A stretch of DNA of 46,480 nucleotides from Candidatus Saccharimonadota bacterium (GTDB lineage: Bacteria; Patescibacteriota; Saccharimonadia; Saccharimonadales; UBA4665), in assembly GCA_027327085.1 (NCBI GenBank), contig DAHWAT010000003.1:1-46480 (forward strand). Direction: 5' to 3'. Both the position numbers and the translations under genes were made by a program. Under the pieces are notes generated by a model that searched no databases, was not told the DNA's origin, and saw nothing but the letters and a program-made list of their open reading frames with translations. Shown here piece by piece: positions 1 through 46,480 of the stretch (position 1 is its first letter; each line of letters starts with the position of its first letter).

Positions 1-1
1 G

Positions 2-388
2 GTCGAGCTAGAAGATTACTACCTAGACATCATCAAAGAAGAATTAAATGTCAAGCAGGTCATTGTAGATAAAACGTTATCAAGCGTAGTCCAGCTTGAC
101 TGTAAATTGAGTGAAGCTTTAATCCAGGAGGGCTATGCAAGAGAGATTATCAGGCATATTCAACAACTGCGTAAACAAAACGGACTACAAGTTGATGATC
201 GTATTCATTTGTATCTGAGTTCAAACAATAAGCAGCTAAAGACTGTCATAAGTAATCAGGATTTAACTAAAATTATTATGCACGAAACGCTAGCGGTATC
301 TTTAAGTAAGCAACCATCTGATCAGACACCTATTGAAATAAAGCTTGATAAAGATAAAGCCTTAAGTGTAGCTTTAGCCAAAGCCTAA
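2..388 (+). CDS. ileS: Isoleucyl-tRNA synthetase, C-terminal fragment (truncated by window start)
   Basis: Open frame from base 2: VELEDYYLDIIKEELNVKQVIVDK...SEALIQEGYAREIIRHIQQLRKQNGLQVDDRIHLYL, typical of the IleS C-terminal domain; ORF track starts at an internal TTG. Confidence 0.85.
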   Translation, partial: VELEDYYLDIIKEELNVKQVIVDKTLSSVVQLDCKLSEALIQEGYAREIIRHIQQLRKQNGLQVDDRIHLYLSSNNKQLKTVISNQDLTKIIMHETLAVSLSKQPSDQTPIEIKLDKDKALSVALAKA

Positions 389-420
389 TCTTAGATAACT
401 CACGATATAGCTTATAAGCC

Positions 421-449
421 TTTACAGATTGATTACTTTTTGGTATGCT
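421..449 (+). promoter_or_regulatory. Sigma70-type promoter TTTACA-N17-TATGCT upstream of rplU
   Basis: TTTACA 421-426, 17-nt spacer, TATGCT 444-449. Confidence 0.45.
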
Positions 450-498
450 CTATCGGTAACTTTAGTCAAATTAACAGATTTTGAGACAAATTGATATT

Positions 499-807
499 AT
501 GAAAAAAGCAGTCATTGAAACAGGTAGTAAACAATATTTAGTAGCTGAAGGCGACGAAATAAAAGTCGAACTTTTAAAAACAGACTCTAAAACAGCTAAA
601 TTTGAACCATTACTAGTAATTGATGGTGATTCAGTCCTAGTCGGTACGCCGAAGCTTGATAAGATAGCCGTATCTGCAGATATTTTAGAAGCCAATATTC
701 AGTCCGACAAAGTGACATCCATTCGCTATAAGGCCAAAAAAAGAGTTCATAAAACTCGTGGCCACAGACAACACAGTAGTCTTATAAAAATTAAAAAAAT
801 TAGTTAG
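499..807 (+). CDS. rplU: 50S ribosomal protein L21
   Basis: MKKAVIETGSKQYLVAEGDEIKVELL...KAKKRVHKTRGHRQHSSLIKIKKI; the ATG at 499 is preferred over the upstream TTG at 481. Confidence 0.92.
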   Translation: MKKAVIETGSKQYLVAEGDEIKVELLKTDSKTAKFEPLLVIDGDSVLVGTPKLDKIAVSADILEANIQSDKVTSIRYKAKKRVHKTRGHRQHSSLIKIKKIS

Positions 808-1041
808 TTAATTTTAAGGCTGAAATTTTTATAAAACTTGGTGTGGATAACTACAGCAGCTAAATTTATAAGTTGTGATTAACTCAACAGTATATTAAGA
901 TGTAAATTGCTTTATATCCTGATGTAGCAGCGGTGTTTATACTTAAAAAATAATATCTTTTGTATCAAATACAACAAAAATAGTTAAAAATATATAAAAA
1001 AGCAACATTTTAAATGGATATTTATTTTATTCAAAAAACCC

Positions 1042-1070
1042 TTGAAAGGCCTTTCAAAAACATAGATACT
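1042..1070 (+). promoter_or_regulatory. Sigma70-type promoter TTGAAA-N17-GATACT in long intergenic region
   Basis: TTGAAA 1042-1047, 17-nt spacer, GATACT 1065-1070. Confidence 0.45.
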
Positions 1071-1076
1071 AGTAGA

Positions 1077-1257
1077 TACGGGGTTGGAGTTCTGAGGTGC
1101 AGATCTTAGCCCTAACCAACAAACAGAGGGTAAAATTAAACAAACAAACAAATGGGCTTCCCTCAACTAGGGAAGCCCTCAAAATAAATAAAACCATGTT
1201 TTACTTAAATAAGATTAAATTTTAGACACTCAAAGCAACCTTTGGGTGTTTTTTATT
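1077..1257 (+). ncRNA. Candidate structured non-coding RNA (three hairpins ending in an intrinsic terminator)
   Basis: Hairpin 1082-1117 (GGTTGG..CTGAG / CTTAG..CCTAACC); perfect 10-bp hairpin 1154-1178 (GGGCTTCCCT-CAACT-AGGGAAGCCC); terminator hairpin 1226-1255; promoter-like element just upstream; no long ORF. Confidence 0.4.
1226..1257 (+). terminator. Intrinsic terminator
   Basis: ACACTCAAAG-CAAC-CTTTGGGTGT followed by TTTTTATTT. Confidence 0.7.
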
Positions 1258-1276
1258 TAAGAACGAAGGAATTAAA

Positions 1277-1405
1277 GTGAAACAAAACAAAAAAAAGAAA
1301 CAACCAGAAGATAGACTTCTCAAAAAATTATCGCTTAAAGAGAGAAGTCAGCAACAAAAAATTAGACGTTTGATAGCTAAAGATGACTCTTTTAAGTTGA
1401 TTTAG
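1277..1405 (+). CDS. Small basic 42-aa protein, unknown (not in the supplied ORF track)
   Basis: GTG start with AAGGA about 6 nt upstream; VKQNKKKKQPEDRLLKKLSLKERSQQQKIRRLIAKDDSFKLI, stop TAG 1403-1405. Confidence 0.4.
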   Translation: MKQNKKKKQPEDRLLKKLSLKERSQQQKIRRLIAKDDSFKLI

Positions 1406-1457
1406 CCTTGGCGAATCAAAGCTAAATCAATGGTATACTGATGTAGTTAGATAAAAT

Positions 1458-2210
1458 ATGTCAAAAGTAATTGCTGTAGTTAATCAAAAGGGAGGGGTTG
1501 GAAAAACCACCACTGCTATTAATGTAGCCGCTCAACTGGCTTTGTCTAATAAGTCGGTTTTGCTGGTAGATCTTGATCCACAAGCTAATGCGACTAGTGG
1601 TTTAGGTATTGAAAAAGCTAGTCTCAGCACGACTTATGATGTTTTATGTGGAGCAACGACGATAAACCAGGCCACCATTAATACTTATGTTAATAACTTA
1701 TGGCTTGTACCGGCAAATTCTGATTTAGCGGCTGCTGAAGTCGAACTGGTTGCTAGCGATAAAAGAGAATTTAAACTAGCTGAGGCTATCAAGCAGCTTG
1801 ATTATGACTATCTAATCATAGACTGTCCACCAGCACTGGGACTATTAACGATTAATGCTCTTACGGCTGCTGACAGCGTATTAATCCCGGTTCAGTCTGA
1901 GTACTATGCCCTAGAAGGCTTAGGCCAGCTACTGAGTACCATTCAAATGATTAAACAACGCACCAACCCTAACTTAAATATCATGGGTGTTGTAGTGACG
2001 ATGTTTGATAAGCGCAACGCCCTGAGTGATCAGGTCTATAAGGAATTAGAAAATTATTTTAAAGAGACATTATTTACATCAATTATTCCAAGAAATGTTA
2101 AGCTGGCAGAAGCTCCAAGTTACGGAAAGACCATTTATGATCATGATCGCTGGAGCAAGGGAGCCAGAGCCTACAAAGCTCTTACTAAAGAAATAATCAA
2201 GAGAACCTAG
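1458..2210 (+). CDS. parA: ParA/Soj chromosome partitioning ATPase
   Basis: Deviant Walker A KGGVGKTTTAINVA; VDLDPQANATSGLG; DYLIIDCPPALG. Confidence 0.95.
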   Translation: MSKVIAVVNQKGGVGKTTTAINVAAQLALSNKSVLLVDLDPQANATSGLGIEKASLSTTYDVLCGATTINQATINTYVNNLWLVPANSDLAAAEVELVASDKREFKLAEAIKQLDYDYLIIDCPPALGLLTINALTAADSVLIPVQSEYYALEGLGQLLSTIQMIKQRTNPNLNIMGVVVTMFDKRNALSDQVYKELENYFKETLFTSIIPRNVKLAEAPSYGKTIYDHDRWSKGARAYKALTKEIIKRT

Positions 2211-2219
2211 TAGAACTTT

Positions 2220-3089
2220 TTAGTCGAAGTAACTAAGCAATCGGTCCAATTCCTCATCGGAGCTAAAGTTTATCTCTAGTCGACCACCGTATGCCATGCG
2301 CTTGATTCTAACTTCTGTGCCTAGTTTCTGACTCACTTTTTTTGTTGCTGGAGTCTCGGTTTCGGTTCTAGCGCTAGCTTTTTCAGTTTCTTTAATGCCT
2401 TCTTTAATACTAATCACAAAACGTTCCGCCTGACGTACGTTCCAACCTAGGCTAATAATGGCATTGAGCAAGTAGCTTTGGCGTTCAGGATCGTCTTTTA
2501 ATGACAAAACTGCCCTAGCATGTCCTTCAGTAATTTTGCCACTTGTAAGAGCTTCTTTGGCTGCTTCAGGTAGTTGAGTTAGGCGGGCAATGTTGTGAAC
2601 AGTCGATGATGCCTTACCTAGCCGTTGGGCAATGGTATCGTATGGCAAAGAGAATTGATCATGCAGCCGTTCAATACTGAAAGCTTGCTCCAGCGGGTTA
2701 AGATCAACCCGTTGAACGTTTTCAATTAAAGCAACTTCTAGTTGCTCAAGCGCCTTTGAAGACCGTACAATCGCTGGAACGGTTTTAAGTTTGGCAATCG
2801 AGGCTGCTTTAAACCGTCTTTCTCCGGCTATGATGGTATATACACCATGTTGTCTAGGCGTTACTATCAAGGGCTGAATTACACCATATCGTTTGATTGA
2901 TGCAGCTAACTCATTGAGAGAGGCGTTGTCAAAATGCTTACGCGGCTGATTAGGGTTTGGTTTTAGGTTTTTAAGGTCAATCGATTCAATACGCTCATTT
3001 GACTCAAGTACTAGGTTTTTGTCAAAATTTTCCGGCAATAAACTATCGAAGCCGTGACCTAAAGCTTGTTTTTTTGGTTGATTCATCAA
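2220..3089 (-). CDS. parB: ParB/Spo0J partitioning protein
   Basis: LKPNPNQPRKHFD, IIAGERRFKAASIAKL, ALIENVQRVDLNPLEQA, HTH GKASSTVHNIARL. Confidence 0.95.
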   Translation of the reverse strand: MMNQPKKQALGHGFDSLLPENFDKNLVLESNERIESIDLKNLKPNPNQPRKHFDNASLNELAASIKRYGVIQPLIVTPRQHGVYTIIAGERRFKAASIAKLKTVPAIVRSSKALEQLEVALIENVQRVDLNPLEQAFSIERLHDQFSLPYDTIAQRLGKASSTVHNIARLTQLPEAAKEALTSGKITEGHARAVLSLKDDPERQSYLLNAIISLGWNVRQAERFVISIKEGIKETEKASARTETETPATKKVSQKLGTEVRIKRMAYGGRLEINFSSDEELDRLLSYFD

Positions 3090-3109
3090 TTAAAATATAA
3101 CATAAAAGT

Positions 3110-3766
3110 CTAGAAGACTTTAGCATCTCCTAGAGGGAAGACTCTAAGAACTAATCGACCAATAATCTGATTAGCATTGATTGGTCCAAAACTTCTTGAA
3201 TCCAGTGAATCGGGACGATTATCACCTTCAACAAATAATTGGTTAGGCCCAAGCGTTATATTGATATTGCCTGAGGTATAAGGCAAGTCTTTCTTAGTGA
3301 AGTAGCCTAAGGTTTTATCGGGGTCAAAGCCGTGAGGGTGAGCTTTGTTATAGATCATATTAATGCCATTTTTGATTACTAAATGATCACCAGGTAAGCC
3401 AATCACTCTTTTAATCAATTGTTTTTCGTTTTGTTGCCCAAAGGCACTTAGACCAGATTCATTGAAGACAATGATGCTGCCTCGACTAGGAATATACGGT
3501 GTGCCGGTAATACGAGACCAAGTTCTTGGCAGTTTCCAAATGATAAGCTTATCGCCATTATGCAAGGTGTTTTGCATACTCGGTCCGTCTACCTGATAGG
3601 ATCTAAAAACAAAAACTATAATAAGGATGGCTACCCCTACTGCAGTCGCTAAAATGCTGATAGTAGACAGAATTTCTCTCCATAAAGGCGGTGCTACTGG
3701 AGCCTGCTTATCGGCAGTATCACTAGGAGGTGTCTCGTTTTCCTGAACTTTTAGTGGTTTATCCAT
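3110..3766 (-). CDS. lepB: Signal peptidase I
   Basis: N-terminal TM; VDGPSMQNTLHNGD (catalytic Ser), LIKRVIGLPGD (catalytic Lys), VEGDNRPDSLDSRSFGPI. Confidence 0.93.
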   Translation of the reverse strand: MDKPLKVQENETPPSDTADKQAPVAPPLWREILSTISILATAVGVAILIIVFVFRSYQVDGPSMQNTLHNGDKLIIWKLPRTWSRITGTPYIPSRGSIIVFNESGLSAFGQQNEKQLIKRVIGLPGDHLVIKNGINMIYNKAHPHGFDPDKTLGYFTKKDLPYTSGNINITLGPNQLFVEGDNRPDSLDSRSFGPINANQIIGRLVLRVFPLGDAKVF

Positions 3767-3865
3767 AACAAACTTCTACTATAGCATATACAATTTCAAA
3801 CATAAGACCGTAAACTTTATAAACAGCGGTTATATACAAAAAATACAACAAAGAGTAATAAAACT

Positions 3866-3894
3866 TTGACAGGTTAAACACTTATTAATATAAT
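3866..3894 (+). promoter_or_regulatory. Consensus sigma70 promoter TTGACA-N17-TATAAT
   Basis: TTGACA 3866-3871, 17-nt spacer, TATAAT 3889-3894, upstream of the CDS at 3912. Confidence 0.85.
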
Positions 3895-3911
3895 GCTTAT
3901 GTAATTAAGTT

Positions 3912-5555
3912 ATGGGTAGGTTTCGCTTTAAGCGGCCTGGAACACAAATACCAAGCCAAACACAAAACACTAACACCTTTGAGAATCTGCAACCTGTGCA
4001 AAGGGATAGTTTTGATAGTCTTCAAAATGCTCAGCCCAGCTCTAGTGCGCTGGCCAGACTGGTTATTAGAGGCATCAAAAGAGATATAAATCGACAAATG
4101 GGACTGCGTAAGGCTCAATCTAGTCCTGTTATTAATACAGCACTCATGGCACGACGTGTACCTATAGACATGTCCTTACCCGGAGAAGAAAGTCCAGCCC
4201 ACTGGAATGAATTTATTAAAAAGAATAAATGGCATCGGTTGCGTCTGGTAACTACATCCGGCATAGCCATTGTCTTAATAATTGGACTAACCCTAGGCGG
4301 CTTATTATTTTCGGAAAATTACTCTAAGCTTCACAAGGTACTTCGAGGTACCGCAACGGCCGATCCGTTATCGAATCTTCATCTTCTGCAAGGACAATCA
4401 AGCGGCAGAATTAACCTATTACTGATGGGACGTGCTGGAGGGAATAATAACCAGAAGGCTAATTTAACTAACACCATGATATTCGCTAGCATCGATGTCA
4501 TTAATCACGACGTAAAGTTTATTAGTCTGCCAAATAATCTGTGGGTAGCCAATGATGAAGGTGCTATGACTATCAATCAAGCTTTTGCAAGAGGGGAGCA
4601 AAGTATATCTGGTAGTCTCAATCCAGTTAACCCAGATAACCAGACGCTAGAGGCTGGTTTTAAGTTAGCCGATCAAACGGTCTCAAACGTCTTGGGCCAG
4701 CCAATTAACTACAATATCATTATTAATTTTGCGGGCCTACAACAACTGGTTAACGTCTTAGGGGGTATCAATCTAAATGTACCCTCAGCCTTAGTTGATC
4801 CGACTATGGCCTGGCAAAATAATAATCAGCCAACATTGGTGCCTGCAGGCAGTCAAACCTTAAACGGTAAGCAGACCATGCTCTATGTTACGTCTGTTCA
4901 AAGCACGAGTGAGTCAAGTCGACAACAAAGGCAAAGACAAGTTCTATCGGCTATATTTTCAAAGGTGACTAGTTCAACTACCTTATCAAACCCGTTGACA
5001 GTCAGCCGCATAATCAACACTTTAGGTAATAACGTGGCTAGCGATCTATCTATGACCGATGCCGCTAAATTGTATCAATTATTAGCTCCGGTTAGCGTAA
5101 ATGGCTTTAGCTCAATCCATTTATTAACAGCTAATAATCAATATCTAACAGCTAGTAGTATGAATAGCTTACCCATAACCCAACCAGTAGCTGGACTATT
5201 TAATTACTCTAGCATTCATAGTTATATAGCTAGCCAGCTGCCCAATCCTTACCTGTCAAAAGAAGATGCTAGCATCTTTATTATGAACGGCACGAATACG
5301 CCTGATTTAGCCACTCATTTAGGGCATCAATTAAGCCAAGCCGGCTATAATGTGATAGGGGTTGCTAATGCACCAACTGCAAACTGGACTAAAACGACTT
5401 TATATAATGTTAACGGCGGTAATCCTTACACGGCTCAATTCTTAAGCGACAAGCTTAAAATTAAAGTTTCTAAAAAGCCAATTAACAAATCGATACCGAC
5501 AGACGGAGCAGATTTTGTTATCATAATAGGTAACAATGAAACCAATCCTACTTAA
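3912..5555 (+). CDS. LytR-CpsA-Psr (LCP) family protein with C-terminal LytR_C-like domain
   Basis: Single TM, then RINLLLMGRAGG...DVKFISLPNNLWV...INQAFARGE...INYNIIINFAGLQQLVNVLGGINLNVP; C-terminal IFIMNGTNTPDLATHLGHQLSQAGYNV. Confidence 0.85.
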   Translation: MGRFRFKRPGTQIPSQTQNTNTFENLQPVQRDSFDSLQNAQPSSSALARLVIRGIKRDINRQMGLRKAQSSPVINTALMARRVPIDMSLPGEESPAHWNEFIKKNKWHRLRLVTTSGIAIVLIIGLTLGGLLFSENYSKLHKVLRGTATADPLSNLHLLQGQSSGRINLLLMGRAGGNNNQKANLTNTMIFASIDVINHDVKFISLPNNLWVANDEGAMTINQAFARGEQSISGSLNPVNPDNQTLEAGFKLADQTVSNVLGQPINYNIIINFAGLQQLVNVLGGINLNVPSALVDPTMAWQNNNQPTLVPAGSQTLNGKQTMLYVTSVQSTSESSRQQRQRQVLSAIFSKVTSSTTLSNPLTVSRIINTLGNNVASDLSMTDAAKLYQLLAPVSVNGFSSIHLLTANNQYLTASSMNSLPITQPVAGLFNYSSIHSYIASQLPNPYLSKEDASIFIMNGTNTPDLATHLGHQLSQAGYNVIGVANAPTANWTKTTLYNVNGGNPYTAQFLSDKLKIKVSKKPINKSIPTDGADFVIIIGNNETNPT

Positions 5556-6285
5556 GTTAAAGCCAACTAGCGGTTTTTCATACATATTACACTTAAGCTT
5601 TTTACTGATTCTGCCTATAGCAGCTTATCTATTAGTGACAATTCATTTTGTTCAGCTGGCACTCAGTCTAATTGTTTTAAGTAAATGGCGTATGTTCGCT
5701 GTAAGACCTAGATTTTGGGCCGCTAACATAAGGGCCAACTCGATAGACCTAATCGTAGGTTTGTCTTTAGTGTTATTTATGGATCATTCCACTAGCCTAT
5801 TGATTAGGCTGCTATGGGTAGTTCTATATGCGGTATGGCTAGTATATCTAAAGCCGGCTAGCTCTACCTTCATGGTTTCGGTACAAGCCTTTATCGGCCA
5901 ATTAGTGGCTCTAATGGCGCTATATTTAATTTGGTCAAATGGGCCTATCTATGGACTGACGGCTTTAACTGGCCTATTTTGCTTCCTGGCTGCCCGTCAT
6001 TTCCTAGAAGCTTTCGATGAGCCATACGATAAGTTACTAGCCTATATCTGGGGATATTTTGGAGCGTCACTGGCATGGCTATTAAGTCACTGGCTATTAT
6101 TTTACAGGGGAGTTTCTTTAACAACCTTACTCCTAAGTGCTTTAGGTTATGGTTTGTCGGCACTTTATTATTTGGATCATGAGAATAAATTAAGTAAGCT
6201 TTTTAAGCGACAAATTATTATAGCCATGATTGTAATCGTCGGAATTGCAATTATTTTCTCAGGTTGGGGTAATAAAGTTGTTTAA
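5536..6285 (+). CDS. Hypothetical polytopic membrane protein
   Basis: Multiple hydrophobic segments; overlaps the LCP gene by 20 bp. Confidence 0.7.
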   Translation: MKPILLKLKPTSGFSYILHLSFLLILPIAAYLLVTIHFVQLALSLIVLSKWRMFAVRPRFWAANIRANSIDLIVGLSLVLFMDHSTSLLIRLLWVVLYAVWLVYLKPASSTFMVSVQAFIGQLVALMALYLIWSNGPIYGLTALTGLFCFLAARHFLEAFDEPYDKLLAYIWGYFGASLAWLLSHWLLFYRGVSLTTLLLSALGYGLSALYYLDHENKLSKLFKRQIIIAMIVIVGIAIIFSGWGNKVV

Positions 6286-6303
6286 TATTGAAAGGAGGTA
6301 AAT

Positions 6304-7620
6304 ATGACAGACAATAAAACAAATGAACCAAATACTTACAGCGTTTCTAGCCGAGCCAGTAAAAGTAAAAAAGACTCCATAAATCTGACGTTGACTATTC
6401 CAGCAATCAGCTTTAAAAAACCTGACTTTAAAAAAATTAAAAATCCTAAAACCTGGGGCCATAAAACTATCATTTTTGCCTACATACTAGTAGCTTTAAT
6501 TTTTGGTTATGTCGGAGCGGTTATTGAATATCAAACCAGTAGTTTGGGCCAAGTTACCTATGCTAACTTAAGCGGGCAAGAAAAGATTGTGACAAGCTCC
6601 AGCCAGTTAATTAATCAGATTGCTAAGACGGTTGGTCCAAGCGTAGTTAGCGTAAATGTTAGTATTACCACAACTTCATCAAATAGCTTAAGTGGTTTTG
6701 GTTTGTTTGGTTTTGCTCAGCCTGAATCTGAGCAAGCTGCCGGCACTGGCATAATTCTCACTTCTCAAGGTTTAATTGTGACAAATCGTCATGTTGTACC
6801 AGTTAGAACAACTAAAGTAAGTGTTACCCTGAGTAATGGCGTACAGTTAAACAACGTTTCAGTTATTGGTAGGACTAGCCCAAATAGCAGTCTCGATATA
6901 GCTTTCTTGAAAGTCAATAATCTTGAAGGCCAGAAATTGACCCCTGCGGTTATCGGTAATTCTTCACAAGTTCAAGTCGGTGATTCAGTAGTGGCTATTG
7001 GCAACGCCTTAGGCCAGTTTCAAAACACCGTCACTAGCGGCATCATCTCTGGCTATGGTAGAAGTGTGGTAGCTACTAGCAGTACCGGTAATAGCCAGGA
7101 AGGTCTAGATGACCTATTCCAGACTGATGCAGCCATTAACGAAGGTAACTCAGGCGGACCATTAGTAAATATGAACGGTCAGGTAATAGGCATTAATGTT
7201 GCCACAGCCAGCGGCGCTCAGAACATTGGCTTTTCGATTCCGATCAATGATGTGAAAGGCTTGATTAATCAAGTTCTCAAAACTGGTAAATTATCTATTC
7301 CTTACTTAGGCATCAGATACATTCCTTTAACAGCTGATGTGGCTAGTGAATACAATTTAAGTGTGAATAATGGTGCCTTCATTGCTCCCAGTAGTAATTC
7401 AAGCCAACCATCGGTTATACCAGGTAGTCCTGCCGCTCAAGCAGGGCTTCAAACCAACGACATCATAACTGCCGTAAATGGCACTAATATTAATCAGGAG
7501 CATAGCCTGACCGCATTACTTGATCAATATATGCCAGGCGATACTATTAACTTGACCGTTTTAAGAGGCAAAAACACTATTAATATTTCGGCTACTTTAG
7601 GCAAAGCTCCGGGTAGCTAA
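6304..7620 (+). CDS. htrA: HtrA/DegP-family serine protease with PDZ domain
   Basis: TM anchor; triad TNRHVV, SLDIAFLKV, NEGNSGGPLVN; C-terminal PDZ; strong SD GAAAGGAGG. Confidence 0.92.
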   Translation: MTDNKTNEPNTYSVSSRASKSKKDSINLTLTIPAISFKKPDFKKIKNPKTWGHKTIIFAYILVALIFGYVGAVIEYQTSSLGQVTYANLSGQEKIVTSSSQLINQIAKTVGPSVVSVNVSITTTSSNSLSGFGLFGFAQPESEQAAGTGIILTSQGLIVTNRHVVPVRTTKVSVTLSNGVQLNNVSVIGRTSPNSSLDIAFLKVNNLEGQKLTPAVIGNSSQVQVGDSVVAIGNALGQFQNTVTSGIISGYGRSVVATSSTGNSQEGLDDLFQTDAAINEGNSGGPLVNMNGQVIGINVATASGAQNIGFSIPINDVKGLINQVLKTGKLSIPYLGIRYIPLTADVASEYNLSVNNGAFIAPSSNSSQPSVIPGSPAAQAGLQTNDIITAVNGTNINQEHSLTALLDQYMPGDTINLTVLRGKNTINISATLGKAPGS

Positions 7621-7684
7621 AAAGTGTATGCGTCTTTAATTTTAAATCAGAAAACTTTAATAATAGCAAACAAAGCTATTGACC

Positions 7685-8503
7685 TTAAATGGTTTTAGCT
7701 AACTTAAAGGTTTGAATAAAATCATCTTCAAAAACTAGTTTGTAGCCATAATTGGCTGCTAGAGTCATCATAGCCTGGTGTTGAGGCGGTAAAGACTCAG
7801 TTAATATATACAACGGTTTAGATTCTAACTGTTTAATCTGCCTAAACAGTTGTCTATATATATCTAAACCGTCTTTGCCCCCAAAGATGGCTAGTTTAGG
7901 CTCATGAGTTGCTGATAGATTTATCTTAAAATCATCTGGAACATAAGGTAAATTACATAATAAGACGCCATAGCTGTCTTTCAAATTAGATAACAAGTTA
8001 CTGTGGATCGTGCTTAAGTTTAGTGTAAATTTTTCGACATTTATTTTAGCCACTTTTAGGGCCTTTTTATCTATATCGATTAAATCAACGGCACTGGTTT
8101 GAAGTTCTAAAGCAGCGGTTATGCCTATTGCGCCACAACCGCAACCAATATCAGCGATCCGCAAATTCGGTAGTTTAAGGTCTAAGTTTAAGAGGCGTTC
8201 AATCATCGTTTCGGATTCTGGTCTAGGTTCTAAAACGGCTGAGTTGACCATAAATGAGCGACCATAAAAGTAGGACTTTTGGACTATGTAAGATATCGGT
8301 TCGTGCTTAATTCTTCGTTTGAGTACATTATTTAATGTTTTTAAATTGCTTGGGCTAATTTCTAAGTCTAAATTGGCTAAAAGTTTCGACCGATCTATTT
8401 TTAGGCAATGTTCAAGCAATATTAGGCTGTCGAGCCTAGCGGTAGCAATATTGGCTTTGTTTAATGAAGTCTCAGCTTGTTTAAGCCAAGTAGCTAAAAG
8501 CAT
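7685..8503 (-). CDS. prmC: Peptide chain release factor N5-glutamine methyltransferase
   Basis: IADIGCGCGAIGITAAL and NLPYVPD (NPPY-like) motifs; adjacent to prfA. Confidence 0.9.
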   Translation of the reverse strand: MLLATWLKQAETSLNKANIATARLDSLILLEHCLKIDRSKLLANLDLEISPSNLKTLNNVLKRRIKHEPISYIVQKSYFYGRSFMVNSAVLEPRPESETMIERLLNLDLKLPNLRIADIGCGCGAIGITAALELQTSAVDLIDIDKKALKVAKINVEKFTLNLSTIHSNLLSNLKDSYGVLLCNLPYVPDDFKINLSATHEPKLAIFGGKDGLDIYRQLFRQIKQLESKPLYILTESLPPQHQAMMTLAANYGYKLVFEDDFIQTFKLAKTI

Positions 8504-8505
8504 GT

Positions 8506-9564
8506 TTAACTTTCTTGAGCAATAAGTTGATATTCTGTCTCTAGTAGTTTATCGATTATGTCGTCTATTTCGCCGTTAAGTGCTGCTGGTATGTTGGACC
8601 TTGAATAGCCAATTCGATGGTCGGTTATACGGTCCTGAGGGAAGTTGTAGGTTCTAATTTTTTCTGATCTATCGCCTGAACCGATTAACTTTCGTCTAGC
8701 TAAAGATAGTTCTTTTTGCTCTTCTTCAATCTTATTTTGCAGCAAACGGCTTCTTAGGATACTCATAGCCTTTGCTTTATTTTTGATTTGTGACTTTTCG
8801 TCTTGGTTGGCTACAACTAAACCACTAGGCAAGTGAGTGATACGAACAGCTGAGTCAGTTGTGTTGACACTCTGGCCGCCATGGCCGCTGCTTCTATAAA
8901 CATCGATTCTTAGGTCGTTAGGGTTAATTTCTACGTCTGATTCTTCGGCTTCGGGTAACACAGCTACTGTGACTGTTGATGTATGAACTCGTCCTTGACT
9001 TTCGGTAATTGGCACGCGTTGAACCCGATGAACACCAGCTTCAAACTTTAGGTTTTTGTAGGCGTCTAATCCATTAACGGCAAAAATAATTTCTTTAAAG
9101 CCGCCAACTTCATTTGGTGATTCGCTAAGAAGCTCAATCTTATAGCCATGGCTTTCTGCCCAGCGATTATACATGCGATACAGTTCACCGGCAAAAAGAC
9201 TGGATTCGTCACCACCAGCAGCAGCTCTGATCTCAATAATAACGTTGCGACTATTATTGGGGTCCTCTGGCGTTAGTTTTTTAAGTAGTAGATTGTCGTT
9301 TTCGGCAATTTGTTGATTTAAGTTAGCTAGCTCTTGACTAGCCAGTTCTTGAATTTCAGGATCTGAATTATTGATTAGTTGCTCAGAGGAGGCTTTATCC
9401 TGATATAGCTTTTTTCTTTGACTAAATAAATCCAAGATATTACTTAACTCACTTTGACGTTTAGCTAATGAAGGATAATCTGTACTGCTGTAAATATTAG
9501 GATCTCGCAGTTTGTTCTCAAGTTCAGTTAGCTCACGGCGTAATTCTTCTTCTTTTTGGTCCAT
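8506..9564 (-). CDS. prfA: Peptide chain release factor 1
   Basis: [18 protein letters not shown] (PxT) and [20 protein letters not shown] (GGQ). Confidence 0.95.
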
Positions 9565-9632
9565 ATATGATCTCTGTCCTATTATATAAGTAAAGCCAAG
9601 AACTAAAACAAATGATTAAGCTAGGTTTATGA

Positions 9633-9971
9633 CTAACTGGCTTTAGCCAAAGCTTTTGCGTCTTTAGCTACTTTACGGTTGGCTTGTTTTTGAGCTGCAG
9701 CAGCCCGTTTTTCTTGAGCAGCTTTACCAGCAGCAGCCCTAGCTTTAAATTTATCGACGCGTCCTTCGATGTCTAGGATTCTTTCTTCACCGGTAAAGAA
9801 AGGGTGAGAAGCGCTGGTGATATGTACCTTAACTAGCGGGTAAGATTTGCCGTCTTCCCAGACGACTGTTTCTTCGCTCTTGGCGGTTGAGCGTGTTAGA
9901 AAACGAACACCGTTATTAAGGTCTTCGTAGACAACTAAATTATAATCAGTGGGGTGTAATGCTTGCTTCAT
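9633..9971 (-). CDS. rpmE2: 50S ribosomal protein L31 type B, with Ala/Lys-rich C-terminal extension
   Basis: MKQALHPTDYNLVVYEDLNNGVRFLTRST...YPLVKVHITSASHPFFTGEER. Confidence 0.9.
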   Translation of the reverse strand: MKQALHPTDYNLVVYEDLNNGVRFLTRSTAKSEETVVWEDGKSYPLVKVHITSASHPFFTGEERILDIEGRVDKFKARAAAGKAAQEKRAAAAQKQANRKVAKDAKALAKAS

Positions 9972-9981
9972 AAGAATTACT

Positions 9982-10011
9982 AGTATACAACAGAGTACTA
10001 AAGTTGGTCAA
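9982..10011 (-). promoter_or_regulatory. Promoter TTGACC-N18-TATACT for rpmE2
   Basis: Minus strand: TTGACC (10006-10011), 18-nt spacer, TATACT (9982-9987), about 10 nt to ATG. Confidence 0.6.
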
Positions 10012-10157
10012 CAGGGACTCTTGTCCAACGCAAAAAGATGCTGAACTTTTAGGTTGTGTGGCAGCATGAAAAAGTATGGAACTATTTTTGGATACCACAC
10101 ATATACCAACATTAAAACAAATGGCTGATTTTGCCAATGGTGTAGTAGAATCACATT

Positions 10158-10352
10158 ATGAAAACAGCCGGAGAAATAATAAAAGAAGCCAGACTTAAGA
10201 ACAACCTAACCCAATTAGAGTTAAACAAGAAGACTGGCTTAACACCTAATTCCATCGCTCGGATCGAACGAGACACACAAAAATCAACTTTTTCTTCACT
10301 TAAAAAATTATCCAAGGCTTTAGATATAGATATAAATAAGTTTCCGGACTAA
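10158..10352 (+). CDS. XRE-family HTH transcriptional regulator (64 aa)
   Basis: AGEIIKEARLKNNLTQLELNKKTGLTPNSIARIERDTQKSTFSSLKKLSKALDI. Confidence 0.88.
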   Translation: MKTAGEIIKEARLKNNLTQLELNKKTGLTPNSIARIERDTQKSTFSSLKKLSKALDIDINKFPD

Positions 10353-10356
10353 ATAT

Positions 10357-10962
10357 ATGTCTCAGCTACCACAATATTACGAATATTTAGCTCGCAATGG
10401 CGAGAGATCTGATACCCACCCATTTAAGTATATTGAAGAAGAAGCTAACTTTAATATTGGCTCGTTAGCCATCCCTGTTTTAGAATTTGATCCTTATACC
10501 TTTACCCCATTTGATTTCGGGATAGACTATGAGGGCATCCCAGTAGAAGAAATGCCCGACCATCCTGCTCTTTTAACAAGCATGTCAAGAATTATTGGAG
10601 GGCCGAAACTACATGATTGGGTAAAGACAAATCAAGTTGCTGTTAGTGAAACTTATCTCGTTATGGCATCAGTCTATAAAAAGTTTGTACCTAAACTAAC
10701 CAAAAAGCTAAGCAAGAGATCGACAAGTCTTTGGGGCTTTAATTCTGGCTTAACCAGAGCAGGAGATATCCACCTGCAGGTCATGGGAGATTGTGCATGC
10801 TCGGGACCAGACCCAGATGGTGATGTTATAGATGGACTTAATGAGGCTGGATATTCCGCATACTACTTACACAATACTGACACTCAAGCCCAAAGGACAA
10901 GTTTATATGCAGGACTAGGGCATTTAGCTAGATTAGCTTCTGATTCACCTTACAGTCCTTAA
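10357..10962 (+). CDS. Hypothetical protein, cotranscribed with XRE regulator
   Basis: 201-aa ORF starting 4 nt after the HTH gene stop; no family recognised. Confidence 0.65.
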   Translation: MSQLPQYYEYLARNGERSDTHPFKYIEEEANFNIGSLAIPVLEFDPYTFTPFDFGIDYEGIPVEEMPDHPALLTSMSRIIGGPKLHDWVKTNQVAVSETYLVMASVYKKFVPKLTKKLSKRSTSLWGFNSGLTRAGDIHLQVMGDCACSGPDPDGDVIDGLNEAGYSAYYLHNTDTQAQRTSLYAGLGHLARLASDSPYSP

Positions 10963-11063
10963 TTAGTCTCCATCCATACATTCTATCTTTCTGTGGTAGT
11001 GTTCGGATTTTAGTTTGAACTTAGACCCCGGAAAGTTATTGCCTGATATGGTATATTTGGATT

Positions 11064-11300
11064 ATGGCTAAAAAATCAAAAATTAATAGAAAAGCTTGGT
11101 TCTACAAGACCAGGGGCAGCTATTTACCGGCTAATAAATATGGTTGGTTAACCTACATACCTTTTATTGGCTATTTGGTATTTTCGTTCATAGTTGGTCT
11201 TAAAGATATTAATATAATTTGGGTAGCAACGCTGTTTATTTTGGCTAATTGGCTGGCTTCTGCCGCTATGATGACTTTACTGGCAATTCATAAAAGCTAA
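11064..11300 (+). CDS. Small membrane protein (78 aa)
   Basis: Two hydrophobic segments; TATATT box 11052-11057 six nt before ATG. Confidence 0.55.
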   Translation: MAKKSKINRKAWFYKTRGSYLPANKYGWLTYIPFIGYLVFSFIVGLKDINIIWVATLFILANWLASAAMMTLLAIHKS

Positions 11301-11347
11301 ATCCTTATGCTTGATTAATCTTGAAAATCGGTTATATATTATAGTTC

Positions 11348-11809
11348 ATGAGTGCACTTGAGACTAGTCTAATTGATCGGTATGAGTATATGTTGTTTGA
11401 AGATGGTCGGCTTCAGGGAGATAAAATTACGGTCAACGGAATTTATATAGCTATGTTTTCTTTGAATAGATTGGTTGAGGGCAAGGGGGCTCTTAAAAGG
11501 CCGGCACGAGTTACTGCGCTAAAGGAAGTTAAGCCAAATTCTGAAAAGCCACTACATATAGGTAAAATTGTATTATTAGGGGGCTCAGGTTCAACAGAAC
11601 AAGCAAGCAGAGAGCTTGACCTTTGTGTGGGTGATGGTTATTGGTTTAATGTTAGAACTTCTGTACAGCTAGAGGATTATGATAATGGTGGTCCATTGTT
11701 GGCTATGTCTGCTTATTTAAGAGGTCCCAGAGAAACAAGTAATGATAACTCCATGCAGGCCTTAGAAAGTAAGCGCCTAACCGAACCTCATTTAGCTATT
11801 GCCGCTTGA
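11348..11809 (+). CDS. Hypothetical protein (153 aa)
   Basis: ORF with promoter-like TTGATT (11311)-N18-TATATT (11335-11340) 7 nt before ATG; no family recognised. Confidence 0.6.
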   Translation: MSALETSLIDRYEYMLFEDGRLQGDKITVNGIYIAMFSLNRLVEGKGALKRPARVTALKEVKPNSEKPLHIGKIVLLGGSGSTEQASRELDLCVGDGYWFNVRTSVQLEDYDNGGPLLAMSAYLRGPRETSNDNSMQALESKRLTEPHLAIAA

Positions 11810-11821
11810 ATTAATCAGGCC

Positions 11822-11859
11822 AATCTGTTAAGCTTGCATTAGTATTAATTAAGCAGATT
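11822..11859 (+). promoter_or_regulatory. Hairpin in rpsB upstream region
   Basis: AATCTGTTAA (11822-11831) pairs with TTAAGCAGATT (11849-11859) with one bulge. Confidence 0.3.
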
Positions 11860-11930
11860 AGAGATTAATCCTCCTAGGCGTTGGTTCTTAGCCAATACCC
11901 AAGGCGTCTAATTGAAGAGAAAGGACTAAG

Positions 11931-12656
11931 ATGGCTACTTCTGAAGTAGATATTAAAGAATTATTAGCGGCTGGAGCACACTTTGGCCACAAAACTGAAC
12001 GTTGGCATCCCAAGATGGCGCCGTATATTCATTCCAAGCGCAACGACACACATATTATAGATTTAACTAAAACGGTTAATGGTTTAGAAAAAGCGCTTGC
12101 TTTTGTCCAAAAAATTGCTGCAGACGATAAACAAATACTTTTAGTCGGTACTAAAAGACAGGCCCAGGATTTGGTTAAACAAACCGCCCAGGCTATGAAT
12201 ATGCCCTATGTTACAGAACGTTGGTTGGGCGGTATGCTAACTAACTGGAACACTATAGGTAAACGAGTTCAGTACTTACAAAATCTTGAGAACAGAATGG
12301 CTAGCGGTGAACTAGCCAATAAATATTCAAAGCTCGAAGTTCAGCGTTTTCAAGAAGAAATTGATCAACTTAATAACCTATATGGCGGCATCAAAAGTCT
12401 CAATAAAAAACCTGGAGCAATCTTTATAGTAGATATTACCCATGATGCTAATGCCGTTAAAGAAGCACATAAGGTTGGCACGCCAATCATTGCCTTAGTC
12501 GATACTAACGCAGATCCTAGCCTGGTTAATTACCCTATACCGTCTAACGATGATGCTATTAAAACGATACAGCTAATGCTGAATTACCTACAACAAGCCT
12601 ACAACCAGGGTAAAGCTAAAACAAAAAGTTTAGACAAAGAGAAATTAACTAAATAA
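11931..12656 (+). CDS. rpsB: 30S ribosomal protein S2
   Basis: KELLAAGAHFGHKTERWHPKMAPYI...RWLGGMLTNW...PIIALVDTNADPSLVNYPIPSNDDA. Confidence 0.96.
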   Translation: MATSEVDIKELLAAGAHFGHKTERWHPKMAPYIHSKRNDTHIIDLTKTVNGLEKALAFVQKIAADDKQILLVGTKRQAQDLVKQTAQAMNMPYVTERWLGGMLTNWNTIGKRVQYLQNLENRMASGELANKYSKLEVQRFQEEIDQLNNLYGGIKSLNKKPGAIFIVDITHDANAVKEAHKVGTPIIALVDTNADPSLVNYPIPSNDDAIKTIQLMLNYLQQAYNQGKAKTKSLDKEKLTK

Positions 12657-12665
12657 GGAGTATGT

Positions 12666-13262
12666 ATGGCCGTCAATATTGAAGATGTAAAAAGACTAAA
12701 AAATTTAACTGGAGTTGGGCTAACAGACGCAAAAAGGGCCCTAGAAGAAACCAATGGTGATTATGATGCTGCTCTAGAGGCAATGCGCAAAAAAGGCTTA
12801 ACCAAAGCCGAAAAGCGTGGTGAAAGAGAAGCCAGGGCTGGTGTTATTGGTACCTATAATCATGACAATCGCATCGGTGTTTTAGTTGAAGTTAATTGCG
12901 AGACAGATTTTGTGGCTAGAAACGACCTATTTAAAGACTTAGTTAAAGACCTGAGTATGCATATTGCTGCCATGAACCCAGCTTATCTTAATCAAGAATC
13001 TATCCCTAAAGAAGATAAACTTAAAATTGAAAAGCAGTTTCTTGAAGCGGCGCAAGACAATAAGAAATCGGCCGAGATTACCTCGAAAATTGTCGAAGGG
13101 CAAATTAGTAAATATTTTAGTGAGCGTTGTTTACTTGACCAACCGTTTGTTAAAAATCCCGATCAAACAGTAGCTGATCTGGTGAAGGATCATGCGGCCC
13201 GTTTAGGTGAAAATATAGTTGTTAGGCGATTTGAGCGAATGGCGGTTGGTGAAATAAACTAA
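12666..13262 (+). CDS. tsf: Elongation factor Ts
   Basis: VKRLKNLTGVGLTDAKRALEE...VEVNCETDFVARND. Confidence 0.96.
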   Translation: MAVNIEDVKRLKNLTGVGLTDAKRALEETNGDYDAALEAMRKKGLTKAEKRGEREARAGVIGTYNHDNRIGVLVEVNCETDFVARNDLFKDLVKDLSMHIAAMNPAYLNQESIPKEDKLKIEKQFLEAAQDNKKSAEITSKIVEGQISKYFSERCLLDQPFVKNPDQTVADLVKDHAARLGENIVVRRFERMAVGEIN

Positions 13263-13293
13263 TAAAAAGCTTAAATTACTTTATAATAACAAT

Positions 13294-13857
13294 ATGAATT
13301 TAGATAACGTCGTCAGCAAAACCATCTTGAAAAACGATCAAGTCATCGATAAACTAAACGAGAGTTTAAACACTTTAAGGACCGGCAGAGCCAGTGCCAC
13401 TATGCTTGACGGAGTCAAAGTTGAAGCTTACGGCAGCCTAATGCCGCTTAAACAATTAGCTTCAGTAACTGCGCCTGAGGCTCAATTAATTCAAGTAACT
13501 CCTTTTGACCCGACTAATCTGGGGGCTATTGCTGCAGCTATCAGGAATGATGCCAGCTTGGGCTTTAATCCTTCCGACGATGGTCGAGTTGTTAGAATAG
13601 TCGTGCCTCCACTGACTGAGGAAAGGCGTAAAGAGCTAGCTAAGCAAATTGGTCAAAAACAAGAGGAGGCAATGATAGTTTTGCGTAATAACCGTCATGA
13701 AGCGATAGATTTTATTAACAAATCTAAAAACTCTAAAGCTATAAGTGAAGACGAGGCAAAAAGATTAATCAGCCAAATAGAGGATAATATAGTAAAAGTT
13801 AGAGCCAAGCTTGAATCTATGGCTAAAGCTAAAGAAAGCGACATTCTTAAGATATAG
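13294..13857 (+). CDS. frr: Ribosome recycling factor
   Basis: LNTLRTGRASATMLDGVKVEAYGSLMPLKQLASV...VPPLTEERRKELAKQ. Confidence 0.96.
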   Translation: MNLDNVVSKTILKNDQVIDKLNESLNTLRTGRASATMLDGVKVEAYGSLMPLKQLASVTAPEAQLIQVTPFDPTNLGAIAAAIRNDASLGFNPSDDGRVVRIVVPPLTEERRKELAKQIGQKQEEAMIVLRNNRHEAIDFINKSKNSKAISEDEAKRLISQIEDNIVKVRAKLESMAKAKESDILKI

Positions 13858-13870
13858 TTCTTCAAAAACT

Positions 13871-13914
13871 AACCTAAACATCTGACTAGCTTTATTAAAT
13901 GTTGATGTTTGGTT
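13871..13914 (+). terminator. Hairpin downstream of frr (possible weak terminator)
   Basis: AACC(T)AAACATC ... GATGTTTGGTT, 11 bp with one bulge; poor T-tract. Confidence 0.3.
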
Positions 13915-13968
13915 AATAATTTAAGCTTATACCCAGCAATAAACGTTAGCTTTGGTACAATATAAGTA

Positions 13969-15183
13969 ATGCCAGTTGTAATTCTGATCATAGGGATCAT
14001 CCTATTTATAGGGTTGATAGTTGTCCATGAATTTGGACACTTTATTGTGGCACGCCGTAATGGGGTAGACGTTGAAGAGTTTGGTATATTTTTCCCACCA
14101 CGCCTGTATCACCGTAAGACTAAAGCCGGTTGGATTTTCTCAATTAACCTTTTGCCGCTGGGCGGTTTTGTAAAGCTTAAAGGCGAACACGATAGTGATA
14201 CCGCCAAGGGCTCTTACGGAGCAGCCAGTTTATGGGTTAAGGCTAAGATTATGCTAGCTGGTGTGACAATGAATCTAGTCACGGCCTTTATACTATTTAC
14301 GATCCTAGGGGTTATTGGTATGCCTAGCGTTGTGCCAAACCAGTTTAAGATATCAAGCAATACTAAAACTTTCAGCCAGAAAGTTTTAATTGGTAGCGTC
14401 GAGAAAGGTTCGCCAGCAGCTAAGGCAGGGCTTAAATCTAACGATGAAATTACGGCTATCGGTAAAGTCGGTCAAAAACCTACCAAGGTTAGTAGTATTA
14501 CTAGTGTGCAATCTTTAACTAAACACTTGGCTGGTGATAAAGTTAATGTCTATTTTAAGAGGAGTGGTAAAAACTTGCTGGCAACTACCGTGCTTTTACC
14601 TAGCTCGATCGTGACGGCTAGTCAGCAGAGCTATATTAACAAGCTGAATCATACTAAATTGAACTGCGTTAATATAGCTCCTCCGAAAGGTTATTTGGGA
14701 GTTGAGCTTAGCCAGTATTCCCTAGAGCGTTCAACTTGGTCGGCACCAGTCAACGCGGCTGGCTTTAGTGTCCAAGCTACGGCCTTAACTTTCCAGGGGC
14801 TAGGACATGCTCTTGGTGGATTAGGTAGCTTAATCGCTGGTGCTGTAACTGGCAATGCGGTAGCAACAGCTAATGGACAATGTTCGGCCACTTCTCAAGT
14901 CGCTGGGCCAATTGGTATATTTGTGATCCTTAAAGATAGTGCCAGTCTAGGTTTTGATTTCATGCTATTTCTTATAGCAGTAATTTCTTTAACCCTAGCT
15001 ATTATGAATGTTTTACCGATACCGGCCTTAGATGGCGGCAGATTATGGTTAACGCTTTTTACTAGAGCCATTAAAAAACCGTTAAGTGCTAAAGCTGAAG
15101 AAATAATTATTGCTAGCAGCATGGCTGTGTTATTTGGTTTATTAATACTAATATCGATTTCTGATGTCCATAGATTCCTCTAA
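13969..15183 (+). CDS. rseP: RseP-like site-2 intramembrane zinc metalloprotease
   Basis: VVHEFGHFIVARRNGV (HExxH), PDZ-like region, NVLPIPALDGGRLW. Confidence 0.93.
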   Translation: MPVVILIIGIILFIGLIVVHEFGHFIVARRNGVDVEEFGIFFPPRLYHRKTKAGWIFSINLLPLGGFVKLKGEHDSDTAKGSYGAASLWVKAKIMLAGVTMNLVTAFILFTILGVIGMPSVVPNQFKISSNTKTFSQKVLIGSVEKGSPAAKAGLKSNDEITAIGKVGQKPTKVSSITSVQSLTKHLAGDKVNVYFKRSGKNLLATTVLLPSSIVTASQQSYINKLNHTKLNCVNIAPPKGYLGVELSQYSLERSTWSAPVNAAGFSVQATALTFQGLGHALGGLGSLIAGAVTGNAVATANGQCSATSQVAGPIGIFVILKDSASLGFDFMLFLIAVISLTLAIMNVLPIPALDGGRLWLTLFTRAIKKPLSAKAEEIIIASSMAVLFGLLILISISDVHRFL

Positions 15184-15937
15184 TCCCACTAGACCCAAAG
15201 CCAGCTGGATAGACGTGGTCTTAACTGTATTTCTAGGCATCGTCGCTCTTTTTGGTTCACAGCTTATAGCTGGTTTTATCATATCGCTTTATCCGTTAAT
15301 CAGACATTGGTCAGTAGCGCAGGGTAATAGTTGGTTAACTAATTCTATTTTTGCCCAATTTATATTTGTCTTATTAGCAGAGACTATAGCTGTTGGCGTT
15401 ATTATCTTCTTCCTGAAGAAAACTAAACGAGGTCTCTCCAGTATCGGTCTTAGAAGACCGGCTTGGACTGATCCTATTTTTGGGTTGATTGGCTTACCGG
15501 CTTACTTTGTGATTTATTTTGTGTTAGTCAATATTGTTATTCAACTAGCGCCGCATTTAAATGTAAACGAAAAACAGCAGATCGGGTTTACGGGTGCTAG
15601 CGGTGCTGGCAATATAATTTTAACCTTCATTGCTTTAGTGATCCTGCCGCCAATTGCTGAAGAAATAATCTTCAGAGGTTTAATTTATTCAAATTTAAGG
15701 AAAAAAATGAAAATGTGGCTAGCTGCGATTATCACCAGTTTGTTATTTGCGGCCGGTCATTTACCGGAAGGTGGTTCTGCCGGTCCACTCTATATCGCGG
15801 CTATTGATACCTTTTCATTAAGCTTAGTCCTAGTTTATTTAAGAGAAAAAACCGGGGGGCTATATGCCAGTATGACCTTGCATGCCTTAAAAAATTTAAT
15901 TGCCTTTATAGCTCTATTTGCGCTGCATCAACTCTAG
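15164..15937 (+). CDS. CPBP-family (CAAX/ABI-like) intramembrane metalloprotease
   Basis: AEEIIFRGLIYSNLRKK, ITSLLFAAGHL; polytopic; overlaps rseP by 20 bp. Confidence 0.85.
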   Translation: MSIDSSNPTRPKASWIDVVLTVFLGIVALFGSQLIAGFIISLYPLIRHWSVAQGNSWLTNSIFAQFIFVLLAETIAVGVIIFFLKKTKRGLSSIGLRRPAWTDPIFGLIGLPAYFVIYFVLVNIVIQLAPHLNVNEKQQIGFTGASGAGNIILTFIALVILPPIAEEIIFRGLIYSNLRKKMKMWLAAIITSLLFAAGHLPEGGSAGPLYIAAIDTFSLSLVLVYLREKTGGLYASMTLHALKNLIAFIALFALHQL

Positions 15938-15958
15938 CTTGTATAATTGTGATCATTC

Positions 15959-17209
15959 ATGAGACTTTCAAAACTTTTTACCAAAACTCTTCATTCAGCC
16001 CCTGCTGACGAGCAAGCGCTTAATGCACAGCTTCTAATTCGAGCCGGCTATATATATAAGGAAATGGCCGGAGTCTATGCTTATTTACCTTTAGGGCTTA
16101 AAGTTCAAGAAAACATTAAACGGATTGTAAGGGAAGAAATGAACGCCATAGGTGGCCAAGAGCTGATCATGACTAATCTGCAACGTTCAGACTTATGGCA
16201 AATAACGGATCGATGGGATGAGGCCAAAGTTGATGTTTGGTTTAAAACTAAGTTACAAAACGGTAGCGAGCTTGGGCTAGCTTGGTCTCACGAAGAACCT
16301 ATAACCGACATGATGAGAAACTACATCAGCAGTTACCGTGACTTGCCAATAAATGTTTATCAGTTTCAGACTAAGCTAAGAAACGAAGTACGCGCCAAAA
16401 GCGGCATAATGAGGGGTCGAGAATTTGTGATGAAGGATCTTTATTCATATTCTCTGGACGAAAAACAACATCAGGCTTTTTACGATTCGGTCATTGAAGC
16501 TTATCTCAGAATTTTTGAAAGAATAGGTATTGGTGATAAAACCTTTTTAACTTATGCGTCGGGCGGAGCTTTTACTAAGTTTAGCCATGAATTTCAAACT
16601 TTGACGCCGGCTGGGGAGGACGTGATTTATCTAAACCGGGAAAAACGTTTAGCTATCAATCAAGAAGTCTATAACGACGAAGTGATTAAGCATCTTAAAC
16701 TTAATCGAGCCGATATGGAGCAGCTTAAGGCTTCGGAGGTAGGTAATATATTTAGCTTTGGTACAGTTAAGAGTGAACAACTCGACCTAAGCTACACTTC
16801 CAAATCAGGCGACAAGCAATACGTGGTCATTGGCAGTTATGGCATCGGTATAACTAGACTAATTGGGGTTATAACTGAGCTTTTTGCCGATCAAAAAGGT
16901 CTAGTTTGGCCTGAAGCCATCGCCCCATATAAAGTTCATTTAATCAGAATCGGGCATAGCGATGAATTAACAAAAAAGGCCGATAAGCTGTATAAACTCT
17001 TGACTGACTCAAAAATTGAGGTAATATATGATGACCGTGACCTAAGAGTCGGCGAAATGCTTAAAGACGCTGATCTTCTAGGTATCCCCCACAGAGTAGT
17101 CGTAAGCGATAAAGGCCTAGCCAATAATACTCTGGAGTGGAAGAAAAGAACGGATAGCGAAGCTAAAATTATTAATGAAGCAGAGCTGGTTAGTATTCTA
17201 GAAAGTTAA
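15959..17209 (+). CDS. proS: Prolyl-tRNA synthetase, short form apparently lacking the INS editing domain
   Basis: Class II motifs FQTKLRNEVRAKSGIMRGREFVMKDLYSY and GSYGIGITRLIGVI; 416 aa. Confidence 0.92.
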   Translation: MRLSKLFTKTLHSAPADEQALNAQLLIRAGYIYKEMAGVYAYLPLGLKVQENIKRIVREEMNAIGGQELIMTNLQRSDLWQITDRWDEAKVDVWFKTKLQNGSELGLAWSHEEPITDMMRNYISSYRDLPINVYQFQTKLRNEVRAKSGIMRGREFVMKDLYSYSLDEKQHQAFYDSVIEAYLRIFERIGIGDKTFLTYASGGAFTKFSHEFQTLTPAGEDVIYLNREKRLAINQEVYNDEVIKHLKLNRADMEQLKASEVGNIFSFGTVKSEQLDLSYTSKSGDKQYVVIGSYGIGITRLIGVITELFADQKGLVWPEAIAPYKVHLIRIGHSDELTKKADKLYKLLTDSKIEVIYDDRDLRVGEMLKDADLLGIPHRVVVSDKGLANNTLEWKKRTDSEAKIINEAELVSILES

Positions 17210-17218
17210 AAAATAAAT

Positions 17219-17227
17219 TGCTATAAT
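17219..17227 (+). promoter_or_regulatory. Extended -10 promoter TGCTATAAT upstream of greA
   Basis: TGCTATAAT at 17219-17227. Confidence 0.5.
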
Positions 17228-17303
17228 AAAATCAGATTTTTTAAGTGAAAGTAAGGGTCTAGGACAATTACAAATCACCTAGTGATATAAGGAGTAGATT
17301 GCC

Positions 17304-17762
17304 GTGAAAAAGATGTACAGATTAACCAGGATGGGTGTAACCGAGCTTGAGACCGAACTGAAGACCTTGATCGATAAACGGGCAGCTATAGCTGACGCTA
17401 TCAAAAGCGCCAGAGAGCAGGGTGATTTAGCCGAGAATGCGGAATATCAGACGGCTCGTGAAGAACAAGAGCGCAATGAGACTAGAATCAGTGAAATAGA
17501 AAATATCTTGCAAAGCGTGGAGATTATTAAAAAACCTAAGGGTGATACCAAAGTTCAACTAGGTTCAACCGTTAAGCTAAAAAGCGATGGTAAGACCAAA
17601 CAGTTTCAGGTAGTAGGTACGGTAGAAGCCGATCCACTGAGTGGTAAAATATCTGATGAATCACCTATCGGTCGAGTTTTACTTGGTAAAAAGGTTGGCG
17701 ATACGGTTGAAATAAGCACAGTTAGCGATAAAACTACCTTTAAGATAGTTGATATCAGCTAG
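17304..17762 (+). CDS. greA: Transcription elongation factor GreA
   Basis: MYRLTRMGVTELETELKTL...AREQGDLAENAEYQTAREEQ...SPIGRVLLGKKVGD. Confidence 0.94.
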   Translation: MKKMYRLTRMGVTELETELKTLIDKRAAIADAIKSAREQGDLAENAEYQTAREEQERNETRISEIENILQSVEIIKKPKGDTKVQLGSTVKLKSDGKTKQFQVVGTVEADPLSGKISDESPIGRVLLGKKVGDTVEISTVSDKTTFKIVDIS

Positions 17763-17801
17763 CGCCCTTAATGATGGCTAAGCCTTAATCTGTTAAAACG
17801 G

Positions 17802-17830
17802 TTGTAAACCGCCGCTTATTCACTTATACT
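17802..17830 (+). promoter_or_regulatory. Promoter TTGTAA-N17-TATACT upstream of lysS
   Basis: TTGTAA 17802-17807, TATACT 17825-17830, 10 nt to ATG. Confidence 0.65.
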
Positions 17831-17840
17831 AAGCCCACAG

Positions 17841-19352
17841 ATGGCAACTCTTAAAGAATTAAGGAACGAACGATTACGCAAACTGAGCCAGCTGAAAGAA
17901 TTAGGTATTGATCCTTATCCAGCTTCAGCTAGTAGGTCTCACAACATCACTGCTGTCGTTGACAACTTTGATGCCCTAGAGGGGCAAACGGTTAGTGTGG
18001 TTGGGCGAATCCTTAATATCCGAAAATTTGGTAAGATCGCCTTTATTGTGATCAGAGATCAAACTGGCCAACTGCAGTTATTTTTAAGCCCTGAACATCT
18101 AAAACAGCTTGATCCAAAGGCTGGTCGATTAGGCTTTAGCGAACTACCGCTTCTTGATAGAGGTGATTTTTTAGAGGCTAGTGGTAAGGTCATAAAAACG
18201 CAGACTGGTGAAATTTCTATTGAGACAAGTAGCCTTAGGCTCTTAACTAAAAGCTTAAGGCCAATGCCGTTAAGTGTTGAGGGTTTTACCAATAAAGAAG
18301 AGCGCTTAAGGCGACGTTATATCGACATGAACGTTAATCTTGACGTTAGGCAAAGATTTATCCGCCGATCCAGATTCTGGCAAGCAACCAGGGATTACTT
18401 AAACGCCCACGACTTTAGCGAAATCAACATCCCGGTCCTAGAACACACAACTGGAGGGGCTGATGCCAAACCCTTTGTTACGCATATGGATGCGCTTGAT
18501 CAAGATTTTTACCTTAGAATATCGCATGAGTTGCCGCTTAAAAGATTACTGGGAGCGGGCTTTGAAAAAGTGTACGATATCGGTCCACGCTTTAGAAACG
18601 AAAATTATTCTGACGAACATTTACCTGAGCATGTTGCCATGGAGTGGTATTGGGCATATGCCGATTGGCAAGACGGGATGGCTTTCATGACAGATATGTA
18701 CCGCTATGTGCTTGAGAAGACCTTTAATACTTTAAAATTTAAATTAGCTAATTTTGAAATAGACTTATCTAAAGAATGGCAGCAGTGGGATTATGCCGAA
18801 GTTATAAAGGAGCATTATAATTTGGATGTTTATAATTGCAGCATAGATGAGCTTAAGGCCGCTTTAAATAAAAATAATCTCGAAGTCGAAAAAACCGAAA
18901 ATATAGCTCGTGGCATAGATAAACTTTGGAAAAATATACGAAAAGACGTAGCCGGACCAGTTTGGTTAATCAATACACCTAAATTTATTAGTCCTTTATC
19001 TAAAACTAGCCCGGATAATAGTAACGTTGTTCAAAGATTTCAGCCGGTTATTGCCGGCAGCGAGCTAGGCAATGGCTTTAGTGAGCTAAATGACCCAATC
19101 GATCAACTAGATCGCTTTAAGCAGCAGCAAAACATGCGCGATAGCGGAGATGAAGAAGCCATGATGTTAGATATAGATTACATAGAAATGCTGGAGTATG
19201 GCATGCCACCAGCATGTGGCTGGGGCTATAGTGAACGTGTTTTTTGGACTTTTGAAGGAGTAACAGCTCGTGAAGGCGTGCCATTCCCTCAACTACGCTA
19301 TGAAGTGGACGAAATTAGTCGCGCTATTTATCCCGAGATTAAATTAGACTAA
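17841..19352 (+). CDS. lysS: Lysyl-tRNA synthetase (class II)
   Basis: OB fold; RRRYIDMNVNLDVRQRF, PLKRLLGAGFEKVYDIGPRFRNE. Confidence 0.95.
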   Translation: MATLKELRNERLRKLSQLKELGIDPYPASASRSHNITAVVDNFDALEGQTVSVVGRILNIRKFGKIAFIVIRDQTGQLQLFLSPEHLKQLDPKAGRLGFSELPLLDRGDFLEASGKVIKTQTGEISIETSSLRLLTKSLRPMPLSVEGFTNKEERLRRRYIDMNVNLDVRQRFIRRSRFWQATRDYLNAHDFSEINIPVLEHTTGGADAKPFVTHMDALDQDFYLRISHELPLKRLLGAGFEKVYDIGPRFRNENYSDEHLPEHVAMEWYWAYADWQDGMAFMTDMYRYVLEKTFNTLKFKLANFEIDLSKEWQQWDYAEVIKEHYNLDVYNCSIDELKAALNKNNLEVEKTENIARGIDKLWKNIRKDVAGPVWLINTPKFISPLSKTSPDNSNVVQRFQPVIAGSELGNGFSELNDPIDQLDRFKQQQNMRDSGDEEAMMLDIDYIEMLEYGMPPACGWGYSERVFWTFEGVTAREGVPFPQLRYEVDEISRAIYPEIKLD

Positions 19353-19354
19353 AG

Positions 19355-19732
19355 ATGCGAGTTAGTAACGCTAAATTCCAAGCTTTAATTAACCAAGCTT
19401 TAGAGGATCTGCCGGGAGAACATGTTAAAAATATCAGGAATGTCGCCATATTATTCCAAGATGAACCAGATGCTAAACAGCGTCAATCTTTAAAGCTTGA
19501 TCAGTACCATACTTTGTTGGGCTTATATGAGGGTACGCCTCTCAGCGAGAGACAAGGACAGACAACGCTGCTACCGGATAGGATAACCCTTTTTAAAAAA
19601 CCTTTAGAGATGAAGTCTAATTCAGAGACTGAGCTTAAGCGTAATATTAGACATACACTTTGGCATGAAATTGCTCACTATTATGGTTTGAATCATGGTA
19701 AAATTAACGATCTAGAAAACCCGTCTAACTAA
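19355..19732 (+). CDS. Minimal zincin-like metallopeptidase family protein
   Basis: RHTLWHEIAHYYGLNHGKI (HExxHxxGxxH). Confidence 0.75.
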   Translation: MRVSNAKFQALINQALEDLPGEHVKNIRNVAILFQDEPDAKQRQSLKLDQYHTLLGLYEGTPLSERQGQTTLLPDRITLFKKPLEMKSNSETELKRNIRHTLWHEIAHYYGLNHGKINDLENPSN

Positions 19733-20276
19733 CTTTTGTTTTTCTTGATCTGGCGGTTGTATGATAATAATCTTTGATTGCAAACAGGTAGTAAAGACAG
19801 ACCAAAGAAACAACTAAGCGTATCAGGAGAGTATCTATGCCGCCGTAGTAACTAAAGAGCATGGCTATACCATAGACAACATTCACCACAAAGGCATAGT
19901 AAATTAGATTCCAGCCAGTTAGCAGGTGTCTTTTTACCAAACTGATTGCTCTTATAAAAAGGTAAGCTTCATAAAGCAGAAGTAGTATAGATAACCAAAA
20001 AAACAGATTCTTGTGCAGCCCAATCTGAAAAGCAGGCACTCCATAGTAATGACCATTGGTTGTGCTGTAGTTGATCAGACTATTTAACGATTGAGCGGCT
20101 CGCCATAAACTATAGGCTCCGATTAAGCATAAAGCTCCAAGAGCAAAACTAATGGATGGTAAAAATTTTACCAACTTTTTCTGATTATCAATAGATAGAC
20201 TGCCAAAGTTGGTGTAAAGTTTTCTGGTTAAAATTAACTCTAGCTGATCAAGATACTGTTTAAGTTGTTTTACCAT
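19725..20276 (-). CDS. Hypothetical polytopic membrane protein
   Basis: 183 aa, about four hydrophobic segments; 3' end overlaps the convergent metallopeptidase gene by 8 bp. Confidence 0.65.
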   Translation of the reverse strand: MVKQLKQYLDQLELILTRKLYTNFGSLSIDNQKKLVKFLPSISFALGALCLIGAYSLWRAAQSLNSLINYSTTNGHYYGVPAFQIGLHKNLFFWLSILLLLYEAYLFIRAISLVKRHLLTGWNLIYYAFVVNVVYGIAMLFSYYGGIDTLLIRLVVSLVCLYYLFAIKDYYHTTARSRKTKVS

Positions 20277-20337
20277 ATCTTTAAATTAGACCACTTTAGC
20301 TTAGTTTACAAGGCAAAAATATGGCATTAACATATCA

Positions 20338-20366
20338 TTGACCAAAATAACTACTTTTGCTAATAT
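20338..20366 (+). promoter_or_regulatory. Promoter-like TTGACC-N17-TAATAT
   Basis: TTGACC 20338-20343, 17-nt spacer, TAATAT 20361-20366. Confidence 0.45.
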
Positions 20367-20372
20367 TTAAGT

Positions 20373-20423
20373 AAGACCTTCGGCACCGTAGTCTTTGAAC
20401 TACACTTGCGGAAGGCCTTTTTC
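20373..20423 (+). ncRNA. Candidate ~50-nt hairpin RNA/terminator unit
   Basis: CCTTC-G-GCA-CC-GTAGT loop CTTTGA ACTAC-ACT-TGC-G-GAAGG followed by CCTTTTTC; promoter-like element immediately upstream. Confidence 0.4.
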
Positions 20424-20835
20424 ATTTTGTGGGAAATGCCGACATAAAGTCTTTGCGTTTAGATATCTTGTTCTCGCGTATCTGTACAGCAAAAGACATA
20501 CCTTCTTTAGTTATGGCGTTATAACGATACAATGTTTCATCAGCTTTACTTGGATTCTGCATAGCAACTGGCGCAATAGGACAATTGCGTATTACATCTA
20601 TAGCGGAACTAAAGAACTTCAAACGTCTCAATCGGTCAGCGGAGTTCTTCTGATTTAGATGTTCAAAGAACTGGTTTATAAATATCTTATCTTTTCTGAA
20701 ATATTTAGACTTTATGTATGGTTGGCGGCGTGGCGTTCGTTTCTGAATCACATGATACTCACGCCTAACAGCCGCAATTACTTCAGCGTATGATGTACCA
20801 GAGACTAAGCCAATCTTTGATTTAAAGACATTCAT
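20422..20835 (-). CDS. Orphan protein (137 aa); C-terminus resembles PBECR/RelE-like small nucleases
   Basis: LRRLKFFSSAIDVIRN...ADETLYRYNAITKEGMSFAVQIRENKISKRKDFMSAFPTK; family call from pattern only. Confidence 0.45.
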   Translation of the reverse strand: MNVFKSKIGLVSGTSYAEVIAAVRREYHVIQKRTPRRQPYIKSKYFRKDKIFINQFFEHLNQKNSADRLRRLKFFSSAIDVIRNCPIAPVAMQNPSKADETLYRYNAITKEGMSFAVQIRENKISKRKDFMSAFPTK

Positions 20836-20928
20836 GTTAAAAGTAATCTTATTGGTAACGTAAGTTTACTCTGTATATGCTATATTTGCCACGAAACATA
20901 TAGATTTATGCGTCAAATGGCAAAAATA

Positions 20929-20957
20929 TTGGACCGTCAATTTATTTAATGTATAAT
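20929..20957 (+). promoter_or_regulatory. Promoter TTGGAC-N17-TATAAT
   Basis: TTGGAC 20929-20934, TATAAT 20952-20957, 9 nt before ATG 20967. Confidence 0.75.
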
Positions 20958-20966
20958 ATGTCCATT

Positions 20967-21251
20967 ATGAAAACAAAACAAAAAAAATTATCGGATCGAT
21001 TTTGGAAAGATAAAAATAATAAAGTTGTTATTGGCCAAACGCCCAATGCATATTTAATTAGCTGGGCGGTATTAACGCTTGCTTCTTTATTTATAAACGG
21101 CAGTCTGTCAACCATATTAGAATGGCTAGGTATCCTAGCTTTAACTATCTGGGCCTTCTTAGAAATAATCAAGGGAGTTAATTTTTTCCGGAAAATTATG
21201 GGATCAGCCGTCTTAGTTCTAATTTTGCTTACGGCAATTCATCTAGCTTAA
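20967..21251 (+). CDS. Small membrane protein
   Basis: MKTKQKKLSDRFWKDKNNK... two TM segments; start moved from 20949, which lies inside the promoter. Confidence 0.6.
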   Translation: MKTKQKKLSDRFWKDKNNKVVIGQTPNAYLISWAVLTLASLFINGSLSTILEWLGILALTIWAFLEIIKGVNFFRKIMGSAVLVLILLTAIHLA

Positions 21252-21258
21252 AAAGATA

Positions 21259-21879
21259 ATGGCGGCTATAATTTTTGACTTTGACGGTACTATTGTCGAC
21301 AATCGAGATTACTTCGTAGAATTTATTGCTAAAGAGGCTAAACGTTGGCCGCTTTCCGATCAGGATAAGCTAGCTATAGCGGGCCAGCCACTATTAGTCA
21401 TAGCTACAAGACTAGGCATAGATTGGTATAAGCTGCCAAAGCTATATTTTAAGGGTCGTAGCAAAATGGACAGGGCAATCTCCAGCCTTAAAGTCTTTGA
21501 TGGTATACCCGATTTAGTTAAAAAATTGCATTCTGAAGGGCATGTTTTATTTATATTAAGTAGCAATAGCCTGCGTAACATTCGTTTATTTCTAAAACAT
21601 TACGAGATGCGCCAGTATTTTATGGAAGTTTATGCAGGCGTTGCTATATTTGGCAAGGCGGGTATGTTACACAAATTATTAAGAGACAATAATTTAAAAG
21701 CCGCTCAGGCAACGATGGTAGGTGATGAAGTTAGGGATATTGTGGCCGCCCAAGCTGTTGGCGTCAAAAGCGTGGCAGTCGCTTGGGGGTTGTCTAGCTA
21801 TGCTGATCTAGTGGCAATGAAGCCGACGGCCGTAGTTAGAAGCGTTAGCGAACTTCTAGCTATTCTGGAAGAGACTTAA
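21259..21879 (+). CDS. HAD-superfamily hydrolase (phosphoglycolate phosphatase-like)
   Basis: IIFDFDGTIVDN, FILSSNSLRN, ATMVGDEVRDIVAAQAVGVKSVAVAWG. Confidence 0.88.
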   Translation: MAAIIFDFDGTIVDNRDYFVEFIAKEAKRWPLSDQDKLAIAGQPLLVIATRLGIDWYKLPKLYFKGRSKMDRAISSLKVFDGIPDLVKKLHSEGHVLFILSSNSLRNIRLFLKHYEMRQYFMEVYAGVAIFGKAGMLHKLLRDNNLKAAQATMVGDEVRDIVAAQAVGVKSVAVAWGLSSYADLVAMKPTAVVRSVSELLAILEET

Positions 21880-21899
21880 ACAGGCTATAATTTAATTAT

Positions 21900-22685
21900 A
21901 TGGAATATGCAGGTAGAAAACGTTCTTTAGCTTATGCTTCAAATCAACAAGCTACTTTTAAGATATCACGCTCAAAAATAGAACTATTTATGCAGTGCCC
22001 AAGATGTTTTTGGCTAGATGCTAAGTTTAAAATATCACGGCCGTCTAGCCCTCCGTTTAATATCAACAAAGCCATCGACGAGTTATTTAAAAAAGAGTTT
22101 GATTACTACAGGGAACAGGGCAAGCCGCATCCAATTATGAAAGATAATCAAATTAAAGCTGTCCCATTCAGCCATGATGATTTAAACAAATGGCGGCATA
22201 ATTTTACCGGCATCGGTGTACTGCATGAGCCAACTAACCTTTATGTTTATGGCGCAATAGACGATGTATGGGTTAACCAGCAAAATGAGCTAATCATTGT
22301 TGACTATAAAGCTACCGCTAAATCAAGCGAAGTTAGTATTGAATCGGATTGGCAAATTAGCTATAAACGTCAAATTGAAATCTATCAATGGCTATTTAGC
22401 CAAAACGGTTTCAAGGTTAGCCCGATTGGCTACTTTGTCTACACTAATGCCAGATTTGATCTTGATAATTTCAATAATACTTTACAGTTTGTTACCAAAC
22501 TAATACCGTATCAGGGCAAAACAGATTGGATAGAGGGTGTACTATACTCGATTAAAGACTGTTTAGACTCAGACGATATGCCTCCGGTAGGCGAGGCAGC
22601 CATGGGCGGCGCTTGCGAGTTTTGTACCTATGCCAAAAATAGGACCGAGCTATCTTTAAAAGCCTTAGGTATAAACATTAACTAG
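21900..22685 (+). CDS. PD-(D/E)XK superfamily nuclease (RecB/Cas4-like fold) with paired Cys motifs
   Basis: KISRSKIELFMQCPRCFWLDAKF, GAIDDVWVNQQNELIIVDYKAT, QIEIYQWLF, GGACEFCTYAKNR. Confidence 0.8.
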   Translation: MEYAGRKRSLAYASNQQATFKISRSKIELFMQCPRCFWLDAKFKISRPSSPPFNINKAIDELFKKEFDYYREQGKPHPIMKDNQIKAVPFSHDDLNKWRHNFTGIGVLHEPTNLYVYGAIDDVWVNQQNELIIVDYKATAKSSEVSIESDWQISYKRQIEIYQWLFSQNGFKVSPIGYFVYTNARFDLDNFNNTLQFVTKLIPYQGKTDWIEGVLYSIKDCLDSDDMPPVGEAAMGGACEFCTYAKNRTELSLKALGININ

Positions 22686-22710
22686 GGGTTTAGGCTATAA
22701 TTAAAATATT

Positions 22711-23955
22711 ATGTTAGACATCCAATTTATTAGAAACAATAGTCAACTGGTGAGCGAAAGAGCCAAGCAAAAAGGTTATGACGTAGACATAGATCAGCTG
22801 TTAGGGTTTGACGAACAAAAGAAAAAAATACTGCAGCAGGTTGAGGCTTTAAGGCAACAGCGCAATGCTTTAGTCGATGCCACAAAAAAAACTAAGCCAA
22901 ACCCAGATCAGATAAATCAAGGTCGAGACTTGAGAGATAAAATTACTAATCTAGAGCACCAACTGGAATCAATTAGCCGTGAATACGATATTTTACTCAT
23001 GAAGGTGCCTAACGTGTTTGCCGATGATGTGCCGCTTGGTGGCGAGAAGGATAGCCTTGAGATAACTAAATTTGGCGCCCAGGATACTGGTGCCCAAGAC
23101 CACTTAGATTACATGATTAGTCGTGACTGGGTAGATTTTGAAAGAGGCGCTAAAGTAGCCGGCAGTAAATTTTATTTTCTGAAAGGGGACGCAGCTTTAC
23201 TTGAAGAAGCCATCAAACAATACGCCATTAATTTCGTGATAAAAAAAGGCTTTTTATTCATGACTGTACCTCATATGGTTAATACTAAGACAGCCGTCGG
23301 AGCAGGCTTTGCACCTAAAACTAGCGACGATAGTAACGAATACTTTCTAGAGAATGAAGATCTGACACTTATTGGTACGGCTGAAGCTCCTTTAACGGGC
23401 TATCATGCCGACGAAATAATTCCCGAAAAGTCGTTGCCACTATTTTATGTAGGCTACAGCCCTTGCTACAGGAAAGAAGCTGGTACTTATGGAAAACATA
23501 CCAGAGGACTATTTAGGGTACACCAGTTTAACAAGGTTGAAATGTATGCTTTTTGTACACCTGAGCAAAGTCAGTCGGTGCACGAAAAAATTCGCGGTAT
23601 CGAAGAGGAGTTATGGCAATCTATTGGCATACCATATCGGGTTATTAATATTGCCTCCGGTGATTTAGGTGCTCCGGCCTTCAAAAAGTACGATCTAGAG
23701 TATTGGTCTAAAGCAGATGGGGTATACCGTGAGCTAACCAGTTGTTCCAATTGTACTGATTTTCAAGCTCGCAATCTTAATATTAGAGTTAGGCGTGATA
23801 ATGGCCAAATCGAAATGCTGCACACACTTAACGGTACGGCAGTAGCTCTAGCTAGATCATTAATTGCAATTATTGAGCATTATCAAACTGATGACGGTAA
23901 AATACGCGTACCGGACGTGCTCGTGCCTTATCTAGGTAATCGTCAAGTATTGTAA
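22711..23955 (+). CDS. serS: Seryl-tRNA synthetase
   Basis: LDIQFIRNNSQLVSERAKQKG coiled coil; PCYRKEAGTYGKHTRGLFRVHQFNKVEMY; LNGTAVALARSLIAIIEHYQ. Confidence 0.95.
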   Translation: MLDIQFIRNNSQLVSERAKQKGYDVDIDQLLGFDEQKKKILQQVEALRQQRNALVDATKKTKPNPDQINQGRDLRDKITNLEHQLESISREYDILLMKVPNVFADDVPLGGEKDSLEITKFGAQDTGAQDHLDYMISRDWVDFERGAKVAGSKFYFLKGDAALLEEAIKQYAINFVIKKGFLFMTVPHMVNTKTAVGAGFAPKTSDDSNEYFLENEDLTLIGTAEAPLTGYHADEIIPEKSLPLFYVGYSPCYRKEAGTYGKHTRGLFRVHQFNKVEMYAFCTPEQSQSVHEKIRGIEEELWQSIGIPYRVINIASGDLGAPAFKKYDLEYWSKADGVYRELTSCSNCTDFQARNLNIRVRRDNGQIEMLHTLNGTAVALARSLIAIIEHYQTDDGKIRVPDVLVPYLGNRQVL

Positions 23956-24011
23956 TAAATATCATTTAAATCAGTCCAAACAGTGCAATATAATGACAAT
24001 TTGGAGGGTTT

Positions 24012-24359
24012 ATGCTAAAAAAATTTACAGTTAGCGGCGTTAGTGATAAAAAGGTACTCGATTATATAAATCATAAGATTGGCGGATTAGACAAGTTAGT
24101 CCCAAGGCATGCTCAAAAAAGCTTACATGGCGAGGTTCGCTTAAGCCATCATAAAGCTGGTGCTAGTAAGTTCATTTGTAAGGTGGTCTTTTATCTACCG
24201 CACCAAGTTTTAACGGCTAATGAATCGGCCGATAACTATGAAGGGGCAATTGATCAAGCAGAGGATAAGCTTAAGGTGCAACTGCATAAGTATAAAGAAC
24301 TACACAGTCGATCCAAGCAACAACGACATCTCTGGGGGCGTTTTCTAAAAGTATCTTAA
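24012..24359 (+). CDS. hpf: Short-form ribosome hibernation promoting factor
   Basis: 115 aa; GEVRLSHHKAGASKFICKVVFYLPHQVLTANESADNYEGAIDQAEDKLKVQLHKYKELH. Confidence 0.8.
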   Translation: MLKKFTVSGVSDKKVLDYINHKIGGLDKLVPRHAQKSLHGEVRLSHHKAGASKFICKVVFYLPHQVLTANESADNYEGAIDQAEDKLKVQLHKYKELHSRSKQQRHLWGRFLKVS

Positions 24360-24480
24360 ACAAAAAATAGTCTGTTGGCCTAGTTTTACTGTCTAAAAGT
24401 GTCTATAATGTCACTTTAGATTATTATTTATTTTTAGTTCATTCCTTGATACTTGAGGAAGGGTACTGCGAGAGGGGTTC

Positions 24481-27090
24481 ATGCACACTTTATTAAAGAA
24501 AGTTTTAGGTGATCCACAAGCTAAGACGATTAAACGTTTGCGAAAACGAGTCAAATTAATTAATGACCTTTCAGATAAATATGCCAAAATGTCTGATGAG
24601 ACCTTGAAGCAGCAAACTGACGAGTTAAAAAAACGCTTGAAGGATAAACAAACCCTAGATCAAATTTTACCAGATGCTTTTGCGTTGGTCCGTGAGGCAG
24701 CCACTAGGACGCTAGGTCAGCGTCACTTTGATGTTCAGTTAATCGGCGGCATGGTCTTACACGAAGGTAGCGTGGCCGAAATGAAGACAGGTGAGGGCAA
24801 AACCTTAGTCGCAACTTTGGCAGTATATCTAAACGCTCTAAGCGAAAAAGGCGTTCATGTCGTAACAGTCAATGATTATTTAGCGCAACGTGATGCCGGT
24901 TGGATGGGTACAGTCTATAGTTTCTTGGGTATGAGCGTTGCGGTTATTATAGCCGACCAAAGTTTTATTTATGATCCAGACTATATTAACAAAAGTCACG
25001 ATGATCCTAGACTGCAGCATCTCAAGCCAACTTCCAGACAAGAGGCTTATGCAGCCGATATAACTTATGGCACCAATAATGAGTTTGGCTTCGATTATCT
25101 TAGAGACAATATGGTCCGCGAAGAAGATCAATTACGTCAAAGAGATTTAAATTTTGCCATCGTTGACGAAGTTGACTCAATTTTAATTGATGAAGCCAGG
25201 ACGCCTTTAATCATTAGTGCCCCGAGTGTAACTAGTGGTAGTTCTTATGCGCAATTTGCTAAAGTAGTCAGACAACTCAGTAAGGATAAAGATTACGAAA
25301 CCGATGAAAAACGTAAAACAGTCATTTTAACCGATCAAGGTACCGAAAAAATTGAAAAGATACTGGGACTGGATAACTTATATGGCGGAGAAAATATAAG
25401 GACCATCTATCACTTGCAGCAGGCCTTAAGAGCCCAAGCTCTTTTTCAAAGAGATAAAGACTATGTTGTCACGAAAGAGGGTGAAGTTGTGATTGTTGAT
25501 GAGTTCACTGGGCGTTTGTTGCCCGGCAGAAGGTATAACGAAGGTTTACACCAGGCTATCGAGGCCAAAGAAGGCGTAGAGGTGCAGCAAGAAAGTATGA
25601 CTCTAGCTACAATTTCTTTCCAAAACTATTTTCGTTTATATAACAAGTTAGCTGGTATGACAGGAACGGCTATGACCGAGGCTGAGGAGTTTCATCAAAT
25701 CTATAAGCTTGATGTTGTTGAAGTACCCGCCAATCGTCCACTAAAAAGGCTGGATAAGAGTGATCGAATTTACAGAACGGAGGCGGCCAAGTTTAAAGCG
25801 ATTATTCAGGAAGTTAAAACTCTTCACACTAAAGGACAACCGGTTTTGATTGGTACAGTCTCTATAGAGAAGAATGAAGTTTTAGGTCGTCTACTTACTA
25901 AAGCTGGTGTACCACACCAAGTACTTAATGCTAAAAATAACGAAAAAGAAGCGGCGATTGTTGCTAAAGCCGGCGAAAAAGGAGCTGTGACACTAGCAAC
26001 CAACATAGCCGGTCGTGGAACTGATATAGTTCTAGGTGATGGCGTTAAAGAACTGGGCGGACTGTTTGTTCTAGGTAGCGAAAGACACGAGTCGAGACGC
26101 ATAGACAATCAGTTGCGCGGTCGATCCGGACGTCAAGGTGACCCCGGTGTAACCCAGTTCTTTGTTAGCACTGAAGATGATTTAATGCGTATATTTGGCG
26201 GTGACCGAATTAAGTCAGTCATGGGTCGATTAAAAGTTGACGACGATATGCCGATTGAAAATCGCATGATCAGTCGTAGTCTAGAAGGTGCCCAAAAGAA
26301 GGTTGAGGGTTTTCATTTTGACCAACGTAAAAATGTTGTTCAATATGACGATGTCATGAATCGACATCGTAAGGCTGTTTACGCCATGCGTAAGGAAATT
26401 CTAAAATCGGTCGACATTAGTAAGCGTATCAAGATCTTTATTGAGGAAGAGTGTCGAAGATTAGTATTGTCACCTGAGGCTACTACCGAAGCTTTCGAAG
26501 ATATTGTACGTTCTACTTTTAATTTTGATGAGAAAACTCTAGATAAATTATTTGAGACTGATGCTGATAAATTTGAGACAATCTTAAAAGACGAAGCTTT
26601 GTCGCTTTATAAAAACAAAAGCCAAAGTTTTGGGGTAGATATTTTACATAAGATTGAAAGAGACATCTACCTTCAAGTACTAGATGATCTGTGGATGCAA
26701 CATCTTGAAAACATGGATCATCTAAGAGAAGGCATCCATTGGATGAGTGTTGGCCAGCAAGATCCCTTAGTCGAATACCGTCGTCGCGGTCAACTATTGT
26801 TTGACGAGCTGCAAAATGCACTGCGTCACGATGTCTTGGCTAACTTATATCATGCAGAGCCTATTTCTCAGGCTGATCTTGACCGTGTGATTGATACTGA
26901 GCTAACTATGGCGGCTAGAGGCTCGGTTAGTAATGCTTCTCAAATCATAGAAGGTGAGGCAGAGTTTAGCGAGACAGACTTTAAGCCTAAAGCTAATTCA
27001 CTACCTAAAAAGAAACAAACTAAAACCATAAAAGAGGCTCGTAAAAAAGAACGGAAAAGAAAAACTGCTGCTAAAAGGCGCAAGAAATGA
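24481..27090 (+). CDS. secA: Preprotein translocase ATPase SecA
   Basis: AEMKTGEGKTLVATLAVYLNAL, VTVNDYLAQRDA, TNIAGRGTDI; K/R-rich C-terminus without a Cys zinc motif. Confidence 0.97.
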   Translation: MHTLLKKVLGDPQAKTIKRLRKRVKLINDLSDKYAKMSDETLKQQTDELKKRLKDKQTLDQILPDAFALVREAATRTLGQRHFDVQLIGGMVLHEGSVAEMKTGEGKTLVATLAVYLNALSEKGVHVVTVNDYLAQRDAGWMGTVYSFLGMSVAVIIADQSFIYDPDYINKSHDDPRLQHLKPTSRQEAYAADITYGTNNEFGFDYLRDNMVREEDQLRQRDLNFAIVDEVDSILIDEARTPLIISAPSVTSGSSYAQFAKVVRQLSKDKDYETDEKRKTVILTDQGTEKIEKILGLDNLYGGENIRTIYHLQQALRAQALFQRDKDYVVTKEGEVVIVDEFTGRLLPGRRYNEGLHQAIEAKEGVEVQQESMTLATISFQNYFRLYNKLAGMTGTAMTEAEEFHQIYKLDVVEVPANRPLKRLDKSDRIYRTEAAKFKAIIQEVKTLHTKGQPVLIGTVSIEKNEVLGRLLTKAGVPHQVLNAKNNEKEAAIVAKAGEKGAVTLATNIAGRGTDIVLGDGVKELGGLFVLGSERHESRRIDNQLRGRSGRQGDPGVTQFFVSTEDDLMRIFGGDRIKSVMGRLKVDDDMPIENRMISRSLEGAQKKVEGFHFDQRKNVVQYDDVMNRHRKAVYAMRKEILKSVDISKRIKIFIEEECRRLVLSPEATTEAFEDIVRSTFNFDEKTLDKLFETDADKFETILKDEALSLYKNKSQSFGVDILHKIERDIYLQVLDDLWMQHLENMDHLREGIHWMSVGQQDPLVEYRRRGQLLFDELQNALRHDVLANLYHAEPISQADLDRVIDTELTMAARGSVSNASQIIEGEAEFSETDFKPKANSLPKKKQTKTIKEARKKERKRKTAAKRRKK

Positions 27091-28397
27091 TGAAGCATAC
27101 GGTCAGTGAATTGGTTCTTAAAAATGGCGCCAAAGGACTTTTAATAGATATTCCCGATGCTAGTGTGATGACTTTTGATTTTAATTTTAGAGCAGGCGAG
27201 TATCTTGTTGATGAAAAAAAATGGGAAGTTCCGCATTTGATGGAGCATGTTTTACTTGGGGCCAATGAATTGATCCCGAAAGCCCGAGATTTTCAAGCGG
27301 AGCTGGAGAAAAACGGGGCATACTCTAACGCCACAACCAACGTTTACGACATTTCTTATGAGGCTGAATGTGCTGATTTTGAGTGGGATCGAGTTTTAGG
27401 GTTAATGTTAATAGCTATCTCTAAACCACTTTTTCTGGAAGAAGAATTTGAGGCCGAGTTTGGCAATGTCCAAGAGGAGATGGCTGCCAGGAGCAACGAT
27501 CATTTTAGGCGTCTTAGTCTAGAAATGCGTAGTAACTTTGGCTTAATCTCTAAGTCTGACACGGAGCGACTGACCTTAATGGATAATGTTAAGATTAAAG
27601 ACTTAAAAGATCACTATAAACGAACCCATCATTTAAAGAATATGAGGTTTGTGATTGCCGGTAATTTAACGAATAAAGCTAAAACCTTAGTTAAATTACT
27701 AGAAATGACCGAGCTGCCAACTGGCGAAACACGGTTTGAATTACCTAAGGAACAGCCAAAACGGTTTATAAGACCAGTCTATATAGCCAATGAGACGGTT
27801 GAAACCCTTTATTTTTACTTAGATACCTTTTTAAAGCGTCGTTTAACAGACCCGGAAAATGATGCTCTTGATTTAGTTAATACCATGCTAACTGAGACGC
27901 TCTATTCTAGAATTTTAGGAACAGCCAGAGAGAAAGGTTTAGTTTATAGTATGAGCTCGGGCCTTAGTTTTACTAGAGATTCAAGTAATTGGTGGTTTGG
28001 CGCTCAAGTATCAGACAAGAACGCCAGAGAACTACTTAAGATTATGGTTGATGAATTAAGAATGGTGCTTGAAGGAAAGATTAGTTTAGCTGAGATTAAG
28101 GCGACTAAGCAGTATGCTCTAGGTCGGTTTCAGAGAAGTGCCCAAACAGTCAACGGTACAGCTTCTGGGTATGTTGGCCGCTATTTTTTTGACGATGTTG
28201 TCGAGGATTATAGTCGGATTCCAGACAGAATTAAAAATGTTACTCGCCAACAAATCATTGATGTTGCTCAAGCAATGTTTAGTGATGGTATTTGGGGACT
28301 TGGTGTTTTAGGCAACTGTGGCGAAGACTTTGTTGGTGAACTCAGCAATCAACTGGAGCCGCTATGGATCCAGCCGGCTATTACTCCTTTAAGCTAA
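27087..28397 (+). CDS. M16-family zinc metallopeptidase
   Basis: VPHLMEHVLLGANE (HxxEH) plus downstream NVQEEM; ATGA overlap with secA stop. Confidence 0.9.
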   Translation: MMKHTVSELVLKNGAKGLLIDIPDASVMTFDFNFRAGEYLVDEKKWEVPHLMEHVLLGANELIPKARDFQAELEKNGAYSNATTNVYDISYEAECADFEWDRVLGLMLIAISKPLFLEEEFEAEFGNVQEEMAARSNDHFRRLSLEMRSNFGLISKSDTERLTLMDNVKIKDLKDHYKRTHHLKNMRFVIAGNLTNKAKTLVKLLEMTELPTGETRFELPKEQPKRFIRPVYIANETVETLYFYLDTFLKRRLTDPENDALDLVNTMLTETLYSRILGTAREKGLVYSMSSGLSFTRDSSNWWFGAQVSDKNARELLKIMVDELRMVLEGKISLAEIKATKQYALGRFQRSAQTVNGTASGYVGRYFFDDVVEDYSRIPDRIKNVTRQQIIDVAQAMFSDGIWGLGVLGNCGEDFVGELSNQLEPLWIQPAITPLS

Positions 28398-28417
28398 GGT
28401 GATGATTAATCAGTAGC

Positions 28418-28426
28418 TGCTATACT
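28418..28426 (+). promoter_or_regulatory. Extended -10 promoter TGCTATACT (8 nt before prfB ATG)
   Basis: TGCTATACT 28418-28426, ATG 28435. Confidence 0.6.
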
Positions 28427-28434
28427 TGATTTTA

Positions 28435-29535
28435 ATGGAACTAAAAAAACGAGTTTTAGCATTAAGAGCCGATCTAGATAATATATATAGCCGTTTAGCT
28501 TTAGCTAAAGACAGCTCAAAACTATTAGTACTGCAGCAAAAAAGCCAGGCAGATAATTTCTGGCAAGATTCTAACTCAGCTCAAACAGTGATGAAGCAAA
28601 TAGCTAAACTAGAAGCTAAACTTAAACCATGGCAATCTGTTATGGCTCAGTTAAAAGAAGTCGAGGAGATGTTGTCCCTTAATGATAAGTCTCTAGCTAA
28701 TGAATTGTCCCATCAGGTTGATTTAATTGAATTAAGCCTAGCCGACTTAAAGTCCACTTTAAAATATAACGGCCCATATGATGACCATAATGCACTAGTT
28801 AGTATCTTTGCCGGAGCCGGCGGTACCGATGCCCAGGATTGGGCACAAATGTTACTTAGAATGTATGTCAGGTTCGCCGAAACTAAGGGCTGGCAGACCC
28901 AGATGATTGAAGAATCATTAGGTGAAGAAGCTGGGCTTAAAAGTGTGACATTAGCAATCGAAGGCGAGTATGTTTATGGGCAAATGAAAAGCGAGTACGG
29001 TGTTCATCGTTTGGTAAGATTAAGTCCATATAATGCCGACAACTTAAGGCAGACAAGTTTTGCTAAAGTTGAAGTAGTGCCAAAAATAGATACAGACGAT
29101 GAAGTTGACATCGACGACAAGGATTTAAAAATCGATGTCTACAGAAGTGGTGGTCATGGCGGCCAAAGTGTCAATACAACCGATTCTGCAGTCAGGATTA
29201 CTCATATACCGACAGGTATTACGGTAGCTATACAAAATGAACGCTCCCAACTTCAAAATAAGCAATTGGCTATGACTGTGCTTAGGTCCAAACTAGCAAA
29301 GCTACAACTAGACCAACATCAAAAAAAGTTAGGCGAGCTAAAAGGACCTAATTTATCGGCTGAATGGGGCAATCAAATTAGAAGCTATGTACTTCACCCC
29401 TATAAGCAGGTTAAAGATCTAAGAACTAAATACGAATCGAGTGACCCTGAGTCTGTCCTAGCCGGTAATTTGAACGGTTTTATTGAGGCTTATTTAGAAT
29501 TTAGTTTATCTGGCGAGCAAACTCATCGCAGTTAG
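28435..29535 (+). CDS. prfB: Peptide chain release factor 2 (single uninterrupted frame)
   Basis: [42 protein letters not shown]; the TTG at 28426 is inside the -10 region, so ATG 28435 is preferred. Confidence 0.94.
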   Translation: MELKKRVLALRADLDNIYSRLALAKDSSKLLVLQQKSQADNFWQDSNSAQTVMKQIAKLEAKLKPWQSVMAQLKEVEEMLSLNDKSLANELSHQVDLIELSLADLKSTLKYNGPYDDHNALVSIFAGAGGTDAQDWAQMLLRMYVRFAETKGWQTQMIEESLGEEAGLKSVTLAIEGEYVYGQMKSEYGVHRLVRLSPYNADNLRQTSFAKVEVVPKIDTDDEVDIDDKDLKIDVYRSGGHGGQSVNTTDSAVRITHIPTGITVAIQNERSQLQNKQLAMTVLRSKLAKLQLDQHQKKLGELKGPNLSAEWGNQIRSYVLHPYKQVKDLRTKYESSDPESVLAGNLNGFIEAYLEFSLSGEQTHRS

Positions 29536-29550
29536 AAGCTTTAGTGCTTG

Positions 29551-29559
29551 TGCTATAAT
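29551..29559 (+). promoter_or_regulatory. Extended -10 promoter TGCTATAAT (8 nt before ftsE ATG)
   Basis: TGCTATAAT 29551-29559, ATG 29568. Confidence 0.65.
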
Positions 29560-29567
29560 AGACAGCG

Positions 29568-30281
29568 ATGATTTTGCTGGATCGGGTAACCAAGAAATAT
29601 GCACGTGCTGAAAACCAAGTAGCTTTGGATAGAATTAGCATACATGTTGATCCTAAAGAGTTTGTGATAGTGATTGGCCAATCGGGTGCCGGTAAAACAA
29701 CTTTGCTAAAACTTTTAACTAGAGAAGAGAAACCGACTTCGGGCAAAATTATTGTTGGCGGGATTGATTACGACAAGCTCAAAGACAAAGATATTCCTAT
29801 GCTGAGACGTAAAATCGGAGTTGTTTTTCAGGATTTTAAACTTTTACCTAACAAAACTGTCTTTGAAAATGTTGCTTATGCGCTTGAGATTGCCGGAGCC
29901 AGTAACAAGGAAATTAAAAATACTGTTCCTAGAGTTCTAGACATCGTCAATTTAAAAGGTAAAGAAAAGTCAATGCCACGTCAACTATCAGGCGGTGAAA
30001 GACAGCGAGTGGCTATTGCTAGAGCTATTGTGCGTCAACCTAGAATCTTAGTAGCCGACGAGCCGACGGGCAATCTTGACCCTAAATATGCTTGGGATAT
30101 TATTAAGATTTTAGAAAAAATTAATCGCTATGGCACGACTGTGCTATTAACCACGCATAATCAGGAAATAGTTAATAAATTAAAAAGACGGGTTATAACC
30201 ATTCGTGACGGTAAAATTGTTAGTGACAAAGCTAATGCTGGGTACAATATAGGACATGAAAAGAAAACTAAGAACACTTAG
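29568..30281 (+). CDS. ftsE: Cell division ATP-binding protein FtsE
   Basis: ABC ATPase IGQSGAGKTTLLKLL, LSGGERQRVAIARAI, VADEPTGNLD; adjacent ftsX. Confidence 0.93.
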   Translation: MILLDRVTKKYARAENQVALDRISIHVDPKEFVIVIGQSGAGKTTLLKLLTREEKPTSGKIIVGGIDYDKLKDKDIPMLRRKIGVVFQDFKLLPNKTVFENVAYALEIAGASNKEIKNTVPRVLDIVNLKGKEKSMPRQLSGGERQRVAIARAIVRQPRILVADEPTGNLDPKYAWDIIKILEKINRYGTTVLLTTHNQEIVNKLKRRVITIRDGKIVSDKANAGYNIGHEKKTKNT

Positions 30282-31197
30282 ACGAATTATTCGTACCGGT
30301 TTTGTTAATTTCCTACGAAATTTTAGTCTGGCCGTAGCCGCTATGGCTGTAATGGTCGTAACTTTATCAATAGTTTTATTCTCGGTTATAACTAATGCTA
30401 CATTCAAAAACACCATTTCTCAGATCACCAATAAAATTGACGTGTCAGTTTTTTTAAAAGACTCGGTTAATCAACCTCAAACCAATCAATTACTTACCGA
30501 AATAAAGGCTTTACCTGACGTTAAAAGCATTCAATACTTAAATAAGTCGCAAGTCTTAGCTCAGTACGAACAACAGAATGCCGGTAACCAAGAATTAGTG
30601 ACGGCAATTGGCGAAACAGCCAATCCTTTACCGGCGACTATTTTGATTCGTCCAAAAAACTTAAATAACATAGGCAACATTAAGTCTTTCTTAATCCAAC
30701 CTACCATTGCTAATATGCAATCGGCACCACCCAGTTATAGCGGTAAGCAAGAAGTTGCCATCAATAGAATTACTCATGCTACTAATGTGCTAAGAGAAGT
30801 TGGGGTGGTAGCAATTGTTGTGTTTGTAGTCATATGCGCTTTAATCATTTTTAACACTATCCAGATGGCCATATTTAACCGCCGTGATGAAATTCAAATT
30901 ATGCGTTTACTAGGAGCCTCGACGCATTATATAAGAGGACCATTCATTATTGAGAGTTCTATCTATGGCGTTGTCTCAGCCGCCTTATCGGTACTAATTA
31001 TAAATTTGGTTTTTGTGACAACCAGCAGTACGCTCCAAGCTAGTGCGCTTGGGCTGCTCGATATTAATTATGCTAATCAGTATTTTGATAATCATTTCTG
31101 GCGACTCTTGGCGATGCAGCTGATTATTGGTATAGTATTAGGTGCGGTTTCTTCAACCATTGCAACCCACCGCTATCTTAAATTTAAAACGAAATAA
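30256..31197 (+). CDS. ftsX: Cell division protein FtsX
   Basis: TM-extracellular domain-3TM architecture; KIDVSVFLKDSVNQPQTNQLL; FNRRDEIQIMRLLGAS. Confidence 0.92.
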   Translation: MKRKLRTLRRIIRTGFVNFLRNFSLAVAAMAVMVVTLSIVLFSVITNATFKNTISQITNKIDVSVFLKDSVNQPQTNQLLTEIKALPDVKSIQYLNKSQVLAQYEQQNAGNQELVTAIGETANPLPATILIRPKNLNNIGNIKSFLIQPTIANMQSAPPSYSGKQEVAINRITHATNVLREVGVVAIVVFVVICALIIFNTIQMAIFNRRDEIQIMRLLGASTHYIRGPFIIESSIYGVVSAALSVLIINLVFVTTSSTLQASALGLLDINYANQYFDNHFWRLLAMQLIIGIVLGAVSSTIATHRYLKFKTK

Positions 31198-31302
31198 TTA
31201 TAAACAATAACTAAACTAATAAGACTTTTATTAAAGACTCTTTAAAAAATAGGTTAAATTTAAAGCTTAACCGATTAATTTAACAAGAAAGGGTGGTACA
31301 AC

Positions 31303-32589
31303 TTGAACATTAGTGGTATAGTTAAGACTAGACTTCTTCAAAATAAACAAACATCAAAAAACATTATGAAAAAACCTTTTAAGCGAAATAAGCTATATGC
31401 TCGAGTCAGAAAGTCACCTACTTTAGTACTGGTTTTGCTTTTAATCGTCATGGCCATCAGTGGTCTGGGGTCTAAATTAGTCCACGCCGTCAGTTGTAGT
31501 AGTGTGTCTGACTGTCAGGCTCAAATTAATAATTTAAATAATCAAAATACTCAAGCTCAACAGTATGTTAATAGTTTGTCAAGTCGTATTCAAAGTTATC
31601 AAAATACGATTAACTCCTTGGGGGCACAAATTGCCTCTGTTCAACAACAATTAAGCGCTAATCAGGCTAAACAGGCAGCCTTGCAGCAGCAAATTACGGC
31701 TAACGAACAAGAAATTGCCAACAAAAAAGCGGTTTTAGCTGACGATATTAAAACTATGTACGTAGACGGTCAGATGACAACACTTGAAGAATTGGCCACC
31801 AGTAGTAATTTAAGTTCTTTTGTGGATAAGCAGGAGTATCAGTCAGTTGTCCAAAGCGAGCTTAACGCCATCATTCAGCAGATCAATGGTCTTCAGAAGC
31901 AATTACAATCTCAAAAACTCCAAGTGGCCGGTTTAATATCGACTGAGCAAACTCAAAACGTACAGTTAACTAGTGCTGAGAATCAACAACAACAACTGCT
32001 CAGCTATAATCAGGCACAACAAGCGGCCTATAACGCCCAAATTGCCACAGATAATTCAAATATTTCCCAGTTAACTGCTCAGCTGACTGCTTTAAATAGC
32101 GCCGGTACTACATCAGTTGTGTCTAGCGGTGTTTGCGGCGGCGGCTACCCAGCACAGGCACTCGATCCTTACTATCCAGGAGATGGCTTTAATAAGTATT
32201 GGGGCTGTAATTATCCTCAAGATAGTTCAGAAGATAATTGGCATATGGAAAATCGTGAATGTGTTAGCTACACCGCTTATATGGCTTACACAAAATACGG
32301 TGTATCGACTAGTAATTGGGGTGATGCTTATCAGTGGATAGCCTCAGCCGAAGCAGCTGGCTACACAGTTAATCAGACGCCAGCAGTTGGGGCAATTGCC
32401 ATTCGTAATCGTGACTATAACGTTCCTGGCGATGTTGGTCATGCCATGTATGTGGTTGCCGTCAATGGTCCGGACAGCATCACAGTTGATGAGTACAACG
32501 AAAACTATAATGGTACTTTTGACCAAAGAACTTTTGCGCCCAGTAGTTACGCTAATCGTGGTGGACTCTATTACATCCATTTTAATTAA
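31303..32589 (+). CDS. PcsB-like secreted peptidoglycan hydrolase: signal peptide, coiled coil, CHAP domain
   Basis: Signal-like N-terminus, Gln-rich coiled coil, CHAP ECVSYTAYMAYTKYG...VGHAMYVVAV; TTG start with SD AAGGGTGG, alternative ATG at 31366. Confidence 0.85.
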   Translation: MNISGIVKTRLLQNKQTSKNIMKKPFKRNKLYARVRKSPTLVLVLLLIVMAISGLGSKLVHAVSCSSVSDCQAQINNLNNQNTQAQQYVNSLSSRIQSYQNTINSLGAQIASVQQQLSANQAKQAALQQQITANEQEIANKKAVLADDIKTMYVDGQMTTLEELATSSNLSSFVDKQEYQSVVQSELNAIIQQINGLQKQLQSQKLQVAGLISTEQTQNVQLTSAENQQQQLLSYNQAQQAAYNAQIATDNSNISQLTAQLTALNSAGTTSVVSSGVCGGGYPAQALDPYYPGDGFNKYWGCNYPQDSSEDNWHMENRECVSYTAYMAYTKYGVSTSNWGDAYQWIASAEAAGYTVNQTPAVGAIAIRNRDYNVPGDVGHAMYVVAVNGPDSITVDEYNENYNGTFDQRTFAPSSYANRGGLYYIHFN

Positions 32590-32606
32590 TTCTTAAGCTT
32601 TTTGTC

Positions 32607-32615
32607 TGCTATAAT
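32607..32615 (+). promoter_or_regulatory. Extended -10 promoter TGCTATAAT (8 nt before ctpA ATG 32624)
   Basis: TGCTATAAT 32607-32615. Confidence 0.65.
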
Positions 32616-32623
32616 AGATGTCA

Positions 32624-33877
32624 ATGAGGAAAATCAAGTTATTGCTTTTGCATGTTTTTGTGCCAAAATCTAAAACCATTTATTTGATTAGGAATGCAGT
32701 CGTTGTAATTGTGGTGTTTTTACTAGGTATTGCTATAGGAGATGGCCGGATTAATTTTAATGCCAATAACTTAAGTTCTCTAAATAATTCACTACCCAAT
32801 CAACTCAATTATTCATCAGTCAATGCCGTATATCAGGCTTTAAAAAATAATTACGACGGGCACTTAACCGAGACAGAACTATTAAATGGCATCAAGCATG
32901 GTCTGGCTCAAGCACCCGGTGATCCGTATACTGAATACTTTACAGCTAGCGAGGCCAAGGCTTTTAATGACGAGCTTAACAATACCTTTAGTGGCATAGG
33001 CGCTGAGTTAACCCAAAACAGTAGCGGTGAAGTAGAAATTATGGCTCCGATTAGCGGTTCTCCAGCGGCTAAAGCAGGGCTAGAACCCAACGACGTGATA
33101 GCTACCATTAACGGTACTTCAACTTCCGGAATGACGGCCGAACAAGCCGCAGCTAAAATAAGAGGTCAGGCTGGGACCAAAGTAACCTTGGGTATTATTC
33201 GCGGTTCTTCCCAGCTCAGCTTTACTATAACCAGGCAGAATATTAATTTGCCCAGCGTTACCACCAAAATCCTTAGTGGCAATATTGGTTATATGCAGAT
33301 CTCTACTTTCGCTAGTGATACGGCTTCTCTGGCTCAAAAGGCCGCCAATCAATTTGTCCAAGACCATGTTAAGGGTATTATTTTAGATCTACGAGATAAC
33401 CCAGGTGGTTTAGTGACCGCTGCTGTACATGTTTCCAGCCTATGGTTAAAACCAGGGCAGGTAATTATGCAAGAAAAACGCGGCAATCAAGTTTTAAATA
33501 CCGAGACTGCCATAGGTGGTGATATTTTACATGGGATCCCAACTGTAGTCTTAATCAACTCGGGTAGTGCCAGTGCTTCTGAAATTACGGCCGGAGCTCT
33601 CCATGATCAAAAAGATGCCTATCTAATTGGCCAAAGAAGTTTTGGTAAAGGCGTAGTCCAAGCTATTATTTGTATAACTGGTAAAACTGAGGCTAATGGT
33701 AGTTGTCCGGCCGATGAGCTTAAAGTAACAATTGCTAGCTGGTATCGCCCTGATGGTCAAGACATTAATCATATAGGTATCACCCCGGACCAAACAGTTC
33801 CATTAACTCAAGCCGAGGTTAATAGCGGCAACGATACACAATTAAAGGCTGCCGAAAATTACATCAATAGCCATTAA
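32624..33877 (+). CDS. ctpA: S41-family C-terminal processing peptidase
   Basis: TM anchor, PDZ (SGIGAELTQ...GSPAAKAGLEPNDVIATING), catalytic GSASASEITAGAL and SFGKGVVQ; second ATG preferred because the first is 2 nt from the -10. Confidence 0.92.
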   Translation: MRKIKLLLLHVFVPKSKTIYLIRNAVVVIVVFLLGIAIGDGRINFNANNLSSLNNSLPNQLNYSSVNAVYQALKNNYDGHLTETELLNGIKHGLAQAPGDPYTEYFTASEAKAFNDELNNTFSGIGAELTQNSSGEVEIMAPISGSPAAKAGLEPNDVIATINGTSTSGMTAEQAAAKIRGQAGTKVTLGIIRGSSQLSFTITRQNINLPSVTTKILSGNIGYMQISTFASDTASLAQKAANQFVQDHVKGIILDLRDNPGGLVTAAVHVSSLWLKPGQVIMQEKRGNQVLNTETAIGGDILHGIPTVVLINSGSASASEITAGALHDQKDAYLIGQRSFGKGVVQAIICITGKTEANGSCPADELKVTIASWYRPDGQDINHIGITPDQTVPLTQAEVNSGNDTQLKAAENYINSH

Positions 33878-33963
33878 TTTAGGGCAAAGGGTTGTCAAAG
33901 CTGGCTAACGCTGATAGCATTAGGGTGATAAAGTTAGCTGTTAAGATGGAGTAAAGAGATTGC

Positions 33964-35571
33964 ATGGCGCAGAGTATGACTAAGTATGTGTTTGTAACCG
34001 GGGGTGTACTATCTGGACTGGGTAAGGGCATAACTGCTGCTTCGATCGGTAATCTTCTAAAGGCCAGAGGGCTTAGGGTTAACCTGCAAAAATGTGACCC
34101 CTATCTCAATGTTGATGCTGGAATTTTGAACCCAAGAGAACATGGCGAATGTTTTGTGACAAAAGATGGCGCTGAGACTGACCTTGATTTAGGTCACTAT
34201 GAACGTTTTATTGATGAGGAAATGACAGCTGCCAGTAGCCTAATGAGCGGCCGAGTACTCAAGAAGCTGATAGAAGATGAAAGAGCGGGTAAATTTGAAG
34301 GTGATGACGTTCAGATAATTCCGCATCTAACTGGAGCCATTCAGGATTGGATCATTAAGGCTGGCGAAGGTTTTGATGTTCATATTGTCGAAATAGGTGG
34401 CACAGTAGGTGATTACGAGTCTTTGTCGTTTATTGAAGCCATTAGGGAGCTAGGACTAAAAACCGGTCTAAATAACTGTCTTTATGTCCATGTAGTCTAT
34501 TTGCCGTACCTGAGTGCTAGTAATGAGCTTAAGACAAAACCAGCCCAAAACTCGGTCAGAGAACTGCGCGGACTGGGCATAACTCCTGACGTGCTGGTCT
34601 GTCGCAGTGAACAGTCGTCTAGTCAATCTGTCATTAAAAAACTGAGTTTATTTAGCGGCGTACCAGTTGACTCGATTGCGGCTTTGCCTAATGCCGACAG
34701 TATCTATAGGGTGCCTCTAACACTTGAAAAGGCCGGCATTGCCGATGTTATTGCGTTAAAACTAGGTTTTAATGTAAAAAAACCAGATTTAAGTGAATGG
34801 CAGTCAGTCGTCGATAAAGCTACTACAGCTTACCCTAAAACCCTTAAAATCGGTTTTGTAGCTAAGTATATGGATAATACCGATACTTATATGTCAGTTT
34901 TTGAAGCTTTAAAAGCGGCGGCTTGGCACAATAGCGCTAATATTACTATCGACTGGATCAATGCCGCCAAGTATGATGCGCCCGGTAGCGATATAGGGGC
35001 TGTCTTAAAAAGCTATGACGGTATCGTAGTGCCAGGTGGTTTTGGTCAAAGAGGACTAGAGGGCAAGATTAAAGCCGCTCAATATGCTCTTACACAGCAA
35101 AAGCCCTATCTGGGCCTATGCCTAGGACTACAAATGGCGGTTATAGCAGCGGCTAGGAACGCCGGTCTTACAGAGGCCAATACTTTTGAGCTTGATCCAG
35201 ATGGCCAAAATTTGGTGATTATAACCATGGATGGTCAAGCCGATAAGTTGATGACAGGTGGGACGATGCGACTTGGTAATTATAATTGCCGCTTAGAAGA
35301 GGGAACACTTGCGCATAAAGTCTATAACCAGCTCGACATTGTCGAGAGGCATCGGCATAGGGGAGAGTGTAATAATAATTATCTAAAGGACTATCAAACT
35401 TGGGGGATTAAAGCCAGTGGTTTTAATCCTGACAGTAATCTGGTTGAAGTAATCGAAGGCATTAATCATCCTTTCTTCCTAGCTAGTCAATATCATCCAG
35501 AATTTAAGAGTCGGCCTAATCGACCCCATCCCATGTTTAATGGTTTCATTCAAGCCTTACTTGAAAGATAG
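33964..35571 (+). CDS. pyrG: CTP synthase
   Basis: KYVFVTGGVLSGLGKGITAASIGNLLKARG; glutaminase PYLGLCLGLQMAVI. Confidence 0.97.
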   Translation: MAQSMTKYVFVTGGVLSGLGKGITAASIGNLLKARGLRVNLQKCDPYLNVDAGILNPREHGECFVTKDGAETDLDLGHYERFIDEEMTAASSLMSGRVLKKLIEDERAGKFEGDDVQIIPHLTGAIQDWIIKAGEGFDVHIVEIGGTVGDYESLSFIEAIRELGLKTGLNNCLYVHVVYLPYLSASNELKTKPAQNSVRELRGLGITPDVLVCRSEQSSSQSVIKKLSLFSGVPVDSIAALPNADSIYRVPLTLEKAGIADVIALKLGFNVKKPDLSEWQSVVDKATTAYPKTLKIGFVAKYMDNTDTYMSVFEALKAAAWHNSANITIDWINAAKYDAPGSDIGAVLKSYDGIVVPGGFGQRGLEGKIKAAQYALTQQKPYLGLCLGLQMAVIAAARNAGLTEANTFELDPDGQNLVIITMDGQADKLMTGGTMRLGNYNCRLEEGTLAHKVYNQLDIVERHRHRGECNNNYLKDYQTWGIKASGFNPDSNLVEVIEGINHPFFLASQYHPEFKSRPNRPHPMFNGFIQALLER

Positions 35572-35597
35572 TTTGTTTTTAAGCTAAGATTAAACCT

Positions 35598-35993
35598 ATG
35601 GATCAGACTAACCAGACTCAACATAAACGCATACTCTTAGTTGAAGACGATAATGCCCTGGCTAGTGTTTATGAGGAAAGACTAAAAAATGAAGGTTTTG
35701 GCGTTAGACGAGTTAATAATGGCGAAGATGCCTTGTCGGTTGCTTTAAGTTATCATCCGGACCTTGTACTACTTGATGTGATGATGCCAAAAGTTGATGG
35801 CTTTGATGTTTTAGATATCCTGAGGAATACTCCGGGAACCGCCAATTTAAAAATTATTATGATTACGGCTTTAAGCCAACAGAGCGATAAAGATAGGGCA
35901 ATGGCTTTACACGCCGATGACTATTTGGTCAAATCCCAAGTTGTGATTGCCGATGTTATCAATCGAGTACGTTATCACCTGGGCTTACAATAA
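35598..35993 (+). CDS. Stand-alone response-regulator receiver (REC-only) protein with intact phospho-acceptor
   Basis: ILLVEDDNALASVYEERL...HPDLVLLDVMMPKVDGFDVL...MITAL...DDYLVKS. Confidence 0.9.
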   Translation: MDQTNQTQHKRILLVEDDNALASVYEERLKNEGFGVRRVNNGEDALSVALSYHPDLVLLDVMMPKVDGFDVLDILRNTPGTANLKIIMITALSQQSDKDRAMALHADDYLVKSQVVIADVINRVRYHLGLQ

Positions 35994-36003
35994 CTAAAAA
36001 AGT

Positions 36004-36276
36004 TTAACTAACGGTTACTTCAGTACGAGTGATTGTTCTGCCGCTAAATGAGCGCACGCGACGCTTTTGGTAGGCAACAATACCATCCTGAGCAGCATGA
36101 ATCGTAAAATTACGGCTCATAAAGGTGCCCTTACCGGGACGCTTGGTCATACCAACTTGGCGGACAATCACTTGGCCGGTTTTGACTGATTGGCCGCCAA
36201 ATAATTTAACACCAAGTCTTTGACCTGGGCTGTCGTGAACGTTTTTGGCGGTACCGCCAGCTTTAACATGACTCAT
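36004..36276 (-). CDS. rpmA: 50S ribosomal protein L27
   Basis: MSHVKAGGTAKNVHDSPGQRLGVKLFGGQSVKTGQVIVRQVGMTKRPGKG. Confidence 0.93.
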   Translation of the reverse strand: MSHVKAGGTAKNVHDSPGQRLGVKLFGGQSVKTGQVIVRQVGMTKRPGKGTFMSRNFTIHAAQDGIVAYQKRRVRSFSGRTITRTEVTVS

Positions 36277-36281
36277 TTAGA

Positions 36282-37523
36282 TTATTTCCTTGTTAGTATA
36301 AGTAATTGTCTAGCAACTATTTGGTCAGGCCTATAATATACTAAATTGTCTGACCCAGTGTGCTTAAAACTCACTCGATTATAGCCTAAAGCCGGTATCT
36401 GGTCAATAAGCGGCAGATAGCGAAATTGATTAGGGGCTATTTGCCAGGCGGGCACGGCCAGGCATAATCGGCTATTGGGCTTTAGCTGAGGCGCCAGATT
36501 TTTTAAAAACTTACTAATCATCTGATTTGTCTTTTTTAGCTCATTATCTAGAATGCCTGGTGCAGGAATTTGATTGAAGTTTTGACCAAGGTAGGTTTCA
36601 CTAGCTATAAAATCAATTGGTTGCTGCCAGACATGGCTTTTAGCATCACCTATCTCGGTTTTTATGTTGGCTTCGATTTCAGGATGTTTAGGCAGTAGCC
36701 ACTCATACAGATTAAAATTAGTGTAGTCTACCATGCGCTGATTAAGGTCCGTACCGTAAACCTTATAACCCATTAGAAGAGCCTCTTGTAGCAATACGCC
36801 AGTACCACAGAAGGGGTCTAGAACGACTTTATCGATTGTTTTAAACGGCACTAATTGATCTGGCGGTATGTCGCAAATGGACTGACTTAAATCTTCGGGT
36901 AAACGGCCGGCTGCTAAGTTGATAATCATTTGGGCTAGTTTAGGCGGCAACATACCAACCTGCGAATCTCTTTTAGGTCTGCCGTAGTCACGCTTTGAGT
37001 AGGCAGCAATATCTTGGACTTTAATAGTTTGAGCGATTACAATGCTAGACGCGGTTTTAATAATCACCAACTCCCAGCCATTAGTTGATAGCAGTTTGTT
37101 ATGGATAACTTGTGCTGACGATAGCATTAAACTCTTGTTAGGTATATAGCGTACCGGACGTTTCGTGGCGCTAATAGCCTGCTTCAGCTTGAAGCCTAAG
37201 GCATTAATTTCTTTAGGACTCAATTTAAAACCAATTAGACTAAGACCTAAATACATCTTGCCAGCGGGCATATTGACAGATTGTTTTGGGGCAATTTCAA
37301 TTAAAAATTGCTTAAGCGAGGGCCAGTCTTGGGGTGGAAGCTTAGTTAAAACTTTACAGAAACGGACACTGCCACCTAGACGATCAAAATTAAGCAAACA
37401 GGGATCAACATCGACTAAAGCGGCTTGATCTGTTAAGGGTAATAGCTTATTTGCCCCATACAGACTCTCAACCTCCGCGATACCTAATTCTGGTTGCCGG
37501 CCAAAGACTAATAAACTTTGCAT
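36282..37523 (-). CDS. Putative Trm11-like RNA/DNA methyltransferase
   Basis: VVLDPFCGTGVLLQEALLMGYKVYGTDLNQRMVDYTNFNL; Trm11-like layout with N-terminal extension. Confidence 0.75.
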   Translation of the reverse strand: MQSLLVFGRQPELGIAEVESLYGANKLLPLTDQAALVDVDPCLLNFDRLGGSVRFCKVLTKLPPQDWPSLKQFLIEIAPKQSVNMPAGKMYLGLSLIGFKLSPKEINALGFKLKQAISATKRPVRYIPNKSLMLSSAQVIHNKLLSTNGWELVIIKTASSIVIAQTIKVQDIAAYSKRDYGRPKRDSQVGMLPPKLAQMIINLAAGRLPEDLSQSICDIPPDQLVPFKTIDKVVLDPFCGTGVLLQEALLMGYKVYGTDLNQRMVDYTNFNLYEWLLPKHPEIEANIKTEIGDAKSHVWQQPIDFIASETYLGQNFNQIPAPGILDNELKKTNQMISKFLKNLAPQLKPNSRLCLAVPAWQIAPNQFRYLPLIDQIPALGYNRVSFKHTGSDNLVYYRPDQIVARQLLILTRK

Positions 37524-37567
37524 GACTCTAGTATTTTAGCGAAAAAACAGATTATTTGATATCTGAT

Positions 37568-37576
37568 TGCTATAAT
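37568..37576 (+). promoter_or_regulatory. Extended -10 promoter TGCTATAAT (7 nt before ATG 37584)
   Basis: TGCTATAAT 37568-37576. Confidence 0.65.
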
Positions 37577-37583
37577 AAGTTTT

Positions 37584-38648
37584 ATGAAGTCATGGCTAGT
37601 ACGCCGCTGGAAGTTAGTAATTAATATTTTAACTCTGTTTATTTTAGTTCTTTTAATATTTTTTACTCGACATCAGATTGTATCTACGCTGAGTGATCTT
37701 GGTCATGTTAATGCCGTTTTACTAATACTTCTGATTCCAATTGAAATACTCAATTACCATGCTCAAACCAAAATATACAAGGGTTTATTTAAGATTGTAG
37801 GCAATAATTTATCCTATAAGTTTTTATATAGGGCGTCTTTAGAATTAAATTTTGTTAATCATGTTTTCCCAAGTGGTGGGTTAACAGGCATATCTTATTT
37901 TAGTCTTAGATTAAGACAGGGTAAAAATTTGGGTAGCGGTAAAGTGACGATGATTCATTTGATAAAAATTATCATGTATGTCCTATCGTTTGAAATAATT
38001 CTAATATTTGGCGCCTTTAGTTTGGCGATTATGGGACGAGTTAACGAATTAGTGGTATTGGTAGTCGGGGCTTTGTCGATGCTAATAGTTCTAATGACCT
38101 TAGGTTTTATTTTTGTGGCCGGTAACCGTAGCCGTATAGATGTTTTTATGACTTGGTTGGCTAAAACAATTAATCAGCTTATACATTTTTTGCGGCCTTC
38201 TTCTTCCAATGAGGTGATTAATATTAGCCAATTAAAAAAACTATTTGAAGATTTTCACGATACATACGAAACTTTAAAATCTAATCTATCAGAAATAAAA
38301 CAACCCTTTTTATATTCTTTTCTGGCCGATCTCACGGAAGTTGCAGCAGTTTATGTGGTCTATATGGCTTTTGGCCAATACGTCAACGTAGGGGCAATAA
38401 TTATTGCTTACGGAATAGCTAATTTTGCCGGTCTTGTATCAGTTCTTCCAGGCAATATAGGTATCTATGAAGGTATTATGACGGTAGTTTTAGCCATAAC
38501 CGGTATTCCTCCTGGTGTAAGCTTGCCTATAACCATAATGTATAGAGTGCTTAATACCTTAATTCAAGTTCCACCGGGCTATTTACTGTACCACCTGGCT
38601 TTAAGGAAAGGGCAGGTTAATCAAGAGGATTTAATGCATGGCATTTGA
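37584..38648 (+). CDS. UPF0104/YbhN-like (lysylphosphatidylglycerol synthase TM region) membrane protein
   Basis: Polytopic; NHVFPSGGLTGISYF, FAGLVSVLPGNIGIYEGIMTVVL. Confidence 0.85.
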   Translation: MKSWLVRRWKLVINILTLFILVLLIFFTRHQIVSTLSDLGHVNAVLLILLIPIEILNYHAQTKIYKGLFKIVGNNLSYKFLYRASLELNFVNHVFPSGGLTGISYFSLRLRQGKNLGSGKVTMIHLIKIIMYVLSFEIILIFGAFSLAIMGRVNELVVLVVGALSMLIVLMTLGFIFVAGNRSRIDVFMTWLAKTINQLIHFLRPSSSNEVINISQLKKLFEDFHDTYETLKSNLSEIKQPFLYSFLADLTEVAAVYVVYMAFGQYVNVGAIIIAYGIANFAGLVSVLPGNIGIYEGIMTVVLAITGIPPGVSLPITIMYRVLNTLIQVPPGYLLYHLALRKGQVNQEDLMHGI

Positions 38649-39765
38649 TGAGCTGGTTTTTGGTGTAACTGATTTTGTCAATATTTTTAATCAGACCATG
38701 GAAACGGCTTATCCGGAAGTTTTGATTGAGGGTGAAGTCAAAAACTTTAAAATAAGCCGCAATAAATGGCTTTATTTCGATTTAGTGGACGAGGAATCTA
38801 GTCTAAGATGTTTTGGTAGCGTCTATAGCTTAAACACGCCCCTAGAAGACGGCATGATGTTACGGGTTCGTGGTCAACCTAGACTTCATCATCTTTTTGG
38901 TTTTAGCTTCAATGTTACCAGCATGAGACCAATAGGCGAAGGTAGCCTTAAAAAGGCGGCCGAGCTATTAACTCAGAAATTAACAAAAGAAGGTCTGTTT
39001 GACCTCTCCCGCAAGCGAAGTCTTGAGTACCCACCCGAAAAGATTGGTCTAATTACTTCATCACAGTCAGCTGCTTACGCTGATTTTATAAAAGTTATTA
39101 ATGCTCGTTGGTCAGGCCTAATGATTGAGCTAGAAGATGTTCAAGTACAAGGTGAAGCCGCGCCTGCTCAGATTGTAAAGGCTATCAGCCAATTTAATAG
39201 TACCGTCAATCCGCCTGACGTTTTAGTAATAATTCGTGGTGGTGGTAGTGCTGATGACCTGATGGCCTTTAGTACAGAAGAAGTGACAAGAGCAGTTGCC
39301 AGTAGTCGTATACCCACACTTGTAGCAATAGGTCATGAGATTGATCTTAGTCTAGCTGAGCTAGCCGCCGATAAGAGAGCTAGCACACCTAGTAATGCGG
39401 CTGAACTCTTAACCCCAGATAAAAAAGACTACTTAGCCCAACTGGCTTTGTTGCAAGATGACCTAAGCAGGCTTTATTGGCAATATCTTAAAAAAGCTAA
39501 TCAGGCGTTAAATGCTCAAGCTGTATTAATTAATCAAAACATTAAAAGATTAATAAATTTGCACCAACAGAACTTACAGATTCAGGCTAATTTAGTTGAA
39601 GCTCTTAATCCCAATAATATTCTAAAAAGGGGCTATTCTATAATTAGTGATTCTAGGGGCAAGACTATCAAGAGCTCTTCAGAGGTTAGTCTGAATAGCC
39701 TTTTACGGGCCAGACTATATCAAGGTGAGCTAACTGCCTTAGTTAAACATATTAAAGGAGAATAA
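38638..39765 (+). CDS. xseA: Exodeoxyribonuclease VII large subunit
   Basis: VLIEGEVKNFKISRNKWLYFDLVDEESSLRC; PPEKIGLITSSQSAAYADF; RGGGSADDLMAFSTEEV; IGHEIDLSLAELAADKRASTPSNAAEL. Confidence 0.94.
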   Translation: MAFDELVFGVTDFVNIFNQTMETAYPEVLIEGEVKNFKISRNKWLYFDLVDEESSLRCFGSVYSLNTPLEDGMMLRVRGQPRLHHLFGFSFNVTSMRPIGEGSLKKAAELLTQKLTKEGLFDLSRKRSLEYPPEKIGLITSSQSAAYADFIKVINARWSGLMIELEDVQVQGEAAPAQIVKAISQFNSTVNPPDVLVIIRGGGSADDLMAFSTEEVTRAVASSRIPTLVAIGHEIDLSLAELAADKRASTPSNAAELLTPDKKDYLAQLALLQDDLSRLYWQYLKKANQALNAQAVLINQNIKRLINLHQQNLQIQANLVEALNPNNILKRGYSIISDSRGKTIKSSSEVSLNSLLRARLYQGELTALVKHIKGE

Positions 39766-39767
39766 TT

Positions 39768-39965
39768 ATGCCAAAAGGTGCGATAAAGCCAAACTTTAAT
39801 CTGCTGAAGCAGCAACTCGATGAGTTGGTGGCCAAGTTACAATCGGATGATTTAGACGTTGATCAGGCCTTGGCTTACTACAAGCAGGCCGAGCAGCTAA
39901 TCACTAAATTAAAAGCCTATCTACTTCAGGCCGAGAATTCAGTTAAGGTCATGAAATTAAAATAA
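39768..39965 (+). CDS. xseB: Exodeoxyribonuclease VII small subunit
   Basis: NLLKQQLDELVAKLQSDDLDVDQALAYYKQAEQLITKLKAYLLQAENSV; directly after xseA. Confidence 0.88.
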   Translation: MPKGAIKPNFNLLKQQLDELVAKLQSDDLDVDQALAYYKQAEQLITKLKAYLLQAENSVKVMKLK

Positions 39966-39971
39966 CCACAC

Positions 39972-40463
39972 ATGGCAGCCATAATTCTTATTATCGTCTT
40001 ATTTTTTCTGATATCTTTTGCCGGGGTTATTTTCTTCGGCGCTCCATATCTACCTACACTGAAACTCCAGATTAAAACGGCACTCGAGCTAGCGGACTTA
40101 AGTAAAGGACAAACTTTAATTGAGTTAGGTTGTGGCGATGGCAGAGTGCTGATTGCGGCTGCCCAAGAAGGGATTAACTGTGTCGGCTACGAGTTAAACC
40201 CGGTAATGGCTTTAATAGCATGGCTAAGAACCAGGCGCTACTCCAGCCTAGTCAAGATCGTATGGGGGGATTTTTGGCGCAAATCATGGCCTGAAGCCGA
40301 CGCTATATTTGTCTTTTTATTAGACAAGTATATGGACAGATTGGATAAAAAATGTATTCAATATCCGTATAAGCCGCTTAAGTTAGTTAGTTTTGCCTTC
40401 AGTATTAAAGCCAAAAAACCAATTAAAACAGCAAATGGAGTATTTCTGTATCACTATAAATAG
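39972..40463 (+). CDS. Membrane-anchored SAM-dependent methyltransferase
   Basis: N-terminal TM; LIELGCGDGRVLIAAAQEGINCVGYELNPVMAL. Confidence 0.75.
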   Translation: MAAIILIIVLFFLISFAGVIFFGAPYLPTLKLQIKTALELADLSKGQTLIELGCGDGRVLIAAAQEGINCVGYELNPVMALIAWLRTRRYSSLVKIVWGDFWRKSWPEADAIFVFLLDKYMDRLDKKCIQYPYKPLKLVSFAFSIKAKKPIKTANGVFLYHYK

Positions 40464-40498
40464 TTGCTAGTAGTCTGTTATTTAGGTAAGATAAAAAC

Positions 40499-41155
40499 AT
40501 GATTAAGCATAATCAGTCTGGTGCGGTAAGTAGCTTGATTATAATAATGACATTATCTGTTATTTTAGTCTTTGCCATCATTTTTGGCGTTAGTGAATAT
40601 TCCGGTAAACAACATTATAAAAACGATGATCAACAACTTATTAATACAGCCGTAACCAAAGCCGTTAATCAACAAATTACGATACAAGATGCTAAGTTTG
40701 CTCAGACAGAGCAATACCCACTAAACACCTATAATGGGCCACAGGAGTATGGCAGTATAGCGCTTAAGTATCCTAAGACTTGGAGTGGCTATATAGATAC
40801 CAGCGGCGATAATAATAGTCTTTTATCGCTTTATTTTAATCCCGGCCTGGTGCCATCTCTAGCTAACCAGTCGGCGGTTTATGCCTTGACGGTTCAAGTT
40901 GTTAATCAGACATATTCTCAAACGATCCAAGCTTTTCAGCAACAAAGCGGGATTACAACTGTTGCTTATGCGTTACCTAAGGTTAGTAAAGTGGTAGGAG
41001 TAGAGGTTAGCGGTCCAATCAGTCAGAATCAAACCAATGAAACCATGGTTGTTTTACCTCTTAGAACTAACACATTAGAGATTGCAACAGATGGCACAGC
41101 CAATTTAGCTGCTTTCAATAATATAATCTTGCCTAATTTAAGCTTTTCACCCTAA
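40499..41155 (+). CDS. Hypothetical single-pass extracytoplasmic protein
   Basis: QSGAVSSLIIIMTLSVILVFAIIFGV TM, then an extracytoplasmic-type domain; TAAGAT 40487-40492 six nt before ATG. Confidence 0.65.
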   Translation: MIKHNQSGAVSSLIIIMTLSVILVFAIIFGVSEYSGKQHYKNDDQQLINTAVTKAVNQQITIQDAKFAQTEQYPLNTYNGPQEYGSIALKYPKTWSGYIDTSGDNNSLLSLYFNPGLVPSLANQSAVYALTVQVVNQTYSQTIQAFQQQSGITTVAYALPKVSKVVGVEVSGPISQNQTNETMVVLPLRTNTLEIATDGTANLAAFNNIILPNLSFSP

Positions 41156-41217
41156 TAAGTTTAGGTTACAATGAGTTTAGCAAGTGAGGGGTAATTTAAG
41201 GGACAGTATCTTATTTT

Positions 41218-41937
41218 ATGGGTATTCAACAACAAAAAGCAAAACAGATGTCGTATGGTCTATTCTTAAGTGTTGCTGAAGAACTAAAATTACCTTTTTT
41301 GCAGATCGCTCGGTTAGCTGAAGCTAGTCAGTCTTTAGCGACAGACCCAGCTTATAAAGATATTGAGTCGACAGCTCAATCGGCTTTAAGACTGGTCGAT
41401 AATTATATACTAGGCCTTCGTTTAAACCTGATGCCCCAAACAATATCTCTTGAAAACGTATCAGTATCCTCGGTACTATATAACACCCAACAACAACTTG
41501 ATAGTTTCGCTAAAACTTACGACGTAAGCTTAGATTTAGTGGTGGCTGGTAAATTTGGCCCAGTCGTTGCCAATGAGCAGGCACTACAGGCAGCTTTGGT
41601 GAGCCTTGGTGCTGCTTTAATAGAGGCTTTGCCGTCTATTAATAGCGGTCAATTAAAGCTGCAGCTAGCCACTCACCGCAGCCGTTATGGCATAGTCGCC
41701 GGTATCTATGCTGATACCAGACAAATTAGTCAGACCACCCTTAAGGCTGGCCACAAGTTAGCCTCGATTAGCAGGCAGCCTTTAGTCGACCTTAGCCATA
41801 CCAGCGGTGCAGGCGTTTTTGTAGCTAGTTCCATCCTTGAAGCAATGGATCTGAAATTGGGTTTTAGCCGTCATAATAATTGGTATGGTCTGGCAACTAT
41901 ACTGCAGCCCAGCCGACAACTTCAGCTAGTGCCATGA
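41218..41937 (+). CDS. Degenerate histidine-kinase-like protein (H-box His replaced by Glu)
   Basis: SVAEELKLPFLQIARLAEA aligns with SHELRTPL-type H-box; C-terminal HTSGAGVFVASSILEAMDLKLGF resembles G2-box; N-box degenerate. Confidence 0.65.
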   Translation: MGIQQQKAKQMSYGLFLSVAEELKLPFLQIARLAEASQSLATDPAYKDIESTAQSALRLVDNYILGLRLNLMPQTISLENVSVSSVLYNTQQQLDSFAKTYDVSLDLVVAGKFGPVVANEQALQAALVSLGAALIEALPSINSGQLKLQLATHRSRYGIVAGIYADTRQISQTTLKAGHKLASISRQPLVDLSHTSGAGVFVASSILEAMDLKLGFSRHNNWYGLATILQPSRQLQLVP

Positions 41938-42317
41938 AGATACTACTAGTTGAGCCTGATAGGCTTTTAGCTAAAGTTTATAGACAGGCTTTAGAGTCAA
42001 AGGGCCATCATCTAGTTAGCGCATCTACTGCCCAAGAGGGGATTGCTAAGGTCGATGAGTTTAAACCAGATTTAATAATTCTTGAGATACAGCTTGTTGA
42101 ACATTCTGGCGTAGAGTTCATGCATGAACTTCGGTCTTATGAGGATTGGCTTGATATACCGGTCATCATTAACTCTATTGTTCCGCCTGCGGAATTTAAT
42201 CATAGCTTTAAAATATTAAAGCATGAACTTAAAGTGTCAGATTATCTTTATAAACCGGATTGTTCACTTAAAACACTGCTAGCTAAAGTTAGTAATTTTG
42301 ATCCAGTCTTAAAGTGA
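41934..42317 (+). CDS. Degenerate receiver-domain protein (phospho-Asp replaced by Glu)
   Basis: MKILLVEPDRLLAKVYRQALESKGHHLVSASTAQEGIAKVDEFKPDLIILEIQLVEHSGVEFM...VSDYLYKPD; ATG 41934 overlaps the upstream TGA. Confidence 0.8.
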   Translation: MKILLVEPDRLLAKVYRQALESKGHHLVSASTAQEGIAKVDEFKPDLIILEIQLVEHSGVEFMHELRSYEDWLDIPVIINSIVPPAEFNHSFKILKHELKVSDYLYKPDCSLKTLLAKVSNFDPVLK

Positions 42318-43021
42318 AAACGATTAACAGCCAAGGTATTATCTTAAGCCGAACGAATTATGCCGAGGCTGATAGAATTTTAACCATTTTGACGCCTAAA
42401 TATGGCAAGTTACGCCTGATAGCTAAAGGGGTACGTAAGGTAAAGTCAAAACTAGCTGGTGGGATTGAGCTGTTTAGTGTCAGCGAAATTAGCTATATCA
42501 ATGGTAAGCGGGAAATTGGCACCTTAGTATCGGCAAGACTCAAAACCAATTATGCGACTATAGTTAGGGATATCGAAAGGGTTCAACTTGGTTATGAGTT
42601 GATGCGCATGCTTAATCGAGTTACTGAAGATCATCCTGAGGAACTCTATTTTAATATCCTAAACAGTAGCTTTATGGCTCTTAATGACCAGGAGATCAGT
42701 CAACAGCTTATCTATTTATGGTTTATGGCGCAGTTACTTAAGGCTAACGGTCATAGCCCAAATTTATTATCTGACAGCAGTGGCCAAAAATTGATCGAAA
42801 CTGGCTACTATAGCTTTGACTTCGATAGAATGAATTTTAACGCTCAAATAGATGGCATTTATAATGCTAGACACATCAAGTTACTGCGTCTTTTATTTGG
42901 CGATTATGATATTCAAAAAATTAATAACATTAACAATGTTGAACAGTATACTGCCGAGCTTAAAGAACTAATGCTAGCAATGAGCCGAGATCACTTGCCT
43001 CAACTTAATAATCTTAGATAA
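42314..43021 (+). CDS. recO: DNA repair protein RecO
   Basis: MKTINSQGIILSRTNYAEADRILTILTPKYGKLRLIAKGVRKVKSKLAGGIELFS; GTGA overlap with upstream gene. Confidence 0.92.
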   Translation: MKTINSQGIILSRTNYAEADRILTILTPKYGKLRLIAKGVRKVKSKLAGGIELFSVSEISYINGKREIGTLVSARLKTNYATIVRDIERVQLGYELMRMLNRVTEDHPEELYFNILNSSFMALNDQEISQQLIYLWFMAQLLKANGHSPNLLSDSSGQKLIETGYYSFDFDRMNFNAQIDGIYNARHIKLLRLLFGDYDIQKINNINNVEQYTAELKELMLAMSRDHLPQLNNLR

Positions 43022-43093
43022 CTAGCTCCGAAAAGACCAATAATACGCTTAAACAGACTAAATATTGATAGTTTCTAGGTTATAATAAGACCA

Positions 43094-44575
43094 ATGAATC
43101 AATCAACCAGTCTAGAAACTATTGTCAGTTTATGTAAACGCCGGGGTTTTATTTATCAGGGGAGTGAAATCTACGGCGGTTTAGCAGGTACTTGGGACTA
43201 TGGACCCCTAGGAGTGAGTCTTAAACGCAATATTTTAAATTTATGGTGGAGAATGTTTGTTGAAGAGCGAGATGACATTTACGGCGTTGACGCAGCTATT
43301 TTAATGAACCAAAAGGTTTGGCAAGCTTCAGGACATGTCGATACCTTCTCTGATCCTTTAGTTGAAGATCTAGTTAATCATAAAAGATATCGAGCCGACC
43401 ATTTACTCAAAGATCAGGGCATTGATACCAAAGGCTTAACGGCTCAGCAATTAGACGAGCTGATTAAAAACAACAAAATTAAGAGTCCTGACGGTAATGA
43501 TTTAAGCAGCGTGCGACAGTTCAATATGATGTTTAAGACGCAGGTTGGGCCAACTTGGATGGGATGGCAGGCAGATGGTGACAATTATTTAACTGGAAAA
43601 ATACAGCCAAAGTCCTCATCCGGTGAAGCATTAGCAGACTTTACGATTGATGAAAATAGAGCTTTTAGTGAGATTATTGCTTTTGATAAAAATGCCCAAA
43701 GTTATCTGAGGCCAGAAACTGCTCAAGGTATTTTTACTAACTTTAGTAATATTGTTGACTCGTTTTACCCTGATTTACCGTTTGGTATTGCTCAGCAGGG
43801 AAAAGCCTTTCGTAATGAAATCAGCCCACGTGATTTTATTTTTAGGTCAAGAGAGTTTGAACAAATGGAGATTGAATATTTTGTTAGCCCAGATAATTGG
43901 CAAGAATCATTTGAAATGTGGCGAGGCTTAGTCTGGCAATGGCTAGAAGCTTTGGGCTTAGATAAAGCTAGTATCCATGAGCTAGAAGTTCCAGAAAGTG
44001 ATCGAGCCCACTACAGCAAAAGAACTATTGATTTTGAGTACGACTTTCCAATAGGCCGAGAAGAACTGCTTGGACTGGCCTACAGGACTGACTTTGATTT
44101 AATGAATCTACAAAGTTTTAGTGGTAAGAAGCAAGAGTATCGACCAAAGAATGGTGATAAAGCCTTTGTTCCACACGTTATTGAACCCTCTTTCGGCGTA
44201 GAGAGAACCATCATGGCTGTTTTAAGTGGGGCTTATAGAGAGGATGAAGTTAACGGTGAAAAGAGGGCTTATCTTAAACTACCGATTAATTTAGCGCCTG
44301 TTCGTGTAGCCGTTTCGCCTTTACTAAAAAATAAGCCCGAGTTAGTCGATAAAGCTCGAGAAGTTTATGTTTGGCTGAAAAAGAACTACACTGCAGTTAT
44401 GTGGGACGATAATGGCAACATCGGTAAGCGTTATCGTCGACAGGACGAAATAGGTACACCGTTTTGTGTCACAATTGACTTCGATAGTTTAAAAGACGAT
44501 ACAGTGACAGTTAGGCTGCGCGATACTACTGAGCAGCAAAGAGTTAAAGTGGACAGTCTAGCTAAAATTATTTAA
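43094..44575 (+). CDS. glyS: Glycyl-tRNA synthetase, single-chain type
   Basis: LCKRRGFIYQGSEIYGGLAGTWDYGPLGVSLKRNI; RPETAQGIFTNF; FRNEISPRDFIFRSREFEQMEIEYF. Confidence 0.96.
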   Translation: MNQSTSLETIVSLCKRRGFIYQGSEIYGGLAGTWDYGPLGVSLKRNILNLWWRMFVEERDDIYGVDAAILMNQKVWQASGHVDTFSDPLVEDLVNHKRYRADHLLKDQGIDTKGLTAQQLDELIKNNKIKSPDGNDLSSVRQFNMMFKTQVGPTWMGWQADGDNYLTGKIQPKSSSGEALADFTIDENRAFSEIIAFDKNAQSYLRPETAQGIFTNFSNIVDSFYPDLPFGIAQQGKAFRNEISPRDFIFRSREFEQMEIEYFVSPDNWQESFEMWRGLVWQWLEALGLDKASIHELEVPESDRAHYSKRTIDFEYDFPIGREELLGLAYRTDFDLMNLQSFSGKKQEYRPKNGDKAFVPHVIEPSFGVERTIMAVLSGAYREDEVNGEKRAYLKLPINLAPVRVAVSPLLKNKPELVDKAREVYVWLKKNYTAVMWDDNGNIGKRYRRQDEIGTPFCVTIDFDSLKDDTVTVRLRDTTEQQRVKVDSLAKII

Positions 44576-44609
44576 TAAGCAACTAAAATGTCATTAAACA
44601 AGGAAAAAA

Positions 44610-45179
44610 ATGATTAAAAAAAACAGACCTAATGTCTACGCTTTTATCGATAGCCAAAATTTAAATTTAGGCAGTCAAAAAATGGGTTGGAAAGTAGACT
44701 GGAGAAAGTTTAGACATTTTTTAGAAGATCAATACGGTGTCACCAAAGCGTATATGTTTATAGGCTATATGAGTGAAAATGAAGCCTTGTATGAATATAT
44801 GCATGAGTTAGGCTATTTAGTGGTTTTAAAGCCAACCATTGATGTGGCCGGCCTTGAAGCGAACCGACAAAATATTGCTGAGGTGCACGAAGATAGAGAC
44901 AAGCCAACGGTAAAAGGTAATGTTGATGCCGAATTGGTACTTTATGCCATGAAGGAGCAGCCTAATTATGATAAAGCTATAATCGTGTCTGGTGATGGCG
45001 ACTTTTATAGTTTAATAGAATATTTAGATCAAGTCGGTAAACTAGAAAGAGTGATGGCACCTAATTGGCAATATTCCAGCTTGCTCAAGCCATATGAGAA
45101 TAAAATCGTAAGGTTAGATAAATTACGTCGTAAATTAGCCTATCATGATAAAAAAAGAATAATTAAAAAGGAGAAGTAA
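44610..45179 (+). CDS. NYN-domain (LabA/DUF88-like) protein, putative RNase
   Basis: VYAFIDSQNLNLGSQ; KGNVDAELVLYAM; KAIIVSGDGDFYSLIEYL. Confidence 0.85.
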   Translation: MIKKNRPNVYAFIDSQNLNLGSQKMGWKVDWRKFRHFLEDQYGVTKAYMFIGYMSENEALYEYMHELGYLVVLKPTIDVAGLEANRQNIAEVHEDRDKPTVKGNVDAELVLYAMKEQPNYDKAIIVSGDGDFYSLIEYLDQVGKLERVMAPNWQYSSLLKPYENKIVRLDKLRRKLAYHDKKRIIKKEK

Positions 45180-45183
45180 TTTT

Positions 45184-45810
45184 ATGAAGATAACCAAGTA
45201 CATTCATGCCTGTTTATTAGTTGAAACCGATGACAGGGTGGCCTTATTTGACCCGGGGTCAATGAGTTATTCAGCTTTTCCGCTGAACAGTCTCAATCAG
45301 CTGGACGATATTTTAATAACCCATATCCACCAGGATCATATCCACATGCCCTTCATTAAAGATCTAGTAGCTAAATTTCCAAATGTTAGGATTACTTCTA
45401 CTCCTCAAGTAGTTGAGCTACTAAAGGGGGAGGGAATTAAAGCCCAAACCAATCCACCGGAGGGTGTTGAATTTTTCGAAGCGCCACATGAGAGCGTTGA
45501 ACCATTATTCCCAGCTCCGGAAGAGATAGGGATTCATTACCTCGACAAGCTGACCAATCCGGGCGATTCCCATAGCTTTAAGGAGTCTAAGGATATATTA
45601 GCATTACCAATTACCGCACCTTGGGGCAGTTCAATTAGGGCCTTAAATCTGGCTTTAGAACTAAAACCTAAATTTGTCATACCTATACACGATTGGCACT
45701 GGAATGAAGAAGCTCGCCATCAGATGTATGATGGTTATGCAGCCGTTCTGGCTAAAGCCAATATTGAGCTCTTTAAGATGGAAACTGGACAGGCAATAGA
45801 AGTAAACTAG
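45184..45810 (+). CDS. MBL-fold metal-dependent hydrolase (UlaG-like)
   Basis: ILITHIHQDHIHMPFI (HxHxDH); VIPIHDWHWN. Confidence 0.88.
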   Translation: MKITKYIHACLLVETDDRVALFDPGSMSYSAFPLNSLNQLDDILITHIHQDHIHMPFIKDLVAKFPNVRITSTPQVVELLKGEGIKAQTNPPEGVEFFEAPHESVEPLFPAPEEIGIHYLDKLTNPGDSHSFKESKDILALPITAPWGSSIRALNLALELKPKFVIPIHDWHWNEEARHQMYDGYAAVLAKANIELFKMETGQAIEVN

Positions 45811-45815
45811 TCTAA

Positions 45816-45821
45816 TATAAT
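45816..45821 (+). promoter_or_regulatory. -10 box TATAAT upstream of the terminal hypothetical frame
   Basis: TATAAT at 45816-45821. Confidence 0.4.
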
Positions 45822-45967
45822 ACACAGCAGAATCCGATTTAGTACTTACTACTCAAGCGGAATATATTCCAGCTGAAGACAAAAGCTTAGTTCCTGGTTT
45901 TGCTGAAGTTGTTAACGGCTGGAAGTTTACCGCAGTAGGACTACCGATAGTAGCACACGAGCCTTCA

Positions 45968-46192
45968 ATGTGTGGCTTATTTATTGCAAAAAATCTAATT
46001 GTAGACCATGAAACACGGGTGAAAAAGGTTATAGGTGTAGTTTTCTATGAGTTTTATGAACCACTTGAGCCAACTAACGATGAGAGGGCTCAAGTTGATG
46101 GATTAAGGATAGACGATGATGAAACCCTATATAATCATATAGCTATTTTTAGAGCAGCGAGAATTGCTCTTGGCGATAGAACGGTAGGGTAA
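45968..46192 (+). CDS. Hypothetical protein; open frame extends upstream to about 45821 without a canonical start
   Basis: ATG-initiated 74 aa; in-frame upstream reading ESDLVLTTQAEYIPAEDKSLVPGFAEVVNGWKFTAVGLPIVAHEPS looks coding. Confidence 0.45.
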   Translation: MCGLFIAKNLIVDHETRVKKVIGVVFYEFYEPLEPTNDERAQVDGLRIDDDETLYNHIAIFRAARIALGDRTVG

Positions 46193-46331
46193 AATAAAAT
46201 TTTTCTAATTCCTAAGTCTCTCTGCCCATATTTAAAAGTGTTCAAAATAAAGCCTTTCAAACGAGTCAATTTAGACTTTCAGCCCCGTCTTGGGACTTTT
46301 TATCTAGGTCTCTTTAATAATAATAAATCTA

Positions 46332-46360
46332 TTGACAATCAATAGTATATTCAATATATT
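46332..46360 (+). promoter_or_regulatory. Promoter TTGACA-N17-TATATT
   Basis: TTGACA 46332-46337, TATATT 46355-46360, 6 nt to ATG 46367. Confidence 0.8.
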
Positions 46361-46366
46361 TAAAGT

Positions 46367-46480
46367 ATGAAAACAGTTAGCTACTCACTAGATGATGAAA
46401 CTGCAGCAGGCATTAAAGATATCGCCAAGAAGTCCAAAATGTCTAGCAGTGACGTAGTGCGTTCTATGTACACCCGGATG
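46367..46480 (+). CDS. Ribbon-helix-helix (CopG-like) DNA-binding protein, truncated by window end
   Basis: MKTVSYSLDDETAAGIKDIAKKSKMSSSDVVRSMYTRM...; beta strand plus two helices typical of RHH. Confidence 0.65.
   Translation, partial: MKTVSYSLDDETAAGIKDIAKKSKMSSSDVVRSMYTRM

Follow-up and report, generated by a model that had tools for sequence, protein, structure and literature searches.

The window is a stretch of 46,480 nucleotides from a Candidatus Saccharimonadota genome (contig DAHWAT010000003.1, forward strand). Within it, genes for a pseudo-histidine kinase and a pseudo-receiver lie between a gene for a membrane-anchored protein and recO. The genes, with the codons and overlaps considered below, are as follows:

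40499-41155, + strand: conserved membrane-anchored protein, family unassigned, upstream neighbour of the kinase gene
41218-41937, + strand: pseudo-histidine kinase gene, 239 amino acids
41278-41280, + strand: codon for Glu21, at the phospho-His position (motif AEELKLPF)
41611-41616, + strand: codons for Ala132-Ala133, where the N-box Asp-Asn is lost
41710-41712, + strand: codon for Ala165, where the G1-box Asp is lost
41934-41937, + strand: ATGA overlap of the kinase stop and receiver start
41934-42317, + strand: pseudo-receiver gene, 127 amino acids, single domain
41955-41957, + strand: codon for Pro8, replacing a metal-binding acidic residue (DD2)
42084-42086, + strand: codon for Glu51, at the phospho-Asp position (motif DLIILEIQL)
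42174-42176, + strand: codon for Ser81, the conserved Ser/Thr switch residue, kept
42252-42254, + strand: codon for Lys107, the conserved Lys, kept
42314-42317, + strand: GTGA overlap of the receiver gene and recO
42314-43021, + strand: recO (TIGR00613, 95 bits, over the cut-off)

Translation of the reading frames bore out the features from which the original prediction had started: Glu in place of the phospho-His and of the acceptor Asp, a Pro in the acidic pocket of the receiver (VEPD), a retained Lys (LYKPD), and four-base overlaps of the receiver gene with the kinase gene and with recO. The protein encoded at 40499-41155 matched no family over its curated cut-off in Pfam and NCBIfam searches.

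On its own, the kinase sequence gave no Pfam family at E values up to 1 and no convincing match among NCBIfam families or PDB sequences. Pfam identifies the orthologues at the same place in four genomes from other families (G049, G037, G057, and G059) as plain HisKA-HATPase kinases, and they carry AHELKTPL-like H-boxes and LLDNAIKY-like N-boxes. Profile-profile alignment of 46 Glu-type sequences with these four intact orthologues gave a probability of 99.8% (E = 1.7e-28) over 229 columns, and the Glu-type profile alone, searched against the PDB, matched CpxA (8e-6) and DivL (4e-4). An AlphaFold2 model of the kinase (pLDDT 90.9, pTM 0.88) matched ZraS, GacS, HK853, CpxA, RetS, and DivL over its full length in Foldseek, with a probability of 1.00; the DivL matches from the profile and fold searches include PDB entry 4q20. 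Because the profile alignment, the model and the Foldseek matches agree, the product of 41218-41937, at first labelled only kinase-like, is a degenerate soluble histidine kinase without a sensor domain, related to active kinases by both fold and descent.

This protein consists of a DHp (HisKA) helical hairpin followed by a degenerate HATPase_c domain, with no sensor or membrane domain. The Asn and Asp that bind ATP in active HisKA kinases are absent, their positions being occupied by Ala133 and Ala165. With kinase homology, the loss of catalytic residues and, as described below, retention under selection, it is a pseudo-histidine kinase.

The receiver scores 49.4 bits with PF00072 (cut-off 30.2), its AlphaFold model has a pLDDT of 95.8, and it is REC-only, as had been proposed. 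Since the acceptor Asp and one acidic metal-site residue are gone (Glu51 and Pro8), it does not qualify as a phosphorylatable receiver; as a REC homologue with no acceptor Asp, it belongs among the pseudo-receivers, or aspartate-less receivers. Both sequence and fold searches with the receiver found PDB entry 2jb9, whose title describes PhoB as a "constitutively-active double mutant D10A and D53E". The second exchange in the receiver, Pro for the metal-site Asp, falls on the other residue altered in this mutant, which favors reading the Asp-to-Glu exchange as an "on" state.

Both Glu residues are conserved in related genomes. Glu51 is invariant in 48 of 48 receiver sequences, and at least 90% of 46 orthologues retain Glu21, at a mean column identity of about 50%, which excludes chance for either residue. 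The receiver also contains a conserved patch made up of His57, Gly59, Glu61, Arg67-Ser68-Tyr69, and Trp72.

We compared 159 distinct kinase-receiver pairs, in all of which the receiver gene adjoins the kinase gene. The phospho-His column contains His in 33 kinases, and the partner receiver has Asp in 33 of 33. Among the His-less kinases (n = 124), 97 have Glu and the others Asp, Gln, Tyr, Asn, Lys, or singletons. One receiver in this group lies at a contig end with the acceptor position unread; the other 123 have Glu (111), Asp (9), Ser (2), or Asn (1). The remaining catalytic residues divide in the same way. The N-box Asn is present in 32 of 33 kinases with His and 2 of 124 without, the G1 Asp in 30 of 33 and 3 of 124, and the metal-site Asp of the receiver in 32 of 33 and 1 of 124, with Pro in 108 of the latter group. 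The receiver Lys (33/33 and 118/124), the Ser/Thr switch residue (33/33 and 122/124), and the first acidic residue are kept in both groups. The arrangement would allow a four-base overlap of the kinase and receiver genes in just 30 of the 124 His-less pairs, and of the receiver gene and recO in 71 of 120.

We found no pair in which His stands beside a receiver with a residue other than Asp, and the pattern therefore fits loss in the kinase first, or joint loss. One family (f181, L133-L140), which falls inside the His-less group, combines His-less kinases with receivers that mostly keep Asp, although their metal-site Asp is gone; this Asp was either kept, as an intermediate state, or regained by reversion. 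Glu in the receiver is thus not obligatory beside a His-less kinase. In addition, one pair in the window's own family (L171, G483) has Asp at the His position and Ser at the Asp position, and one pair in an otherwise mostly intact family (L070, G414, f26) has Gln and Ser at these positions.

Relatives that keep His and Asp, which the original prediction had said would count against it, do exist, but only in other families, and there both residues are intact together. For this reason we regard them as the ancestral state rather than as a refutation. Other families of the order have an intact His/Asp pair at this locus, as does a class-level outgroup, and loss in the kinase is accompanied by loss in the receiver; these observations support the proposed conversion of a genuine two-component system.

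We built a tree from the flanking genes only, recO and the membrane protein (112 rows, rooted on the His/Asp outgroup). The His/Asp lineages (f15, f25, f23, f172, f26, f27, and f3) fall outside a group of 78 His-less rows, as does the long-branched family f13; the branch that defines this group has a low support of 33. The minimum number of changes on the tree is four for His and five for Asp, with a further paired loss in G414, within f26 (Gln/Ser). A phylogenetic sign test of coupling between the two losses was not significant, with only three supported independent pairs, and because the independent events are few we claim no statistical proof of coupling beyond the pattern itself. The state table divides the receivers of His-less pairs into 9 with Asp and 114 with other residues, but its rows are related rather than independent, and we therefore set aside a Fisher test on it. 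In mean-field direct coupling analysis of 159 pairs, and of 126 His-less ones, the top-ranked couplings were not enriched at the known interface between kinase and receiver: two of the top 25 pairs fell in the interface region, compared to 0.7 expected (p = 0.5), a result that does not itself argue against binding.

Could the pair simply be decaying under relaxed selection, or could a misalignment hide an intact phospho-site elsewhere? The failure of the kinase alone to score with any Pfam family would suit such an explanation, as would a still more eroded pair in family f180 (G440, L164:1706-2817). There, Pfam does not recognise the receiver, which has lost its Lys; by our reading, Ser replaces His and Glu apparently replaces Asp, while the kinase-receiver-recO order is kept. 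However, the frames of the pair are intact across 27 families. Pairwise dN/dS, from a few close pairs and with several estimates saturated or failed, was 0.03-0.18 for the pseudo-kinase, indicating that the pair is not decaying; by the same method, also with few close pairs, it was 0.07-0.16 for the pseudo-receiver and about 0.10 for recO. Moreover, 16 columns of the kinase and seven of the receiver are under tighter constraint in the His-less sequences, while 12 kinase columns, ATP-site columns among them, have lost constraint. Pro8 and Glu51 are the only receiver columns in which both groups are at least 85% conserved for different residues. The low dN/dS and the gained conserved sites argue that function is retained. 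As for misalignment, the SHELRTPL-like motif and the fold both fix the phospho-His column. The other HisKA domains found in the window's genome all retain His, and its eight other receivers all retain Asp, arguing against general decay. Together with the constancy of Glu51, these observations lead us to reject decay and false alignment, which we consider highly improbable.

The gene order xseA-xseB-(methyltransferase)-membrane protein-kinase-receiver-recO is kept across this order of Saccharibacteria and in the class-level outgroup (G151), often with glyS next after recO. In agreement with the linkages noted originally, recO lies directly downstream of the pair in 154 of 159 cases and the membrane protein upstream in 145 of 159; at one locus (L071, G298) two tandem membrane-protein matches precede the kinase gene. 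Of 60 relatives, 57 carry the kinase family, almost all with a single copy, and in a phylum-wide sample of 380 genomes the family was essentially limited to this order and one class-level relative.

The pair was not found in four genomes, G032, G025 (59% completeness), G054, and G450, and recO was likewise undetected in these four. The loss of RecO in some Saccharibacteria may merit study in itself. The shared absence fits a unit and fits equally well the loss of one block of neighbouring genes. One explanation that draws on it is that the pair acts on RecO or the repair operon by direct protein contact, as a repair accessory rather than a signalling device. The position of recO directly downstream of nearly all pairs and the possible four-base overlap in many His-less ones point the same way. 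Yet loss of one neighbouring block would explain the joint absence just as well, and since the same genes flank the intact His/Asp versions, the location is older than the conversion. We consider this explanation unlikely.

A second alternative takes DivL as its model. Here, the pseudo-kinase would bind a receiver phosphorylated by another kinase and relay its state, and the Glu receiver would be a competitor or a second subunit. DivL is itself a pseudo-kinase that reads a receiver (PMC4211667), and both the profile and the model of our pseudo-kinase match DivL (4q20). There is also a candidate partner: an intact stand-alone receiver (35598-35993; VEDD, LLDVMMP) follows pyrG about 5.6 kb upstream of the pair, and a receiver match lies at a similar place, about 6-8 kb upstream, at four other loci (L059, L060, L061, and L063). 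Set against this is the dedicated partner that adjoins the kinase gene in every one of the 159 pairs and has changed along with it. This possibility, too, appears improbable to us.

We favor the interpretation that the pair descends from an ancestral two-component system and no longer depends on phosphorylation, with the receiver locked on and the pseudo-kinase acting in a scaffold-like manner, and give it a probability of roughly 60%. As judged from their sequences, both proteins lack the residues required for phosphotransfer and both are maintained. The ancestor of these Saccharibacteria would have carried a canonical pair upstream of recO, consisting of a soluble histidine kinase without a sensor domain and a single-domain receiver, and the conversion would have taken place along the lineage from which most of the order's families descend. 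In the converted pair, Glu51, held by Lys107 and Ser81, the residues whose role is to read the phosphoryl group, may keep the receiver in an active-like state, and the pseudo-kinase, no longer an enzyme, may serve as its binding partner or scaffold. The conserved patch from His57 to Trp72 may be the output surface, possibly directed towards RecO or the upstream membrane protein, a role suggested by gene order only.

What is known of other systems bears on two of these steps. Glu at the acceptor position can mimic the phosphorylated state in many, although not all, receivers, and for some pseudo-receivers the hypothesis of a receiver locked on by Glu has been disproved (PMC12632262). According to the titles of PDB entries 6rh7 and 6rh8, HK853 H260A and RR468 D53A still crystallise as a complex; kinase-receiver binding is therefore possible without either acceptor residue, and the pseudo-kinase and pseudo-receiver may likewise form a complex. 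A bolder version would have the whole module, enzyme and substrate alike, converted together into a constitutively "on" complex. In most Saccharibacteria this complex would now be a structural subunit with a role in RecO-linked repair or in the envelope, whereas the sister families would have kept the phosphorylated form of the module in use. This version is speculative, and we doubt it in this full form.

Saccharibacteria are tiny parasitic bacteria. The pair is a conserved, unannotated component of these ultra-small epibionts, and, with both proteins strongly preserved, a natural test case for how "dead" switches work. Because sister families carry intact versions at the same chromosomal place, the pair offers a direct way to ask what is left of a two-component system's function once phosphotransfer is gone, and whether receivers in nature can become locked on through the Asp-to-Glu change combined with metal-site loss. 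In the open-access literature we found no description of this locus or of a cognate pair in which both chemistries are lost and which is kept over much of an order, and the main text of the Southlakia Tn-seq paper (PMC10633639) contains no terms for two-component proteins.

Compared to the HisKA/HATPase_c kinases HK853, CpxA, and ZraS, the window's kinase has the same two-domain DHp-CA fold over its full length and shares descent with the intact kinases at this locus, but it lacks the phospho-His, the N-box Asn, the G1 Asp, and a sensor domain. In Caulobacter DivL, a Tyr substitutes for the phospho-His. DivL thus likewise combines a kinase fold with a substituted phospho-His, and it acts on a single-domain receiver (PMC4211667); however, DivL reads the phosphorylatable DivK, whereas the receiver adjacent to our pseudo-kinase is, by its residues, non-phosphorylatable. 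Aspartate-less receivers and pseudo-receivers share the REC fold without the acceptor Asp (PMC4395418, PMC12632262), and Glu is their commonest acceptor replacement (PMC12632262). Such sites are missing from about 0.9% of HisKA and 2.0% of sampled receiver domains, and the on/off switching of bacterial pseudo-receivers has been called a mystery (PMC12632262). In contrast to other pseudo-receivers, this one has a cognate kinase at the same locus that is itself without His and ATP site, and this holds in a large part of the order. The laboratory mutant PhoB D10A/D53E (2jb9), in which the acceptor has likewise become Glu, carries its changes at the two receiver positions altered here, but the window's receiver is natural, has Pro rather than Ala at the metal site, and lacks a DNA-binding output domain. 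Pseudo-kinases such as DivL and pseudo-receivers were already known; what is new is a cognate pair in which both have been converted together.
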